64,000 nt of DNA from an uncultured Flavobacteriales bacterium. Lineage in GTDB: Bacteria > Bacteroidota > Bacteroidia > Flavobacteriales > CAJXXR01. Position 1 is the first letter of the stretch; each line of letters starts with the position of its first letter. The DNA is taken from the NCBI GenBank assembly GCA_913063375.1, contig CAJXXR010000017.1, positions 1 through 64,000 on the forward strand. The letters run 5' to 3'. The position numbers were made by a program, and so were the translations under genes. Positions 1 through 64,000 of the stretch are shown in pieces. The notes beneath the pieces were generated by a model that saw only the letters and a program-made list of their open reading frames with translations, was not told the DNA's origin and made no database searches.

Positions 1-1406
1 TTTCCCTAAATGCATCTTTTCCAAATGCTAGTTATACTTGGCAAGATGGATCTACTGATTCCATATTGAACGTTACCCAATCGGGCTTATACAGTGTTGA
101 TTTAACGCTCAATAATTGTACTTTTTCAGATAGCGTCTATATTTCGGTTAACCCATTCCCTATAGCAAACCTAGGTTCGGACAGCCTTCTATGTGATGGA
201 GATAATCTTATTTTAGATGCCTATCAATCAGGAGCCAATTATATATGGCAAGATGGATCAACCAATAGCAATTATATTGCTTCTCAAGCGGGTACTTATT
301 CCGTAAGTGTAGCAATAGGTGGATGTATTTCTTATGACACCGTTCAAATAAGTTATTCTCCTATACCTGCCATTGATTTAGGTTCAGATCAAAATATATG
401 TCAAGGAGAGACTGTTTCCCTAAATGCATCTTTTCCAAATGCTAGTTATACTTGGCAAGATGGATCTACTGATTCCATATTGAACGTTACCGAATCGGGC
501 TTATACAGTGTTGATTTAACGCTCAATAATTGTACTTTTTCAGATAGCGTCTATATTTCGGTTAACCCGTTCCCTATTGCTGATCTAGGTGCAGACAGCT
601 TGCTATGTGATGGCGATAATATCATTTTAAACACCTACCAGTCTGGAGCCAATTATATATGGCAAGATGGATCAACCAATAGCAATTATAATGTTTCTCA
701 AGCGGGTACCTATTCCGTGAGTGTTGCTATAGGTGGATGTATTTCTTATGACACCGTTCAAATAAGTTATTCTCCTATACCTGCTATTGATTTAGGTACT
801 GATCAAAATATATGTCAAGGAGAGACTGTTTCCCTAAATGCATATTTCCCAAATGCCAATTATATCTGGCAAGATGGATCTACTGATTCCATATATGACG
901 TTACAGAATCTGGATTATATACTATTGATTTACTCATCAATGATTGTCCTTTCTCTGATAGTGTCTATATTACAGTTACGCCATATCCAACCATAGACCT
1001 TGGACCTGACAGTCTATTATGTGAAGGTGATAGTATATTGCTAGATGCCTACCAAACAGGTGCTAGTTATATCTGGCAAGATGGATCCATAGGAAATAGT
1101 TATGTGGTTTCTCAAGCCGGAATTTATTACGTTAGTGTTGAAATAAATGGTTGTATCTCATATGACACCATTGAAATAAGCTATTCTCCTATTCCTATTA
1201 TTGATTTAGGTCCCGACCTAAATATTTGTCAAGGAGACACTGTTAGCCTAAATGCATTTTTTCCAAATGCGAGTTATACCTGGCAAGATGGAACAACTGA
1301 TTCTTTATTAATAGTCACGAATACTGGAAACTATACAGTTGATCTAAATATAAACCAATGCACTTATTCCGATAGCATTCAAATTACGGTACACGATTAC
1401 CCAAAC
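1..1406 (+). repeat. 414-bp higher-order tandem repeat inside the adhesin gene
   Basis: Two alternating 207-bp (69-codon) unit types, A and B, make a 414-bp period that runs without any indel. A units start at 372, 786 and 1200; B units start at 165, 579 and 993. Bases 1-155 match 415-569 with a single visible difference (C at 78 against G at 492). Identity falls toward 1200 and the units after 1406 are more divergent in sequence and length. Confidence 0.9.
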
Positions 1407-2723
1407 TTTTCATTGGGTAATGACACCAGCATTTGTGATGGGGAGATATTGACACTAAACCTTGACACTGTGTTTGGTAACTATTTATGGCAGGATGGAA
1501 GTAGTAGCTCACTTTATACAATCAATCAATCTGGCATTTACAGCCTGATTATAGATAATAATGGATGCCTGAGTTATGATACTATTGAAGTGACAGTGCT
1601 ACCAATTCCAATTATCAACTTAGGGGAAGAAATAAATATTTGTGAAGGAGAAAACACAGTATTGGATGCCTATTTCCCGGGAGCAAGTTATTTATGGAAT
1701 ACAGGAAATACGAACGCTTCAATAACAGTCGATTCATCTGGACTGTACTCTGTAATTGTAAATTTAAACGGATGTGAATATATCGATCAAGTTTTGGTAA
1801 CAGTACAAGCCTTACCAATCATCAACCTAACAGATTCCCTAGTGTTATGTGAAGGAGAATACTATACAATAGATGCCTCCTACCCAGACACAAGTGCAAA
1901 CTATTTATGGATGAACGGATCTACAGCCCCAATACTAAACCCGGCTGTAGAGGGCCTAAACATAGTCACTATTGAATTGAATGGCTGCTATTATACGGAT
2001 AGTATGTTTATAGAAATTGTACCAATCCCTATCGCAAATATAGAGGATACGGTTATTTGCCAAGGTGAATCCTACCTGTTTAATGCAACAACAACTGGTG
2101 TTACAGCCTATACTTGGCAAGACGGTAGCCAGTCCCCTACCTTTTTGGCCGATGAAGAAGGTTGGTATATTGTTCAAGTAGAAAATGATTATTGTTATAG
2201 TACAGACAGTGCATACCTAGGAATTAAAACAATCCCTATGATTGGACTTCCTGAAGATACAACCCTATGTGAGGGCGAAACCATGCATTTTGATTTTATA
2301 AATGGAGACAACAGCTATGTTTGGCAAGACAGCATAATAGATTCTTCCTTTAGCTTAAACGAAGAAGGAATCTATTCACTTCAAATTACCAATGAATGTG
2401 GAAGCTCTGAATTCACTATGAGGGTTTATTTAGAAGATTGTAGTTGTACCCTATATATACCAAATGTATTTAGCCCTGGAAATGGTGGAATTAATGAAAC
2501 CTTTGAAGTATTTCCAGATTGTGAATTGGTCTATTTCTCAATGAAAATTTTCAATCGATGGGGACAACAGATTTTCGAAAGTAAAGATGTGGAAGATGAA
2601 TGGGATGGTACTTTAAATGGTCAACCTCTGCCTCAAGATGTATATGTGTACAAATTCGAATATTCATTCGATCAGGAAAGAGGCTATGGGTCAAAAATAG
2701 CAACAGTGACGCTATTGAGATAA
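1..2723 (+). CDS. Repeat-rich surface adhesin-like protein with gliding-motility C-terminal domain (5' end outside window)
   Basis: The reading frame is open from base 3, so the gene begins upstream; the TTG at 66 is internal and not a start. The visible ~907 residues are a chain of about 69-residue Ig-like units, each with a WQDG(S/T) core and two cysteines (one near the start in an N/L-x-C motif, one after the second half) that could form one disulfide per domain. The C-terminal ~90 residues (from LYIPNVFSPGNGG through FNRWGQ to VTLLR) are a CHU_C/type B T9SS sorting domain. Expected role: exported through T9SS to the cell surface, for adhesion or gliding. The next gene encodes a paralogue with almost the same C-terminal half. 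Ligand unknown. Confidence 0.9.
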   Translation, partial: SLNASFPNASYTWQDGSTDSILNVTQSGLYSVDLTLNNCTFSDSVYISVNPFPIANLGSDSLLCDGDNLILDAYQSGANYIWQDGSTNSNYIASQAGTYSVSVAIGGCISYDTVQISYSPIPAIDLGSDQNICQGETVSLNASFPNASYTWQDGSTDSILNVTESGLYSVDLTLNNCTFSDSVYISVNPFPIADLGADSLLCDGDNIILNTYQSGANYIWQDGSTNSNYNVSQAGTYSVSVAIGGCISYDTVQISYSPIPAIDLGTDQNICQGETVSLNAYFPNANYIWQDGSTDSIYDVTESGLYTIDLLINDCPFSDSVYITVTPYPTIDLGPDSLLCEGDSILLDAYQTGASYIWQDGSIGNSYVVSQAGIYYVSVEINGCISYDTIEISYSPIPIIDLGPDLNICQGDTVSLNAFFPNASYTWQDGTTDSLLIVTNTGNYTVDLNINQCTYSDSIQITVHDYPNFSLGNDTSICDGEILTLNLDTVFGNYLWQDGSSSSLYTINQSGIYSLIIDNNGCLSYDTIEVTVLPIPIINLGEEINICEGENTVLDAYFPGASYLWNTGNTNASITVDSSGLYSVIVNLNGCEYIDQVLVTVQALPIINLTDSLVLCEGEYYTIDASYPDTSANYLWMNGSTAPILNPAVEGLNIVTIELNGCYYTDSMFIEIVPIPIANIEDTVICQGESYLFNATTTGVTAYTWQDGSQSPTFLADEEGWYIVQVENDYCYSTDSAYLGIKTIPMIGLPEDTTLCEGETMHFDFINGDNSYVWQDSIIDSSFSLNEEGIYSLQITNECGSSEFTMRVYLEDCSCTLYIPNVFSPGNGGINETFEVFPDCELVYFSMKIFNRWGQQIFESKDVEDEWDGTLNGQPLPQDVYVYKFEYSFDQERGYGSKIATVTLLR

Positions 2724-2845
2724 GAAGGGTTGTTTAATCGAAATTAGTATTTCTTTTAAACACATTAACTTATTACAATTATTACATGTAAAAGCGTCTG
2801 AATATTACTATATTCACATAATTATCATATCGAATTAGCAGTATA

Positions 2846-5800
2846 ATGTTCCAGCTTCCAAAAAAGTTAATAGTCTCTATTAGCCTGTTATTGTTTTTAA
2901 TATCTCCTGCCCTAAAAGCGCAGTTCTCGCTCCCAGACACCATTATAGTCTGTGGAGATTCCCCTATTGATATAGTAATGGAATACGGGATTAGTACAAG
3001 TAATATATTAGCAGATATAGACAGTACCAATTTTACTACTGTAACTCTCGCTAATGATAAATTTAGTCCAAAAATAAAATTAGATTTTACCTTTGAATTT
3101 TACGGCTTCGATTATACGCAAATAGTACTATCATCCAATTGTTTTCTTTCATTCAATAAAGAATATCACCATGCTTTCACGCCACTCATTATAGACATAG
3201 CGCTTCCAAATTCAAGTAATACTATTAGCGCCAACAAAGTGAAAAACGCAATTCTAGCTCCCTGGCATGATATAGACCCCAGTCAAGGTGGAACTATAGA
3301 TTATGCCACTATTGGGACTTCCCCAAATAGAATTTTCATTGCCAGATGGATGGATGTACCACATTATAATTGTACGGAAATCACTACCTGTTCTGCCATA
3401 TTTCTATATGAAAATGGGGATATTATTGAAACCCATATTGCTGCAAAACCTACCTGTACTACATGGAATACAGGCCAGGCCATTCATGCCCTTCAAAACG
3501 ATTCAGGTACCGTCGCAGAAATTGTAACCGACCCATACAATAATTTAGAACGAAATTATCCTAATACCTGGACTACAGGTCTGGAAGGGGTTCGTTTTAC
3601 TCCGGATAGCACAAATGATTATAGCCAAAATTTTATCGACTTTATACCTTTTGTGCCTGTTTCAGATATTAGCTGGACAAATTCTTTAGGCGACTCCATA
3701 GGATCGGGTGACTCCATTAGTTGGGATCCTGCAGATTCCTATGATGATGTTGACATTATTTATATAGAATCTCCTTTATGCTCTACGGATCTTATAGACT
3801 CTATTGTCATTATTACCGATCCATCTTTAGCGATTATTGGACCAACCAACCCATTATGCGTTAGCTTTGAAGATAGCTTAAGCATAAATGTAGATTATGC
3901 TGATTCAATTCTTTGGAGTACTGGAGAAACTACAGATAGTATTGCTATTCAATATGAGGGATCCTACTCTGTTCAGATTTTCCTAGATAGCTGTATATTT
4001 TACGATACGCTTTCTATAGAAGTAGTTGATACAAATATCCTCGATCTTGGCCCCGATTTAAATATCTGCTTTGGAGATAGCATACTATTAAATGTAGGCT
4101 ATCCTTCTGGAAGTTATACCTGGCAAGATGGATCTACAGATAGTATATATTACGTTACTGAATCAGGCCTTTATATTGTTGATTTATTAGTCAACAATTG
4201 TCCTTTCTCAGATAGTATATATATTACTGTTAACCCTTATCCAATAGTGAACCTTGGTGCTGATAGCCTTCTATGCGATGGTCATAGTCTAATTCTGGAC
4301 GCCTATCAAACAGGAGCTAATTATAGCTGGCAGGATGGCTCCACTGGAAGTAATTATATTATTTCACAAGCGGGTACATACACTGCAAGTGTTGAAATAA
4401 ATGGATGTGTTTCATCTGATACCATCGAAATAAGTTATTCACCTATTCCTATAATTGATTTGGGTCCCGACCAAAATATTTGTCAAGGAGACACTATTAC
4501 ACTAAATGCATTTTTTCCAAATGCTAGTTATTCTTGGCAAGATGGATCTACTGATTCTTTATTGATAGTTACAAATTCTGGTAACTATACAGTTGATCTA
4601 ACCTTAAACGAGTGTACCTATACCGATAGCATCCAAATTACGGTACACGAATTCCCAAACTTTTCATTGGGCAATGATACCAGTATTTGTGAAGGAGAAA
4701 CATTGACCCTGAATATAGACACTGTAAATGGAAATTATTTATGGCAAGATGGAAGTAACAACTCACTTTATACCATCAATCAATCTGGAATCTACAGTGT
4801 AATTATTGATAATAATGGATGTCTAAGTTATGATACTATTGAGGTGACAGTGCGACCTATTCCAATTATCAACTTAGGAGAAGAAATAACGATTTGTGAA
4901 GGAGAAAACACGGTATTGGATGCCTATTTCCCAGGAGCAAGTTATTTATGGAATACGGGAAGTACGGATCCATCCATCCATGTAGACTCTGCTGGATTGT
5001 ATTCTGTGAATGTATATTTAAATGGTTGTGAATATAGTGATGAAGTAGTGGTTTTAGTTCAAGCTATACCAGTCATCATCCTTCCAGACTACCAAGTAGT
5101 ATGTGAAGGAGAATACTATGAAATAGATGCCTCCTACCCCGACACAAATGCAAATCATATATGGATGGACGGTTCTACCGATCCCTTCCTCTACCCTGCA
5201 ATTGAAGGGCTAAACATAGTGACTATTGAATTGAATGGATGCTACTATACGGATAGTATGTTTATAGAATATGTTTCCGTTCCTAATGTAAACATAGAGG
5301 ATACCGTAATTTGCCTAGGTGAATCTTGCCTGTTTAATGCTATTACTCCGGGCGCCTCATCATATACATGGCAAGACGGAAGCCAGTCCCCAACCTTTTT
5401 GGCTGATGAAGAAGGTTGGTATAGTGTTCAAGTAGAAAATGAATATTGCTATACTTCAGACAGTGCCTTCTTAGGATTTAAGACAATCCCTATAAATGGA
5501 CTTCCTGCAGATACAAATTTATGTGAAGGCGAAACCATGGAATTTGATTTTGAAAATGGAGATAACAGTTATGTCTGGCAAGACAGCATCACAACTTCCT
5601 CTTTTAGCATAGATCAAGAAGGCGTCTATTCACTTAACATAAGCAATGATTGTGGAAGCGCTAAATTCACAATGCAAGTCTTTTTAGAAGACTGCAGTTG
5701 CACCCTCTATATTCCAAATGCCTTTAGCCCTGGAAATGGTGGAATCAATGAAACCTTTGAAGTTTTTCCAGATTGTGAATTAGTCTATTTCTCAATGAAG

Positions 5801-5977
5801 ATTTTCAATCGATGGGGACAGCAGGTTTTCGTAAGTGAGGATCTAGAGGATGAATGGGATGGTACATTAAGAGGAGGAATTCTAGCCCAAGATGTATATG
5901 TTTACCTTTTTGAATATTCATTCGATAAGGATAGAGGTTATGAAAAGAAAATAGGAACAGTAACGCTATTGAGGTAA
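2846..5977 (+). CDS. Secreted adhesin-like protein, paralogue of the upstream gene, type B T9SS sorting domain
   Basis: 1043 aa. Residues 1-25 form a signal peptide ending ALKAQ. The N-terminal ~300 residues form a unique domain (contains FEFYGFDY and an APWHDIDPSQGG stretch, similar in style to domains at the head of CHU_C proteins). Then follow Ig-like WQDGS repeats from about residue 395, and a CHU_C C-terminal domain (LYIPNAFSPGNGG, FNRWGQQ, VTLLR). The last ~550 residues align almost residue for residue with the upstream gene, so this is a tandem duplicate with a different head. Probably exported by T9SS and surface anchored. The gap to the upstream gene is 122 bp. Ligand unknown. Confidence 0.9.
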   Translation: MFQLPKKLIVSISLLLFLISPALKAQFSLPDTIIVCGDSPIDIVMEYGISTSNILADIDSTNFTTVTLANDKFSPKIKLDFTFEFYGFDYTQIVLSSNCFLSFNKEYHHAFTPLIIDIALPNSSNTISANKVKNAILAPWHDIDPSQGGTIDYATIGTSPNRIFIARWMDVPHYNCTEITTCSAIFLYENGDIIETHIAAKPTCTTWNTGQAIHALQNDSGTVAEIVTDPYNNLERNYPNTWTTGLEGVRFTPDSTNDYSQNFIDFIPFVPVSDISWTNSLGDSIGSGDSISWDPADSYDDVDIIYIESPLCSTDLIDSIVIITDPSLAIIGPTNPLCVSFEDSLSINVDYADSILWSTGETTDSIAIQYEGSYSVQIFLDSCIFYDTLSIEVVDTNILDLGPDLNICFGDSILLNVGYPSGSYTWQDGSTDSIYYVTESGLYIVDLLVNNCPFSDSIYITVNPYPIVNLGADSLLCDGHSLILDAYQTGANYSWQDGSTGSNYIISQAGTYTASVEINGCVSSDTIEISYSPIPIIDLGPDQNICQGDTITLNAFFPNASYSWQDGSTDSLLIVTNSGNYTVDLTLNECTYTDSIQITVHEFPNFSLGNDTSICEGETLTLNIDTVNGNYLWQDGSNNSLYTINQSGIYSVIIDNNGCLSYDTIEVTVRPIPIINLGEEITICEGENTVLDAYFPGASYLWNTGSTDPSIHVDSAGLYSVNVYLNGCEYSDEVVVLVQAIPVIILPDYQVVCEGEYYEIDASYPDTNANHIWMDGSTDPFLYPAIEGLNIVTIELNGCYYTDSMFIEYVSVPNVNIEDTVICLGESCLFNAITPGASSYTWQDGSQSPTFLADEEGWYSVQVENEYCYTSDSAFLGFKTIPINGLPADTNLCEGETMEFDFENGDNSYVWQDSITTSSFSIDQEGVYSLNISNDCGSAKFTMQVFLEDCSCTLYIPNAFSPGNGGINETFEVFPDCELVYFSMKIFNRWGQQVFVSEDLEDEWDGTLRGGILAQDVYVYLFEYSFDKDRGYEKKIGTVTLLR

Positions 5978-6032
5978 TTACGGTTGGTTAGTATAAAACT
6001 ACTAGTTGGTTGAAAAATGGTTGCATTTAGGC

Positions 6033-6060
6033 TTGATTGTTAAACTAAAAGGTACATTTG
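6033..6060 (+). promoter_or_regulatory. Candidate Bacteroidota promoter for the 6099 gene
   Basis: TACATTTG at 6053-6060 fits the TAnnTTTG -7 element of Bacteroidota primary sigma promoters. A TTG at 6033-6035 lies 17 nt upstream, slightly short of the usual spacing. It sits 39 bp before the ATG at 6099. Confidence 0.5.
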
Positions 6061-6098
6061 GATAGAAATATTAAATAAAAACAAATTAGATTAACTAA

Positions 6099-6845
6099 AT
6101 GAATTCATTTTCCGAGAAGCATAAATCCGCAGAAACAGAAACCTTACTCTTAATACTTAGCGAAGAAAACAAATACCACCCAGATGCAATTATCTCAGCT
6201 AAAAATGAATTAGCAAATCGGAATTTGGACATTACGGAATACTTACAAGCAGAAAATAATCTAACAATACAACTGGAAAAGGCAGCGCGTCCTAGTAAGC
6301 GAGTAGATACTGTAAACACGAAACTGAAACAACTCTTTGTAAGAATCATTGATTGGTTCAAACCGAATAAAAAAGCAGTTGGTAAAACGGAGGGAATTAT
6401 TACAATTATCACAGTAGTTTATGCGCTTATCTTTACTGCAAAAATAATTTTCAACATCCAGGCTTTTATACTTGGAATAGAATTTTACATACCAGAAGCC
6501 CTGTTCTATATAATTTGTAATCCTCTTAATAGCATATATATATCAGCTGCCATTCTTCTATTTTGGTTCCGTAAGAAAAGCGGATGGATATTGTTGTCTG
6601 CCTATATCCTTCATCAATCCATATTGGTAACTACTCTATTTATCGACAGTTTTTCCTGGGGACCTCCCTGGCATTCAGCGGAAAATCTTATTGAGCAAAA
6701 AATAAGTCTATATATCAGTTACCTTTCCCATTTAGCTACGGTATATTTTCTGTTTAATAAAAAGCTAAGAACTCATTATTCTCTTGTATCAAAAGACATC
6801 ATTATAGCAATAGTCCTAATCTTTGTATATTCTCTAATTGCTTAA
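6099..6845 (+). CDS. Multi-pass membrane protein of unknown function
   Basis: 248 aa, family not recognised. The first ~90 residues are hydrophilic and helical, rich in E, K and N (SAETETLLLILSEENKY). Then come about five hydrophobic segments (roughly residues 103-125, 130-150, 155-175, 185-205 and 232-248), so the N-terminal part probably lies in the cytoplasm and the rest in the inner membrane. The gene is followed after 38 bp by a lipoprotein gene on the same strand and may be co-transcribed with it. No catalytic motif is visible. Confidence 0.7.
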   Translation: MNSFSEKHKSAETETLLLILSEENKYHPDAIISAKNELANRNLDITEYLQAENNLTIQLEKAARPSKRVDTVNTKLKQLFVRIIDWFKPNKKAVGKTEGIITIITVVYALIFTAKIIFNIQAFILGIEFYIPEALFYIICNPLNSIYISAAILLFWFRKKSGWILLSAYILHQSILVTTLFIDSFSWGPPWHSAENLIEQKISLYISYLSHLATVYFLFNKKLRTHYSLVSKDIIIAIVLIFVYSLIA

Positions 6846-6883
6846 TTATCTTCTACTTTCCTTATATCATTATTAAAAATAAC

Positions 6884-7540
6884 ATGAAAAAATTCCTACC
6901 AATACTACTATGCAGCCTTTTTATTGCCTGTACGTCAGAAAACCAGATAAGTAAAGAAGCCAGAAACCATTATGATAGGGCTGTTCTACATTTTACAGGA
7001 CAAATCGATACAAAGCAGACGGTGACTATCTCTCAAGAGCTGCTAGATGATGCATTGTTAAATTATAACACAAAACCCGAACCAGAGGTAGACAGTGCTT
7101 TAATTTTAATAAATAAGGCTATACGAATTGAACCTGACTATTACCAGGCCTATGTTTTGAAAATTTCTATTTTATACCTGGAAAAAAACTATCCTTTTCT
7201 TCTTGAAACATATGCTGAATTACAACGGTTAGAACCAAAAATTCCAGAGTGGTTTTTTCAAGAAGCTTTATTAAGATTACAAATGAATGATTCAACAGAG
7301 GCATTTAAATTATTCGATAAATGCTTACCTAAATATGAAACATTATTTTCTGAATTTGGAACGGAGAACTTTTATAGTCGATTTCAATATTTATCTGTTT
7401 TATTAATGGCTGATAAACAAAAGGAATTAAGCATGCAATTGGATCAATTAAAAAAGGACTTTCCACAAGAAACTGAATTCCTTGACACAATAAGGTTTCC
7501 ATCAAGGGAGGAATTTATGAAAACGTTAATGTCAGAATAA
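6884..7540 (+). CDS. TPR-like lipoprotein
   Basis: 218 aa. The N-terminus MKKFLPILLCSLFIAC is a lipoprotein signal with the lipobox cysteine at residue 16. The rest is alpha-helical with a TPR-like pattern (ALILINKAIRIEPDYYQAYVLK, then LAEL-type helices), suggesting two or three tetratricopeptide repeats that mediate protein contacts in the periplasm. It may form a two-gene unit with the membrane protein upstream. Specific partner unknown. Confidence 0.7.
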   Translation: MKKFLPILLCSLFIACTSENQISKEARNHYDRAVLHFTGQIDTKQTVTISQELLDDALLNYNTKPEPEVDSALILINKAIRIEPDYYQAYVLKISILYLEKNYPFLLETYAELQRLEPKIPEWFFQEALLRLQMNDSTEAFKLFDKCLPKYETLFSEFGTENFYSRFQYLSVLLMADKQKELSMQLDQLKKDFPQETEFLDTIRFPSREEFMKTLMSE

Positions 7541-7562
7541 ACTATCCTGAACATCTCCTATG

Positions 7563-7590
7563 TTAATACCAGTTGAAAATTGGTAGTTAC
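7563..7590. repeat. Possible degenerate copy of the intergenic hairpin repeat
   Basis: ACCAGTT (7568-7574), loop GAA, AATTGGT (7578-7584) forms a 7-bp hairpin with one G-U pair. It resembles a shortened version of the elements at 15125 and 15560. It lies between the convergent ends of the 6884 and 7618 genes, where it could also act as a weak terminator. Confidence 0.35.
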
Positions 7591-7617
7591 GAAGGCAAAA
7601 AAAAACCAAAAACACTG

Positions 7618-8142
7618 TTAATTTTCATACTCTGCCTGGGTACCTCGCGGTACATGCTTCCAATCGTAATTCGGAACTAGTTGAATATATTTTTTTATTA
7701 GCGTCCTATTGCTTCCTTGTAAAGAGATACTTTGATGGTAAGAACAATCAGATTTCACCTGATCTACATAAATAGTAGATTCACCATATAAATGATTTAC
7801 CTCAACACAAGAATTTTCAGTCTCAGAATTTATATCTATTCTAATAAATTTCCCTCCTATCAAAAAAGTGCTACGAATTTTTGGAAAATCAATGGTTCGA
7901 CCTCTACAGCTAATAACAAATGTTACTTGGTGATAAAGGGAATCCACCGGTAACATAATGCCACCATCCTCAATTATTGGTCTAAGTGTATCCATCTCAG
8001 ATATATATTGAATCTCGTATTCAGAGAAATCAATAAATTTGCTATCCCAATAAACTTCAAGACGATTGACATCTTCCCTTTGAGCATATAAATCAATGGG
8101 AACGATAAAAGACAAAGCGAAAATTAATAAACCGTATTTCAT
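7618..8142 (-). CDS. Small secreted protein, member 1 of a local paralogue trio
   Basis: 174 aa with a signal peptide (MKYGLLIFALSFIVPIDLYAQ). The mature part is about 150 residues with a pattern shared by the genes at 10635 and 11207: LEVYW near the start, F(I/L)DFSEY, a TLRP motif, VISCRGRTIDFP, a central CVEVNHLYG and the ending GTxAEYE. No known domain recognised. Probably periplasmic or exported; it lacks an obvious T9SS sorting domain. The histidine kinase/receiver pair lies between this gene and its two relatives on the same strand. Confidence 0.75.
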   Translation of the reverse strand: MKYGLLIFALSFIVPIDLYAQREDVNRLEVYWDSKFIDFSEYEIQYISEMDTLRPIIEDGGIMLPVDSLYHQVTFVISCRGRTIDFPKIRSTFLIGGKFIRIDINSETENSCVEVNHLYGESTIYVDQVKSDCSYHQSISLQGSNRTLIKKYIQLVPNYDWKHVPRGTQAEYEN

Positions 8143-8224
8143 CTAAATCTTTTATAAATTCAATATATCCTCAATATTGATAACTGTGAAACCCTTCTAT
8201 TTCTTCTCTGGGCGCACTTTATCC

Positions 8225-8641
8225 TTAGCCCACTTCTACGCCAAAAAACCTCGAAAGAACATCCTCTAAAGTATCTGAACTAAGTGGTTTATTTATATAG
8301 TCCTTTACCATTTCTACACCTTGCGATCTTCTTTTATCTTCAGGATTTAATGAGGTTGTTAACATCAAAATGATTGTAGTTTCTGATATCCTTTTTTCAA
8401 TCGTTTTACAACGCTCCAGAAATTCCCAACCATTCATTACAGGCATATTGATATCCAACAGAATTAAATCCGGTAGAGGCTTCCCATTCTCATCAAGCTC
8501 TTCTATAAAGGAAAAGGCATCCAAACCATTCTTTTTTACAAACACCTCTTCACAGATATTCATTTGATTTATCACCAATTCATGTAAAAAGTTAGTAGCA
8601 TTATCATCATCCACCAACAAAATACTTTTCAGCTTCCTCAT
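8225..8641 (-). CDS. Single-domain response regulator (receiver only)
   Basis: 138 aa, one CheY-like receiver domain and no output domain. The acidic pocket D11-D12-D13, phospho-acceptor D63 in LLLDINMP, T95/T96 in the beta4 region and K118 in INKP are all present. The ATG lies 1 nt after the histidine kinase stop codon, so the two are translated as one unit and the kinase is very likely its phospho-donor. Receiver-only proteins act by binding a target protein or by passing phosphate on; the target is not apparent here. Confidence 0.93.
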   Translation of the reverse strand: MRKLKSILLVDDDNATNFLHELVINQMNICEEVFVKKNGLDAFSFIEELDENGKPLPDLILLDINMPVMNGWEFLERCKTIEKRISETTIILMLTTSLNPEDKRRSQGVEMVKDYINKPLSSDTLEDVLSRFFGVEVG

Positions 8642-8642
8642 T

Positions 8643-10274
8643 TTATTCTTCCTTTTTTATCGTAAAGCAAAATGCTGCCCCTTCATTTATTTTAGAATCA
8701 ACCCATATCTCACCATTGTGCAAATCAACAATTTTCTGACAATGGGCCAAACCTATTCCAGTTCCTGCATAATCATCACGGGAATGCAATCTTTGGAAAA
8801 TTGAAAAAATTCGCTCGGTATGTACTTCAGCGATACCTATCCCATTATCCTTAATTTCAAATTGCCAATACCCCAATTTCGAATCACACGAAATATCAAT
8901 AACTGGACTGACATCCTTCTTTTTAAACTTAATAGCATTCGTTATTAAGTTTTGAAGTAATAATCTCACTTCCACCTTGTACCCTTGAATAGTTGGTAGC
9001 GAAGAAATGTTTAATACGGTATTGGATTCCTCAATCACTAAATGTAAATCCTTTCGCAAACCACCAATAACATCATTACAATCAAATGTTTCCATCTTTT
9101 TCTCAGCACCAATGCAAGAATAATCCAATAAGCCTTTAATGAGTTCACTCATACGAACAGAAGCCTCATTGATGAAGAATAAATATTTAGCGGCTTTATC
9201 ATCCAACTGCCCAACGTATTGCTTTTCCAATAATTCTGAAAAGCTAATTACAGTACGAACGGGCTCCTGAAGATCATGAGAAGCGATATAGGTAAACTGT
9301 TCTTGTTCTTTTGTCTTTTGTTCCAATTTAATATGCGCCAATTTCAATTCTTCAATCCTCACTATTTCCTCTCTATATCTGAAGATATAATCCATTACAA
9401 TTCCTACAAAAGGAACCAAATAGGATACGGCTTTTAAGGCATGACTTATATTAAAATGTGCATCGTAAATGTCTGAGGATCCGAATGCCATATGTGCCTG
9501 TGTAACAACTGCAGGAACCATACTCCACATTAGAGCAAATGAAAACACATTACGCTCGTACTTATAAAAACGAGGTAATAACCAAATCCCCATTACTACA
9601 AATACCACTAAGGGAAATAGATCATAGGGCCTAGTAATCAAACTATCGGGAAACATTGTCTGAGGCAATACAGCACTTTGTGCACAATAGATAACCAATA
9701 GGTAAGCAATAGCCACTAAAAAGATAGTGAAGGAAAGAATTTGAATATTTTTAGATTTCTGATTACCTTCTTTTCTATTGTATCGTTTTTTCAACAAAAA
9801 GGTTACCACCCCAATCAGCAAAATAACTGCATTGAACATTCTAGAAATTGCCCAAGTGAAAGGAATAAAATCTTTATTATCCGCTACGGAATCTATTAGA
9901 TTGATAGCTGCCAAAGCATGAAATGCATCCATACTACCTGCACACAATAGGGCAACACCAATAATAGCAGTAATAGGGTTTCCAGTAACCTTGTATTGTA
10001 CAAAGGCTAAAACAGCAGTTGCACCGGCTATAATTACAGCACTCCATTCCAACAATAAATGAATAAAGGCACCAGCAAAATTAATAAGTATGTATCTATT
10101 AAGATCCGTACTAGTAGACTCCCTTATTTCTTCGGTATTTATTCCATGCAAATGATGAGAAAAATCTATTCCCATCAAAAACAACATACAGGGTAATATG
10201 GTGAGTAAGCATGTACCAATAATAAACGATCTTGTAAATAGTTTATTTACACCGCTAAAAAATGTGGCTCCCAA
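8643..10274 (-). CDS. Membrane sensor histidine kinase
   Basis: 543 aa. Residues 1-300 hold about eight hydrophobic segments, including ALLCAGSMDAFHAL and TWAISR, as in MASE-type membrane sensor domains. A short coiled coil (about 300-325) leads to the HisKA domain with H333 in ASHDLQEP, then an HATPase domain with N-box (NLITNAIKFKKK), G1 (DNGIGIAE) and G2 (GTGIGLAH) motifs. It should autophosphorylate and signal to the adjacent receiver. The conserved polar residues within the membrane part suggest sensing of a small or membrane-soluble signal, but the ligand is unknown. Confidence 0.92.
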   Translation of the reverse strand: MGATFFSGVNKLFTRSFIIGTCLLTILPCMLFLMGIDFSHHLHGINTEEIRESTSTDLNRYILINFAGAFIHLLLEWSAVIIAGATAVLAFVQYKVTGNPITAIIGVALLCAGSMDAFHALAAINLIDSVADNKDFIPFTWAISRMFNAVILLIGVVTFLLKKRYNRKEGNQKSKNIQILSFTIFLVAIAYLLVIYCAQSAVLPQTMFPDSLITRPYDLFPLVVFVVMGIWLLPRFYKYERNVFSFALMWSMVPAVVTQAHMAFGSSDIYDAHFNISHALKAVSYLVPFVGIVMDYIFRYREEIVRIEELKLAHIKLEQKTKEQEQFTYIASHDLQEPVRTVISFSELLEKQYVGQLDDKAAKYLFFINEASVRMSELIKGLLDYSCIGAEKKMETFDCNDVIGGLRKDLHLVIEESNTVLNISSLPTIQGYKVEVRLLLQNLITNAIKFKKKDVSPVIDISCDSKLGYWQFEIKDNGIGIAEVHTERIFSIFQRLHSRDDYAGTGIGLAHCQKIVDLHNGEIWVDSKINEGAAFCFTIKKEE

Positions 10275-10634
10275 ATGGTGAAAATTTTGTTATAGCTAAA
10301 TAATAATATCTAATATAATTATTTTTTCAGAACAATAATTTGTTACAAAAAGAATTATCAAAAATAGTGGAAGAAATAGCACTCATCCCACTAATTTCAG
10401 TGTAATCTGGCTAAATTCACTGTATACTTTGGCTAAATCCTGTATTAAATGTATTCATACTAAGGCAACCCATCTATTAAAGTCAAAAACTCACTGAATT
10501 CAGTGATCGACCGATATTTGGCCTTTGGGTATATTTAGGAGATCTTATTGGAGGGATAGATTTTATTGTTAATACTACTTTTGCACCTGTTGCAAAATGA
10601 TTGTATCGAAGAATGAAACTACCCTAAAAGACAG
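10275..10634. other. Intergenic region with CACTGAAT-type motifs and a short direct repeat
   Basis: No gene visible in 360 bp. It lies upstream of the histidine kinase (minus strand). It contains the 16-bp perfect palindrome TCACTGAATTCAGTGA at 10491-10506, isolated relatives TTTCAGTG (10395-10402) and TTCACTG (10416-10422), and an imperfect direct repeat CTGGCTAAATTCACTGTA (10407-10424) / TTGGCTAAATCCTGTA (10429-10444). A TACTTTTG box occurs near 10580 on the plus strand without a clear downstream gene. Confidence 0.5.
10491..10506. promoter_or_regulatory. Perfect 16-bp palindrome, possible operator
   Basis: TCACTGAATTCAGTGA is identical on both strands. It lies about 220 bp upstream of the histidine kinase start. 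The related half-sites at 10395-10402 and 10416-10422 favour a dimeric DNA-binding protein over chance, but no regulator gene is nearby. Confidence 0.4.
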
Positions 10635-11159
10635 CTATTTTTCATATTCCGCCGGCGTACCGAGCGGCACATCTTTCCACTCGTTATTTGGTTCTCGTGG
10701 AATATAATTTTTCCTAATAGACCAATTCCTTTCTCGTAAAGAAATACGATGATGTTTTAAGCAATCAGATTCCTTAATATCCATAAAAAAACCACAACCC
10801 CCATATAAATGTGTTACCTCAACACAAGTATCAAGAGACTCAGAATTTAGCATTACACGAATACTATTATTTCCCATCAAAAAATAACTATTTACATTTG
10901 GAAAGTCAATCGTACGACCTCTGCAAGTAACGACTATTGTTACTAAGCTATCAAGTGATACAATAGGTATCAAAAAGGCTCCTTGCTCTATTTTTGGTCT
11001 AAGCGTATCCCCACCAGAGATGTATCTAATCTGGTATTCTGAGAAATCTAAAAATTTCATTTCCCAAAACACCTCAAGACTATTAACCTCACCCGTCTGA
11101 GCTTGTACATCATTTGGAGTAAGAAAATTTAAGCAAATAAATAATAAGAGGTATTTCAT
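10635..11159 (-). CDS. Small secreted protein, member 2 of a local paralogue trio
   Basis: 174 aa, the same length as the relative at 7618. The signal peptide is MKYLLLFICLNFLTPNDVQAQ. It shares LEVFWEMKFLDFSEYQI, GDTLRP, VTCRGRTIDFP, CVEVTHLYGG and the terminal GTPAEYE with the 7618 product, and the terminal pattern with 11207. Function unknown. It is 47 bp downstream of the 11207 gene on the same strand, so these two probably form an operon. Confidence 0.75.
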   Translation of the reverse strand: MKYLLLFICLNFLTPNDVQAQTGEVNSLEVFWEMKFLDFSEYQIRYISGGDTLRPKIEQGAFLIPIVSLDSLVTIVVTCRGRTIDFPNVNSYFLMGNNSIRVMLNSESLDTCVEVTHLYGGCGFFMDIKESDCLKHHRISLRERNWSIRKNYIPREPNNEWKDVPLGTPAEYEK

Positions 11160-11206
11160 TTAAAGTTTAGCGTTATCATTTTCTAGTTATATACCATGAC
11201 CAATTA

Positions 11207-11743
11207 TTACTCAAATTCAGCAGGCAAACCTCCTTTTAAATATTCTCCCCCCCCTTGATAAATTCGAATTGGTTTGACATTACAACTTCCATAAGTACTG
11301 CTTTGCCTTGCAACTAAGTTGATAGTATGAAAGGCTATACAAGCCGCATTATCCCCTTTCTGATTGATTAACTTACCCGTTATAGAATATATATTAATAC
11401 AGGAATCTCCAGCCATAGGGTTTATTGAAATCGAAATATGAGAATAAAAATTGACATAATAAATATCCACATTAGATAAACTAATGGATTGACCATTGTA
11501 TTCAATTACAATATCAACCTTACGAGCCGAGTTCGGTGATACAAAATGATAACCACCATAAACAAATATTGGCCAAAGAGTAGTCCCTTCACTTTTTAAA
11601 ATAATATCATATTCATCACTATCCAAAAGCTCCTCTCCCCAATACACATCAAATAGATTAACTAAATTGGGCTGGGCCATTGACTCAATAGAGATAAGAA
11701 AAGTTAAACTGATAAATAATAAGAGGTATTTCATTTGTATCAT
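11207..11743 (-). CDS. Small secreted protein, member 3 of a local paralogue trio
   Basis: 178 aa, the most divergent member. A signal peptide follows MIQMKYLLLFISLTFLIS; the MKYLLLF at residue 4 is an equally likely start and matches the relative at 10635. Shared pattern: FDVYWGEELLDSDEYDI, TLWP, a hydrophobic core and the end GGLPAEFE. Two cysteines (CINIY and AACIAFH regions) line up with those of its relatives. Function unknown; probably first gene of a two-gene unit with 10635. Confidence 0.7.
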   Translation of the reverse strand: MIQMKYLLLFISLTFLISIESMAQPNLVNLFDVYWGEELLDSDEYDIILKSEGTTLWPIFVYGGYHFVSPNSARKVDIVIEYNGQSISLSNVDIYYVNFYSHISISINPMAGDSCINIYSITGKLINQKGDNAACIAFHTINLVARQSSTYGSCNVKPIRIYQGGGEYLKGGLPAEFE

Positions 11744-11836
11744 TATTTATAGCATCAAGATAATCATTTAATCAAGATTGTCTGTCTTAACGCAATATCT
11801 GTACCTAAGCGGAATTACAAATCTTGAAAATATTAA

Positions 11837-11858
11837 AGGTGTAGTTGCAATTACACCT
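11837..11858. promoter_or_regulatory. 22-bp imperfect palindrome in a divergent promoter region
   Basis: AGGTGTA at 11837-11843 mirrors TACACCT at 11852-11858 around a central TTGCAA; only one pair is mismatched. It lies between the divergent genes at 11743 (minus) and 11959 (plus), about 94 bp from one start and 100 bp from the other. This is a typical layout for an operator. No cognate regulator can be named. Confidence 0.4.
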
Positions 11859-11958
11859 AGTGGAGGGATTCACTTAAAAAAAGACTAACATCAAAAATTA
11901 TTGTTGTAAAACAATTTGACTTTCAATATCTTGTTAATTAATTTAATAAATACTTACA

Positions 11959-13143
11959 ATGAAAATTATACAAACATTAAAGCTCTCCTTGCTACTCTTT
12001 CTCGTAATTTCTTGTGCAAAAGATAGCACCAACAATGGAGCATCCTATACCTTGGATGGCTAAGCCCAAAAAGGTCCTTTTATAGCTGGGACAACCATTA
12101 CAGTTCATGAATTGAATTCCTCTTTTCAACAAACAGGTACTACCTTCAACTCCACCATAAGCGACAATGATGGAAGTTTTCATTTAAGCGATGTAAGTTT
12201 GAATTCCAATTATGCACTGATCACTGCAAATGGATTTTATTTTAGTGAGACTTATGGCGCACTTTCAATGGCCCCAATAACTCTTCAAGCCTTTACAGAC
12301 CTAACAGACAACGAATCTGTAAATGTCAATGTAATGACGCATATAATAAAAGGCAGGATTGAAAACCTGCTATCAGACGGTATGAGTTTTCAAGCTGCAA
12401 ATGCACAAGCTAAAGCTGAGTTTCTTACTTTTTTAGGAGTCTCTGGTGCTGTAGATTCCGAATTTGAGGATCTAGATATTTCTGTTAACACTGATGAAAA
12501 TGCTATTCTTCTTGCTTTTTCCATCGCCTTACAACGAAACACTGCTGCACTTACGGAATTGCTCGCTCATTTGTCCAACGACTTTGCACCAGATGGTGAA
12601 ATTAATGACCAAGGTTTAATCAATAGCGTTGTAGATCGTATCAAAAATTATAATTTTGCTGATATCCGGGATAATATAGAAGAGCGATATTCCGAATTGG
12701 GACAAAGTGTAATCATTCCAAACTTCGAACACTATTTAAATGAATTCCGGGAACAATGGGATCCAAATATTGTTACCAGTTTTCAATATCCCGCCATGGC
12801 TCCTCCGGTTCAAAATTACCCGAACTCCCTACTCCTAAATTTATTAGACCCTGCTGTAACCGAATATGAACTTCCCAATGCTAATTCAGTAGCAGCTATT
12901 ACACCTTTTAATAAAAATTTAACCATTAAATTCATTACAAACAATGCTAACTATTCCACTAGTGGACCTGATGGTTGGGAATTCATAAATAATCATCCGA
13001 ATGGGTTTACACTTATTGCACAAAAACAAAACGCCTTAATGACCATGTTATTAAATTTCTGGGATGTTGGATCGGGAACTATAGAGTATTATGAGGATGA
13101 TGCTGTTAGCCCAACTTACACAAAGGAAATTACTTGGAATTAA
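11959..13143 (+). pseudogene. Lipoprotein gene interrupted by an in-frame TAA
   Basis: ATG at 11959 opens a frame with a lipoprotein signal (cysteine at residue 19 in LLFLVISCAK), then TAA at 12061-12063 as codon 35. The same frame continues without a stop to 13143. The junction reads SYTLDG-stop-AQKGPFIAGTTI, and the QKGPFI...GSF/L pattern is the usual start of the mature domain in this class of Bacteroidota lipoproteins, so the two parts belong together. A CAA-to-TAA change would explain it. Downstream, an ORF could start within 12112 but would lack any export signal. Total coding length would be 394 aa. The rest looks intact, so the break is recent, is read through, or is a sequencing error. 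Confidence 0.8.
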
Positions 13144-13161
13144 TACAACTATCACCTCAAT

Positions 13162-13196
13162 GCTGCCATGAGCATGCTGTTCGTGGTCTAGTAGTA
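13162..13196 (+). repeat. Intergenic hairpin repeat, copy 1
   Basis: Begins GCTGCC. The arms CCATGAGCA (13166-13174) and TGTTCGTGG (13178-13186) pair over 9 bp with two G-U wobbles on this strand, loop TGC. The tail GTCTAGTAGTA is identical to the tail of the copy at 15560-15595. Same family as 15125, 15560 and 43380. Confidence 0.6.
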
Positions 13197-13217
13197 TCCA
13201 AAAAATAGCCTAATAAA

Positions 13218-13252
13218 AAAAAGGTCCCAAAACGTTGTTTTGGGACCTTTTT
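13218..13252. terminator. Bidirectional Rho-independent terminator
   Basis: AAAAAGGTCCCAAAAC (13218-13233) pairs with GTTTTGGGACCTTTTT (13237-13252) around a 3-nt loop, with A and T runs on the two sides. It serves the convergent genes ending at 13143 (plus) and 13280 (minus). Confidence 0.92.
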
Positions 13253-13279
13253 CACATTCAACTTAACCTTACTTATTAT

Positions 13280-14851
13280 CTAGCGAATAATTTTAAAACT
13301 TTCACTTTCCTTACCTGAATCACATTTCAAGATATAGGTACCTACCGATAGATGGTTCAAAGACAATTGCGCCATATCATTTGACACTGCTTCAATTTGA
13401 ATTTCCATTTCTCGACCGCTAGCATCAAACAAACTAAATGTACAAGCAGCTATATTTTCGTATTGAATAAAAATAGGCTCCATAGTTTCCTTTTGGAATA
13501 CTTGAAATTTAACCTCCTTTACAATACTATTTGAGGCTTGTCTATACTGAGGGTTACTATTATTTATTTCTTTCCAGAATTTATCTACCCCATTGGTAAA
13601 ATAACTGGCTCCTAAAAATGTTTGATTAGTTACGGGATAAGAGGCATCATATTTCACCGCCGAGGCTATTCTATTATCCCCACCATAGAAACCTACAGCC
13701 TGACCATCATTTATTTCGTAATATCCATTTGTGATAGCTGTTCCTGTCATATCTGTTTCAACACTGATGACATCATGCGGACTATATCCTGTAGTGGTAG
13801 TCAGTGTAGTTAAACAATCTTCGTAAGAGGATACCCAAGAAGCACGAACAGTGCCAAATTGATAATCCACAACTGGATAAATATTTGCGCATCCATCATA
13901 ATCTATTCCAGCATTCAGGTGTACCTGAGAGGGTATAGTCATGGTATTTATATCGTAGTAAAAACCAGCGATATCAAACTGTGAAGTTGGTGAAGTTTGT
14001 TCTGCCATGGCTACCACCGTGAAATTTTTCAAAGCATTGTTTCCTACCGCACCTTGATGCCTAGGAGCTTCTATTCTAGGCTCATGATACTTCATATTGG
14101 ATGCGTTGAAGTCATATTCATTCACATTTGTTGTGAAAGTTGGTAGTGGACCATATTTTACATCTGCATACATCATGGTTCTAATCCGCAACTGACCAAT
14201 CAAACTATTGTTGTATTCACAGTACACTACCGATACTTTTGGGTCTGCACCAGACATAGGGTCTACATCATGTACTACAAGATCTGGCGTATATCCTGCA
14301 TCCAATAGCACTGTATTCGTATTAGGCAAACTAAAAGCCCATGGATCAAAAGTGGTCAGGTAAATATCTGGATTCGGGTTTCCCTGAAATACTAGCATAC
14401 CCCTATTTTGACTGCTGATATTAATCTTTGGCCATTTCCCCAAGCCTAGGTCTAGGCTAAGATCATATACATAGGAAAATGGAGACATATTCAAATGAAA
14501 CATAGCAATATTTGCATGTCCATTGGAAGATTGATAAGCAACAAAACATCTATCTGCATTTATAGAATAAGCCACATCTGGTTTACCCGCATCCTGAATT
14601 GAATAGGTATTCATAAGGTTGCCAGAACCATCATACCATTTTATATCGATAGTAGATCCGGACTCATAGGCTATCGCTTTGATATTCATAGATCCTGGAG
14701 CAATGGCCATTCCACAGTGCGAGGAGTTCACCGGAATCAGCTCCGTAATATAATTATCCACTTGTGCCGCAGCTTGGATGTTTTGTGCATTCCCCCTACC
14801 ACAAAAGGCAAATAGGGAAAGGGCTGAAATAAAAATTGAAACTTTTTTCAT
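13280..14851 (-). CDS. Exported protein with type A T9SS sorting domain (distant member of the 27.8-31.2 kb family)
   Basis: 523 aa. The signal peptide ends GRGNAQ. The middle is beta-rich with repeating hydrophobic/aromatic strands, propeller-like in character. The C-terminal ~80 residues (FSLFDASGREMEI ... VGTYILKCDSGKESESFKIIR) are a type A T9SS sorting domain. The core shows the same landmarks as the 520-aa tandem pair at 27796 and 29628: an EPRIxA block followed by FTVVAxxxTS, a PVV-Y-x5-AW block, and a final SLFD/QIFN sorting strand. Expected fate: export and cell-surface attachment. Function unknown. Confidence 0.85.
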   Translation of the reverse strand: MKKVSIFISALSLFAFCGRGNAQNIQAAAQVDNYITELIPVNSSHCGMAIAPGSMNIKAIAYESGSTIDIKWYDGSGNLMNTYSIQDAGKPDVAYSINADRCFVAYQSSNGHANIAMFHLNMSPFSYVYDLSLDLGLGKWPKINISSQNRGMLVFQGNPNPDIYLTTFDPWAFSLPNTNTVLLDAGYTPDLVVHDVDPMSGADPKVSVVYCEYNNSLIGQLRIRTMMYADVKYGPLPTFTTNVNEYDFNASNMKYHEPRIEAPRHQGAVGNNALKNFTVVAMAEQTSPTSQFDIAGFYYDINTMTIPSQVHLNAGIDYDGCANIYPVVDYQFGTVRASWVSSYEDCLTTLTTTTGYSPHDVISVETDMTGTAITNGYYEINDGQAVGFYGGDNRIASAVKYDASYPVTNQTFLGASYFTNGVDKFWKEINNSNPQYRQASNSIVKEVKFQVFQKETMEPIFIQYENIAACTFSLFDASGREMEIQIEAVSNDMAQLSLNHLSVGTYILKCDSGKESESFKIIR

Positions 14852-15221
14852 GTATAATTTAATAATTAGGTTTTCCGACCATTACCAATAAATAACCCAT
14901 CAGCATCCAATCCCAAAAGAATAGGAATAGAAAAAAACTTAAGCTTCAAATAGATATAGGATTTAACTAAGAATTTTGCCAAGGGTTATAAAAAATAATG
15001 ATCTGTAAATAATGAATAATGAGACTAATATATCTCCTAATCCATTAAAAGTCAATCACTGAAAACTGGTAAATTTCAATATACCTGAAAACAGTGACTA
15101 AACTTGAAAAAGAATTGGTTCCCTGCTACCGCCAGTTTGTAACTGGTGGTTTAACATAAAAATGAAAGCACTAAAATAAAAAGACTAAATTTCAAAATTC
15201 TAACACACAACAACAGAAACC
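14852..15221. other. Divergent intergenic region
   Basis: 370 bp between the divergent genes at 14851 (minus) and 15222 (plus), with no gene visible. It contains TCACTGAAAAC and AACAGTGA half-sites (about 15056-15105) that recall the CACTGAAT motifs at 10.4-10.5 kb, and a copy of the hairpin repeat at 15125-15150. No clear TAnnTTTG promoter was found for either gene. Confidence 0.5.
15125..15150 (+). repeat. Intergenic hairpin repeat, copy 2
   Basis: GCTACCGCC head; arms ACCGCCAGTT (15128-15137) and AACTGGTGGT (15141-15150) pair over 10 bp with one G-U wobble, loop TGT. Almost the same sequence recurs at 15560. Confidence 0.65.
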
Positions 15222-15533
15222 ATGAATTTAGGAAAAGTCTCCATTTTTATATCTTTAATAGGAATAAGCATCATTCTCTATACTAACTACTTTATTTGGG
15301 ACATGTATCAAATGGAAATACAACAAATGAGGGAACAAATGAATATGGATCAAGGAATTCATTTGCATGCTGTTGGTAAATCCATAAGATTAACCTGTCT
15401 CGGGTTAGGTACACTAGGATTAATAATCGGAATTAAAGCTACAGTAAAAAAGCATCCGTTTAGAATAGTAGGAATCTTGCTTTCAATAATTACTTTGATA
15501 CTATCAATCTTTCCAATTTGGACACTGTTTTAG
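15222..15533 (+). CDS. Small membrane protein of unknown function
   Basis: 103 aa with three hydrophobic segments (about residues 7-25, 55-72 and 80-100) separated by a Met/Gln-rich stretch (MYQMEIQQMREQMNMDQG) that is probably outside the bilayer. No family recognised. A monocistronic unit: hairpin repeats lie on both sides and a terminator follows at 15622. Confidence 0.55.
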   Translation: MNLGKVSIFISLIGISIILYTNYFIWDMYQMEIQQMREQMNMDQGIHLHAVGKSIRLTCLGLGTLGLIIGIKATVKKHPFRIVGILLSIITLILSIFPIWTLF

Positions 15534-15559
15534 AAAGTTACACAGCTACTGCGAGCCCC

Positions 15560-15595
15560 GCTACCGCCAGTTTCTCAACTGGTGGTCTAGTAGTA
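15560..15595 (+). repeat. Intergenic hairpin repeat, copy 3
   Basis: Arms ACCGCCAGTT (15563-15572) and AACTGGTGGT (15577-15586), loop TCTC, one G-U wobble at the same place as in copy 2, then the tail GTCTAGTAGTA shared with copy 1. It lies between the end of the 15222 gene and the terminator at 15622. Confidence 0.65.
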
Positions 15596-15621
15596 AACAG
15601 AAGACATCACAATAAAACCAA

Positions 15622-15654
15622 AAAAAGGTCTCAAAACAACGTTTTGAAACCTTT
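15622..15654. terminator. Bidirectional terminator
   Basis: AAAAGGTCTCAAAAC (from 15622) pairs with GTTTTGAAACCTTTT with one mismatch, flanked by A and T runs. It closes the convergent genes at 15533 (plus) and 15679 (mpl, minus). Confidence 0.85.
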
Positions 15655-15678
15655 TCAATTTTATATAAATACCCGCTA

Positions 15679-17046
15679 TCACACCTTCACGGCCGGAAAC
15701 ATTTCTTCAATTTTCATCCCATCAAAATCCCCAGAGCTCATCATCAGCCAAACTTGTTTTGCTTCTGGATTGAATTCCGTATGTACAAAATCTAGTACCT
15801 CCTGCCCTTTGTTGGCAATTTGCAATTCAGGATTATCGAAAGCATTAGCCACTACCTCCTTGGCAATATCTGGAAGCTGTTTTATACGCAGCGCCTCCTT
15901 ATTGTAGAACACCATTCCTTTGTGCATACCCTCCATGGTATTTTGGTATAGCAAAAGGAAATCAGCAGAAAGAGAGCTATAGGTATGGAGTTCGAAACAG
16001 ACCATTACCTCCCAACCTTTGAACTGTTTGCATACAGCATTTAGCGTAGCTTCCACCTTAGAAGGCGAATGGGCAAAATCTTTATAGACCTTCAAATTGG
16101 GGCGGTCTACCATTTTCTCAAGACGCTTGCTAGCCCCTGTAAAGGAACCGATGGTGCTGTACATTTGTTCATCAGAGATATTCATCTCCTTCAGTACATG
16201 AAAGGCCGCTTGAAGGTTCATCAGGTTATGGGCTCCAAAAATTTGGATAGGCACCTCCCCTGTTGGTGCATTCAATATGGTTTGGGCATTCTCTATTCTA
16301 GAAGGGTGAGAAGAATAAGGAATCAAACGGAAATGGCGTTTCCTTTCCATCACCAGCTTTAGCAATTCCATATCGTCCTCATTGTATATCAATACTCCAT
16401 CAGGCTCTATAAGATCTAGAAAAGCCCTAAAAGTATCCAAATAAGATTGGAACGTAGGGAATACATTTACATGGTCCCAGGCAATTCCAGTAAGCACTGC
16501 AATATGTGGTTTGTATAGGAGGAATTTGGATCGCAAATCTAAGGGAGAAGACAGGTATTCATCCCCTTCCAAAACGATAGATTTCGCTTCTTTGGTCAAT
16601 TTCACCATCCTATCGAAGCCATCTAGCTGGGCACCTACCATATAATCTACCTCTACTTCTAGGCTATTCAATACATGTAGAATCATAGAAGTAGTAGACG
16701 TCTTACCATGGCTACCACCTATTACAATTCGTTTTTTATCCTTGCTCTGCTCATAGAGAAACTCAGGATACGAAAAGATAGGAAGGTCTAGTTCCATGGC
16801 ACGTAGTAATTCTGGGTTGTCCTTTTTGGCATGCATACCCAATACAATACCATCCAATCCGGCATGTATCTTTTCCGGAAACCAACCTTCCTGCTCAGGT
16901 AAAATACCCTGCTCGGCAAGACGCGTTCTAGAAGGTTCAAAAATCTTATCGTCTGAACCCGTTACCGTAAGTCCTTTGTGTTGTAAAGCCAAGGCAAGGT
17001 TGTGCATAGCAGATCCACCTATCGCAATGAAATGAACATTTTCCAT
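15679..17046 (-). CDS. mpl: UDP-N-acetylmuramate:L-alanyl-gamma-D-glutamyl-meso-diaminopimelate ligase (peptidoglycan recycling)
   Basis: 455 aa, the usual length. Mur ligase fold: an N-terminal nucleotide-binding domain (FIAIGGSAMHNLA), a central ATPase domain with the P-loop GGSHGKTSTT (110-119; K115), the family-typical LEGDEYLSS segment, and a C-terminal ligase domain (KDFAHSPSK). Mpl attaches recycled murein tripeptide to UDP-MurNAc in the cytoplasm. MurC is excluded by the N-terminus and the EGDEY motif. It is 9 bp downstream of prmC on the same strand, so the two are probably co-transcribed. Confidence 0.92.
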   Translation of the reverse strand: MENVHFIAIGGSAMHNLALALQHKGLTVTGSDDKIFEPSRTRLAEQGILPEQEGWFPEKIHAGLDGIVLGMHAKKDNPELLRAMELDLPIFSYPEFLYEQSKDKKRIVIGGSHGKTSTTSMILHVLNSLEVEVDYMVGAQLDGFDRMVKLTKEAKSIVLEGDEYLSSPLDLRSKFLLYKPHIAVLTGIAWDHVNVFPTFQSYLDTFRAFLDLIEPDGVLIYNEDDMELLKLVMERKRHFRLIPYSSHPSRIENAQTILNAPTGEVPIQIFGAHNLMNLQAAFHVLKEMNISDEQMYSTIGSFTGASKRLEKMVDRPNLKVYKDFAHSPSKVEATLNAVCKQFKGWEVMVCFELHTYSSLSADFLLLYQNTMEGMHKGMVFYNKEALRIKQLPDIAKEVVANAFDNPELQIANKGQEVLDFVHTEFNPEAKQVWLMMSSGDFDGMKIEEMFPAVKV

Positions 17047-17055
17047 CTTTTCTTT

Positions 17056-17913
17056 TTAAGCCCTCTTTTGGGCACTTAACATTCTATCTTTTCCTTGGAG
17101 ATCTTTTTTAAGCAGTACCTGCTCATAGCCCAAATCTTCCATCAGTTGAACCATCTCCTTGGGGAAGTCCTCATGTATTTCATAATACAAGGTTCCTCCT
17201 GGATTTAAATGTAGTAATCCTCGCTTAGCAATCTCTCTATAAAAGACCAATGGATCATTATCCTTGACAAACAGTGCCATATGGGGTTCGTGTTCCAATA
17301 CATTGTTGAACATCAAACGAGCATCCGCTTGTGGAATATAGGGTGGGTTGCTGACTATTACATCATAGGCGTCCATCTCCTTCCAAGAGCCCAAGGCATC
17401 GGCTTTGAATATTTTGATATCCAGATCTAGCAGCTTTTGATTTTCTCTGGCCAAGCTCAAGGCATCGGCAGAAAGGTCGCAAGCAGAAATTATAGCATTG
17501 GGCAATCTATTTTTCAGACTCATCGCTATACAACCACTTCCGGTGCATACATCCAAAAAACTTTTTGCTTGTGTATGTCGCTTGGCAATCCAATTCACCA
17601 ATTCTTCCGTCTCCGGTCTTGGGATCAATGCCCGATGGTCGATATTGAAAATTAGGTCATCAAAAAAAACCTTCCCAGTAATATACTGAAGAGGCTCTTC
17701 GTTTTTCAATCTATGGAGGCTTTCGCTGATCTTTTTTTGTACTTCTTCTGTTGGGATTTGCTGGTCATTCATCATGAAATCCAACTTAGACAAACCCAAC
17801 ATTTCTAGTATGCCAAAAAAGAGTGATTCAGCCTCTCTTATATCATAACTATCCGAAAGTGTTTTTAGAAATTCGTTTTTCCACGCTCGGTAGCTTAAAT
17901 TAGCATTATTCAT
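17056..17913 (-). CDS. prmC: Peptide chain release factor N5-glutamine methyltransferase
   Basis: 285 aa. An N-terminal helical domain (residues 1-75), then a Rossmann methyltransferase with the SAM motif FLDVCTGSGCIA and the catalytic NPPY signature (IVSNPPYIP), which methylates the glutamine of the GGQ motif in RF1 and RF2. The length and the position of NPPY fit PrmC/HemK rather than an N6-adenine enzyme. It precedes mpl by 9 bp and is divergent from pyrR, with only 49 bp between the two start codons. Confidence 0.94.
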   Translation of the reverse strand: MNNANLSYRAWKNEFLKTLSDSYDIREAESLFFGILEMLGLSKLDFMMNDQQIPTEEVQKKISESLHRLKNEEPLQYITGKVFFDDLIFNIDHRALIPRPETEELVNWIAKRHTQAKSFLDVCTGSGCIAMSLKNRLPNAIISACDLSADALSLARENQKLLDLDIKIFKADALGSWKEMDAYDVIVSNPPYIPQADARLMFNNVLEHEPHMALFVKDNDPLVFYREIAKRGLLHLNPGGTLYYEIHEDFPKEMVQLMEDLGYEQVLLKKDLQGKDRMLSAQKRA

Positions 17914-17921
17914 GCCTTCTG

Positions 17922-17955
17922 TTTTGAATAAAAATAGCTAAAATTTCTATATTTG
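17922..17955 (+). promoter_or_regulatory. Bacteroidota-type promoter of pyrR-pyrB
   Basis: TTTTG (17922-17926), 21 nt, TATATTTG (17948-17955). Both elements match the -33 and -7 consensus. The -7 box ends only 7 nt before the pyrR ATG (17963), so the transcript should begin within a few bases of the start codon. Confidence 0.8.
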
Positions 17956-17962
17956 CTACATT

Positions 17963-18502
17963 ATGAGCGAAAAGATATTACTCAATAGTAAGGAGATTGA
18001 CATTACCATCACAAGGCTGTGTTGGGAACTCATTGAAAATCACGAAGATTTCTCTAATACGGTGATCATTGGTATGCAACCAAGGGGTGTTTTTTTGGCA
18101 GAAAAAATTGTTGCTAAATTAAACGAGCTGAAAAAAATCGACACCTTACATTGGGGAAGTTTGGACAGCACCTTCTTTAGAGATGATTTTAGAAATCGTA
18201 CTGAACATCTTTTAGTACACCAAACCAATATCGATTTTCTCATAGAAAACAAAAGAGTAGTCTTTATAGATGATGTACTGTATACCGGTAGATCTATCCG
18301 TGCTGGACTGAATGCCATAGGTTCTTTTGGTAGACCTAAGGACATCGAACTATTGGTACTCATCAATAGACGATTTTCTCGTGAACTACCTATATCTCCC
18401 AACTATATTGGAAGGGAGGTAGATGCCATCTCTACAGAGAAAGTAAATGTAGAATGGTCTATACTAGGAAAAGAAGATAAAGTAAGTTTGATAAATAACT
18501 AA
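17963..18502 (+). CDS. pyrR: PyrR-type phosphoribosyltransferase (regulator/uracil PRTase)
   Basis: 179 aa, full length for PyrR. The PRPP-binding loop FIDDVLYTGR is at residues 101-110, GMQPRGVFLA at 37-46. PyrR proteins bind pyr mRNA leaders in many bacteria and also make UMP from uracil. Here the gene starts almost at the predicted transcription start and is 2 nt upstream of pyrB, leaving no room for a PyrR-binding attenuator ahead of it. This makes the enzymatic role, or action on other transcripts, more likely than autoregulation by attenuation. Confidence 0.93.
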   Translation: MSEKILLNSKEIDITITRLCWELIENHEDFSNTVIIGMQPRGVFLAEKIVAKLNELKKIDTLHWGSLDSTFFRDDFRNRTEHLLVHQTNIDFLIENKRVVFIDDVLYTGRSIRAGLNAIGSFGRPKDIELLVLINRRFSRELPISPNYIGREVDAISTEKVNVEWSILGKEDKVSLINN

Positions 18503-18504
18503 TC

Positions 18505-19443
18505 ATGACCAATCAACTAAGCGTAGATCATCTTGTTGGAATAAAAGAGCTGCAAAAGGAAGATATCGAACTTATTTTTCAGACGGCGGAGCAATTCAAG
18601 AATGTATTGAACCGTCCTATCAAAAAGGTACCTTCTCTAAGAGATGTAACTATTGCCAACTTATTCTTTGAAAACTCAACGAGAACAAGACTTTCTTTTG
18701 AGCTAGCGGAAAAAAGACTTTCTGCTGATGTTGTCAACTTTTCTGCCGCTTCTTCTTCTGTTAAGAAAGGGGAAACACTTATAGATACTGTAAACAATAT
18801 CTTGGCCATGAAAGTGGATATGGTTGTCATGAGACATCCTAACCCAGGAGCTGCCAAGTTTTTGTCTGAGCATGTTGATGCGAAAGTCATCAATGCTGGT
18901 GATGGAGCCCATGAGCATCCTACCCAAGCCTTGCTAGATTCTTATTCTATGAGAGAGCGCCTAGGTGACTTAGCAGGAAAAAAGGTAGTTATTGTAGGAG
19001 ATATTACCCACTCTAGGGTAGCCCTATCAAATATCTACTGTCTGCAAAAACAAGGCGCCGAAGTAATGGTTTGTGGACCTACCACCCTTATTCCAAAGTA
19101 TATTCACGAATTGGGGGTACTAGTAGAACACGATCTACAAACTGCACTTGAATGGTGTGATGTAGCCAATATGCTGCGTATTCAATTGGAGCGTCAAGAT
19201 GTAAAATACTTTCCATCCTTACGTGAATACACGATGATGTATGGATTGGATATGAAAATGCTAAACAGTCTTAGTAAGAAGATCATCATAATGCATCCAG
19301 GACCTATCAACCGTGGTGTTGAGATTAGCTCTGAAGTAGCAGATTGTGATCAGGCAATAATTCTAGATCAGGTAGAAAACGGAGTAGCTGTACGTATGGC
19401 TGTTGTTTATCTATTGGCTCAAAAATTACGAATTAACGCTTAA
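18505..19443 (+). CDS. pyrB: Aspartate carbamoyltransferase catalytic subunit
   Basis: 312 aa. It carries the carbamoyl-phosphate motif STRT (58-61, in ENSTRTRLSFE), the HPxPGA and GDGAHEHPTQALLD motifs and the C-terminal PGPINRGVEI. It catalyses the first committed step of pyrimidine synthesis, carbamoyl phosphate plus aspartate to carbamoyl-aspartate. The start lies 2 nt after the pyrR stop. No pyrI is visible next to it, so this ATCase is probably not allosterically controlled by a PyrI partner, at least not from this locus. Confidence 0.96.
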   Translation: MTNQLSVDHLVGIKELQKEDIELIFQTAEQFKNVLNRPIKKVPSLRDVTIANLFFENSTRTRLSFELAEKRLSADVVNFSAASSSVKKGETLIDTVNNILAMKVDMVVMRHPNPGAAKFLSEHVDAKVINAGDGAHEHPTQALLDSYSMRERLGDLAGKKVVIVGDITHSRVALSNIYCLQKQGAEVMVCGPTTLIPKYIHELGVLVEHDLQTALEWCDVANMLRIQLERQDVKYFPSLREYTMMYGLDMKMLNSLSKKIIIMHPGPINRGVEISSEVADCDQAIILDQVENGVAVRMAVVYLLAQKLRINA

Positions 19444-19453
19444 TACAAGCACT

Positions 19454-19783
19454 ATGGATATTATAGAAAAAGATAGCTATATACTTTTCCAATTTTCAGA
19501 TATAAAGGATTGGAATGACTTTCAAAGTAGCGAGGACGCTATTGAAAAAAGCAAAGGTTATAATCAAAATGTCATCTTTTCCTTTGATACAGGAATTTCT
19601 TTTAATTCAGAACTATTAGAAGAGCTAGGGAATTTTTCTGTAGCTTTAGGATCAATAAATAAATCATTTGTGGTAGTAACCGATTTTGCGAAAGAGGATA
19701 TCGACCATGTATTAAATCTAATTCCAACCGAGCATGAAGCAATGGAATTCATCTTTATGGAGGAAATAGAACGAAGTCTTTAA
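19454..19783 (+). CDS. Small STAS-like protein
   Basis: 109 aa using the ATG at 19454, 10 bp after pyrB; an upstream in-frame ATG at 19403 lies inside pyrB and is rejected. The sequence alternates beta strands and helices: VIFSFDTGISFNSELLEELGNFS and SFVVVTDF recall the central strand/helix of anti-sigma-factor antagonists (STAS). A serine or threonine in the usual phosphorylation place is not evident (the key segment is IDFDTGISFN-like). Probably the third gene of the pyrR-pyrB unit. The assignment rests on fold pattern only. Confidence 0.6.
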   Translation: MDIIEKDSYILFQFSDIKDWNDFQSSEDAIEKSKGYNQNVIFSFDTGISFNSELLEELGNFSVALGSINKSFVVVTDFAKEDIDHVLNLIPTEHEAMEFIFMEEIERSL

Positions 19784-19807
19784 CAACCAATAATTAAAAC
19801 CAACATT

Positions 19808-20584
19808 ATGAAAAAAATTTTACTTTCTGTTTTTACATTGTCAATCTTAGGAATTAGCTCAAGCTTTGCCCAATGTACACCTGATACTACTATTACAGAT
19901 ATCATTTCGTACCCTGCAACTGCTATCGTTTCTGGAGACACTGTTTTCTTACCAGAAATCGTTGACTATACATACAGCGAAACTATCTATATGGCTGTTC
20001 CAGATTCATTGGAAGCTTCAGGTATTTCAGGTACTGTAACATTCTTACAATTGGATTCTATCGTAGGTCTTCCTGATGGATTAACATTGGAATGTGATAA
20101 CAATGACTGTAACTGGGCAGGTGGAGAGTACGGATGTGCTACTATCTCTGGAACAATTACAGATTCAACAGCTTCTATGCAATATGAATTGGAATTATTC
20201 CTTTCTGCTGAAGTAGATGTATTCAGTACTGCATTCCCATTAGACAATGACGCTATACAAGAAATCGTTGGTGACAGTGGAGTAGTTATTTTGGCTACTG
20301 CTGCTAACCTAAGTATTGAAGAAGAAGCTATCAATACGGTTGCTTTGTACCCTAACCCAAGTTCTACAGTGAGCACTATGCGTTTCAACGCTTTGACTGC
20401 TGGAAATGTAAACATGATGGTTACAGATATGAGTGGTCGTGTATTGTACGCTACTTCTATGGAAAGTACAGTTGGTGAAAACACAATTGAAATTCCAGCT
20501 AGTTCTTTCACTGCTGGTGTTTACCAAGTAAGCCTTTCAAATGGAGACTTCGCTGTTAATTCTCAGTTGGTTATCCGTAAATAA
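19808..20584 (+). CDS. Exported protein with type A T9SS sorting domain
   Basis: 258 aa. The signal peptide (MKKILLSVFTLSILGISSSFAQ) is followed by a Cys- and Asp-rich domain (CTPDTTITD; CDNNDCNWAGGEYGCAT), possibly with two disulfides. The last ~80 residues (NTVALYPNPSSTVSTMRF, TDMSGRVLYA, AGVYQVSLSNGDFAVNSQLVIRK) form a type A T9SS sorting domain. Codon usage is notably regular and rich in preferred codons, which suggests high expression. A terminator follows at 20624. Function of the N-terminal domain unknown. Confidence 0.88.
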   Translation: MKKILLSVFTLSILGISSSFAQCTPDTTITDIISYPATAIVSGDTVFLPEIVDYTYSETIYMAVPDSLEASGISGTVTFLQLDSIVGLPDGLTLECDNNDCNWAGGEYGCATISGTITDSTASMQYELELFLSAEVDVFSTAFPLDNDAIQEIVGDSGVVILATAANLSIEEEAINTVALYPNPSSTVSTMRFNALTAGNVNMMVTDMSGRVLYATSMESTVGENTIEIPASSFTAGVYQVSLSNGDFAVNSQLVIRK

Positions 20585-20623
20585 GCCTATTTTCTTGGAA
20601 TAATAATTCCAAAAAACATATTT

Positions 20624-20670
20624 AAAAACCTTATACATGTCCTATTTTTAAAGGAATGTATGAGGTTTTT
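20624..20670 (+). terminator. Rho-independent terminator after the T9SS gene
   Basis: AAAAACCTTATACAT (20624-20638) pairs with ATGTATGAGGTTTTT (20656-20670) with one T-G pair, then continues with T-rich sequence. The ATG at 20656 is in the right arm, which rules it out as the start of the next gene. Confidence 0.85.
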
Positions 20671-20685
20671 TATTATATTGTAATC

Positions 20686-21615
20686 ATGCCATTCGATTTA
20701 ACCATATTAGGAAGCAGTTCAGCAACCCCTACCGCCAACAGAAACCCCACTGGACAAATTCTCAACTTCAGAGATAAATTATATCTGATAGATTGTGGTG
20801 AGGGTACTCAAAGTAGAATAAGACAAAATAGAATCAAGTTCAATCAAATTGAAAAGATTTTTATCTCTCACCTGCATGGTGATCATTATTTTGGACTTTT
20901 GGGTCTACTGTCTACCTATAATTTGATGGGCCGTGAAAAGCCTTTAGACCTATATGGACCGCCAGCATTAAAACAAGTGCTAGATCTTAATATGAGGATC
21001 ACCCATTCTGCATGGCGCTATAAACTAAATTTCCACCCTACGAATCCATTGGAGTCGGAATGTATTTTTGAAGATAATAAAATTGCCATTTATTCTTTCC
21101 CGCTTATTCATAGAATAGATACCACTGGTTACAAATTTGTGGAAAAGGAAAAGTTACGTCCTATCAATAGAAAGATGATAGACGATTATGATATTCCATT
21201 TTATGCCATTAATCGAATAAAAGAAGGTGCAGACTATAAAATGGACGATGGAACAATTCTAGCCAATAGTAAGCTAACTTTCAATCCACCAAAACCGAGA
21301 TCCTACGCATTCTGTTCCGATACTGTTTATACAGAAACCATCCTTCCCTATATCAAGGGAGTGGATCTATTGTATCATGAGGCAACTTTTTTACATGAAC
21401 TAAAGGATCAAGCGAGACATACCAAACATACCACAGCCAAACAAGCTGGTGAAATTGCAAAAAAAGCAGGTGTCGGTAAATTAATTATTGGTCACTTTTC
21501 TTCTAGGTATAAAAAGTTGACGCCCCTTTTAGAGGAAGCAAAGGAAGAATTTGAAAATACAGAATTGGCTTTGGAGGGTAGAAAATTTGAGATTGAAGCC
21601 CATGAAAATAATTAG
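20686..21615 (+). CDS. rnz: Ribonuclease Z (tRNA 3'-end processing)
   Basis: 309 aa from the ATG at 20686 (MPFDLTILGSSSATPT); an in-frame ATG at 20656 is in the terminator hairpin. Metallo-beta-lactamase fold with HLHGDH (62-67) as the two-zinc motif, a late FCSDTVYT aspartate and a C-terminal GHFSSRY histidine. It removes the 3' trailer of tRNA precursors. It overlaps the next gene by 14 bp, so translation is probably coupled. In this phylum a small STAS-type gene is often near rnz, in line with the gene at 19454. Confidence 0.95.
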   Translation: MPFDLTILGSSSATPTANRNPTGQILNFRDKLYLIDCGEGTQSRIRQNRIKFNQIEKIFISHLHGDHYFGLLGLLSTYNLMGREKPLDLYGPPALKQVLDLNMRITHSAWRYKLNFHPTNPLESECIFEDNKIAIYSFPLIHRIDTTGYKFVEKEKLRPINRKMIDDYDIPFYAINRIKEGADYKMDDGTILANSKLTFNPPKPRSYAFCSDTVYTETILPYIKGVDLLYHEATFLHELKDQARHTKHTTAKQAGEIAKKAGVGKLIIGHFSSRYKKLTPLLEEAKEEFENTELALEGRKFEIEAHENN

Positions 21616-22441
21616 TGATATAGGTTCTACCAAGTCAGAATGGGCTTGGATAAAACCGGATGGTTCTGTACAAAGAATCTCGGAAATTGGTTTCAATCCA
21701 AATTACCAAAGTGCAGAGGAGATAGCTACAGTTTTCCAAAAGGTACTCGATCAAACAGCTTATTCTTCCACTACCCAACTATATATTTACGGTGCTGGTA
21801 TAGATAGCCCAAAAAGTATAGAGAACTTAAAGAAAGCACTCGCTAGCCTATCCATTAAAAAAGATAAGATACATATTCACAGTGACCTATTGGCAGCAGC
21901 ACAGGCTGCTTATGGTGATAACACTGGTCTTATTGCTATACTAGGAACGGGCTCCAATATTAGTTATTACGATGGTGAAAAATTGGCTACGACCAATTCC
22001 TTGGGCTATGTTTTAGCCGATGAAGGTGGTGGCGTTGATTTAGGAAAAGAACTATTGAGAGCTTTTATCTATGGACAACTACCAACTGAAATAGAAAATG
22101 AATTGAAAACTGAATTCCAACTCAGTAAAGAAAATATCATTCACAGCTTATACTTCAAAAAGTACCCTCAAAAATACTTGGCATCCTTTGCTCCTTTTAT
22201 CGCTAAATACAAAGAGGAGGACAAAATACAAAGACTAATATTCCATTGCTTCGACCGCTTTTTTAAAGGACCAGCAGCTGTATTCAAATCGGAATCCAAC
22301 CAGATAAAGCTAATCGGTTCTATAGGATTACATTTTCAAGAATACCTTCAAGCTAGTGCCCTACACAATGGATTTGAAATAGTGGAATGTATTCAAAAAC
22401 CTATGGAGAGATTAATTGATTTTCATAAGTCTACCAATTAA
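21602..22441 (+). CDS. BadF/BadG-type ATPase, probable N-acetylglucosamine kinase
   Basis: 279 aa from the ATG at 21602 (MKIISDIGSTKSEWAW); the longer frame from 21551 would sit inside rnz. ASKHA kinase fold: phosphate-1 loop DIGSTKSEWA at residues 5-14, GTGSN phosphate-2 motif in AILGTGSNISYY, ADEGGGVDLGKELL adenosine/sugar region. This pattern fits the GlcNAc kinase branch of the BadF/BadG family; it would phosphorylate amino sugar from murein turnover. It overlaps rnz by 14 bp. The exact substrate cannot be proven from sequence. Confidence 0.8.
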   Translation: MKIISDIGSTKSEWAWIKPDGSVQRISEIGFNPNYQSAEEIATVFQKVLDQTAYSSTTQLYIYGAGIDSPKSIENLKKALASLSIKKDKIHIHSDLLAAAQAAYGDNTGLIAILGTGSNISYYDGEKLATTNSLGYVLADEGGGVDLGKELLRAFIYGQLPTEIENELKTEFQLSKENIIHSLYFKKYPQKYLASFAPFIAKYKEEDKIQRLIFHCFDRFFKGPAAVFKSESNQIKLIGSIGLHFQEYLQASALHNGFEIVECIQKPMERLIDFHKSTN

Positions 22442-22767
22442 TTATTCTTTTATCCTGCATGTATTTATTTCTGAATCCGAAATCGCAATTATAATAACCT
22501 GAAACAAGAAGTCAAAATTTAGATCGAATGAATGAAGCTACGAAATGGCATTTATCGACCAGAGGGAGATGAATTAGCCTGTAGTAGTATAATGAATGCT
22601 TCGAAGAACGATCCTTATTTTGACTCCCGGACGTCCGGGATTGCTTTCTTTTTCATCAATTGGAAAAAGAAAGAGCCCTGCGCTTGAGCGAAATAAAGAG
22701 TTTTTTAAAAGATTAGGATGCTTAGGTTAAAGGTAAAAGAGTTGCTTCGCACTGAGATTAAAAGGAA
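22442..22767. other. Intergenic region with two perfect inverted repeats
   Basis: No gene visible. It contains TCCCGGACGTCCGGGA (22625-22640), a perfect 16-bp palindrome that stands out as GC-rich in AT-rich sequence. Four bases later, CTTTCTTTTTC (22644-22654) and GAAAAAGAAAG (22663-22673) form a perfect 11-bp stem. The region lies between convergent genes (21602 plus, 22768 minus). It may be a remnant of a dispersed repeat or mobile element, but no coding trace remains. Confidence 0.5.
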
Positions 22768-23238
22768 TTATCGGATAGAAATCTTCGCTTCTATTTTGAC
22801 AGGGAAATTTACAGAATTGGCAATAAAACACTTTCCATGTGCCTCGTGATGCAATTCTTTAGCAAGATGCAAATTATCTCTAGATTGGATACGAATTTCT
22901 GGATATAAGGTTGCTGCTACAAAGGCTCCTGCCCCATCCATACTTTCTTCCATAATACCTTCTGCATGATCCACATATCTTTGTACAACAATGCCATTTT
23001 CCGAACATAGGTGCAGATACCATAACATGTGACAACTAGAAATGGAGGCAATCAATAATTCTTCAGGATTCATCCGATGGACATCCCCTCTAAATGTAGG
23101 ATCTGAAGACAAGGCAACTACAGATTTCCCAGGTACCGATAATTCATGATCGCGGCTATATTTTTTATAACCTCCCGTTCCTTCTCCTGTATTTCCTGTC
23201 CAGGTGATGGTACTCGAATATCGATGCTGTTTGCTCAT
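22768..23238 (-). CDS. OsmC/Ohr-family peroxiredoxin
   Basis: 156 aa. Two redox cysteines, C69 in SISSCHMLWYL and C137 in HGKCFIANS, are placed as in OsmC-family hydroperoxide reductases, with the E60 of NPEELLIAS. The family reduces organic peroxides with thiols in the cytoplasm. It starts inside the end of trmN6 (4-bp overlap), so the two are translationally coupled. The OsmC-versus-Ohr branch cannot be fixed from sequence alone. Confidence 0.88.
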   Translation of the reverse strand: MSKQHRYSSTITWTGNTGEGTGGYKKYSRDHELSVPGKSVVALSSDPTFRGDVHRMNPEELLIASISSCHMLWYLHLCSENGIVVQRYVDHAEGIMEESMDGAGAFVAATLYPEIRIQSRDNLHLAKELHHEAHGKCFIANSVNFPVKIEAKISIR

Positions 23239-23933
23239 AAATAAAAGTCTTTTGTTAAAGATACATATTCATCGGAATAACTATGATCTTCTTTTCGAAT
23301 AATCAATTCTGAAAGTTGACTTTCTTTTAGTTCCGAACTTTTTTCAAAAAGTAGTAATAAACGTTCGGCTTTCTTTCCTTCTTTACCATAAACTACCGTC
23401 CTTTCCACTTCAACCAATCCAGTATCTTCTAATTGAAATTCCGCATCAAAAGGAATGACAATCGCCAAGCGCCCTTTCTCTGTCAATAATTGAGATGAAC
23501 GATGTAACAACTCTGTCAATCCCAAGCTATGATTATGCCTTGCAAGCATTCTTGAAGTCTTGGGAGAAAGCGATCCAGCATTGGCAACAAAATAAGGAGG
23601 ATTGCTTACGATTAAATCAAATGGAGCGGTTTCCAAATCCTGTACAGCAACCTCTTTAGCTTCCATACGAGCAGCCCAACTATTTCTTTGGAAATTTTCA
23701 TTGGCCTCAGAAACACTATCTGCATGAATATCTATAGCCACTACAGCAGCATCCTGAAAACGCTGCGCCATACACAGCGCAATAATACCAGAGCCCGTTC
23801 CAACATCCAATATACGCGAGTAAGCACCATTTACCACCCATGCACCCAATAAAATAGCATCCGTACCCACCTTCATACTAGAATTGTGATGGGCCACATC
23901 AAACTGTTTACATTTCCATAATTTCATAGACAA
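23235..23933 (-). CDS. tRNA1(Val) (adenine(37)-N6)-methyltransferase-like protein
   Basis: 232 aa. A Rossmann methyltransferase with the SAM motif DVGTGSGIIALCMAQRF near residues 40-55 and the N6-adenine catalytic NPPYF (in LIVSNPPYFVA) with a following RHNHSLG. This architecture and length match the TrmN6 (YfiC) family, which methylates A37 of valine tRNA. Forms an operon with the OsmC gene (4-bp overlap). Divergent from ettA across 127 bp. Confidence 0.85.
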   Translation of the reverse strand: MSMKLWKCKQFDVAHHNSSMKVGTDAILLGAWVVNGAYSRILDVGTGSGIIALCMAQRFQDAAVVAIDIHADSVSEANENFQRNSWAARMEAKEVAVQDLETAPFDLIVSNPPYFVANAGSLSPKTSRMLARHNHSLGLTELLHRSSQLLTEKGRLAIVIPFDAEFQLEDTGLVEVERTVVYGKEGKKAERLLLLFEKSSELKESQLSELIIRKEDHSYSDEYVSLTKDFYL

Positions 23934-24060
23934 AATCTCGACTTATCAGTTTAGTATTCAGGTCCATTATCGATTCCCTTACCCACAATATAAATCAGTG
24001 TGAAAGCTATGGATAAGGCCAATTAATTTACGATCTTTGTTGCTCATAAATTGAATCAAC

Positions 24061-25746
24061 ATGGCAGACGACAAGAAGATCATCTTTTCGATGGTTAATA
24101 TATCCAAAACTTTTCCGGGTAAAACCGTATTAAAGAATATTCACCTTTCCTTTTACTATGGAGCAAAAATAGGAATTATTGGGCTAAATGGTTCCGGTAA
24201 ATCTACTGTTCTAAAACTAATTGCAGGTGTAGATAAAGATTATCAGGGAGAAATGCACTGGAGCCCTGGATATTCTGTTGGTTATCTTGAGCAAGAGCCA
24301 AAATTGGATCCCACCAAAACAGTTGTTGAAATAGTAAAAGAAGGAGCAGCTGAGACAGTACAAGTACTGGAAGACTATGAGGCTGTAAACCTACGCTTTG
24401 GGGAACCAGAAGTATTGGAAGATCCAGACTTGATGCAAAAATTGATCGATGAGCAGGCAGAGCTTGCTGAAAAAATTGATCAGTTGGATGCCTGGAACTT
24501 AGACCAAAAATTGCAAACTGCAATGAATGCGCTACGTACACCAGAAGGAGATACACCTGTAAAGAACCTTTCTGGAGGGGAAGCAAGGCGTGTAGCACTT
24601 TGTCGTCTACTATTGCAAAGCCCAGATGTATTGCTACTGGATGAGCCAACCAATCACTTGGATGCAGAATCTGTACAATGGTTGGAGCAACATTTACAAC
24701 AGTACAAAGGAACTGTAATTGCGATTACCCACGATAGATATTTCTTGGACAATGCAGCTGGATGGATTCTTGAGATGGACCGTGGTGAAGGTATTCCTTG
24801 GAAAGGGAACTACTCTTCTTGGTTGGATCAAAAGACCAAGCGTATGGCACAAGAAGACAAACAAGCTTCTAAGCGTCAAAAGACCTTAGAACGTGAGTTG
24901 GAATGGATCCGTATGACACCCAAAGGAAGACATGCGAAATCTAAGGCTCGTTTGAATAATTATAATGAGCTATTGAGCCAGTCTTCTGAAGAAAGAGAAA
25001 GAAAATTAGAAATTTATATTCCTTCAGGACCAAGATTGGGTAATGAAGTTATTGAAGCCATAGATGTAGCCAAAGGGTATGGAGATCGTCTTTTGTACGA
25101 TAACCTGAACTTCCGTCTACCTCCTGCAGGTATCGTTGGTATTATTGGGCCAAACGGTGCTGGTAAGACTACACTATTCAAAATGATTATGGGTCTTGAA
25201 ACACCAAATGGTGGTGACTTCAAGGTTGGTGAAACCGTAAAGATCTCTTATGTAGATCAAAACCATGATTCTATTGATTCAGAAAAAACTGTTTGGGAAA
25301 ACATCGCTGACGGTGAAGAGACGATTGAAATAGATGGTCATAGACAAAACTCTAGAGCCTATGTTTCAAGGTTTAACTTCTCTGGATCTGACCAAAACAA
25401 GAAAGTAAAAGTACTTTCTGGTGGAGAAAGAAACAGACTACACCTAGCAATGGCCCTGAAACAACAAGGGAATGTATTGCTACTGGATGAGCCAACCAAT
25501 GACTTGGATGTAAATACACTAAGAGCACTGGAAGAAGGTTTAGAAAACTTTGCTGGTTGTGCCGTAGTAATCTCTCACGATAGATGGTTCTTGGATAGAA
25601 TTTGTACGCACATTCTTGCATTTGAAGGAAATTCTGAAGTATACTACTTTGAAGGTGGATATTCTGATTATATAGAAAACTACAAGAAACGTAAAGGAGA
25701 CAAAGAACCAAATCGTATCAAGTATAAGAAACTTACCAACGGTTAA
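24061..25746 (+). CDS. ettA: Energy-dependent translational throttle protein (ABC-F)
   Basis: 561 aa, EttA length. Two ABC domains: Walker A GLNGSGKST (41-49) with signature LSGGEARR (~170) and LLLDEPTNHLD; second Walker A GPNGAGKTT (~362), signature LSGGERNR and LLLDEPTNDLD. A positively charged linker (KRMAQEDKQASKRQKTLERE) and an arm-like insertion in domain 1 (LVEIVKEGAAETVQVLEDYEAVN) follow the EttA plan. It binds the ribosomal E site and gates the first peptide bond according to the ATP/ADP ratio. A 1-bp overlapping small gene follows. Confidence 0.95.
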   Translation: MADDKKIIFSMVNISKTFPGKTVLKNIHLSFYYGAKIGIIGLNGSGKSTVLKLIAGVDKDYQGEMHWSPGYSVGYLEQEPKLDPTKTVVEIVKEGAAETVQVLEDYEAVNLRFGEPEVLEDPDLMQKLIDEQAELAEKIDQLDAWNLDQKLQTAMNALRTPEGDTPVKNLSGGEARRVALCRLLLQSPDVLLLDEPTNHLDAESVQWLEQHLQQYKGTVIAITHDRYFLDNAAGWILEMDRGEGIPWKGNYSSWLDQKTKRMAQEDKQASKRQKTLERELEWIRMTPKGRHAKSKARLNNYNELLSQSSEERERKLEIYIPSGPRLGNEVIEAIDVAKGYGDRLLYDNLNFRLPPAGIVGIIGPNGAGKTTLFKMIMGLETPNGGDFKVGETVKISYVDQNHDSIDSEKTVWENIADGEETIEIDGHRQNSRAYVSRFNFSGSDQNKKVKVLSGGERNRLHLAMALKQQGNVLLLDEPTNDLDVNTLRALEEGLENFAGCAVVISHDRWFLDRICTHILAFEGNSEVYYFEGGYSDYIENYKKRKGDKEPNRIKYKKLTNG

Positions 25747-25934
25747 TGAAAAAGTCACACCTAATGCTCTTTGTAGATTTTTCATTGGCTTGCCTTTTGA
25801 GCTTTTGTATTTATCTATTGGGCACTATTGATATGATACGACAAATGGAGCCTTGGTTCTATTTTGTATTCACCCCTATTATCTTTTTATTTCTGTATAA
25901 AAAGAGAACTAAAGAGGAAAAAAATCAAGACTAA
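25746..25934 (+). CDS. Small two-helix membrane protein
   Basis: 62 aa. The ATG (25746-25748) shares its A with the last base of the ettA stop codon, a common sign of translational coupling. Two hydrophobic segments (about 7-25 and 37-49) and a charged tail KKRTKEEKNQD. No family recognised. The overlap supports a real gene, but it is short and could be chance. Confidence 0.5.
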   Translation: MKKSHLMLFVDFSLACLLSFCIYLLGTIDMIRQMEPWFYFVFTPIIFLFLYKKRTKEEKNQD

Positions 25935-26010
25935 ATACCCTTGAGATTTTTCAACAAAAGATTGATGAATTGTTAATTTTTTAACATCTTTGATTTTTGG
26001 ACTGCAAACA

Positions 26011-26083
26011 TAAACCCAATCTAGTATTGGGTTTATGCTTTGCATTCAACTATATGATTTACAGACAGCTTATCGCTTTATAA
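26011..26083 (+). promoter_or_regulatory. Two hairpins in the leader of the dehydrogenase gene
   Basis: TAAACCCAAT (26011-26020) pairs perfectly with ATTGGGTTTA (26026-26035), loop CTAGT. Then CGCTT/AAGCG around TAT (26071-26083). There is no T-run after the first stem, so it is a weak terminator at best for the ettA unit. It could be part of the leader of the gene at 26110. Confidence 0.4.
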
Positions 26084-26109
26084 GCGAAGCAACATAATAC
26101 TACCATCCA

Positions 26110-27312
26110 ATGAAAATAGGAATCATCCGAGAAGGGAAAAATCCACCAGACAAACGCGTACCTTTTACACCTGCACAATGTGAGGAAATCATGGGTTCAT
26201 ATCCTGAGATCGAATTGGTTGTACAGCCAAGTAAAATCCGTTGTTTTTCAGACGACGAGTATAAAGAAAAAGGGGTACCAATGCAAAGCGATCTTTCCGA
26301 TTGTGATGTATTAATGGGTGTCAAGGAAGTACCTATCAGAAATCTGATGAACGATAAAACCTATTTTTTCTTTTCGCATACCATCAAACAACAGCCTTAT
26401 AACAAAGATTTGATAAAGGCCTTGTTGGACAAGAACATCCGTATGGTGGACTACGAAACCCTAACGGCTGCTACAAATCAAAGATTGGTTGGTTTTGGAC
26501 GTTATGCCGGAATTGTAGGTGCTTATAATGGATTCCTTGCATGGGGAATGAAATACGATACTTTTAGTTTATATCCTGCCCATGAATGTGAAGATCGCGT
26601 TGAACTGGAGGAAGAATTGAAAAGAATTCAATTACCATCCAATTTCAAATTGGTACTTACTGGTAAAGGACGTGTATCACAAGGAAGTGTGGAAATTATT
26701 GAATTATTAGGACTTAAAAAAGTTAGCCCCGAAGACTTTATTACGAAAACTTTTGAGGCTCCTGTATATACCATTGCGGACTGTTTAGATTATAATAAAA
26801 GAAAGGACGGGCAAATTCTCAACAATAGCGATTTTTACACAAACCCTGAGGATTATATTACCGACTTCCCTAAATTTTCTGCTGTAGCAGATATGTTTAT
26901 AGCAGGTCACTTCTACGGATCGGGTTCTCCTTATATCTTTACAAGAGAAGAAGCGAAACACCCAGACTTCAAACTTAAGGTGGTAGCAGATATCAGTTGT
27001 GATATTGATGGACCAGTAGCTTCTACAATTCGTCCATCTACTATTACAGATCCTATTTATGGATACAATAGGATGACCGAAAAAGAAGATACGATCAAAA
27101 ATGAGGATGTTATCACGGTTATGGCTGTAGATAATTTACCTTGTGAATTACCTAAGGATGCTTCTGCAGACTTTGGAGATATGTTGATGGAACATGTACT
27201 TCCAGCTCTTTTGAGAGAAGATCCTGACACTATCATTGGTAGAGCCTCGATTTGTGAAAACAAAAAGCTCACAGAGAAATATGACTATCTAAGCGAATAT
27301 GCTTATAACTAA
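26110..27312 (+). CDS. NAD(P)-dependent dehydrogenase of the saccharopine/alanine dehydrogenase family
   Basis: 400 aa. Features of the yeast Lys1/alanine dehydrogenase fold: an N-terminal REGKNPPDKRVPFTPAQ lobe, FFSHTIKQQPYNKDLIKALL, then a DYETL and FGRYAGIVGAYNGF segment, and a nucleotide domain with LVLTGKGRVSQGSVEIIELLG where GKGRVSQG replaces the usual GxGxxG. The FSHTIKxQPYN/YAGxxGA blocks are closest to NAD-dependent saccharopine dehydrogenase. Bacteria with DAP pathways (mpl is here) do not use saccharopine to make lysine, so it may act in lysine breakdown or in another 2-oxoacid/amine reaction. A terminator follows at 27333. Confidence 0.8.
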   Translation: MKIGIIREGKNPPDKRVPFTPAQCEEIMGSYPEIELVVQPSKIRCFSDDEYKEKGVPMQSDLSDCDVLMGVKEVPIRNLMNDKTYFFFSHTIKQQPYNKDLIKALLDKNIRMVDYETLTAATNQRLVGFGRYAGIVGAYNGFLAWGMKYDTFSLYPAHECEDRVELEEELKRIQLPSNFKLVLTGKGRVSQGSVEIIELLGLKKVSPEDFITKTFEAPVYTIADCLDYNKRKDGQILNNSDFYTNPEDYITDFPKFSAVADMFIAGHFYGSGSPYIFTREEAKHPDFKLKVVADISCDIDGPVASTIRPSTITDPIYGYNRMTEKEDTIKNEDVITVMAVDNLPCELPKDASADFGDMLMEHVLPALLREDPDTIIGRASICENKKLTEKYDYLSEYAYN

Positions 27313-27332
27313 TAAGCATTAGATAAAATTAT

Positions 27333-27367
27333 AAAAAAAGGAGACCAAAATGGTCTCCTTTTTTTTT
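27333..27367. terminator. Rho-independent terminator
   Basis: AAAAAAAGGAGACCA pairs with TGGTCTCCTTTTTTT around AAA. It closes the dehydrogenase gene on the plus strand; the A-run also makes it active on the other strand. Confidence 0.93.
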
Positions 27368-27741
27368 GTCCTTATATTTGGTAGATTAAATTACAAGGCT
27401 CTATTTCAGTATTAAAAAATACTAGAATTTATACTTAAAATTATGTGTACATATATTAATAAAATCAATTACTTAAACAAGGGCTAAATTTCAAATTTAT
27501 TAATTTAAAACATTCGGTAGATCCCACAATTAGTCATAGCTTGGTACAATAATAACAGAGTCTTCAGAATAAAAGATATAGAAATGACTCGGTGATAATT
27601 TAAAAGGCCTACGAAATTATAAGGGATTTAAAATTGCTATTATTTGTTCTCTAATCCTATAGCACTATTACCTAAAATCCCTTTTTCAACTCTAAGCATT
27701 TTGGTTAACGCCGGGTCTATTTTTTTCTCACAATTTTCCAC

Positions 27742-27772
27742 AAAAAAAAGGGCTATTTTAATAATAGCCCTT
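27742..27772 (-). terminator. Terminator of the 27796 gene, hairpin type shared with two neighbours
   Basis: On the minus strand, AAGGGCTATT pairs with AATAGCCCTT and is followed by eight T (A-run at 27742-27749). The same stem recurs at 29574 and 31403. Confidence 0.88.
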
Positions 27773-27795
27773 CCTTAAATTACTACTTGGATATA

Positions 27796-29358
27796 TTATC
27801 GAACCATCAATTTAAAGGTTTGAGCTTTTTTAGAAGAGCTACAATGTAGGACATACATACCTTTTGACAATCCTTGAGTATTTATTATCAATTCTTGATC
27901 ATATAAATCCATATTATTTGAAAAATCAATCCTTTTACCTTCTATATTGAAGATCTGAAATTGATAATCTTTTAAATTCTCAGCTGAAAGTGTATAATTT
28001 TCATTTGAAAAAGTAAGGGTCATTTCCTCATCTTTTTGAATAGATAGTCTTTTAGGACTGGCACTAGCCAATAACTTCTTATTATAGATAGCATATCCAT
28101 TTGTAGTTGAATAATTGTAAACAAAGGAGTTTAAATTGTAAGCATTATCCCATCTTGCTTCTGCAATTGATGGATTTGCAGTATGAAATCCCCCTTGTAC
28201 TTTATTCACTTCAAACATTTTAATTAAGGATAAGGAAGATCTATCAAATTCTGCTAATAATACATCTTCACCTAGATTCCCTAGACTCGTTAATGTCCAT
28301 GCCTCATTTGTTGAAGCCAATCCATATTCTGAAGCCCATGCAAATTTTATTCTTTCTTGATTATAACAGACTACAGGTTTTCTGTTCATTGTATTACCAG
28401 CACCAACAGACACCTCATAGCTATACGATCCTGTATAGTTATGTGTGAAAGCTACAATTTTATTCAAATTAGACGATGTAATTTCTCTTGCCACTGCAGT
28501 AAATTCATCTTTAAAGCTATTACCAAGGTAATGAGCACGTGCAATACGAGGTTCTGTATACGCTCCATCTCCTGATGAGTAAACAAACGTTTGCCCAGTA
28601 AAACTACTACCTGCCATCAAACTAAGAATATCAGTTTGCTTAATGATAAGATCTCCCTTTAAGTCATCGATATAAACCACCTCTACTATTCGCCCTACTC
28701 CACTAGCAGAAATATCAGGCTGGCTACCATATCCAACTAAAACTGGACTTGAAACAATAATAGTTGAAGGAGTATTTCCTATATAAAATGTTGACGCATA
28801 AATAACACCACTTTCATCCCAGGTAATAACTCCTAAACCAAGCTCACTCCATTCATTAAAATAAGTAATATCTATATTTACTGAATTAATAGGATTTGTA
28901 GTTGAAAAAGGCATTACTCCCCCAAAGTTAAATCCAGACATCGGTACAGCCGAAGGATAATAATAAGAAATATAAACTTGATTATTTGTAGCATCTACAT
29001 AACCTACATAGGCAACAATTCCATCTACTGGACTAACCTCTACGTCAGGGTCAATAGCCCCAGGTATGGATACACTACCAGGACCAAACTCCTGATTACC
29101 CGTCCAAGCCAAAGTTGAATTTCCTGTAGGATCGTCCCAAACACTTAAAGCAACCGAAGTACCCATCACATCTGATGGATCACTAAGTAAAAAATTACTT
29201 ACAGCAGTACCCGTATTAATTGAAGGCCCTCTACCCATTGGAGTAGATACGCCATAAAGCATAACATCAGGATTGGTAGCATTGATAATAGTTTGAGCTG
29301 AAAGTTGCGTTAAGCCCATTAATGCGAATATTGAAATATTCGTTAAAAATTTTTTCAT
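27796..29358 (-). CDS. Exported 520-aa T9SS protein, tandem copy 1
   Basis: 520 aa from the ATG at 29358 (MKKFLTNISIFALMGLTQLSAQ, signal peptide). An upstream in-frame ATG (29442) would add a stretch that does not fit a signal peptide and crosses the promoter at 29387-29417. Beta-rich, propeller-like body, with an EPRIARAHYLGN block, FTAVAREITSSN, and PVVCYNQERIKFAWASEYG. The C-terminus (FQIFNIEGKRIDF, SKGMYVLHCSSSKKAQTFKLMVR) is a type A T9SS sorting domain. Closely related to the gene at 29628 over the full length. Function unknown. Confidence 0.88.
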   Translation of the reverse strand: MKKFLTNISIFALMGLTQLSAQTIINATNPDVMLYGVSTPMGRGPSINTGTAVSNFLLSDPSDVMGTSVALSVWDDPTGNSTLAWTGNQEFGPGSVSIPGAIDPDVEVSPVDGIVAYVGYVDATNNQVYISYYYPSAVPMSGFNFGGVMPFSTTNPINSVNIDITYFNEWSELGLGVITWDESGVIYASTFYIGNTPSTIIVSSPVLVGYGSQPDISASGVGRIVEVVYIDDLKGDLIIKQTDILSLMAGSSFTGQTFVYSSGDGAYTEPRIARAHYLGNSFKDEFTAVAREITSSNLNKIVAFTHNYTGSYSYEVSVGAGNTMNRKPVVCYNQERIKFAWASEYGLASTNEAWTLTSLGNLGEDVLLAEFDRSSLSLIKMFEVNKVQGGFHTANPSIAEARWDNAYNLNSFVYNYSTTNGYAIYNKKLLASASPKRLSIQKDEEMTLTFSNENYTLSAENLKDYQFQIFNIEGKRIDFSNNMDLYDQELIINTQGLSKGMYVLHCSSSKKAQTFKLMVR

Positions 29359-29386
29359 AGTGTATATAATTAACTTATTAATGGAG

Positions 29387-29417
29387 CAAATATATAAAAC
29401 ATATATTAAAATCAAAA
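29387..29417 (-). promoter_or_regulatory. Promoter of tandem copy 1
   Basis: On the minus strand: TTTTG (29413-29417), 18 nt, TATATTTG (29387-29394), 28 bp before the ATG at 29358. Good match to the Bacteroidota consensus. Confidence 0.8.
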
Positions 29418-29573
29418 TGTAATAGAACATACTTACCATCAACTACTTACAACTACTACATCATACAATACTTACCTTGTATTTATACATAATATATTAC
29501 AGAAGTTTTATTGAAAATAATATCACAATTAACTTAGAACAACACAATTACTTAAAATTAAAATATTGGAAAT

Positions 29574-29610
29574 AAAAAAAGAGCTATTATAAAATAGCCC
29601 TTTTTTTTTA
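29574..29610 (-). terminator. Terminator of the 29628 gene
   Basis: GCTATT pairs with AATAGC, with an outer stem interrupted by one mismatch, flanked by A- and T-runs; nearly the same hairpin as at 27742 and 31403. Confidence 0.85.
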
Positions 29611-29627
29611 TTTATGACTTAGATATT

Positions 29628-31190
29628 TTATCGAACCATCAACTTAAAGGTTTGAGCTTTTTTAGAAGAGTTACAATGTAGGACATATATACCTTTTGAC
29701 AATCCTTGAGTATTAATTATCAATTCTTGATCATACATTTCCATATTATTTGAAAGATCAATCTTTTTACCTTCTATATTGAAGATTTGAAATTGATAAT
29801 CTTTTAAATCCTCAGCTGAAAGTGTATAATTTTCATTTGAAAAAGTAAGGGTCATTTCCTCATCTTTTTGAATAGATAGTCTTTTGGGACTTGCACTTGC
29901 CAATAACTTCTTATTATAGATGGCATATCCATTTGTAGTTGAATAATTGTAAACAAAGGAGTTTAAATTATAAGCATCATCCCATCTTGCTTCTGCAATT
30001 GATGGATTTGCAGTATGAAAATCTCCTTGTACCCTATTCACTTCAAACATTTTTATTAAGGATAAAGAAGATCTATCAAATTCTGCTAATAATACATCTT
30101 CACCAAGATTTCCTGGACTCGTTAATGTCCATGCCTCAGTTGTTGAAGCCAATCCATATTCAGAAGCCCATGCAAATTTTATTCTTTCTTGATTGTAACA
30201 GACTACAGGTTTTCTGTTCATTGTATTACCAGCTCCAACAGACACCTCATAGCTATACGCTCCTGTATTATTATGTGTAAAAGCTACAATTTTATTCAAA
30301 TTAGAGGATGTAATTTCTCTTGCTACAACAGTAAATTCATCATAATAGTTATTACCAAGGTAATGAGCGCGTGCAATTCTAGGTTCAGTATACTCTCCCT
30401 CTCCAGATGAGTATACATACGTTTGCCCAAAAAAGCTACCTCCCATCAAATCAGCAAGAACTGTTTGCTTAATGATAAGATCTCCTTTTAAGTCATCAAT
30501 ATAAGATACATTTACATAGAATTTTTCTACACTACCAATGGAAATATCGGGCTGACTTCCATATCCTACTAAAACAGGATTTGAAACAATAAAAGTTGAA
30601 GGTGTAGGTCCTAATTTAAATGTTGCAGCATAAATAACACCACTTTCATCCCAAGTAATGACACCTACACCAACCTCACCACCTATCTGATGGGAAGAAA
30701 TATCTATATTTACTGAATTAATAGGATTTGTAGTTGCAAAAGGCATTACTCCACCAAAGTTAAATCCAGTCATTGGTACACCTGAAGGGTAATAATTAGA
30801 AATATAAACTTGATTATTTGTAGCATCGACATAACCTACAAAGGCAACAATTCCATCCACTACGCTAAGCTCTACATCAGGATCAATTGCACCAGGTATG
30901 GATATATTTCCAGGTCCAAACGCCTGATTACCTGTCCAAGCCAAAGTTGAATTCCCTGTAGGATCATCCCAAACACTTACAGCTACTGAAGTCCCCATCA
31001 CATCTGATGGATCGCTAATTAAAAAATTACTAACGGCAGTACCCGTATTTATTGATGGCCCTCTACTCGTTGGAGTAGATACGCCATAAAGCATAACATC
31101 AGGGTTGGTAGCATTGATAATAGTTTGAGCTGAAAGTTGCGTTAAGCCCATTAATGCGAATATTGAAATATTCGTTAAAATTCTTTTCAT
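29628..31190 (-). CDS. Exported 520-aa T9SS protein, tandem copy 2
   Basis: 520 aa from the ATG at 31190 (MKRILTNISIFALMGLTQLSAQ), the same length as copy 1 with no indel visible and near-identical sequence: the last ~150 residues differ at only a few positions. Differences concentrate in about residues 155-235 (for example SSHQIGGEVGVGVITWDESG against TYFNEWSELGLGVITWDESG), which suggests diversification of an exposed segment after duplication. T9SS type A end (SKGIYVLHCNSSKKAQTFKLMVR). Surface location expected; function unknown. Confidence 0.88.
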   Translation of the reverse strand: MKRILTNISIFALMGLTQLSAQTIINATNPDVMLYGVSTPTSRGPSINTGTAVSNFLISDPSDVMGTSVAVSVWDDPTGNSTLAWTGNQAFGPGNISIPGAIDPDVELSVVDGIVAFVGYVDATNNQVYISNYYPSGVPMTGFNFGGVMPFATTNPINSVNIDISSHQIGGEVGVGVITWDESGVIYAATFKLGPTPSTFIVSNPVLVGYGSQPDISIGSVEKFYVNVSYIDDLKGDLIIKQTVLADLMGGSFFGQTYVYSSGEGEYTEPRIARAHYLGNNYYDEFTVVAREITSSNLNKIVAFTHNNTGAYSYEVSVGAGNTMNRKPVVCYNQERIKFAWASEYGLASTTEAWTLTSPGNLGEDVLLAEFDRSSLSLIKMFEVNRVQGDFHTANPSIAEARWDDAYNLNSFVYNYSTTNGYAIYNKKLLASASPKRLSIQKDEEMTLTFSNENYTLSAEDLKDYQFQIFNIEGKKIDLSNNMEMYDQELIINTQGLSKGIYVLHCNSSKKAQTFKLMVR

Positions 31191-31219
31191 AATGTATAAA
31201 ATTAAATTATTATTAAAAC

Positions 31220-31227
31220 CAAAGGTA
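31220..31227 (-). promoter_or_regulatory. -7 element of tandem copy 2
   Basis: TACCTTTG on the minus strand, 29 bp before the ATG at 31190, in the same position as the -7 box of copy 1. The -33 element is weaker here (TTTTTA instead of TTTTG). Confidence 0.6.
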
Positions 31228-31402
31228 TAAAACAATTGATAAAATAAAAACAACATAGAACATTCTTAATATCAAATACTTACAACTATTTAAACATATA
31301 ATATATACCTAATATTTATACGTTACATTTTCCTAGAAAACAATCTAAATAATATTACAAACAATTTTAAACAAAACACTTAGGTGAAATTAAAAAATTG
31401 TA

Positions 31403-31434
31403 AATAAAAAAAGGGCTATTTAAAAATAGCCCTT
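31403..31434 (-). terminator. Terminator of rpe
   Basis: AAGGGCTATT (31411-31420) pairs with AATAGCCCTT (31425-31434) around TAAA; an A-run at 31403-31412 gives a U-run on the minus strand. Same stem as the terminators of the two tandem genes. Confidence 0.88.
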
Positions 31435-31462
31435 CCCTTTTATACTAGATTCGAAAAAAAAA

Positions 31463-32119
31463 TTATCGAATATCTTTTATCTTTTTAACCGTTGCAATCG
31501 GATCATCTGATTTAAACACATAGCTACCAGCTACCAATACATCCGCACCGGCATCTACTAATTCACCTGCATTTTTATCTGTTACACCTCCATCAATTTC
31601 TATTAAGAAATCTAGACCAGCTTCTTTTCTCATTGCGTCCAATTCCTTCACCTTAGCGTAGGTATTTTCAATGAATGATTGTCCACCGAAACCAGGATTT
31701 ACAGACATGATACATACTAGATCCAAATCAGCCAAGACATCTTTCAATAAACTTACTGGAGTATGCGGATTCAAAGCGACACCAGCTTTCATGCCTTCTG
31801 CTCTGATAGCTTGAAGCGTTCTATGCAAGTGTGTACATGCTTCATAATGTACCGTAAGTACATCTGTACCCAAGTTTTTGAATGTAGTGATATATCTATC
31901 TGGGTCTACAATCATCAAATGCACATCTAAAGGCTTTTTAGCGTGCTTTTTTATAGCCGCTTGAACAGGCATCCCAAATGAAATATTTGGAACGAAAACA
32001 CCATCCATAATATCAATGTGAAACCAATCAGCTTCACTTGAATTAATCATCTCTACATCACGTTGTAAGTTGGCAAAATCTGCTGCCAAAACCGAAGGGG
32101 CGATTAAATGCTTCTTCAT
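31463..32119 (-). CDS. rpe: Ribulose-phosphate 3-epimerase
   Basis: 218 aa, normal length, TIM barrel. Motifs: APSVLAADFANL, HIDIMDGVFVPNISFG (metal-binding His and catalytic Asp), MSVNPGFGGQSFIE phosphate-binding loop and EIDGGV with the second catalytic Asp. It interconverts ribulose-5-phosphate and xylulose-5-phosphate in the pentose phosphate pathway. Transcribed away from rpoD with a terminator between them, so it is its own unit. Confidence 0.97.
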   Translation of the reverse strand: MKKHLIAPSVLAADFANLQRDVEMINSSEADWFHIDIMDGVFVPNISFGMPVQAAIKKHAKKPLDVHLMIVDPDRYITTFKNLGTDVLTVHYEACTHLHRTLQAIRAEGMKAGVALNPHTPVSLLKDVLADLDLVCIMSVNPGFGGQSFIENTYAKVKELDAMRKEAGLDFLIEIDGGVTDKNAGELVDAGADVLVAGSYVFKSDDPIATVKKIKDIR

Positions 32120-32153
32120 TGAATTCTTGTTGTGTTATGAAAAGTACATAAAA

Positions 32154-32176
32154 AAAGGAGCCAATAAGGCTCCTTT
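32154..32176 (-). terminator. Terminator of the primary sigma factor gene
   Basis: AAAGGAGCC (32154-32162) pairs with GGCTCCTTT (32168-32176) around AATAA, followed on the minus strand by a T-run (A-run 32151-32156). Confidence 0.9.
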
Positions 32177-32182
32177 ATAATA

Positions 32183-33046
32183 TTAACCTAAATAGGTTTT
32201 AAGTATTTTACTTCTTGAAGTATGCTTCAATCTGCGTATAGCTTTTTCTTTAATCTGACGAACTCTTTCACGAGTAAGGTCAAAGATTTCACCAATCTCT
32301 TCCAAAGTCATTGGGTGTTTTCCACCAAGACCGAAGTACAATCTTACTACATCTGCTTCTCTAGCAGTAAGTGTAGCCAGTGCACGCTCAATCTCTGTAC
32401 GTAGAGAGTCACTCAATAGATCCTTATCCGGATTTGGACTTTCACTACTCTTCAATACATCGTAAAGACTAGAATCTTCACCATCTACTAAAGGAGCATC
32501 CATAGATACGTGTCTACCTGAGTTTCTTTGGTATTCTTTTACATCGTCTTCAGAAATCTCCAAAGCAACAGAAATCTCTGCAGCTGAAGGTTCACGTTGT
32601 AAATTTTGCTCAAGTGCAGCGTAGGTTTTGTTAATCTTATTGATAGATCCAATCTTATTCAAAGGAAGACGAACAATTCTAGATTGTTCAGCTAAAGCTT
32701 GAAGAATAGATTGACGAATCCACCATACTGCATACGAGATAAATTTAAAACCTCTTGTTTCATCGAAACGTTGTGCAGCCTTAATCAATCCTAAATTTCC
32801 TTCATTAATAAGGTCAGGAAGTGATAAACCTTGATTTTGATATTGTTTCGCTACGGAAACAACAAAACGTAAATTTGCCTTTGTCAATTTCTCCAAAGCG
32901 ATATGATCGCCTTCTCGAATTCTTTGAGCCAATTCTACTTCTTCCTCAGCAGTAATAAGGTCTACTTTACCAATTTCCTGCAAATACTTATCTAATGAAG
33001 CGGTTTCCCTGTTGGTAACCTGTTTAGTGATCTTTAATTGGCGCAT
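32183..33046 (-). CDS. rpoD: Primary RNA polymerase sigma factor (Bacteroidota short form)
   Basis: 287 aa. Bacteroidota primary sigma factors lack the long N-terminal acidic region, as here. Region 1.2 ([27 protein letters not shown]), region 2 ([56 protein letters not shown]), region 3 ([14 protein letters not shown]) and region 4 with the helix-turn-helix ([29 protein letters not shown]) are all intact. It recognises TTG-N19-21-TAnnTTTG promoters as found around this window. Confidence 0.96.
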
Positions 33047-33105
33047 AGGCTTATTTAGATTTTAAGGTGTCTATTTTTGTTATACGTTCGTTTTTTCAAA
33101 AGGTT

Positions 33106-33729
33106 TCAACTTTTCTGAAAATATTTTTTCTCAAGCTGCTCCTTTATCAAAGGCACATAATTCAGGACCTCTATTTCTCCAGATATCAATGTATCTGCCA
33201 AGCCTTTATACGCTAATATATGTTGATATGCTCCAGGTCTAACAAATGTTAAATACCGGCGCTTAACTTCTTTTGGATCTCTCCCCCTCTCAACTATATC
33301 TCGCGCCATTCGTCTTACTATTGCAATATCCATAGGTGTATCTACAAATATTTTATAGTCGAACAAATCGGCTAATTTGGCATTTGAAAAAATCATGGTA
33401 CCCTCTACTACAATAAAGTCGGCAGGTGCTTGCTGCTTATAGTTTGAATTTCGGGAATGCGTTGAAAAGTCATAAGAAGGAACCGCAATGGTTTGCCCTT
33501 CGGAAAGTTGAGTGATTTGTGCAACCATAAGATCGAAATCTATGGCAGCGGGAATATCATAATCGATATCCTCCGGATGGATTTTATCCAAGTCTGGATG
33601 ATCTAAATAATAATCATCCTGAACAATTAGGCACATCCTCTCTCCAAATTCCTTTTTCAACGCGGTGGTGAATCTAGTTTTACCTGATCCACTGACTCCT
33701 GTTATTCCAATTAACAAGCTTTTCCGCAC
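33106..33729 (-). CDS. udk: Uridine kinase
   Basis: 207 aa. Walker A GVSGSGKT (11-18), the DDYYLDHPDLDKIHPEDIDYDIPAAID segment that binds uridine, and RRMARDIVERGRDP lid region. It phosphorylates uridine and cytidine for pyrimidine salvage. Starts 1 nt after the MbnP-like gene on the same strand, so it is the last gene of the lnt-mbnP-udk unit. Confidence 0.93.
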   Translation of the reverse strand: MRKSLLIGITGVSGSGKTRFTTALKKEFGERMCLIVQDDYYLDHPDLDKIHPEDIDYDIPAAIDFDLMVAQITQLSEGQTIAVPSYDFSTHSRNSNYKQQAPADFIVVEGTMIFSNAKLADLFDYKIFVDTPMDIAIVRRMARDIVERGRDPKEVKRRYLTFVRPGAYQHILAYKGLADTLISGEIEVLNYVPLIKEQLEKKYFQKS

Positions 33730-33730
33730 A

Positions 33731-34465
33731 CTAGTCTACTTTAAATGCCTGTGCAAAGTTATCCACAATTTTTGTAACTATGAACATGTTTTCTGGACTT
33801 GAGTGTGAAAAGTTTTCATTCATCAAGTCCAAATCAGCATCTCCATCTATTATTTCTTGTAGGTCAAACACCAATTCCAACTGCGCATTACCCTCGTCTA
33901 AAGTCCTATTACTAAAGGAAACCTCTACTTCTCTATACAAAGTATCTAGCCCAGGATGCCATGCAAAATTCTGATTCGCTAGGCCATCATTTGTATCGTC
34001 AAATTTTCCTTCAATTAATGAAAATTTGTACTTCATAGCCCAACTCCAATGCATATTTTGCCCTGTACTCAATGGATGACTAGGTGCAAATGAAGTAGGA
34101 TCCATACTGTTGAAGCCAGGATCTAGTCCTAATCCAAAACGGAGGCCAACATAGTTTCCTTTTTTCAATTTCCCGGATATAATAGTAGTAGATACTGTAG
34201 ACAAATCCATTAAGGCTACTTCCTCCAATTCATGGATGGAACCATCTTCATGGATCAGTTCTATATGATTCATATAATATTTGAAACTTGTAAAAAGAAG
34301 ATCAACACCATCCCCATTTTCATAGGTAGTTTCCATATTAAAAGCAGTTTCGCCAAACATGGGTGCCAAATTTATTTGAGCGGTAAAATCGTTGGAATCC
34401 GAATCTGGATCACATGAAATCAAAAATATAGAGAAGAATAAACTAAAATAGGCAACGATTTTCAT
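33731..34465 (-). CDS. MbnP-like lipoprotein
   Basis: 244 aa with a lipoprotein signal (C18 in SIFLISCDPD). The body has the MbnP pattern: LAPMFGETAFN, a ytNaxG-like TYENGDGVDLLFTSFKYYMNHIELI segment, an HPLSTGQNMHWSWAMKYKFSLIEGKF core and FAWHPGL near the middle. This family includes periplasmic copper-associated proteins linked to methanobactin systems and MbnH partners. No MbnH-type di-heme gene is seen next to it, so its job here is uncertain. Overlaps lnt by 4 bp. Confidence 0.78.
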   Translation of the reverse strand: MKIVAYFSLFFSIFLISCDPDSDSNDFTAQINLAPMFGETAFNMETTYENGDGVDLLFTSFKYYMNHIELIHEDGSIHELEEVALMDLSTVSTTIISGKLKKGNYVGLRFGLGLDPGFNSMDPTSFAPSHPLSTGQNMHWSWAMKYKFSLIEGKFDDTNDGLANQNFAWHPGLDTLYREVEVSFSNRTLDEGNAQLELVFDLQEIIDGDADLDLMNENFSHSSPENMFIVTKIVDNFAQAFKVD

Positions 34466-36066
34466 ACTAGTCTTTTAGATTGAACAAATAGATGAAGTAG
34501 TATTAGTATTAATACAAATATACTAAGTCTAGCTATTGCGTGTTTGTACTTTACAAAGAAAGTTATCTCTGTTAATAGTTCAACTTCAGCAGATAAGAAT
34601 GCTCTTTCATCCCAATTGGAAAGCACTTTAATATCCCCATAAGGATCTATCACAGCAGATATTCCAGTATTTGCAGAACGAACTATATAGCGTCTATTTT
34701 CTATTGCTCTCAAGCGGGCATAGGCCAGATGCTGTCTATATCCTGCTGTATCTCCCCACCAAGAGTCGTTGGTAATAATACAAATAAGGTTAGCTCCATC
34801 AGCAACAAAAGAACTGACATAGTCACCAAAAATTGATTCGAAACAAATGATAGGCGCAATCTTCGCCTTCTTGTAGCTTAAAATTTCCGGATATTTTGCT
34901 CTACCCAAACTCCCTACATGGCCTCCAAAATCTAAAGATAGATTCCCCAATAAGGGCACAAGGAAATTCTCAAATGGTACCATTTCAACTCCAGCTACCA
35001 ATTTAGATTTGTGATATATGGATGATAGTGAATCCGAAGACATTAATAAAGCCGCATTGTAACGCTCTATCAATTTACCTCTATAAGCCATAGCGGTTGG
35101 TCCAGGATTATCCAATTCCTCTTTAGTAAATGTTCTATAGGAATTCAATCCTGTCAATAATGCAACATTAGAATCTGGTAAGAATCGCTGAATACGTTGA
35201 ATTAAATAATTCTCTTTTATAGTACTTTCCTCCATCAATGGAGGTGGTATAAAGGTTTCAGGACAAACCAATAAATCTAAGCCCAAATGAGCAGTACTAT
35301 CAATGGATGTTTGAAAGGTTTCTAGTTGACGGGAAAAAGGAATGTTGTAGTATTTATCTTCAATAAAATAATTGGGCTGGTATATTCCAACTTTATAGGT
35401 TTCTCCTTTAATCTCATATTTTGAAGCTACCAAAAATGAAATAGAAATCGGGATCAATATGTACACAATTCCTTTTCTTAGAATGGTCCATATCTTTTGA
35501 TTTAATGAAGTAGCATGGTCCCAACTTATCCACAGTTTGTAGACTACAATATTCACCAACCATACCCACAAGGTCCCACCAAATACCCCTGTATATTCAT
35601 ACCATTGCACCCAAGACGGATAATTGGCAAAGGAATTACCCAAATGAAACCAAGGCCAATATAAATCCCAGTGTAATTGAAGGTAATCAATGCTAATCCA
35701 ACAAAGGACTAATAGTAATAAACCGTATTTGTTATTTGGATTTCCTTTTGCGGTAGCCAATTTATAACTCAATACAAATGGGATGGTAAAGATTCCTGCA
35801 TAGACCAGTGAAGAAGCCACAGGCCCCAACCAGGTAGCATACGATATCCAATAGGTATTGATCAAACTCCAAATGAGTTGTAGGCTAAACACCCACCAAG
35901 CAAACCTTCGCGTAGGCAATCCTTTTTGCTGCATACTTCTCATTTGCAAAAGGATAGGCACATACGCAATAAAAACGAGGAAGCTAAAATCTATAGCTGG
36001 CCAAACCAAACTCAATAATAAAATAGCCAGTAAGAAGCGGACACTACTAGGGAACCTGCTTAACAT
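34462..36066 (-). CDS. lnt: Apolipoprotein N-acyltransferase
   Basis: 534 aa. An N-terminal part with about six membrane segments (residues 8-200) and a C-terminal carbon-nitrogen hydrolase domain with the E-K-C triad: E in LLVCPETFIPP, K in IYHKSKLVAG, C in IAPIICFESIFG. It adds the third acyl chain to lipoproteins on the periplasmic face of the inner membrane. Several lipoproteins in this window are candidate clients, and the next gene downstream encodes one. The stop overlaps the following ATG (ATGA). Confidence 0.94.
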   Translation of the reverse strand: MLSRFPSSVRFLLAILLLSLVWPAIDFSFLVFIAYVPILLQMRSMQQKGLPTRRFAWWVFSLQLIWSLINTYWISYATWLGPVASSLVYAGIFTIPFVLSYKLATAKGNPNNKYGLLLLVLCWISIDYLQLHWDLYWPWFHLGNSFANYPSWVQWYEYTGVFGGTLWVWLVNIVVYKLWISWDHATSLNQKIWTILRKGIVYILIPISISFLVASKYEIKGETYKVGIYQPNYFIEDKYYNIPFSRQLETFQTSIDSTAHLGLDLLVCPETFIPPPLMEESTIKENYLIQRIQRFLPDSNVALLTGLNSYRTFTKEELDNPGPTAMAYRGKLIERYNAALLMSSDSLSSIYHKSKLVAGVEMVPFENFLVPLLGNLSLDFGGHVGSLGRAKYPEILSYKKAKIAPIICFESIFGDYVSSFVADGANLICIITNDSWWGDTAGYRQHLAYARLRAIENRRYIVRSANTGISAVIDPYGDIKVLSNWDERAFLSAEVELLTEITFFVKYKHAIARLSIFVLILILLHLFVQSKRLV

Positions 36067-36110
36067 AGGTCAAATAATTTTATCGCAAAGAAAGCCTCTA
36101 TTTATGACTT

Positions 36111-37175
36111 CTATAGTGAATATCTTAAAGAAAAAACGTGAGAGTATAATGCAAGGGATTGATCTCCTAGATCTGTAAAGGCATAATCAATATTGATTTT
36201 TTGATAATGAATCCCAAGTCCAATATTAGGTTGAAAATTCAATTCTTTTTCACCGAAATCTTCAACTTCTTGAAAATTACCTAATCCTAAACGAACATAT
36301 ACCAATTTCTTTAAGTCCAATTCCAATCCTATATGTGGTGCAATAGAAGCAAATGAGCTACTAATAAGTTCATTTCTCTCCCCATCAAAAAACACATCAA
36401 GATCGACCTCAGCTCGTAGATTAAGGTCATGCTTTAATTGAAAACTTCTAGCTGCCCCTAACAATAATTTTGGCAGCGTGATCTCCAATCCATTTTCTGG
36501 TGCCTCCTGCCCAAGGTCTTCAAAGTCCTTGAATTCTGCATCGTCAAACATCCAAGCATTGAAGGTTGTAGTTGCATCTCTCAGCACCGCACCATAAGAC
36601 ATCTTACCTTTATTGTACTTTGCTGAAACATCAAATCCGAATCCCCAAGAATTTGCAAAGGGACCTACCTTTCGATAAATAAGCTTTACATTTCCTCCAT
36701 AATATAATCCAGAAACATTTGCCTTTCTAGCATACGATCCGATAAGTGCATAGTCGGCAGCAGAAAATAGCGATATTCTATCGTAATCTACATTCCCATC
36801 CTTATCTATCAATTCTGTAGTATTCATGATATCGTCCACCCCAAATCGGATCAAACTTACCGCAGCAACACTATTACTGTCTAAACGTTTACTTACCGCA
36901 CCATAATCATAGGATGCTATCCCAGAAAAATAATTGGCATGCATCAAAGCAGCAGACATAGAATCACTTTGCTCCATCAAGGCTGCAGGATTCCAATACG
37001 CCGATTCTACCGTTCCCTCAGCAGCAATCACAGATCCTGCCAATCCAAAAGATCGAGCACCTACACCAAGGTTCAAAAATTCATTGCTGTATTTGGCTGT
37101 TTGAGCAAACATTTGAAAACATCCAAAAAGGACTAAAACCTTAAAAAATAAAAACTGCTTTGTTTTAAACTTCAT
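36111..37175 (-). CDS. PorV/PorQ-like outer-membrane beta-barrel protein (T9SS associated)
   Basis: 354 aa. Signal peptide ending MFAQ, then the family head NEFLNLGVGARSFGLAGSVIAA and SAYWNPAALM, followed by many amphipathic beta-strands, ending in a YSL strand as expected for a BAM substrate. PorV/PorQ proteins (FadL-like barrels) act as shuttle or anchor for T9SS cargo, consistent with the many T9SS substrates here; a small gap (44 bp) separates it from lnt. The specific paralogue (PorV, PorQ or a relative) is not settled. Confidence 0.82.
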   Translation of the reverse strand: MKFKTKQFLFFKVLVLFGCFQMFAQTAKYSNEFLNLGVGARSFGLAGSVIAAEGTVESAYWNPAALMEQSDSMSAALMHANYFSGIASYDYGAVSKRLDSNSVAAVSLIRFGVDDIMNTTELIDKDGNVDYDRISLFSAADYALIGSYARKANVSGLYYGGNVKLIYRKVGPFANSWGFGFDVSAKYNKGKMSYGAVLRDATTTFNAWMFDDAEFKDFEDLGQEAPENGLEITLPKLLLGAARSFQLKHDLNLRAEVDLDVFFDGERNELISSSFASIAPHIGLELDLKKLVYVRLGLGNFQEVEDFGEKELNFQPNIGLGIHYQKINIDYAFTDLGDQSLALYSHVFSLRYSL

Positions 37176-37300
37176 ATTTATATTACTTAGAGCTCAGCTA
37201 CCCAAATGTATGGAATATTTCCAGATATCAATGGATAGCATAGATCAAAAAAACTATGGTATACTCTGTACTAACAGGCAATTAATCTATTTTATTGTGG

Positions 37301-38650
37301 CTATTCCGATTTTTCAAGTATTTTCCTTGCTAAAATTCTAAAACGTGTCCCTAGCATTATTGCCGAAGCAGTCAATCCAAATAGAAGACCTATCCAAATT
37401 CCTTCTACGCCCATACCTTTATTGAAACCTAAATAATAACCAATAGGAAGTCCAATACCCCAATAAGCTATAAGAGAAATAAAAGCAGGTTTATTTACAT
37501 CTTGAAGGCCACGTAAAAGACCTAATCCAATTACCTGAATACCATCCGACAATTGGAAAAATACTGCTACCAATAGCAAGGACGCAGCTAGATCTACTAC
37601 CACAGGTTCTGAAACATAAAAGGCTGTAAGTTCATACCTAAACAACCAAAAGACAAGACCTGCAATTAGCATAAGAACACTCACCATTATATAACTACTA
37701 GTTCCCACTCTTGAAAGGTTCAAATAATCCTTCTTTCCTATGTGATTCCCAATACGAACAGTTGCTGCCGCCCCCAGCCCTGTCGCCATCATCCAGCTGA
37801 TAGAAGCTAAGTTTAGGGCAATTTGATGCGCTGCCATAGCCTCTACACTCAACCAACCAGCCATAACACTGGCTCCTGCAAAAGCACTTACTTCAAATGA
37901 AAATTGCAATCCGGCAGGAAAGCCAAGTTTAAACAATTTTCGTAATACTTTTTTTGATATTGCTGCGTACTGATACATACGATTCACAGTAGCATATCTA
38001 TTGGATGATTTGAAGTATCTATAGAAGGCAATAGCCATAAAAATTCTAGAAATAAGTGTGGCTATACCGGCTCCCAAAAGTCCCATGGCGGGAAATCCTA
38101 GCTTTCCAAATATCAAAATATAATTCAGCCCAACATTGATTGAATTACTCAATATACTGATATACATGGCTGTTCTAGTATCCGACATACCTTCTGTAAA
38201 CTGCTTATAGGTCTGAAAGAACATTACAGGTATCACAGAGAATCCGATGATGTACAAATAGGGCTTCGCTAATACAACTACAGATTCAGGTTGATTCATA
38301 TTACCTATGAACTGAGCCAGTACAAATAGAATTACCACCAAAACAAAGGAGACCAAAATATTCAAAAGATTGGCATTTTTTAGCCAACGACAAATCCCTT
38401 TCATATCATCCTTTCCATGCGATTCTGCAACCAAGGGGGTGATAGCAAAACTAATCCCGATCCCAATTACAAAAATGAAAAAGAAGAGCCCATTTGCCAA
38501 AGACGCGGCAGCAATGGAAGTTTCCCCTACTCTACCTACCATAACGGTATCTGCTACTCCTGTAAATATTTGTCCCAATTGACCAGTCATTACAGGCAAA
38601 GCTAAGCTTAGATTTTTCTTAAAATGATATGAATAGGCTTGTTTTCCCAT
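37301..38650 (-). CDS. MATE family efflux transporter
   Basis: 449 aa with 12 predicted membrane segments and the MATE pattern: PVMTGQLGQIFTGVADTVMVGRVGETSIAAASLANGLFF in the first repeat, and the two-fold related FKLGFPAGLQFSFEVSAFAGASVMAGWLS in the second half. MATE proteins exchange Na+ or H+ for cationic drugs or metabolites across the inner membrane. Divergent from the DUF4252 operon. The substrate cannot be told. Confidence 0.92.
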   Translation of the reverse strand: MGKQAYSYHFKKNLSLALPVMTGQLGQIFTGVADTVMVGRVGETSIAAASLANGLFFFIFVIGIGISFAITPLVAESHGKDDMKGICRWLKNANLLNILVSFVLVVILFVLAQFIGNMNQPESVVVLAKPYLYIIGFSVIPVMFFQTYKQFTEGMSDTRTAMYISILSNSINVGLNYILIFGKLGFPAMGLLGAGIATLISRIFMAIAFYRYFKSSNRYATVNRMYQYAAISKKVLRKLFKLGFPAGLQFSFEVSAFAGASVMAGWLSVEAMAAHQIALNLASISWMMATGLGAAATVRIGNHIGKKDYLNLSRVGTSSYIMVSVLMLIAGLVFWLFRYELTAFYVSEPVVVDLAASLLLVAVFFQLSDGIQVIGLGLLRGLQDVNKPAFISLIAYWGIGLPIGYYLGFNKGMGVEGIWIGLLFGLTASAIMLGTRFRILARKILEKSE

Positions 38651-38733
38651 TCGGCAAAGGTAATTTTTTAGAACTATCTAACCTTGCCAATAGGGCTCAT
38701 TTAAACTATTTTCAAAAAAAATCAATTACAGCT

Positions 38734-38758
38734 GTAACTTTTTTAAAGTTCAAACGTC
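38734..38758 (+). promoter_or_regulatory. Candidate ECF-sigma promoter for the DUF4252 operon
   Basis: GTAAC (38734-38738) and CGTC (38755-38758), 16 nt apart, resemble AAC/CGT-type -35/-10 elements recognised by ECF sigma factors. The operon start is at 38815 and the operon encodes an ECF factor, so this could be an autoregulatory site. No other copy was spotted upstream of a gene in this window. Confidence 0.5.
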
Positions 38759-38814
38759 TTCTCTATACAAACGGCCGAAACTTAAAAGAACTTAAACAAC
38801 AAAATACAGCAACC

Positions 38815-39582
38815 ATGAAAAAATATACTAGCATTTTTCTACTATCGGTTTTTGCAGCCTTAACTATTCAAGCTCAAAATCACAGTTTCAATAAATTTTT
38901 TAATCAATTTTCTGAACACCCTGAAGCTACTCAGGTGACAATTTCAAGACCAATGATGTGGTTAGTTAAACATTTTTCTGACGAAGACCTAAAGAATAAC
39001 CCTGAGATGGAGATGCTAAAAAGTATCAAGAGCTTTCGATTAGTATCTGTTCCAGGTGTAAGATCGGAATTGAAATCTAGTACGAAGTCGGTTAAGAATT
39101 TCCTTAGAAGGAAAATGGAGCCTTTGATGGAAATCAGAGATGGGAAAAATAACTTGACTTTGGCAATACATGAAAAAAGAGGCGTTATAAAAGAAGTTGG
39201 AATTTTGGTAGACTCAGAAGATGAGATGATTTTGATTCAAGTAAAAGGAAATTTTGACCTTGAACAAATTCAACATATTGGGGGTGCCATTGGTGATCAT
39301 ACAAACAATGCAAAATTGGATCAAAAGGATATCGCAGTAAATGCACAGATTTCCCTATACCCAAATCCTGCATCAGATCAAGCCATACAGGTTGAATATC
39401 CTGAAAATTTAGTACATTCCAATTATATTATTTCAGACCTTGAAGGAAGGGTATTACAAAGTGGAAGTTTAGAACAAGCTACACTGACAATACAAGCACA
39501 AAATTTTGCAAAGGGAACCTATATCTTTGTAATAGCATCTGGAGAAGACAAGAAGTATTCTAAAAAATTCACCATCAACTAA
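38815..39582 (+). CDS. DUF4252 protein with T9SS sorting domain
   Basis: 255 aa from the ATG at 38815 (MKKYTSIFLLSVFAALTIQAQ, signal peptide); the longer frame from 38629 begins inside the MATE gene and is rejected. A DUF4252 domain (FNKFFNQFSEHPEATQVTIS, then a LMEIRDGKNN segment) covers residues 25-170 and a type A sorting domain (YPNPASDQAIQVEYPE ... SKKFTIN) ends the protein. Unlike the two DUF4252 relatives downstream, this one is likely sent to the surface by T9SS. It is 1 bp upstream of the ECF sigma gene. Confidence 0.85.
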   Translation: MKKYTSIFLLSVFAALTIQAQNHSFNKFFNQFSEHPEATQVTISRPMMWLVKHFSDEDLKNNPEMEMLKSIKSFRLVSVPGVRSELKSSTKSVKNFLRRKMEPLMEIRDGKNNLTLAIHEKRGVIKEVGILVDSEDEMILIQVKGNFDLEQIQHIGGAIGDHTNNAKLDQKDIAVNAQISLYPNPASDQAIQVEYPENLVHSNYIISDLEGRVLQSGSLEQATLTIQAQNFAKGTYIFVIASGEDKKYSKKFTIN

Positions 39583-39583
39583 A

Positions 39584-40093
39584 ATGGAAATCGAAGAGTT
39601 TAAAGAAAAGGTATTACCAGCTAGAGATAAGCTCTACAGATATGCCTACTTTTTACTCAAGAATGAAGAGGATGCAAAGGATGTTGTTCAAGATGTATTA
39701 TTGAAGATTTGGGATGACAGACATAAGCGGAAATTCGACAATATAGAAGCCTGGGCCATCACCTTGATAAAAAATAGGACCATGGACAAATTGAGGAAAA
39801 AGAAAAAGAACTATTCAAATGAAGATGATCTCTTAACTTTATCCGATCGGGCACCTACACCAGAACAGCAGCATGCAACTAATCAAATGTATGCACATTT
39901 GCAAGATCAGGTGAAACGTCTATCCGCAAAGCAACAAGACATCTTTCATTTGAGAGAAATAGAAGGTAAGAGCTATCAGGAAATAAGCGAACAACTAGAC
40001 TTGGATGTTTCACAAGTTAAAGTTTACCTACACAGGGCAAGAAAGTTTTTAAAGGATAAATTATTTAAAATTGAAAGTTATGGACTACACTAG
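39584..40093 (+). CDS. ECF-type RNA polymerase sigma factor
   Basis: 169 aa, two-domain ECF factor. Region 2: FLLKNEEDAKDVVQDVLLKIWDDR; region 4: LSAKQQDIFHLREIEGKSYQEISEQLDLDVSQVKVYLHRARKFLKD (helix-turn-helix). No C-terminal extension. The start lies 1 bp after the stop of the upstream DUF4252 gene and the end overlaps the next gene by 14 bp, so the three form one unit. The downstream anti-sigma candidate would control it. Possible target: its own operon promoter at 38734-38758. Confidence 0.93.
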   Translation: MEIEEFKEKVLPARDKLYRYAYFLLKNEEDAKDVVQDVLLKIWDDRHKRKFDNIEAWAITLIKNRTMDKLRKKKKNYSNEDDLLTLSDRAPTPEQQHATNQMYAHLQDQVKRLSAKQQDIFHLREIEGKSYQEISEQLDLDVSQVKVYLHRARKFLKDKLFKIESYGLH

Positions 40094-40577
40094 CATAGAA
40101 CAAATACTCCAAAAGTATTGGGCAGGTGAGACCAGTTTAGAAGAAGAGAAATTGTTAATTCAATTTTTCACCAGCTCGGAGGTTCCTGCTCACTTGGAGG
40201 AACACCAAAGCTATTTCACTGCATTGCATCAGATGCAATCCGTGAAACTAGACGATACTTTCGATGAAGAAATACTTCAAATCATACAAGAACGTGGACA
40301 AAAGGATACCAAAACCATATCCATTTCCCGAAGCCCTAAAAGGTGGCTATCCATGGCAGCCAGTTTTGTTGCCATTCTTACGGTTGGTTATTTTGGTTGG
40401 TTTCATGAACCAAATGAACCGAAATATGCCGTAGTAGATAGTTACGAAACACCAGAGCAAGCTTTTGCTCAACTAAAAAATAGCCTAATGGGAATATCAG
40501 GAACCCTGAACGAAGGGAAACAACATAGTCTCAAGTTGGCGAAATTTGATCAATCAAGAAAAAAAATAATTCAGTAA
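40080..40577 (+). CDS. Putative membrane anti-sigma factor
   Basis: 165 aa from the ATG at 40080; a TTG 9 bp upstream is another possible start. It overlaps the sigma gene by 14 bp. The N-terminal ~90 residues are acidic and helical (QKYWAGETSLEEEKLLIQFF), as in anti-sigma domains that bind sigma regions 2 and 4. A single membrane segment lies at about residues 97-115 (LSMAASFVAILTVGYFGWF) and a short C-terminal part lies beyond it. No Zn-binding HxxxCxxC (ZAS) motif is visible. Function inferred from position and shape. Confidence 0.7.
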   Translation: MDYTSIEQILQKYWAGETSLEEEKLLIQFFTSSEVPAHLEEHQSYFTALHQMQSVKLDDTFDEEILQIIQERGQKDTKTISISRSPKRWLSMAASFVAILTVGYFGWFHEPNEPKYAVVDSYETPEQAFAQLKNSLMGISGTLNEGKQHSLKLAKFDQSRKKIIQ

Positions 40578-40587
40578 TACCCCTATC

Positions 40588-41115
40588 ATGAAAACAAAAT
40601 TGAAATACGTATTAATCCTACTTTGTTTCGGAATTGGCTTTAACAGTTTTGCACAAAATAATGCCATTGATAAGTTCTTTTCCAAATATGCAGACATGGA
40701 TGATTTTACTTCTGTAAGTATCTCCAGTAAGATGTTCTCCTTGGTAACAATGATTGATGGAGAAACAGAGGAAGATCAGGAAATTTTAGACTGTATCAGT
40801 CAACTTACTTCTTTGCGAATTCTCTCAACGGATAGAACAGAGATGTATGCAGAACTCACCAAAGTGGCTAAAAAAATCCCTAACAGGGAATATGAAGAGT
40901 TGATGTCTATCCATGAAAATAATGAGGATGTATTATTCCTTATTAAAGAAGATGGAAAGATAATTACAGAACTACTCATTCTAGCCTACGGTGAAGGTCA
41001 AGAGTTTACCATTATTAGCCTTACAGGGATTATAGACTTAGACAAGATTTCCAAACTATCTAAAGGAATGAATGTTGGAGGATTAGAACATCTAAAGAAA
41101 ATTGAAAACCGCTAA
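40588..41115 (+). CDS. DUF4252 secreted protein
   Basis: 175 aa with a signal peptide ending FNSFAQ. The DUF4252 landmarks are present: IDKFFSKYADMDDFTSVSIS, LRILSTDRTEMYAELTK, LFLIKEDGKIITELLI. No sorting domain, no lipobox, so it is expected in the periplasm. It lies 10 bp after the anti-sigma gene and overlaps nothing. Molecular function unknown. Confidence 0.85.
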   Translation: MKTKLKYVLILLCFGIGFNSFAQNNAIDKFFSKYADMDDFTSVSISSKMFSLVTMIDGETEEDQEILDCISQLTSLRILSTDRTEMYAELTKVAKKIPNREYEELMSIHENNEDVLFLIKEDGKIITELLILAYGEGQEFTIISLTGIIDLDKISKLSKGMNVGGLEHLKKIENR

Positions 41116-41125
41116 ACTATTAACC

Positions 41126-41620
41126 ATGTATAAAAAGATCAGTTATTTACTATGCTTAGTTTTTGTGAGCCTTTCTTTAAATGCACAAGAACCACTCGTT
41201 GAAAAATTCATTGAAGATAGGAAGGCTACCTCTCTATTTTTATATCAAAGTACCCTTCGGATGTTCAATGAACAAGAAAGCAACGAAGACTTTGATAAAT
41301 TGATAAAAGATTTAGAACTGATGCGTTTGTATATCCTAGATCAAAAGGTTGAAAAATCTGAGTTCAAAGCACTGTTCAGAAAAATTACGAAAGAGAATTA
41401 CGAAAGTGTTATGGAAGTGGATTCCAAAGAATTTACACTACGACTATTTGTCAAGGAAAAAGGCCGAAAAACAAGTTATGTACTTGGACTTATTACAGAA
41501 GATGGAACCTATTTAGCTGACATGAAAGGATCCCTCAACCTTGAATATCTTTCTGCACTAAATAACCAAAGCTGGTTGAAAAATGCAGCTGAGATTATTC
41601 CACAAAAAAAATCTAATTAA
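41126..41620 (+). CDS. DUF4252-like secreted protein
   Basis: 164 aa from the ATG at 41126 (MYKKISYLLCLVFVSLSLNAQ); a TTG 24 bp upstream (41102) lies inside the previous gene. The body lacks the tight N-terminal signature but keeps the pattern of the preceding gene (LVEKFIEDRKATSLFLYQ, DLELMRLYILDQK, LRLFVKEKGRKTSYVLGLI, DMKGSLNLEYLS). Taken as a divergent DUF4252 member, hence a third copy in this operon. Confidence 0.7.
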   Translation: MYKKISYLLCLVFVSLSLNAQEPLVEKFIEDRKATSLFLYQSTLRMFNEQESNEDFDKLIKDLELMRLYILDQKVEKSEFKALFRKITKENYESVMEVDSKEFTLRLFVKEKGRKTSYVLGLITEDGTYLADMKGSLNLEYLSALNNQSWLKNAAEIIPQKKSN

Positions 41621-41632
41621 TTCAGGCTATTT

Positions 41633-42526
41633 ATGATTTTACAAACCCATAATTTATCTAAGAACTATGGAAAAGTTCAAGCGTTGAGCAACTTGAACCT
41701 ATCCATAGAAAAGGGCACCGTATTCGGACTACTAGGTCCTAATGGTTCAGGGAAAACAACCACACTAGGTATCATTCTTGGTTGTCTCAATCAAAATGAA
41801 GGAAGTTTTAGTTGGTTTGATGGAGAAAACGGGGCAAAAACCAGACAAAAATTGGGCGCACTTTTAGAGGGTCCCCTATTTTACCCCTATATGTCGGCCA
41901 TCGATAATCTAAAACTGGCTTGTAAAATCAAAAATTGTTCTGAAGATAGAATTGAACTTGTTTTAAAACAAGTTGGCTTGTGGGAACGAAAAAATTCTGC
42001 CTTCAAAACCTTTTCTTTAGGAATGAAACAACGTTTATCCATAGCCTCTTGTCTGCTTGCAGATCCAGAGGTTTTGGTATTAGATGAACCTACCAATGGA
42101 TTGGATCCTCAAGGAATTGCTGAAATCAGAGAATTGATAATCGACATCGCTCAAAATGGAAAGACTATCATCTTAGCTAGCCATATGTTGGATGAAGTAC
42201 AAAAGGTATGTACCGATTTCGCCATATTGAGTAACGGTAAAATGCTTCATCAAGGAAAAGTCGATGTTGATCTAGGTGATCAAATCAAGATTGAAGTGGC
42301 TGCTTTTGATCCAATGGAATTAACCAATTTCATGAATGAAAGCCCGCTTATCGCAAAATCAAAAGCCGTAAAAGGAATTTGGGAGATCACTTTAAATGGT
42401 GAACATTCAGCAGCCGATATCGCAAAAGCACTCGCCGATAAAAACATCCTTTTAAGTCACTTTGAAATAGTGAAGAAAAGTTTGGAGACTCAATTTTTAG
42501 AAATCTTAAAAGAACACAATGCGTAA
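41633..42526 (+). CDS. ABC transporter ATP-binding protein
   Basis: 297 aa. Walker A GLLGPNGSGKTTTLG (33-47 region), signature FSLGMKQRLSIASCLLA (LSLGMKQR variant), Walker B VLVLDEPTNGLD and a C-terminal extension. Typical of ABC-2 exporter ATPases. It overlaps the permease gene by 8 bp. Its place after the DUF4252 genes in an ECF-led operon points to a stress or envelope role, but the cargo is unknown. Confidence 0.93.
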   Translation: MILQTHNLSKNYGKVQALSNLNLSIEKGTVFGLLGPNGSGKTTTLGIILGCLNQNEGSFSWFDGENGAKTRQKLGALLEGPLFYPYMSAIDNLKLACKIKNCSEDRIELVLKQVGLWERKNSAFKTFSLGMKQRLSIASCLLADPEVLVLDEPTNGLDPQGIAEIRELIIDIAQNGKTIILASHMLDEVQKVCTDFAILSNGKMLHQGKVDVDLGDQIKIEVAAFDPMELTNFMNESPLIAKSKAVKGIWEITLNGEHSAADIAKALADKNILLSHFEIVKKSLETQFLEILKEHNA

Positions 42527-43334
42527 TTTATTTTCTATAGAATATTTTAAAATCAAGAAAACGAGGTATTTCTGGGTTCTAAGTAGCTTTTATCTATTGT
42601 CTCTTTTAATGGTTGGCTACGGTTCAAAATTATTAATGGACTACCTAGGTGGCAACCTTGGAGATTTTATAAAAATGGCGCAAGTGGGTGCTATTTCAAC
42701 CAATGTCCTATATGACTTTACGGATCTTTGGCATAACCTATCCTATCTAGCTGGATTCCTCAAATTTGTTTTGGCCTTTATTCTTATCATTTCTGTAAGC
42801 AATGAATTCAGCTATAAAACCGTCCGTCAAAACATCATGGATGGAATGAGCAGAACAGATTGGCTTAAATCCAAATGGTTACTCATCCTATTATTAGCTA
42901 CGGGTTCAACCCTCTTCTTATTTATTTTCGGATTATTTTTAGGTTTTATGTACTCTCCAGTTCAAGGGGTGGATTATGTATTTTTCAATATTGAAATGTT
43001 ATTGGGGCACTTCCTAAGCGTTATCACCTATTTGAGTTTTGCCCTTTTAGCCGTATTGCTATTCAGGAAATCTGGTTTTACGATGGCAGTAGTCATACTC
43101 TATGGTCATCTTATTGAACCTATTTTTGGTTCTATCTATTCAGATGAATTAGGAATCGTTAGAAACCTTTTACCTTTTGAATCGGTTGCAAATATTGTAC
43201 GCTTCCCATTCGGAAAACACTTTTTCCAGGAGACACAAAATTACTTAGCTATACAGGATGTAACTATTCTATTAGGCTTTTTAATCTTAAGTGGATTGCT
43301 TTGCTTGAGGATAGTGAAGAAAAGAGACTTTTAG
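42519..43334 (+). CDS. ABC-2 type transporter permease
   Basis: 271 aa with about six membrane segments (first at ~18-38, last at ~245-262), an extracytoplasmic-side loop after the first segment, and the VSNEFSYKTVRQNIMDGMSRTDWLKSKWLL motif typical of ABC-2 permeases. Partner of the preceding ATPase. Last gene of the run; no terminator was seen before the hairpin repeat at 43380. Confidence 0.88.
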   Translation: MRNLFSIEYFKIKKTRYFWVLSSFYLLSLLMVGYGSKLLMDYLGGNLGDFIKMAQVGAISTNVLYDFTDLWHNLSYLAGFLKFVLAFILIISVSNEFSYKTVRQNIMDGMSRTDWLKSKWLLILLLATGSTLFLFIFGLFLGFMYSPVQGVDYVFFNIEMLLGHFLSVITYLSFALLAVLLFRKSGFTMAVVILYGHLIEPIFGSIYSDELGIVRNLLPFESVANIVRFPFGKHFFQETQNYLAIQDVTILLGFLILSGLLCLRIVKKRDF

Positions 43335-43819
43335 TTTTCGTTGTGCTAATGAATTGAATTCGAATAAAACGTATATGTTGTCACGAGCAACATGCTCGCG
43401 GCAGCGTAAGAAATACAAACTATGCTAAATATTTTGGTACACAAGAAGTACAAATTAGCATGGTATAAAGTACAAACATCAGGCAAAAGGAAATAATCAT
43501 TGCAAATAAACACTGTACAAATAGTCTATTTTCTCGTCCTGCTTTTTTATTTCTTGAACGCCTTTCAATCATATAGCTAAGGAAGAATAAAGTCCTAAAA
43601 TTCATGATTTTATTCGTTCAAAAGCTATAATATTTAGTTGGTAACTTTATCCGTTTTGGCATCCCTAACAATGATTAATCCATACAAGACCAATTACCCT
43701 ACCTTATTTGGCATAAAAAGAGATGCTCAATTAAATGATTCCCAATATTTACCTACCGTTTATCTAAAACACAATAGAACAATCTTTTAAAATGCTTATT
43801 TTAGATAAAAACCAAAACT
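43335..43819. other. Intergenic region with hairpin repeat and an 11-bp inverted repeat
   Basis: 485 bp. It holds the hairpin repeat copy at 43380-43406 and, just before the PspC-like gene, TTTATCTAAAA (43759-43769) and TTTTAGATAAA (43799-43809), a perfect 11-bp inverted repeat spaced by 29 nt. A minus-strand ORF of 61 codons (43420-43605) is not convincing. Confidence 0.5.
43380..43406 (-). repeat. Intergenic hairpin repeat, copy 4 (opposite orientation)
   Basis: Reverse complement starts GCTGCCGCGAGCA with the arm partner TGCTCGTG; inner 6-bp stem CGAGCA/TGCTCG around a 3-nt loop, plus a G-U pair at the place where copies 2 and 3 have one. Same head as the other copies; the tail is lost. 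Confidence 0.55.
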
Positions 43820-43969
43820 ATGATACTAGGAGTTTCCGATTGGTTGGGTGAAAAATTGGGTATAAAAGCATCCGTTATAAGAATTGCATTTGTAGTTTCT
43901 GCCCTATGCTTTGGTGTAGGGGTTGGGCTTTATCTTATACTTTGGGTAATCAAACTGGTGAGTAAATAG
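43820..43969 (+). CDS. PspC-domain mini-protein
   Basis: 49 aa, ATG at 43820, TAG at 43967-43969. The sequence MILGVSDWLGEKLGIKASVI shows the PspC start (GV.dwL...lGi...viRi.Fv) and then AFVVSALCFGVGVGLYLILWVIKLVSK, a single membrane segment with the YLILW(V/I) signature. PspC proteins usually have this domain of ~60 residues at the N-terminus; here it stands alone, lacking any other domain. An 11-bp inverted repeat lies directly upstream. Probably a small inner-membrane stress protein. Confidence 0.7.
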   Translation: MILGVSDWLGEKLGIKASVIRIAFVVSALCFGVGVGLYLILWVIKLVSK

Positions 43970-44093
43970 CCAGGATATCATTTGAAACAATAAAGCCCTT
44001 ATGAATCAATCTTATGGAACTATTTACTTTCTACACTTATAAATAATTAGAGCCATCATTGAATTCAAATCTACAGAGACTTATTTACATTAT

Positions 44094-44834
44094 TTAATGC
44101 TGATGTCCTTTATGCTCTTCCAATAAGCTTTTATAGGCTTCGCTTAGCAAGGCTTCTAATTGCATGCTCTGTAATTTCATTTTAGATTTTAAGAGTTGAA
44201 AAATGCGCTCATTTTCCTTATTCTTTGGATGTGGTCCATCAAATATAAATTGAAAAACACTTTTTATTTCAAGGTCAGAATAACTCGATAGTATTGGGCT
44301 TATCTTTTCCATTTCGTCAATTAATTTATAATGAAATCCAAATGCCTCCCCAATATTATCCGCCTCCCACAAGCCATTAATACAGATATTTATATATTTT
44401 CTATAGTATATACTGTCTGGAATAGATTCCAATGTATGAAAAAAACCAATTTCATTACTAATTATATGCTTATCCAAATATTTCCGAGTTTCATTGCCTG
44501 AATAATAAAGAGGAGCTGCTTCAAGCTTATCATCAAAACCAAACATGGCTTGCATTCCCTTAAATGAATTTGGAAAAGCACAGAAAAATTTCTTTTCCCA
44601 TAACCCTCTTTCAGTCGAATCAGTAGCTTCCGCCATTTCCTTAAAAAACCTTAGAGAATCGGCCCTTTCCTTATTTGAATTAAAATTCAATTCCTTATAA
44701 AACCAATCTTGAGAATTTGACAATTTTGAATTATATTTTTTTTGATTTGGACCAATTATAGACATATCGGTTTCTACAGCATATAGACCTTGGTAAAAAC
44801 CAAATAGCAGGATAAAAATAGAATGAATTTTCAT
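44094..44834 (-). CDS. Secreted protein of unknown function
   Basis: 246 aa with a signal peptide (MKIHSIFILLFGFYQGLYAV). The mature part is helical and rich in aromatic residues, with a KFFCAFPNSFKGMQAMFGFDD segment and a His-rich tail HKGHQH that could bind metal. No known domain recognised. It is 4 bp downstream of the lipoprotein gene 44839, and these two follow the L,D-transpeptidase-like gene on the same strand. Confidence 0.7.
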   Translation of the reverse strand: MKIHSIFILLFGFYQGLYAVETDMSIIGPNQKKYNSKLSNSQDWFYKELNFNSNKERADSLRFFKEMAEATDSTERGLWEKKFFCAFPNSFKGMQAMFGFDDKLEAAPLYYSGNETRKYLDKHIISNEIGFFHTLESIPDSIYYRKYINICINGLWEADNIGEAFGFHYKLIDEMEKISPILSSYSDLEIKSVFQFIFDGPHPKNKENERIFQLLKSKMKLQSMQLEALLSEAYKSLLEEHKGHQH

Positions 44835-44838
44835 TTAA

Positions 44839-45264
44839 TTATTCTTCAAGATTAAAACCGTACATGAATTTGTTCAATTGCCCATTTGAGCTTTCCAAAC
44901 CTACTATATCCATAAGTTCCTCAAAATAACGACACACTCTTTCTCTATCCTCGGTATCAAACTCCAAATAAATACCTGAAAACCGCTCCAAGCCCAGTTC
45001 TATTTTTTTTAAATACAAGTCTTCCGTCGGATTTTCGTTTTTAGCGACCTCTTCAAAATCTTGCGAAACTTGGTTGATTTTTTCTGTTGTGATAGCTTTC
45101 AAAGCCTCATCCTCAATCCCTGTATATAGAAAGTCACCTCCTACAAACTTTTCCTTTTTTCTAAATTCTTCAATTTTTACAATCACGTCTTTCCCTGTTT
45201 TCATTTCTACCTGTGTACATGCCATTGAGAATAGTACAATAAATAGTGTTATTATATATTTCAT
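44839..45264 (-). CDS. Lipoprotein, possibly DUF4844-like
   Basis: 141 aa. A lipoprotein signal with the cysteine at residue 16 (LFSMACTQ). The segment GDFLYTGIEDEALKAITTEKINQVSQDF resembles the DUF4844 pattern, though the match is by eye. All-helical, acidic. It lies 15 bp after the L,D-transpeptidase-like gene, so it is probably part of that operon. Function unknown. Confidence 0.6.
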   Translation of the reverse strand: MKYIITLFIVLFSMACTQVEMKTGKDVIVKIEEFRKKEKFVGGDFLYTGIEDEALKAITTEKINQVSQDFEEVAKNENPTEDLYLKKIELGLERFSGIYLEFDTEDRERVCRYFEELMDIVGLESSNGQLNKFMYGFNLEE

Positions 45265-45279
45265 AATTTCTGATTCTAG

Positions 45280-46032
45280 TTATTGTCCATACTGGTACTC
45301 CCCATTGTTATTCACGCTTATCTTCAATTCCTTTTTCTCTTTCTCAAATAAATCATAACCCAATTTGATATTGCTCCAGAAGTCTATTAATTCTACATTA
45401 TCTTTTTGGCCTTTGGTGTATTCCTTAAATTTTGAGGTAGTCATTCTAAAGGGAAAAATATAGACCGGTATTTTGGATTGCCCATTGTTCTTGGCATTTA
45501 AGGCATACAAATAAATTTCCTTGATCTTAGTATCCGTCATGGGTAGACAACCTATGGTCACACAATCTCCATGAATAAAAATATCCCCTCCTAAATGATC
45601 TGCAGTACTTTTTCTAGTATCGGATAGATTCGGATAATTGATACCTAAGGACAAATGAAAAGTACTCGCAGGATTGAAACGATCAATATAATAGAACCCT
45701 TCAGGAACCTGAAAATCCCCTTCGGCTCTTTTAGGTCCCAATTGCCCAGATTTTGCACAAACGGAATAAGTCATCAACAAGATATAGTATTCATCCGTCT
45801 TTTTCTTGACAAATACCTCCACTTCATCCTCTTCCTTAAAAGCTCGGATAAGCATATTCAACTCGTTTAGATTGATCCCACTTTCCTTGAGTTTATCTTT
45901 GATAATAATATCCTTTTCCGAAATGGCATTTCGCACCCTTTCATACCGCTTTTGATCGGTCAAAAAGGATGATTGAGCTTCTGCTAATTGCTGCATAAAA
46001 GTCAATAAGATGATTGCTAGTATTTTTTTCAT
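45280..46032 (-). CDS. YafK-like L,D-transpeptidase family protein
   Basis: 250 aa from the ATG at 46032 (MKKILAIILLTFMQQLAEAQ, signal peptide); four extra residues from 46044 spoil the signal. The catalytic motif is IHGDCVTIGC with H154 and C162, followed by LPMTD, and FHLSLGINYPN is upstream, as in YafK/YkuD-type murein L,D-transpeptidases. Members cross-link peptidoglycan or remove Braun-type lipoprotein from it, depending on the branch. The genes after it encode a lipoprotein and a secreted protein that may act with it in the envelope. Confidence 0.87.
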   Translation of the reverse strand: MKKILAIILLTFMQQLAEAQSSFLTDQKRYERVRNAISEKDIIIKDKLKESGINLNELNMLIRAFKEEDEVEVFVKKKTDEYYILLMTYSVCAKSGQLGPKRAEGDFQVPEGFYYIDRFNPASTFHLSLGINYPNLSDTRKSTADHLGGDIFIHGDCVTIGCLPMTDTKIKEIYLYALNAKNNGQSKIPVYIFPFRMTTSKFKEYTKGQKDNVELIDFWSNIKLGYDLFEKEKKELKISVNNNGEYQYGQ

Positions 46033-46423
46033 TTCACGAAACAATATATAGCATTTTCAATACATAATGAATTGAACCTTGAAATATTCCGTGCTATCCT
46101 TGAAAGATTCTTATACTAACCAATATAACTAAAGTCAATCAATACTATCCTACTAGGAGACTCTAGTTGAAGTCAAATAAAGTTGAATGTGAAGTTACTA
46201 GGAGTATAAGAATGAGTAGTTATATTCTTAATATAGAAGAGCATTACTTCCCGCAATCTATTAGTTAATTTTTGATCCCAATTGGTATATCGCTATCTCT
46301 TATATTTTCACAAATACTACCTGTAATAAATGACAATGGAATCACGAGGTATAGTTTGTAGATAAAATTCAACTATATTTGATTTTTGATATTAATTATT
46401 GCTATTAAATACTCTTTAACACG
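46033..46423. other. Divergent intergenic region
   Basis: 391 bp between the divergent genes at 46032 (minus) and 46424 (plus); no gene seen. TATATTTG at 46374-46381 is a possible -7 box for the plus gene with a TTTG at 46355-46358, only 15 nt away, so the pairing is weak. Confidence 0.5.
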
Positions 46424-48130
46424 ATGAAAATATTTAATTTATTTTCCATTTTCGCGATTTACTTTTTTACATTATCGAATCTTTTTTCTCAGTCAATCAA
46501 TACTGAATGGGTCAGTCAAATAGGTAATTCCAATGGAATAGATCAAGGGTTTAGTATTGTTACTGATCAATCAGGCAACAGCTATATTACGGGTTCATTT
46601 ACCAATCAAATGGATGCAGATCCAGGTTTAGGAATTTTAAATTTAACTTCAAACGACTCTTCAGATATTTTCATAACTAAATTGGATTCAGTGGGATCAT
46701 TTATTTGGGCAAAACAGATTGGAGGAACTGGGAAAGATGAAGGGTATAGCATTGCTATCGATGAGGCATCTAATTTATATATTTCTGGTATATTTTCAGA
46801 CACTGTGGATTTCGATCCAGGAGCTGACACATTTAATTTGATCAATCCAGTATATGATCAAAATAGAGCCTTTATCTGCAAGTTAAATTCCAGTGGCGAA
46901 TTTATCTGGGCAAAAAATTTCGGGAATGCAGAAGATAAAATTAGTCATACTGTACACCCCGATAATGAAGGACATATATATGTTACTGGTCATTTTTCAA
47001 CAACGACCATATTCGGAAATGATACAATAAATCCCACAGGTTTTCATGAATGTTTTATAAGTAAGATGGATACAGCAGGAGAATTTATATGGACCAAAAA
47101 TTTTAGTGGAAATTTATTAAGTCATGGTGTTTCTATTGATGTTGATCCTTTGGGTAATGTATATACCTGTGGGAATTTTAAAGGTACTATTGATTTTGAT
47201 CCAGGACCAGATACCTTAAATTTAACCTCCACGGGAACAAGAGATATTTTTATAACCAAATTTAATTCAGAGGGAACATTAGTCTGGTTAAGAAGTATGG
47301 CAGGAAATGCTTTAGATGCGGCAAATTGTATCAATGTAAACGACGAAGGAGAAGTGTACCTTACGGGTAGATTTTCTAAAGAATTGGATTTAAATCCTGG
47401 ACCAGGGATACAAATGGATACATCTTGGCATATTGGTAATTCCTGGCGATCAAATGCTTTTATTCTTAAACTAAATACCGATGGTGATTTTGTATGGGCC
47501 GATAAATTAGAAGGAAATGGAACCCATATAGCTTCCATGAAATTGGATGAAGATGATAATATATATGCCGTTGGTGGTTTTTACGATTCAATCGATTTTG
47601 ATTTGGGACCTTCCAATAATATTACTGTTACGGATAAAGGGGCTGGATTTGTCGGTAAATGGGATTCCAATGGTGAATTTGATTGGGCAAGATTATTTAC
47701 TGGAACAGACCATATTCTTCCAAGTTCATTGACTCTAGATAATATGGGTAATATATATACCACCGGATCGTTCAATGACACCTTGGAGGTAGAATTCTCT
47801 TCAAGTAACCAAATGCTTATTTCTGAGGGTGGATACGATGTATTTATTTATAAAATGAGATTGAGTGATAATATTGGTATTCTTGAATTCAGTCCAACTA
47901 TTGATGCTTATCCTAATCCGGTTATTAACGAAATTCAATTCGATCTTGGGGAATATAAAGAGGGAATTCAACTCGTTGTTAGAAATGTGCAGGGCCAGAT
48001 TATATTCACTCAAGAATTTCAGGAAACGGATCATATTACTACTCAATTACCTCTAAGTAGTGGAATATATTGGGCTGAAATAATTGATGATAAAGGTTCT
48101 AAGAAAATGGTCAAGGTCGTTAAGAAATAA
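46424..48130 (+). CDS. SBBP-type beta-propeller surface protein with T9SS sorting domain
   Basis: 568 aa, signal peptide ending FSQS. About six to seven repeats of ~60-70 residues carry a pattern like YITGSF, DFDPGADTFNL, IFITKLDSVGSFIWAK; this is the SBBP/propeller repeat. The acidic DxDPG loops could bind calcium. The last ~80 residues (IDAYPNPVINEIQFDL ... SGIYWAEIIDDKGSKKMVKVVKK) form a type A T9SS sorting domain. Probably exported to the surface. A terminator follows at 48261. Ligand unknown. Confidence 0.85.
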   Translation: MKIFNLFSIFAIYFFTLSNLFSQSINTEWVSQIGNSNGIDQGFSIVTDQSGNSYITGSFTNQMDADPGLGILNLTSNDSSDIFITKLDSVGSFIWAKQIGGTGKDEGYSIAIDEASNLYISGIFSDTVDFDPGADTFNLINPVYDQNRAFICKLNSSGEFIWAKNFGNAEDKISHTVHPDNEGHIYVTGHFSTTTIFGNDTINPTGFHECFISKMDTAGEFIWTKNFSGNLLSHGVSIDVDPLGNVYTCGNFKGTIDFDPGPDTLNLTSTGTRDIFITKFNSEGTLVWLRSMAGNALDAANCINVNDEGEVYLTGRFSKELDLNPGPGIQMDTSWHIGNSWRSNAFILKLNTDGDFVWADKLEGNGTHIASMKLDEDDNIYAVGGFYDSIDFDLGPSNNITVTDKGAGFVGKWDSNGEFDWARLFTGTDHILPSSLTLDNMGNIYTTGSFNDTLEVEFSSSNQMLISEGGYDVFIYKMRLSDNIGILEFSPTIDAYPNPVINEIQFDLGEYKEGIQLVVRNVQGQIIFTQEFQETDHITTQLPLSSGIYWAEIIDDKGSKKMVKVVKK

Positions 48131-48260
48131 AATATCAATTAGGGATCCTTCCGAAGGATTAAAATTGATTTCTTTTCAAGCTGGACAAACTAATGATATT
48201 ATGTAATCACTGGTACTAATTTTCAATTATTGTCCAACCATTCTTATCATCCAAACCAAT

Positions 48261-48300
48261 AAAAAAAGGACTTCTGAAAATTTCAGAAGTCCTTTTTTTT
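48261..48300. terminator. Strong bidirectional terminator
   Basis: AAAAAAAGGACTTCTGAAA pairs with TTTCAGAAGTCCTTTTTTT. It closes the convergent 46424 (plus) and tnaA (minus) genes. Confidence 0.95.
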
Positions 48301-48327
48301 GAACAGTTAATTACTAGTTTTAAGTAA

Positions 48328-49704
48328 TTATTTTTTTTTAAGTTTCACTGTAAAATGACGCATGATAGGAGCTTCCCATTCAATATTGTACCCGCTTATA
48401 GCCTCTCCTCTTGTATCAAATATATTTTTCAATGCTACCGCTATATATTCCATATGGCTTATGGTATAAGTCCTTCTTGGAATAGCTAGTCGTACTAGCT
48501 CCAGCTTAGGATATCTATTATTTCTTGTTTCTGGATCTCTATCCGCCAGGATCGTTCCAATTTCAACACCTCTAATACCCGCTTCCAAATACAGTTCAAT
48601 AGCCACAGATTGTGCTCTATATTCTTCTACAGGGATTCCAGGCACGAACTTATGGGCATCTAAATAGACCGCGTGTCCACCAAACGGCTGTTGCACAGGA
48701 ATACCAAAATCCACCAATCTATTCCCCAAATATTCTATTTGATGAACTCTACTTTTCAGGTATTCATATTCTGTAGCTTCCATCAATCCTACAGCTAGTG
48801 CTCCCATATCTCTACCGGACATTCCACCATAAGTAATATACCCCTCATACATGATATTGAAAGTAATACAACCTGTATACACCTCTTCATTGTTTAGAGC
48901 AATAAATCCACCCATATTTACAATACCATCTTTTTTGGCACTCATAGTCATACCATCCCCATAGGAAAACATTTGCTTAACGATTTCCTTAATGGTTTTA
49001 TCTTCAAATCCAGCCTCTCTTTCTTTGATGAAATAAGCATTTTCCGCAAATCTTGCAGCATCAAAATATAATGGAACGCCATATCTATTACACATTTCAG
49101 ATACCAGGCGGATATTCTCCATTGATACTGGCTGACCTCCTGCACTATTACACGTCACAGTCAAAATTACAAATGGAATCTTTTCAGGTGTATGTTCCTC
49201 AAAGGCATTTCGTAGTTTATCTAAATCTACATTTCCCTTAAAGGGATGGTAAATAGAGGTATCGAATGCTTCATCTATTGTACAATCTAAGGCCGTTGCC
49301 TTCCTAAATTCTATATGTCCTTTGGTAGTATCAAAATGTGAATTTCCAGGAACGATATGCCCTTCCTTTACCAAATGTGAGAAAAGTACATTTTCTGCAG
49401 CTCTTCCCTGATGAGTAGGAATGAAATAATCAAATCCTGTTAATTCAAAAACATTGTTTTTTAATTTCTCAAACGACCTTGACCCTGCATAACTTTCGTC
49501 TCCTAGCATTACCTCAGCCCATTGTCTGTCTGACATAGCTCCAGTACCTGAATCTGTCAAAAGATCGATAAATACTTTATCACTTGATAAATTGAATAAA
49601 TTATAATCAGCCTCTTTTATCCAACGTTCTCTCTCTTCCCTAGTAGACATTTTAACGGGTTCCACCATTTTTATCTTATAGGGCTCTGCATAAGGTAGTT
49701 TCAT
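48328..49704 (-). CDS. tnaA: Tryptophanase (PLP-dependent)
   Basis: 458 aa, aspartate aminotransferase-fold lyase. PLP lysine in MSAKKDG (K257/K258), THQGRAAE (97-104) and SAGGQPVS in the cofactor pocket. Tryptophanase and tyrosine phenol-lyase (TPL) are sisters; here D125 in HFDTTKGH matches tryptophanase (TPL has Thr), and the GVEIG segment has Ile where TPL has the phenol-binding Arg (MERG). So the substrate is probably tryptophan, giving indole, pyruvate and ammonia. TnaC-type leader peptide or tnaB permease is not seen; alone between two terminators. Confidence 0.88.
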   Translation of the reverse strand: MKLPYAEPYKIKMVEPVKMSTREERERWIKEADYNLFNLSSDKVFIDLLTDSGTGAMSDRQWAEVMLGDESYAGSRSFEKLKNNVFELTGFDYFIPTHQGRAAENVLFSHLVKEGHIVPGNSHFDTTKGHIEFRKATALDCTIDEAFDTSIYHPFKGNVDLDKLRNAFEEHTPEKIPFVILTVTCNSAGGQPVSMENIRLVSEMCNRYGVPLYFDAARFAENAYFIKEREAGFEDKTIKEIVKQMFSYGDGMTMSAKKDGIVNMGGFIALNNEEVYTGCITFNIMYEGYITYGGMSGRDMGALAVGLMEATEYEYLKSRVHQIEYLGNRLVDFGIPVQQPFGGHAVYLDAHKFVPGIPVEEYRAQSVAIELYLEAGIRGVEIGTILADRDPETRNNRYPKLELVRLAIPRRTYTISHMEYIAVALKNIFDTRGEAISGYNIEWEAPIMRHFTVKLKKK

Positions 49705-49796
49705 CTTCTATGTTTTTATTCAAAAAACCGCAATAAATTAGGAGCAGGGTATTTTCTAAGTCATGTTTTATTTTACTTTTTTTTCTTAATACCATA

Positions 49797-49833
49797 AAAA
49801 AAACGGCCCTTGAGATATCTCAAAGGCCGTTTT
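49797..49833 (-). terminator. Terminator of lon
   Basis: AAACGGCC (49801-49808) pairs with GGCCGTTT (49824-49831), with a further TTGAG/CTCAA inner stem after one mismatch; T-run of eight on the minus strand. Confidence 0.88.
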
Positions 49834-49858
49834 AAACATTAAAACAAGAATACTAAAT

Positions 49859-52339
49859 TTATGCATTAACCTTCTCCTCTTTTTCTTCGATGTGGAAGGT
49901 TCTGAAGTTTTTCGCTTTTTCATCCGTGATGGCAAGCTTAATAACTTCATCCATTTCACTCACAAAATGGAATTTCAATCCTTTCAAGTAATCAGCTTTG
50001 ATTTCTTCGATATCCTTTTTGTTTTTATCGCAAAGAATAATCTCAGTAATTCCCGCTCTCTTAGCTGCTAGGATTTTCTCTTTAATACCACCTACCGGCA
50101 AGACCTTACCTCTCAAGGTAATTTCACCAGTCATGGCTAAATTTTTCTTTACTTTTCGCTGTGTATACAGGGAAACCAATGAGGTAATCATGGTGATCCC
50201 TGCACTAGGTCCATCTTTTGGAATAGCTCCTTCAGGTACGTGAATATGAAGATCCCATTGCTTGAAAATACGGTGATCTATTCCATATTGCTCTGCATTA
50301 GCACGAACATAGGTCATTGCTAAAGAAGCAGATTCTTTCATTACCTGACCTAGGTTACCTGTAATAGATAGTTTACCTCCACCTTTACTTAGGTTACTTT
50401 CTATAAAAAGAATATCACCACCAATTCTAGTCCAAGCAAGGCCTGTTACTACTCCAGCAATATCGTTATTTTGATATTGGTCCTTAGAAAATCTTGGTGC
50501 TCCCATGAATTCCATTACCTGCTCCATCGTTAATTTCTTATCGACTTCTTCGTCCATCGCTACTTTCTTGGCAATTTGTCGTACCAATTTAGCGATAGCC
50601 TTGTCCAAACCACGAACACCAGATTCGGCTGTAAAACCTTCAACAATGTATTGGAATTGCTTCTTTGTTAATTTCAAATCAGCTTTTCCTAAACCATGTT
50701 CATCTAATTGTTTAGGCAATAGGTGACGCTTTCCAATTTCGATTTTCTCCTCAATAGTATACCCATTGATTTCGATAATCTCCATTCTATCTAGCAATGC
50801 TGGTTGAATAGATCCTAAAGAATTGGCCGTTGCAATAAACATAACCTTAGAAAGATCGTATCCTACCTCTAAATAATTATCGTAGAATTCTTTATTTTGT
50901 TCTGGGTCCAATACTTCAAGCATTGCTGAGGAAGGATCTCCATGAGAATCTCTTGTGATTTTATCTATCTCATCTAGCACAAATACTGGATTGGAGAAAC
51001 CTGCTTTTTTGATGCTTTGTATAACCCTACCAGGCATAGCGCCGATATATGTTTTACGGTGTCCTCTAATTTCAGATTCATCACGAATACCACCTAAAGA
51101 CATACGAACGTATTTTCTCCCTAAAGCCTTTGCTACAGATTTTCCCAATGAAGTTTTACCAACTCCGGGAGGTCCATACAAACAAAGAATAGGAGCCTTC
51201 ATATTTCCTTTCAATTTCAGAACAGCTAAATGTTCCAAAATTCTGTCTTTTACCGTGTCTAAACCGTAGTGATCTCTATCTAGTATCCTTTGCGCTTTCT
51301 TAAGGTCGTAGGAATCCTTACTGTATTCCCCAAATGGTAGATCTAGTAAAGTTTCAATATAGTTTCGCTGTACAGAGTATTCTCCAACTTGTGGATTCAA
51401 TCTCATCAACCTTGTTACTTCCTTTTCGAATAGGTCGGCAACAGATTTATTCCACTTTTTCTTTTTAGCACGAATAATTAGATCATCTATTTCCTTTTCA
51501 TTGGAAGAACCACCCAATTCCTCTTGAATCGTTTTTAATTGCTGATTCAGGAAATACTCACGTTGCTGATCATCGATGTCTACCTTTACCTTTTCTTGTA
51601 ATTCATTTTTCATTACAAGGTTTTGGTACTCCTCCTTTAGATGCTCAAATACCTTTTCGGCACGTTCTCTAACATCATCAATCTCTAGCAATTCTTGTTT
51701 TGACAATACATCCGCATTCATATTTGCAGAAATAAAGTTTACAAGGAAGGTATCACTCTCAATATTTCTAACTGCAAAGGAAGCTTCACTAGGGATATTT
51801 GGAGATTCTTTGATGATTTCAAGTGCTAGCTCTCTTACATTAGCAAGCATTTCAGAATATTCATCATCTAGCTCTGGTTTAACTTCTGGAGACTCCACTA
51901 CTTTAGCAGTAAAGTACGGATCCAATTGTTCAAAAGAAGTTATTGTAAATCGTTTAATCCCTTGGATAATAACCATGGTACTCCCATCGGGCATAGTGAA
52001 TGACCTAACGATCTTTGCCAATGAACCAATACTTGTTAAATCTTCCGGTGTAGGCTCCTCAATGGTAGGATCAATTTGAGAAACAACTCCCAATAATTTA
52101 TCCCCTTTATTTACTGCCTTTATCAAGGCTATTGATTTGTCTCGTCCTACTGTAATTGGAATGGCTACCCCAGGAAATAATACTGTATTTCTCAAAGGTA
52201 AAATAGCCAGCTCCTCTGGTAGTTTTTGCTTTCTGAAATTCTCATCATCTTCAACAGTGATCAATGGAATCAATTCTGGTTCTTCTCCCAAAGCTCGACT
52301 TCCCATGCTGCCAAAAATTCCTTTCTTTTTTTCTTTCAT
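49859..52339 (-). CDS. lon: ATP-dependent protease Lon
   Basis: 826 aa. A Lon N-domain ([23 protein letters not shown]), AAA+ module with Walker [10 protein letters not shown] (~388) and Walker B FVLDEIDK, and a C-terminal protease domain with the Ser-Lys dyad: S in KDGPSAGIT (~711) and K in [14 protein letters not shown] (~754). Degrades damaged and regulatory proteins in the cytoplasm. Monocistronic: terminators flank it. A candidate promoter upstream on the minus strand is TTTG-N19-TACCTTTA, and the same bases resemble a sigma-54 -24/-12 site. Confidence 0.96.
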
Positions 52340-52452
52340 GATATATATAGGACAGTGTGTCAGTATCTTTAATTCTCTAAACTAATAATTGCCATCTAAT
52401 CAAATGACAAACAGGATAAAAGCGATTTCTTTATCCTCCATAAAGGTATTAA

Positions 52453-52474
52453 AGACAATCCATGTGCCAAACTA
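52453..52474 (-). promoter_or_regulatory. Possible promoter region of lon
   Basis: On the minus strand, TTTGGCAC is followed 19 nt later by TACCTTTA, one base off the TAnnTTTG -7 box. The overlapping TGGCAC-N5-TTGTC also resembles a sigma-54 site but lacks the GC of the -12 element. Which one works cannot be decided by eye. Confidence 0.35.
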
Positions 52475-52510
52475 AAATTTGACCGAATTGGCAGATAAAT
52501 TAGTTCAAAA

Positions 52511-52534
52511 AAAACAACGCCGAAGCGTTGTTTT
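52511..52534 (-). terminator. Terminator of the acyl-CoA synthetase gene
   Basis: AAAACAACGC (52511-52520) pairs with GCGTTGTTTT (52525-52534) around CGAA; A-run at 52507-52514 gives the U-run on the minus strand. Confidence 0.9.
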
Positions 52535-52539
52535 CATAA

Positions 52540-54306
52540 TTATGAGGTATAGAAACTTTTTATGAGGTCTCCATATTTTTTCACTATTATCCTTCTCTTC
52601 ATTTTTAAGGTTGCAGTTAACTCACCACCATCAATGCTCCAAACATCCCCTAATATCTTGAATTTTTTTACTTGCTGATAATTAGCAAATTCAGCATTAT
52701 AGCTGGTTACCTCATTCTCTATTCGTTCAATCACCTTTGGATGGTTTGCCATACTATAGGTATCCGTTACTGGGATATCATGACGCTTACACCATTCTGT
52801 AACAAAGGCAAAAGAAGGTACAATCAAAGCGGACGGAAACTTCTCTCCTTCACCCACTACCATTACCTGTTCTATGAATTTGGATTCTTTCAATTTATTT
52901 TCCAAAACTTGTGGAGCGATATATTTACCACCCGAAGTTTTAAATATCTCCTTTTTTCGGTCGGTAATTTTCAAAAATTTATCATCAACTATCTCACCTA
53001 TATCACCCGTAGCAAGCCATCCATCTAAAATTGTCTCTTTTGTTTTCTCCTCTAAATTGAAATAGCCCAACATGACATTCGGTCCTTTACACCAAATCTC
53101 TCCGTCTTCTGCAATTTTCACTTCTACTCCTTGAATCACAGGACCAACCGTACCATATTTATGTTCCCCATCTTTTGGCGTATTGGCAGAGATTACTGGA
53201 GATGTCTCTGAAAGACCATACCCTTCATAAATAGGAATCTGTGCGGCATTAAATACTCTACACAATCTAGTTTGTAAAGCGGCAGCCCCAGAAATCACAT
53301 AGGTCATTTCTCCACCAAAGGCTTCACGCCATTTGCTAAAGATTAATTTATTAGCAATTTTAAGCTGCCAATTATACCATGCCCCATTGGCCCCATTGTA
53401 TTCATGTTTCAATCCAAGGTTTAAAGCCCAGAAAAACAAAGCTTTTTTAATTCCTGTGAGGTCTGAACCCTTAGCGTAAATTTTATCATAAACCTTTTCC
53501 AATAATCTTGGAACGGTAGCCATCAAAGTTGGAGATACTTCCTTCATATTATCTGCCAAAGTATCCATACTTTCTGCATAATACACTTGCGTCCCCCTTT
53601 TCAATGTGAAATATTCTAGAACACGCTGAAAACAATGACACAGTGGTAAAAAACTTAGGGATCTATCTTGAGGACCAAATGGGAATGCATATTCTAGGGC
53701 ATCCAGTTGACACAAAATATTCCTATGAGATAACATAACACCTTTTGGGTTCCCTGTGGTCCCCGAAGTATATATTAAGGTAAATAAATCGTCTTTACTC
53801 GTTTCCACTTGCCAAGCTTTCACTTGAGACGGCTGTGGATTGGCTTTACCCAAATCGGCCAATTCTGTCCAATGAGGAACACCTTCAATTTTATCAAAAG
53901 AATAAACAGCCTCAATATTGGGGTTTGCAGCAGCGATATCTTTGATCCTATCATAAATATCCTTTGATCCTACAAAGACCACTCTAGCTCCAGAATCCTT
54001 TAAAATAAAGTCGTAATCTTCTGTGGTAATATTCGCATAGATAGGATTGTTGACCCCTGTCATTTTTGCAATCCCCATATCTACCAACATCCATTCTGGG
54101 CGGTTGGCTGATATTATACTTACACGATCTCCTTTTTTTATTCCTAAATTAATCAATCCATACGCTAAGGCATCGGTCCACTGAATAAATTCTTTAGCAG
54201 AATATTTTCTCCATTGTCCATTCTCCTTCCCAGCAACCACACAATCTGAATTTATACTCTTTATGGCTTCCTCTATCTGAAATATTCTAGTGATTTTGTC
54301 CTTCAT
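52540..54306 (-). CDS. Long-chain acyl-CoA synthetase (AMP-forming)
   Basis: 588 aa. AMP-binding enzyme with the P-loop-like YTSGTTGNPKG (~178-188), LPLCHCFQRV, YEGYGLSETSP and the hinge GDIGE...DRKKEIFKTSGGKYIAP near residues 440-465. It activates fatty acids to acyl-CoA for beta-oxidation or lipid synthesis. The PlsC-like acyltransferase lies 38 bp upstream on the same strand, so both are probably in one lipid-related transcript. FadD15-like clade suggested; chain length unknown. Confidence 0.92.
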   Translation of the reverse strand: MKDKITRIFQIEEAIKSINSDCVVAGKENGQWRKYSAKEFIQWTDALAYGLINLGIKKGDRVSIISANRPEWMLVDMGIAKMTGVNNPIYANITTEDYDFILKDSGARVVFVGSKDIYDRIKDIAAANPNIEAVYSFDKIEGVPHWTELADLGKANPQPSQVKAWQVETSKDDLFTLIYTSGTTGNPKGVMLSHRNILCQLDALEYAFPFGPQDRSLSFLPLCHCFQRVLEYFTLKRGTQVYYAESMDTLADNMKEVSPTLMATVPRLLEKVYDKIYAKGSDLTGIKKALFFWALNLGLKHEYNGANGAWYNWQLKIANKLIFSKWREAFGGEMTYVISGAAALQTRLCRVFNAAQIPIYEGYGLSETSPVISANTPKDGEHKYGTVGPVIQGVEVKIAEDGEIWCKGPNVMLGYFNLEEKTKETILDGWLATGDIGEIVDDKFLKITDRKKEIFKTSGGKYIAPQVLENKLKESKFIEQVMVVGEGEKFPSALIVPSFAFVTEWCKRHDIPVTDTYSMANHPKVIERIENEVTSYNAEFANYQQVKKFKILGDVWSIDGGELTATLKMKRRIIVKKYGDLIKSFYTS

Positions 54307-54344
54307 TTTGCGTTTGTATTAATTAAATCTCAAGATATAAAATT

Positions 54345-54911
54345 TTAGAAAATTTTCTGGTTGTAATTTTCTTTAAACTTTGCTCTACCGTATTTTATAT
54401 AAAAAGCTTCTATTTCTGCCATATCTGCTTTGATGTCCCCTGTTGGATGGAACACCTTTGTAACAGCTGCCACTTTTTCATCGTAATTAATATAACAAAG
54501 TACAATAGGTACACCAGCATCTACAGCAATTCTATAGAATCCAGTTTTCCATTTCCTAACACGAGATCTGGTTCCTTCTGGTGTAATCAAAAGGTACATC
54601 TTCTCCTTTCCATGCATCAATAAATCTACAGATTGCTTGATTACATTTCCTACCCCTTTGGATTTTCTATCCACAGCAACACCACCTAATGGTTTGGTAA
54701 GAAGACTAAAAGGAAATTTCAGCCAGAACTTTTTAATCAATACTTTGTAAGGATATCCCAATCCCCAAAAAACGCCAATAGCCAATATGAAATCCATATT
54801 ACTGGTATGGGGAGCAGCAATCATTACAGCTTTATCAATACCTTCTGGTCTTTGTCCTACGAACTTCCAACCTAGCATCTTCATTAAAGCTCTTCCTAAA
54901 AATCTTTTCAT
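54345..54911 (-). CDS. 1-acyl-glycerol-3-phosphate acyltransferase-like protein (PlsC family)
   Basis: 188 aa. HxxxxD motif (H35, D40 in APHTSNMDF), an ITPEGTRSR motif (block III) and a KTGFYRIAVDAGVPIV segment (block IV). PlsC-type enzymes transfer an acyl chain in phospholipid synthesis. It is shorter than typical PlsC (~240 aa), matching the small family found in Bacteroidota. It lies 38 bp before the acyl-CoA synthetase gene and 46 bp after the helicase gene. The substrate may be another lyso-lipid. Confidence 0.82.
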   Translation of the reverse strand: MKRFLGRALMKMLGWKFVGQRPEGIDKAVMIAAPHTSNMDFILAIGVFWGLGYPYKVLIKKFWLKFPFSLLTKPLGGVAVDRKSKGVGNVIKQSVDLLMHGKEKMYLLITPEGTRSRVRKWKTGFYRIAVDAGVPIVLCYINYDEKVAAVTKVFHPTGDIKADMAEIEAFYIKYGRAKFKENYNQKIF

Positions 54912-54957
54912 TGTTCATCTTTTTTTGACAAAATCGTCTCTTATGCACTAAGCTATT

Positions 54958-56382
54958 CTATTTGTTATCAAAATAACTGTCCTTAAAACCTATCAAGTGT
55001 AACTTTTCTGAAGCTCGAGTAAAGGCGGTATATAACCATTTATAATACGATAAATCCATATACTCTGCCGTATAGGCTGCCTGTTCAACAAATACTTCTT
55101 TCCATTGCCCACCTTGTGCTTTATGCCCTGTTAAGGCGTAGGCAAATTTAACCTGTAAGGCGTTATAATAAGGGTCTACTTTAACTTTTTCTACTTTTTT
55201 CTTAAAGCTTCTTAGATCATATTCTGCAATGATCCGCTCAAAAAGTAGTTTATAGTTTTCGTAGGTAAATCCTGGGCCATCTGTAGTCAAGGTATCCAAT
55301 AATACCTTCACCTCAATTGGATCCATATCTGGATAATCTATTAACTGCAATTTAACATCTGCAAATTGAAATCCATACGCCTCATGGATATTATTTACAT
55401 TTTCAACTGTTACTATATCACCATTGGCCAAAAATCCTGCCTCTGATTCTGGCTTTAACCAAAAGTAATTGTTTTTTACAATCATCAATTGATCCTTTTT
55501 TGAAAGTACAGTATCCCTTCCAAAAAAATGCGTTCTGATACGTTGGTTATATAGGTTGGCCCTTTTATTGGATCTGCAAAGTATCACGGTTTGATCTACT
55601 CCTTGATTTTCATAGGACTGCTGTATGGCATATTCTAGTTCATTACCATCAAAATAGGGTATAAAATCATCAAAGCGTTCCTGTTCAAAATTGGGTTCTC
55701 CAAAAGTTCCTTCATCAATATTCATCCTTAAGGAAGTAGCATTGTATAGAATTCCAGAATTTTGAGCCTGACGTTGAACATGGTTCATTTCAAATTCCTG
55801 CACATCCAAAAAATAGGTTTGTCTTACATAGGTTGCATCCAATGCAGGACTAGCATCCAATCCCACTGGAGGCAACTGTGCTGGATCCCCTACTAAAATC
55901 AATTTACAGTTCTCCCCTTTCAATAAATAAGTTACCAAGTCTTCCAATACATGGTTTCCTGAAAATCCAGAACTTTCAATCGTTTTATCATGAATCATGG
56001 AAGCCTCATCAACTATATAGATGGTACCTTTCCCTTTATTCGGTTTTAATTTAAAATGGGTAGTCCCATTTTTATCTACCGAAGGAGCATAGATTATCTT
56101 GTGTATAGTAAATGCACTCTTACGGGTTTTTTGCTGCATAACTTTAGCGGCTCTCCCTGTAGGTGCCATTAAAATTGTTTTGCGCTTCATTTTTTTCAGA
56201 GCCCTTGTTAGCGCACCAAGCATGGTGGTTTTCCCTGTCCCTGCATATCCTCTTAAAATAAAAACTTCATCTTTATTATCCGAATGAATAAAATGGGACA
56301 GTTTTTGCATAAGCTCGGATTGTTCCAGAGTAGGCTCAAATGGAAACTCTTTTCCTATATGTTCTTTAATAGTGTCGGACAA
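54958..56382 (-). CDS. RecD-like ATP-dependent DNA helicase (SF1B)
   Basis: 474 aa. Walker A GYAGTGKTT (45-53), motif Ia TILMAPTGRAAKVM, motif II YIVDEASM, motif III LILVGDPAQLPPVG, and a UvrD_C_2-type C-terminus with YALTGHKAQGGQW and LYTAFTRAS. It resembles RecD2/Dda-like helicases that act without RecBC. A 5'-3' helicase in DNA repair or replication restart is plausible. First gene of the acyltransferase-synthetase unit on the minus strand, with no close functional link. Confidence 0.88.
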   Translation of the reverse strand: MSDTIKEHIGKEFPFEPTLEQSELMQKLSHFIHSDNKDEVFILRGYAGTGKTTMLGALTRALKKMKRKTILMAPTGRAAKVMQQKTRKSAFTIHKIIYAPSVDKNGTTHFKLKPNKGKGTIYIVDEASMIHDKTIESSGFSGNHVLEDLVTYLLKGENCKLILVGDPAQLPPVGLDASPALDATYVRQTYFLDVQEFEMNHVQRQAQNSGILYNATSLRMNIDEGTFGEPNFEQERFDDFIPYFDGNELEYAIQQSYENQGVDQTVILCRSNKRANLYNQRIRTHFFGRDTVLSKKDQLMIVKNNYFWLKPESEAGFLANGDIVTVENVNNIHEAYGFQFADVKLQLIDYPDMDPIEVKVLLDTLTTDGPGFTYENYKLLFERIIAEYDLRSFKKKVEKVKVDPYYNALQVKFAYALTGHKAQGGQWKEVFVEQAAYTAEYMDLSYYKWLYTAFTRASEKLHLIGFKDSYFDNK

Positions 56383-56419
56383 AAGATAATTGTATTAATT
56401 AAAAGCCGCAATATGGCAA

Positions 56420-56633
56420 ATTCTGTAAAAAGAAATTGGTATTTGAAGGAATTCCTTGTGGAAAATAGCCAAGAAATAGATACCATTTCTAAAGCTACAA
56501 AATAGAACAGGATAATTGGAATCACAGGAGATTTTTCTCAAGGCATTCTGAACATCTTTTTCACTGGTTGTAGTTCAGATATTAGTAAAAAGTAACCTGC
56601 ACATATACCAGTAGGGTATAATGTGCGTTTTTT
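56420..56633 (+). ncRNA. Candidate structured non-coding RNA of unknown family
   Basis: Signs: a perfect palindrome AAGGAATTCCTT (56446-56457) inside a longer TGGTAT / ATACCA (~56437-56442 and ~56479-56484) closing stem; TCTGAAC (56547-56553) and GTTCAGA (56573-56579), a perfect 7-bp stem; then a terminator hairpin with a T6 tail (56599-56633). The terminator cannot serve any plus-strand gene upstream, because the nearest upstream gene runs the other way. 6S RNA, tmRNA, SRP RNA and RNase P signatures were not found. The 5' end is a guess. Confidence 0.5.
56599..56633 (+). terminator. Orphan Rho-independent terminator
   Basis: GCACAT-ATACC (56599-56609) pairs with GGTAT-A-ATGTGC (56615-56626), with one bulge, followed by G and six T. 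No plus-strand protein gene ends upstream within 13 kb except genes separated by minus-strand genes. Confidence 0.8.
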
Positions 56634-56658
56634 AGATAGCGATTTATTCGTAGAAAAA

Positions 56659-56689
56659 TTGTAAAGTATCGCTAATACTATTAAATTTG
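56659..56689 (+). promoter_or_regulatory. Bacteroidota promoter of the 56727 gene
   Basis: TTG (56659-56661), 20 nt, TAAATTTG (56682-56689). The spacing and both boxes are typical; the ATG is at 56727, giving a leader of about 33 nt. Confidence 0.85.
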
Positions 56690-56726
56690 GCGATATTGCA
56701 AAAAGAAAAACAAAAAATTAGCAAAC

Positions 56727-57314
56727 ATGAAATACGTTATTCGTCTAGTTCTCGCAGTAGTTATAGGCTTTTTAGGCTACGCCTTATATGATTCGATAAT
56801 GGAACCTGTTCGGTTTAAAAGAGTCAAAAAGGTACGTTACGCTGCGGTAATTGAAAGAATGGATGATATCAGAAAATCGCAAATGGCCTTTAAAGAGGTT
56901 AACCATAGATTTTCAAATAATTTTGATGAGTTGATTCCATTTTTGGACACTGCTCAGTTCACCATTACCCAAAGAAGAGATACTACCGTAATAAAGTACG
57001 TTAAGGAATATAGGGAGAACCAAGCATTTGAGATGACCTTAATTGATACACTTGGATATGCAAGTATCAAGGATTCTTTATTTGTACCTTCTTATGATTT
57101 AAGCCAATTAAAATACATTCCAAAAACGGAAAATGAAGTATTTGGTTTAAAAACTTCTAGCCTTAAAAAAACAGGAACTACTATTCAGGTAATGGAAGTT
57201 ACTGCTAAAAGAGAAGTAGTTTTACACGGTCAAAACCAACGTTTAATTGAGAATACTACCAAGGACCTTATTTTAGGATCACTTACAGAAGCTCATTTAA
57301 ATGGTAACTGGTAA
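56727..57314 (+). CDS. Membrane-anchored conserved protein of unknown function
   Basis: 195 aa. One N-terminal membrane segment (MKYVIRLVLAVVIGFLGYALYDSIMEPVRF) anchors a soluble domain with YAAVIERMDDIRKSQMAFKEVNHRFSNNFDELIPFLDTAQFTI, where a helix is followed by a short beta-rich domain; this looks like the prepilin/pseudopilin style seen in G-type signal proteins, but no cleavable pilin motif is present. It overlaps the DUF3822 gene by 14 bp. The gene precedes rsmD and coaD here, as often in this phylum. Confidence 0.75.
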   Translation: MKYVIRLVLAVVIGFLGYALYDSIMEPVRFKRVKKVRYAAVIERMDDIRKSQMAFKEVNHRFSNNFDELIPFLDTAQFTITQRRDTTVIKYVKEYRENQAFEMTLIDTLGYASIKDSLFVPSYDLSQLKYIPKTENEVFGLKTSSLKKTGTTIQVMEVTAKREVVLHGQNQRLIENTTKDLILGSLTEAHLNGNW

Positions 57315-58137
57315 TAATTTACAAGTTCGCTTTTTTGAAAAGCGAACTATATTTAACAAGGCCAATCTTGGTGCTTGTGAACTGTCCATCCAGCTTATGC
57401 CGGATGGATTTTCTTTTTTGATACAGCATCCTGAGCAACAAAAGATTCTTGCCTTTGGGAGTTTTAAAAAAACCGAAGCTAGTGACGATTTATTGGAACT
57501 ATTGAAGGATTTTTGGACCAAGGAGCCCATATTAAATAGAAAGTACAAAAAGGTGCAATTCATTTTCAACAGCCTACATTCTATATGGACTCCAAAGGAA
57601 TTATTTGAGCACGATACGGTTGAAAAATTATTTGACTTTAATATTGAAAAAGAAGAACACCAGGTCATTCGATCCAGTTATTTCCCTGAACAGGAAGCTT
57701 ATTTGAGTTACAGTATTGACAGCGGAATTCACGATTTTGTGCAGAACAATTTCCCTGAGGCGCTTCAACTTCATGTTACTGAACTTCTGTTCCCTATTGC
57801 CTATGAGGAAAAGCACAGTGAACCAAAAGCCTTCATTTATGCGAATGGTGCATTTATGGATCTCTGGTTGATGAATGGAAAAAAGCTTATCTTTCATAAA
57901 AGTTTTGCTGTGACGAATGATGAAGAAAGGGCTTATTATACTTTCTTCAGTTTAAAACAACTAGATTTTTCACTTCAGAAGATGCCCCTATATTTGATAG
58001 GAGACTTTTCCGAGACATGTATGGAATACTTTGAGAAATATGTGCGTCATATTTCAGTATTATCACAAAGTAAATTCTCGTCGAAGGAATTGAAAAAGGT
58101 ACCTGAAGCTGAATTTTATCCATTATTGAAAAGTTAG
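57301..58137 (+). CDS. DUF3822 family protein
   Basis: 278 aa. The pattern LGACELSIQLMPDGFSFLIQHPEQQKILAFGSF and later VTELLFPIAYEEKHSEPKAFIYANGAFMDLWLMNGKKLIFHKSFAVTNDEERAYYTF has an actin/ASKHA-like feel and matches DUF3822. Members lie next to rsmD and coaD in Bacteroidota. Function unknown. It overlaps the upstream gene by 14 bp and is 4 bp before rsmD. Confidence 0.82.
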   Translation: MVTGNNLQVRFFEKRTIFNKANLGACELSIQLMPDGFSFLIQHPEQQKILAFGSFKKTEASDDLLELLKDFWTKEPILNRKYKKVQFIFNSLHSIWTPKELFEHDTVEKLFDFNIEKEEHQVIRSSYFPEQEAYLSYSIDSGIHDFVQNNFPEALQLHVTELLFPIAYEEKHSEPKAFIYANGAFMDLWLMNGKKLIFHKSFAVTNDEERAYYTFFSLKQLDFSLQKMPLYLIGDFSETCMEYFEKYVRHISVLSQSKFSSKELKKVPEAEFYPLLKS

Positions 58138-58141
58138 CATC

Positions 58142-58678
58142 TTGAGAATAATTAGCGGAACACATAAGAGTATAAGAATTACAGCTCCGAATAATTTACC
58201 GGTAAGGCCTACTACAGATTTTGCCAAGGAGAGTATATTCAACATATTGAATAATGACTATTATTTTGACGAGATCAAAGTTTTGGATTTATTCTCGGGC
58301 ATTGGAAGTATCAGTCTTGAATTTGCTTCCCGTGAATGTCCTGATATCACCTCTGTAGACAATCATTCAGGTTGTATACAATTTTTGGAGCAAAAGGCTA
58401 AGGAATTGAAAATGGAGAATGCTATTTCTGTTAGAAATTCAGACGTATTTGATTTTATCGAAAGATCGAATGAAAAATACGATGTGATTTTTTGTGACCC
58501 TCCCTTTGCAATGGATTCTATTGAAAACCTTCCTCTAAAGATTATGGAAAAAGATCTACTGAAAGAAGATGGTATTTTAATTGTAGAACATGGCCCAAAG
58601 ACAGATTTACAAGCTTTCCCTTATTTCGAAAGGGTAAGAAAGTATGGTAATATTCGTTTCTCCATTTTTAAAAAATAG
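58142..58678 (+). CDS. rsmD: 16S rRNA (guanine(966)-N2)-methyltransferase
   Basis: 178 aa with a TTG start at 58142, chosen because RsmD proteins begin RIISGxxKS/G and the frame cannot be extended upstream without entering the stop of DUF3822. SAM motif LDLFSGIGSISLEF and the catalytic DPPF (in FCDPPFAMD). It methylates G966 of 16S rRNA. It is 5 bp before coaD, a pairing frequent in bacteria. Confidence 0.92.
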   Translation: MRIISGTHKSIRITAPNNLPVRPTTDFAKESIFNILNNDYYFDEIKVLDLFSGIGSISLEFASRECPDITSVDNHSGCIQFLEQKAKELKMENAISVRNSDVFDFIERSNEKYDVIFCDPPFAMDSIENLPLKIMEKDLLKEDGILIVEHGPKTDLQAFPYFERVRKYGNIRFSIFKK

Positions 58679-58683
58679 GTCAG

Positions 58684-59139
58684 ATGAAAATAGGTATATT
58701 CCCAGGATCCTTTGATCCTATCACCAAAGGTCATGAAGATATCATTCGTAGAATGATTCCTTTATTTGACAAGATATATGTTGCCATTGGAAACAATGGG
58801 ACCAAGAAATATATGTTCGATCTAGAAAAAAGGATGAAATGGATAGAAGATACCTTTTCAGATTCACCTAGCATAGAAGTGAGCACCTATGAAGGGTTGA
58901 CAGTAGATTTCTGTAGAGAAATCAATGCAAAATTCATCATTCGAGGATTGAGAAACTCCAATGATTTTGAATATGAAAAAAGCATAGCCCAAATGAATCA
59001 GATGATGTATCCAGATCTAGAAACAGTATTAGTGTATACTAGACCTGAATATGCATCTATTTCCTCAACAATAATTCGAGATATTATTAAGAATTTTGGT
59101 GATACCACTCCATTTCTTCCTTCAGGAGTTCAGCTATAG
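58684..59139 (+). CDS. coaD: Phosphopantetheine adenylyltransferase
   Basis: 151 aa. The nucleotidyltransferase motif GSFDPITKGHEDII (9-22), RGLRNSNDFEYE and SSTIIRD near the C-terminus fit CoaD. It makes dephospho-CoA from phosphopantetheine and ATP. Slightly shorter than the E. coli enzyme (159 aa); the last 17 codons overlap the end of the convergent NUDIX gene on the opposite strand. Confidence 0.95.
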   Translation: MKIGIFPGSFDPITKGHEDIIRRMIPLFDKIYVAIGNNGTKKYMFDLEKRMKWIEDTFSDSPSIEVSTYEGLTVDFCREINAKFIIRGLRNSNDFEYEKSIAQMNQMMYPDLETVLVYTRPEYASISSTIIRDIIKNFGDTTPFLPSGVQL

Positions 59140-59698
59140 AAGCATAAGTATTTTCCAAAACCATAGAAAGGTCTGATGGATGAATCCATTGGGCCTTTGT
59201 AATATCCTCTTCGGCCTGAGGTATCAATTCCCCTTTATGACTTGTATACATTCTAAACCAGTATGTACGCTTTAATGAAGCTACGCCCTTATATGGATAC
59301 GTATGGTAGGTTGAAATCAATTCTTGACCTAAGGTAATATCCTCAACTCCACACTCCTCCATTACTTCACGTACTGCACAAGTAGGAATATCCTCACCTT
59401 CCTCCAATTTTCCTTTTGGAAGGTCCCATTTACCCAATCTTTCAATAATTAATATTTTCCCTTCCTCGTTATAAACGATTCCACCTGCAGCAATGATAAA
59501 ATCATGTTTCGCTATGATTTCATTCCAAACTACTTCTGATTCATTGGAATAGACCGTGCCTTCTTCCTTCACACCACGCTCCAAATCGTTCAATAATTTG
59601 AAGATTTTTCCCCTCTCCCAGTTTCCTTCAAAACTTTTTGGTGATTGAATGATGTTTAATGCTTTGTTGTTAATAAAAACTTTATAAATTTGCCCCAT
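59087..59698 (-). CDS. NUDIX hydrolase
   Basis: 203 aa. The NUDIX box is complete in GKLEEGEDIPTCAVREVMEECGVE (G-x5-E-x7-REVxEExG). A ~60-residue N-terminal extension (MGQIYKVFINNKALNIIQ) precedes it. Members cleave nucleoside diphosphates linked to other groups; the substrate is unknown. It overlaps coaD by 53 bp at the 3' end and its start codon overlaps that of pyrE on the other strand. Confidence 0.9.
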   Translation of the reverse strand: MGQIYKVFINNKALNIIQSPKSFEGNWERGKIFKLLNDLERGVKEEGTVYSNESEVVWNEIIAKHDFIIAAGGIVYNEEGKILIIERLGKWDLPKGKLEEGEDIPTCAVREVMEECGVEDITLGQELISTYHTYPYKGVASLKRTYWFRMYTSHKGELIPQAEEDITKAQWIHPSDLSMVLENTYASIAELLKEEMEWYHQNS

Positions 59699-60338
59699 GA
59701 TTATAAATAATGATACTGCGCAGAAAACTGCAGAATTCTTATTGCAAATAAAGGCAATAAAATTACAACCCTCAAACCCTTTTACTTGGTCGAGTGGATG
59801 GAAGTCTCCTATTTATTGCGATAATAGGATTATTCTTTCGCATCACGGAACGAGGACTTTTATTAGAGAGCACCTAGCTGAACAAATTTTAGAGAAGTTT
59901 GGAAAGCCTGATGTAATCGCTGGTGTTGCCACCGGAGGTATTGCTCATGGTGTACTAGTAGCACAATATTTAGGTTTACCTTTTGTATATGTTCGTCCAG
60001 AGGCAAAAAAGCATGGTCGTCAGAATCAAATTGAAGGATACTTAGAGAAAGGACAACGTGTTGTTATTCTTGAGGATCTTATCAGTACTGGTAAAAGTAG
60101 TCTAAAAGCTTACGAAGCATTGATTGAATTTGGTGCAGAAGTAAGAGGTATGGCCGCTATTTTCTCGTATGGATTTGACATTGCGAAAGAAAATTTCGAA
60201 AAGGAAGGCTGTGAATTCTTCACTTTAGGTGATTATGATAGTTTAATCACTGAGGCTTCTAAAACTGGATTTATTTCTGATGATGAAATTGAGCAGTTGA
60301 GAGAATGGAGAGTTAATCCTGAATCTTGGGGTAAATAA
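59697..60338 (+). CDS. pyrE: Orotate phosphoribosyltransferase
   Basis: 213 aa. The PRPP-binding motif VVILEDLISTGKSS and the family-typical KAIKLQPSNPFTWSSGWKSPIYCDNR start are present, together with GVATGGIAHG. It converts orotate plus PRPP to OMP. The ATG (59697-59699) overlaps the start codon of the minus-strand NUDIX gene (CATG), so its promoter must lie within that gene. Confidence 0.96.
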   Translation: MIINNDTAQKTAEFLLQIKAIKLQPSNPFTWSSGWKSPIYCDNRIILSHHGTRTFIREHLAEQILEKFGKPDVIAGVATGGIAHGVLVAQYLGLPFVYVRPEAKKHGRQNQIEGYLEKGQRVVILEDLISTGKSSLKAYEALIEFGAEVRGMAAIFSYGFDIAKENFEKEGCEFFTLGDYDSLITEASKTGFISDDEIEQLREWRVNPESWGK

Positions 60339-60349
60339 ATAGGACACAG

Positions 60350-60742
60350 ATGCTTAATCTAAAGACACAAGCGGTTTTACTACAATTAAGTAAGGAACAA
60401 TTGAATACCTTATTGCTAAATACGGCAACCTTTGGTACTATTCTCCCTACTGAGGCTAAAAACTTTCAGCATTCTGAGGAAGGTATACAATTTACCCTTG
60501 CTAGTATGCCTGAAATTCGCTTAAAGAAAAGTAGTGAAAGTGAATTTGTTAGCTATGAGGCTACTGGAGGAAAAATGCCATTCTCTATAAGCTGTAAAGC
60601 GAATACCTTGTCTGCAGATACTTGTGAAGCACTGTTTGAATTCTCTGGGGATTTCAACCCTATGATGGCGATGATGGCCAAAAAACCACTACAAAAATTC
60701 ATTGATACTTTGGCTTCTAATCTTAGTCGTCTAGAAAAGTAA
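60350..60742 (+). CDS. SRPBCC-like conserved protein
   Basis: 130 aa, 11 bp after pyrE. The pattern of short beta-strands and a long C-terminal helix (FNPMMAMMAKKPLQKFIDTLASNLSRLEK) resembles small START/SRPBCC ligand-binding proteins that follow pyrE in this phylum. No catalytic residues seen. The end overlaps the birA end on the opposite strand by 20 bp. Confidence 0.65.
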   Translation: MLNLKTQAVLLQLSKEQLNTLLLNTATFGTILPTEAKNFQHSEEGIQFTLASMPEIRLKKSSESEFVSYEATGGKMPFSISCKANTLSADTCEALFEFSGDFNPMMAMMAKKPLQKFIDTLASNLSRLEK

Positions 60743-61463
60743 TTTCTTTGAGCGCATAGCATTGTCTTTCGCCATTTTCCTTTTCAAGTATCAATCTACC
60801 TATAGAATCGATTCCATGTATTTTCGCAAGGAATCGATTTTTTTTTGGCTCTTGGAACCAATGAAGACCATTTACGTGGTATAATTGCTCCAAATAGCTC
60901 TCCTGGTAAATAGTACTATTCTGTAATATATTCTTTGATTTGAATAATAAATCTGAGCTGAGCTTCTGTAGAAGCATGGCTCTATCAATTGTACTATTTA
61001 AAATACTTGCCATGGAACATACTTTCCTATCAATAGGACTAAAATCTAATTGATTTACATTCAAACCTATTCCTATAATACTGGAGTCTATCTCCGTGCC
61101 TAACAAACTATTTTCTACAAGAATACCTGCAATTTTTGCATCCCCACAATAAATATCATTTGGCCATTTTACGGTTAAGTCCTTAATCCCATAGGATTCC
61201 AAGATATAAATTAGACTTAAAGAAATCATCTGTTGAAAAAGAAACTGTTTCTCGATAGGGAATTTTTGCCATTGGATATAAATAGAAAAAGTTAGGTTCT
61301 CCCCTTTTCTACTGAGCCACTGCGTCCCCATCTGACCTCTTCCTGCCGTTTGTTTTTCTGCCCAAACAACAAAACCATTGGGCAGTTCTTTTTTCCTATT
61401 CAATTCAGCAAGGAGTACATTGGTGGATTCCACCTGATCTAAATGTAAAATTTGTGGTTTCAA
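60723..61463 (-). CDS. birA: Biotin-[acetyl-CoA-carboxylase] ligase
   Basis: 246 aa. The biotin-binding GRGQMGTQW, VKWPNDIYCGDAKIAGILVEN and IIGIGLNVN segments of BPL are all in place. The protein lacks the N-terminal DNA-binding domain of E. coli BirA, so it is the monofunctional ligase and does not repress biotin genes. Ends convergent to the SRPBCC-like gene with a 20-bp overlap. Confidence 0.93.
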   Translation of the reverse strand: MKPQILHLDQVESTNVLLAELNRKKELPNGFVVWAEKQTAGRGQMGTQWLSRKGENLTFSIYIQWQKFPIEKQFLFQQMISLSLIYILESYGIKDLTVKWPNDIYCGDAKIAGILVENSLLGTEIDSSIIGIGLNVNQLDFSPIDRKVCSMASILNSTIDRAMLLQKLSSDLLFKSKNILQNSTIYQESYLEQLYHVNGLHWFQEPKKNRFLAKIHGIDSIGRLILEKENGERQCYALKEITFLDD

Positions 61464-61696
61464 AACTATATATTTTAAGGTTCAAAGGTAAAATCCTTAA
61501 TGATTTATAGGCGTCTAAATTCATTAAACTTATCAATCTATGCTAGTATACATAGTAAAAAGGATAATTTTTACAGGTATTTAAACCAGGCAAAACAACA
61601 TATACACCTCATTTCCTATCGGTTATAAAATTGATTTAAAAAAAAATGAATATAGATATAATAGGCTTCAACCAAGTATAATTTTAAAATATTGTG

Positions 61697-61704
61697 TAAA
61701 TTTG
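61697..61704 (+). promoter_or_regulatory. -7 element for the 61725 gene
   Basis: TAAATTTG (61697-61704), 21 bp before the ATG at 61725. The -33 region lacks a clear TTG. Confidence 0.65.
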
Positions 61705-61724
61705 GCACCTGAAACAAATGATTT

Positions 61725-63524
61725 ATGGATAAAAGATTAGCGGGACATTCATTTCATATACCTGTAATGGGTATTAGCTTTACCATTGACACACCAATTA
61801 AGGTTGCTCATTATGGTATCTCCTCTGTTATATCTATTGTAGATGATATCTTAGTAGAAAAGATGAGAGAGTTTTATGCCTCTTCAGTAGGTGAGACTTT
61901 TATCAGTATTTCTGACAAAACAGAAGATTTCAGAGCCAAACGTATTACTGCTTACCTTAACCTAGTTGATAGAATCGTTAAGGATAAATTTGACAACCTT
62001 AAGAATTCTTTGGTTGAAAAAGGAAGTGACATTGAAAAGTACATGGATCTCTTACCAGATCTTTCAGGAGTGAAGCAAAAATTCTTGGAGGTATCTAAAC
62101 AAGATAATATTAAGGAGCTTAAAGATTGGTTGAACGAAAACCTAACACCAGGATCTATTGATGTAAACATCATGACGAAATTGGACAAGGTAAACTATGC
62201 CAATGGTGAGGAGCTACCTTCTATTTACAATGATGCACATGCTGCTCTAAGAGGATTTGCCAACAGTACACTAGAATCTAGTGTAGTATTATCTGCTGGT
62301 ATGAACCCAAGATTGTACGGTTATATCGAACAATTTGAGGATTTCTATCCAAATGAGGAAACTGGAGCTATCAAGAAGAAGGTAATTCTAAAGGTAAGTG
62401 ACTATAGATCTGCATTGATTCAAGGAAAGTTCTTGGCAAAGAAAGGTATTTGGGTATCTGAATATAGAGTTGAATCTGGATTGAACTGTGGTGGACACGC
62501 CTTTGCAACGGATGGTTTCTTGATGGGGCCAATATTGGAGGAATTCAAGAACAACCGTCAGGAATTGACAAATGCAACTTTTGAAACGTATTCTAAAGTC
62601 CTACAGACTAAAGAAAGATTTAGCCCAGAGCAAGCACCTGAAATCAAAATCACTGCCCAAGGTGGTGTAGGTACTTCTGAAGAACACCAGTTCTTGTTGG
62701 ACTATTACAATATTGATTGTGTAGGTTGGGGAACACCATTCTTATTAGTACCTGAAGTTACTACAGTTGACAAGCATACCATAACGTTGTTGGTAGATGC
62801 CAAAGAAGAGGATTTATACTTAAGTAATATTTCTCCACTTGGTGTTCCTTTCAACAGCTTACGTGGAAACACAAAGGATATTGAAAAATTGGAATGGATT
62901 GCTAAAGGGAAACCTGGAAGTTCATGCCCAAAGAAATATCTAGTTTCAAATACGGAGTTTACGAAAAGAGCAATTTGTTCTGCCTCGAGACAATTTCAAG
63001 CCCTTAAAATTAAGGAATTGAAACGTGAAGGATTAAATGAAGATGACTTTACCAAAGCATATGATAAGATTGTTGATAAATCTTGTATTTGTGTTGGTTT
63101 GGGTACTACTGCTTTGATCAATAATGACTTGGACATGAAAGAGGAAGGTGATACTGTTTCTATCTGCCCAGGACCAAATATGGCTTACTTTTCTAAAGTT
63201 TCTACGCCAGATCAAATGATAGGACATATCTATGGTAAGAACAATATCATGGAAAGAACCGATCGTCCCAATATGTATATCAAAGAATTGGGAATGTATT
63301 TAGACTATCTTAAAAATAAGATAGCTGAAGAACCTACTCCTATTTCTCCTAAGCAGTTGAGATACTTCAATAAATTTAAGAACAATTTGATGAGCGGTAT
63401 CGCTTATTACAAGCAATTGTATACTGAGATCAATGCTAGTCTTGTTCCTGAATTTAATGAATTTGAAAAGGAACTGTGTGCATTTCCTTTATTCAGAGAA
63501 GAAAATGAAGCGATCTTAAACTAA
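61725..63524 (+). CDS. Large conserved cytoplasmic protein of unknown function
   Basis: 599 aa, no signal peptide or membrane segment, family name not known to me. The middle recalls FMN-dependent TIM-barrel enzymes of the nitronate monooxygenase type: GIWVSEYRVESGLNCGGHAFATDG (ligand-loop-like), KITAQGGVGTSEEHQFLLDYYNIDCVGWGTPFLLVPEV. Six cysteines (in NCGG, SSCPKK, RAICSA, KSCICVG and SICPG) suggest a metal or Fe-S site. Own promoter at 61697 and terminator at 63544. A redox or FMN function is a guess; a structure search would settle it. Confidence 0.75.
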   Translation: MDKRLAGHSFHIPVMGISFTIDTPIKVAHYGISSVISIVDDILVEKMREFYASSVGETFISISDKTEDFRAKRITAYLNLVDRIVKDKFDNLKNSLVEKGSDIEKYMDLLPDLSGVKQKFLEVSKQDNIKELKDWLNENLTPGSIDVNIMTKLDKVNYANGEELPSIYNDAHAALRGFANSTLESSVVLSAGMNPRLYGYIEQFEDFYPNEETGAIKKKVILKVSDYRSALIQGKFLAKKGIWVSEYRVESGLNCGGHAFATDGFLMGPILEEFKNNRQELTNATFETYSKVLQTKERFSPEQAPEIKITAQGGVGTSEEHQFLLDYYNIDCVGWGTPFLLVPEVTTVDKHTITLLVDAKEEDLYLSNISPLGVPFNSLRGNTKDIEKLEWIAKGKPGSSCPKKYLVSNTEFTKRAICSASRQFQALKIKELKREGLNEDDFTKAYDKIVDKSCICVGLGTTALINNDLDMKEEGDTVSICPGPNMAYFSKVSTPDQMIGHIYGKNNIMERTDRPNMYIKELGMYLDYLKNKIAEEPTPISPKQLRYFNKFKNNLMSGIAYYKQLYTEINASLVPEFNEFEKELCAFPLFREENEAILN

Positions 63525-63543
63525 GATCTCCACATAAATATTT

Positions 63544-63577
63544 AAAAGCCGTTATTTCGATAACGGCTTTTTTTTTT
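63544..63577 (+). terminator. Rho-independent terminator
   Basis: AAAAGCCGTTAT (63544-63555) pairs with ATAACGGCTTTT (63560-63571) around a TTCG tetraloop, then six more T. Confidence 0.95.
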
Positions 63578-63774
63578 GCATATAACTATTAAATGAAATA
63601 GGACTATTCAACGCAATAGAAGCTGAAAGTCCTGAGACATTAAAATATTAACAATACAATTATAATTTATAACCAAAAATCTTATATTTTAATTATTCGT
63701 GAATAATTTCATTCAACTCTCTGCTACTATAAAGATTTCCACCGCCTTAGTTCTGAAATACCAAATAATTTCAC

Positions 63775-63782
63775 TAAATTTG
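63775..63782 (+). promoter_or_regulatory. -7 element of rpsA
   Basis: TAAATTTG, the same octamer as for the 56727 and 61725 genes; a TTCTG about 20 nt upstream could be a weak -33 element. It implies a ~110-nt leader ahead of rpsA. Confidence 0.6.
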
Positions 63783-63899
63783 CACTCCATTTCGGACTTA
63801 AGGGAACGGAATGTTTATAAGTTTAACCTATAAAAAGGTCTTTCTGAAGGGCTTAGTCATAATTCCCTAGAGCAATAAAGAAAGACACTGACTTATTAC

Positions 63900-64000
63900 A
63901 TGTCACAAGAAAATCAAAACACCGACTTAGAAAACTTCGATTGGGAAGCATTTGAAGAAGGAATGGGATCGTACAACCGTGCTCAGGTTACTGAGATGGA
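63900..64000 (+). CDS. rpsA: 30S ribosomal protein S1 (3' end outside window)
   Basis: The first 33 codons are visible. The ATG at 63900 is followed by SQENQNTDLENFDWEAFEEG and then YNRAQVTEMD, which fits the N-terminal tail of S1 in Bacteroidota (an acidic segment with (D/N)FDWxxFE before the first S1 domain). S1 helps mRNAs bind the ribosome; Bacteroidota lack strong Shine-Dalgarno sequences and may rely on it more. The name rests on a short stretch. Confidence 0.7.
   Translation, partial: MSQENQNTDLENFDWEAFEEGMGSYNRAQVTEM

Follow-up and report, generated by a model that had tools for sequence, protein, structure and literature searches.

A candidate lineage-restricted transcription unit with its own terminator between divergent helicase and 195-aa protein genes of an uncultured Flavobacteriales bacterium

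The locus and its terminator

The candidate stretch (56,420–56,633) lies within a 64,000-nt piece of DNA, here called the window, from an uncultured Flavobacteriales bacterium whose draft genome comprises 2.46 Mb in 34 contigs and is 83% complete. Its placement in Flavobacteriales follows from its hits, in which Flavobacteriaceae and other Bacteroidetes are the closest named relatives. It occupies the spacer, 344 nt long in this genome, between a divergently oriented helicase gene on the minus strand and a gene on the plus strand starting at 56727. The latter encodes a 195-aa protein of unknown function that is present in many genomes of the order. The features of the locus are as follows.

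54958–56382, minus strand: helicase gene, AAA/UvrD-type (RecD2/PIF1-like), flanking the candidate stretch
56381–56411, minus strand: probable helicase promoter, TTG-N20-TATCTTTT
56413–56595, plus strand: 60-codon frame with one in-frame TAG, a possible small or decayed gene
56431–56489, plus strand: imperfect hairpin GAAATTGGTAT/ATACCATTTC around a 12-bp palindrome, folding z = −1.96
56492–56577, plus strand: predicted long imperfect hairpin (rod), the best-folding sub-stretch, −22.9 kcal/mol, z = −3.8
56547–56579, plus strand: 7-bp inverted repeat TCTGAAC/GTTCAGA with a 19-nt loop (arms 56547–56553 and 56573–56579)
56599–56633, plus strand: intrinsic terminator whose 11-bp stem, containing one bulged A, closes a 5-nt loop and is followed by G and T6, −13.7 kcal/mol
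56659–56689, plus strand: perfect flavobacterial promoter of the 56727 gene, TTG-N20-TAAATTTG (consensus from PMC9723704)
56727–57314, plus strand: gene for the 195-aa protein, forming the other flank of the stretch

The terminator reads GCACATATACC-AGTAG-GGTAT(A)ATGTGC followed by T6, with the stem at 56599–56626 and the T run extending to 56633. It is genuine, and among the named features it is the only one that exceeds chance. Hairpins of equal terminator-like strength within the window are almost all intergenic, and this one occurs as a single copy in the genome. A simple promoter/terminator scan overlooked it. The orphan terminator with T6 that the preliminary description had pointed out is therefore confirmed, as is the separate promoter that it had assigned to the 56727 gene. 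Its further statement that no coding gene precedes the terminator on the plus strand holds for standard open reading frames, but not for the frame at 56413–56595, which had been overlooked and which reaches the terminator.

On the other side of the spacer, the promoter box of the helicase and its TTG start codon, predicted at 56382, overlap, and either the start codon or the promoter may therefore be misplaced. A CAAAG(A/G)TA box is found near the equivalent place upstream of the helicase in relatives.

Folding of the stretch and known RNA classes

The preliminary description had also drawn attention to a perfect 12-bp palindrome within a longer stem and to a perfect 7-bp hairpin. Both exist, the longer stem being imperfect, and both occur at frequencies within chance. 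A palindrome with arms of at least 6 nt, such as AAGGAATTCCTT at 56447–56458, is found in 7.6% of dinucleotide shuffles of the stretch, and the window holds 20 of them; 27% of the shuffles contain a perfect hairpin of 7 bp or more. What the case mainly shows is that palindromes and hairpins seen in the AT-rich spacers of a single genome need an estimate of chance.

As a whole, with its terminator, the stretch folds better than all 200 of its shuffled copies (z = −3.6). When the terminator is excluded, the 185 nt ahead of it give z values of −2.1 and −1.95, and a value of −2.1 is reached by about 9% of tiles drawn at random from the window. The rod was chosen as the best 86 nt within these 185 nt, and an equally good 86-nt piece is present in 8.75% of random tiles. 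The predicted structure ahead of the terminator is therefore suggestive rather than compelling.

That known RNA classes do not fit, as had been stated earlier, was borne out. No family of Rfam 15, which includes riboswitches, SRP, RNase P and tmRNA, matched the stretch at its gathering threshold, and the matches at E values up to 10 were implausible; neither a tRNA nor a tmRNA was found in the stretch.

The flavobacterial 6S RNA (6S-Flavo, RF01685) resembles the candidate in being a small RNA with a long imperfect hairpin and its own terminator. At all 12 loci examined in the order, and also in the family member G001, it lies between zapA and rny (spacer loci L125–L136 and L139:1481–1622). The candidate lies at a different locus, lacks the characteristic AAACTCAAC...GGAGTTTA ends and is not recognised by the covariance model: RF01685 gave no match at E up to 10 in 56330–56740, whereas the 6S region of G001 reached 30.3 bits in a similar scan. 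A 6S identity was thus rejected. In the candidate's own genome, 83% complete, the probes used detected neither zapA nor rny, so the 6S RNA of this genome was not located.

A side observation concerns the RF01685 model itself. Only 1 of 60 genomes sampled contains a match above its gathering score, whereas 29 match at E 0.01, and the 6S RNA of G001 attains 30 bits where the cut-off is 85. Outside a narrow group, 6S-Flavo seems to be under-called by the curated model.

Comparison with relatives

The helicase and the 56727-type gene form a syntenic pair in 27 relatives. The spacer between them measures 109–137 nt in 20 of these and 204–315 nt in the remaining 7, compared with 344 nt here; for three of the seven long spacers (L014, L027 and L028) the measured length is too great, as the protein match set in past the start codon. 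In most relatives, a promoter-like AAAAAAATTGTAGATTTG precedes the downstream gene. Given these short spacers and the downstream promoter, about 220 bp between the two promoters of the present genome are extra, and the candidate is absent from the syntenic spacers of the relatives. The extra stretch may have been gained here or lost elsewhere.

A blastn search of 398 genomes of the order returned only short matches of 20–40 nt. The best of them fall in a LysM-like gene (33 nt, 94%) and in the 3' end of a ubiE-like gene (33–36 nt, 86–91%, one genus), names that we assume from the translations of the matched genes. The E values are too optimistic for such an AT-rich query, since E 0.01 was passed by 45 genomes, against an expectation of about 4. 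Shuffled copies matched the comparison loci as well as the real stretch did, although the loci carrying the LysM and ubiE matches were excluded from this comparison. An origin as a LysM pseudogene was rejected, as this match lies in another frame and overlaps the ubiE match in a different frame; a remnant of the ubiE 3' end was rejected for the same conflict of frames, and neither has Pfam support. A repeated or mobile element was likewise discarded, the stretch being single-copy in the genome and its phage and plasmid matches being chance ones of 26–45 nt.

The preliminary description had regarded the stretch as a possible structured RNA and had proposed a covariance search in relatives. This search was run. 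A single-sequence covariance model of the stretch matched only itself in 198 genomes, and no homologue with covarying stems was found among the relatives compared, a set that includes two genomes of the family, one of them the candidate's own. Stem conservation was thus not seen among the genomes compared, an outcome that the description had itself named as speaking against its proposal. With no homologue in relatives, no Rfam match and individual stems near chance, the reading as a conserved structured RNA is not upheld.

Small RNA, small gene or insulator

The natural reading of the terminator is that it ends a plus-strand transcript independent of the flanking genes. We tentatively favour a lineage-restricted plus-strand unit of about 200 nt, which would most likely be a putative orphan small RNA. 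Its transcription would start somewhere in about 56390–56430 and end at the terminator at 56633. Such an RNA, should it act at all, would do so by pairing with other RNAs, and its terminator would also insulate the 56727 gene with its own promoter. This reading draws on the strong terminator without a standard gene upstream, the consensus promoter that follows it, the short spacers of relatives, the fold that includes the terminator and the z value of the 86-nt rod. Against it stand the lack of a homologue or covariation, the marginal fold once the terminator is removed and the coding-like character of one frame. No consensus plus-strand promoter was detected in 56200–56640, which is weak counter-evidence, because the same scan detects such a promoter ahead of only 9 of 32 long-spacer genes, the background being 17%.

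Comparable RNAs have been mapped in Flavobacterium psychrophilum, where the median length of 85 independent transcribed regions is 176 bp and, of the 45 that are not antisense, 18 are strongly structured (PMC9723704). Like these small RNAs (Rfp1–89, for example Rfp18; PMC9723704), the candidate is an intergenic stretch of about 200 nt outside annotated genes, ends in a terminator, has predicted structure and would be independent of its flanks. The likeness is one of general features. The Rfp RNAs were seen by RNA-seq, and a good number of them are conserved across the genus, whereas the present stretch is a candidate read from sequence and has no homologue.

An alternative that we consider possible, though somewhat doubtful, is that the frame at 56413–56595 was or is translated, either as what is left of a small protein gene or as a small orphan gene, with a TAG at codon 31. 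The terminator would then be the gene's own, in keeping with the position of most terminators in the window, which sit after genes, and the RNA structure would be incidental. The frame runs from ATG at 56413 through 30 codons to TAG at 56503–56505, which interrupts it, and through 29 more codons to TAA at 56593–56595, three bases ahead of the terminator stem. Its codon usage is coding-like: the score of 0.233 is typical of genes here (0.265 ± 0.10) and lies above the off-frames of genes (−0.04 ± 0.12), being attained by 5% of the frames in intergenic sequence and by 1% of the off-frames, and the first 30 codons score 0.36. However, about 10% of shuffles contain an ATG-initiated frame of this length interrupted by no more than one stop. 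Searches of Pfam, NCBIfam, PDB, phages, plasmids, viral contigs, 298 genomes of the order and 396 of the phylum gave no credible protein relative; the few weak matches, at E values of 0.005–0.045 per genome, are at chance level over that many genomes. The short LysM and ubiE matches, mutually conflicting in two frames and without Pfam backing, also speak against the small gene.

A small gene, decayed or orphan, ranks close behind the orphan small RNA in likelihood, and an insulator alone comes third. The stretch is an ordinary, unproven candidate, and the two leading readings are not well separable on present evidence. If expressed, it would be a further small RNA or small gene restricted to one lineage in a poorly sampled flavobacterial family.

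It is rather unlikely that the terminator serves only as an insulator, halting weak antisense or pervasive transcription from the 5' end of the helicase gene before the 56727 promoter, with neutral spacer ahead of it. The near-chance stems and the lack of conservation of the stretch would agree with this, and antisense transcripts are common in flavobacteria, with 287 regions reported in F. psychrophilum (PMC9723704). Yet most relatives have the same gene pair without the element, and their spacer is shorter by about 200 nt.

It is very improbable that the stretch serves as a leader or attenuator in which mutually exclusive pairings control read-through into the 56727 gene: positions 56435–56446 are predicted to pair with 56480–56488, 56574–56585 or the 5' arm of the terminator (56602–56610), in three duplexes of similar predicted energy (−7.1, −8.8 and −8.1 kcal/mol), but AT-rich sequence readily yields such pairings, the terminator hairpin is far stronger than the alternative, relatives lack the element ahead of the same gene, and a perfect promoter of its own serves the 56727 gene beyond the terminator. 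Slighter still is the chance that the stretch is a young regulatory RNA specific to its lineage, capable of alternative pairings, and that it also encodes a small protein of 30 residues, or of 60 through the TAG.

Elsewhere in the window, near-identical terminators were observed at two places. Three on the minus strand, at 27749, 29580 and 31412 (AAGGGCTATT...AATAGCCCTT), surround a tandem pair of proteins of about 545 aa with type IX secretion C-terminal sorting domains, an arrangement that possibly reflects a recent duplication. Two others lie 2.4 kb apart, at 13222–13248 (AAAGGTCCCAAAACGTTGTTTTGGGACCTT, with T runs on both strands) and at 15626 (AAAGGTTTCAAAACGTTGTTTTGAGACCTT).
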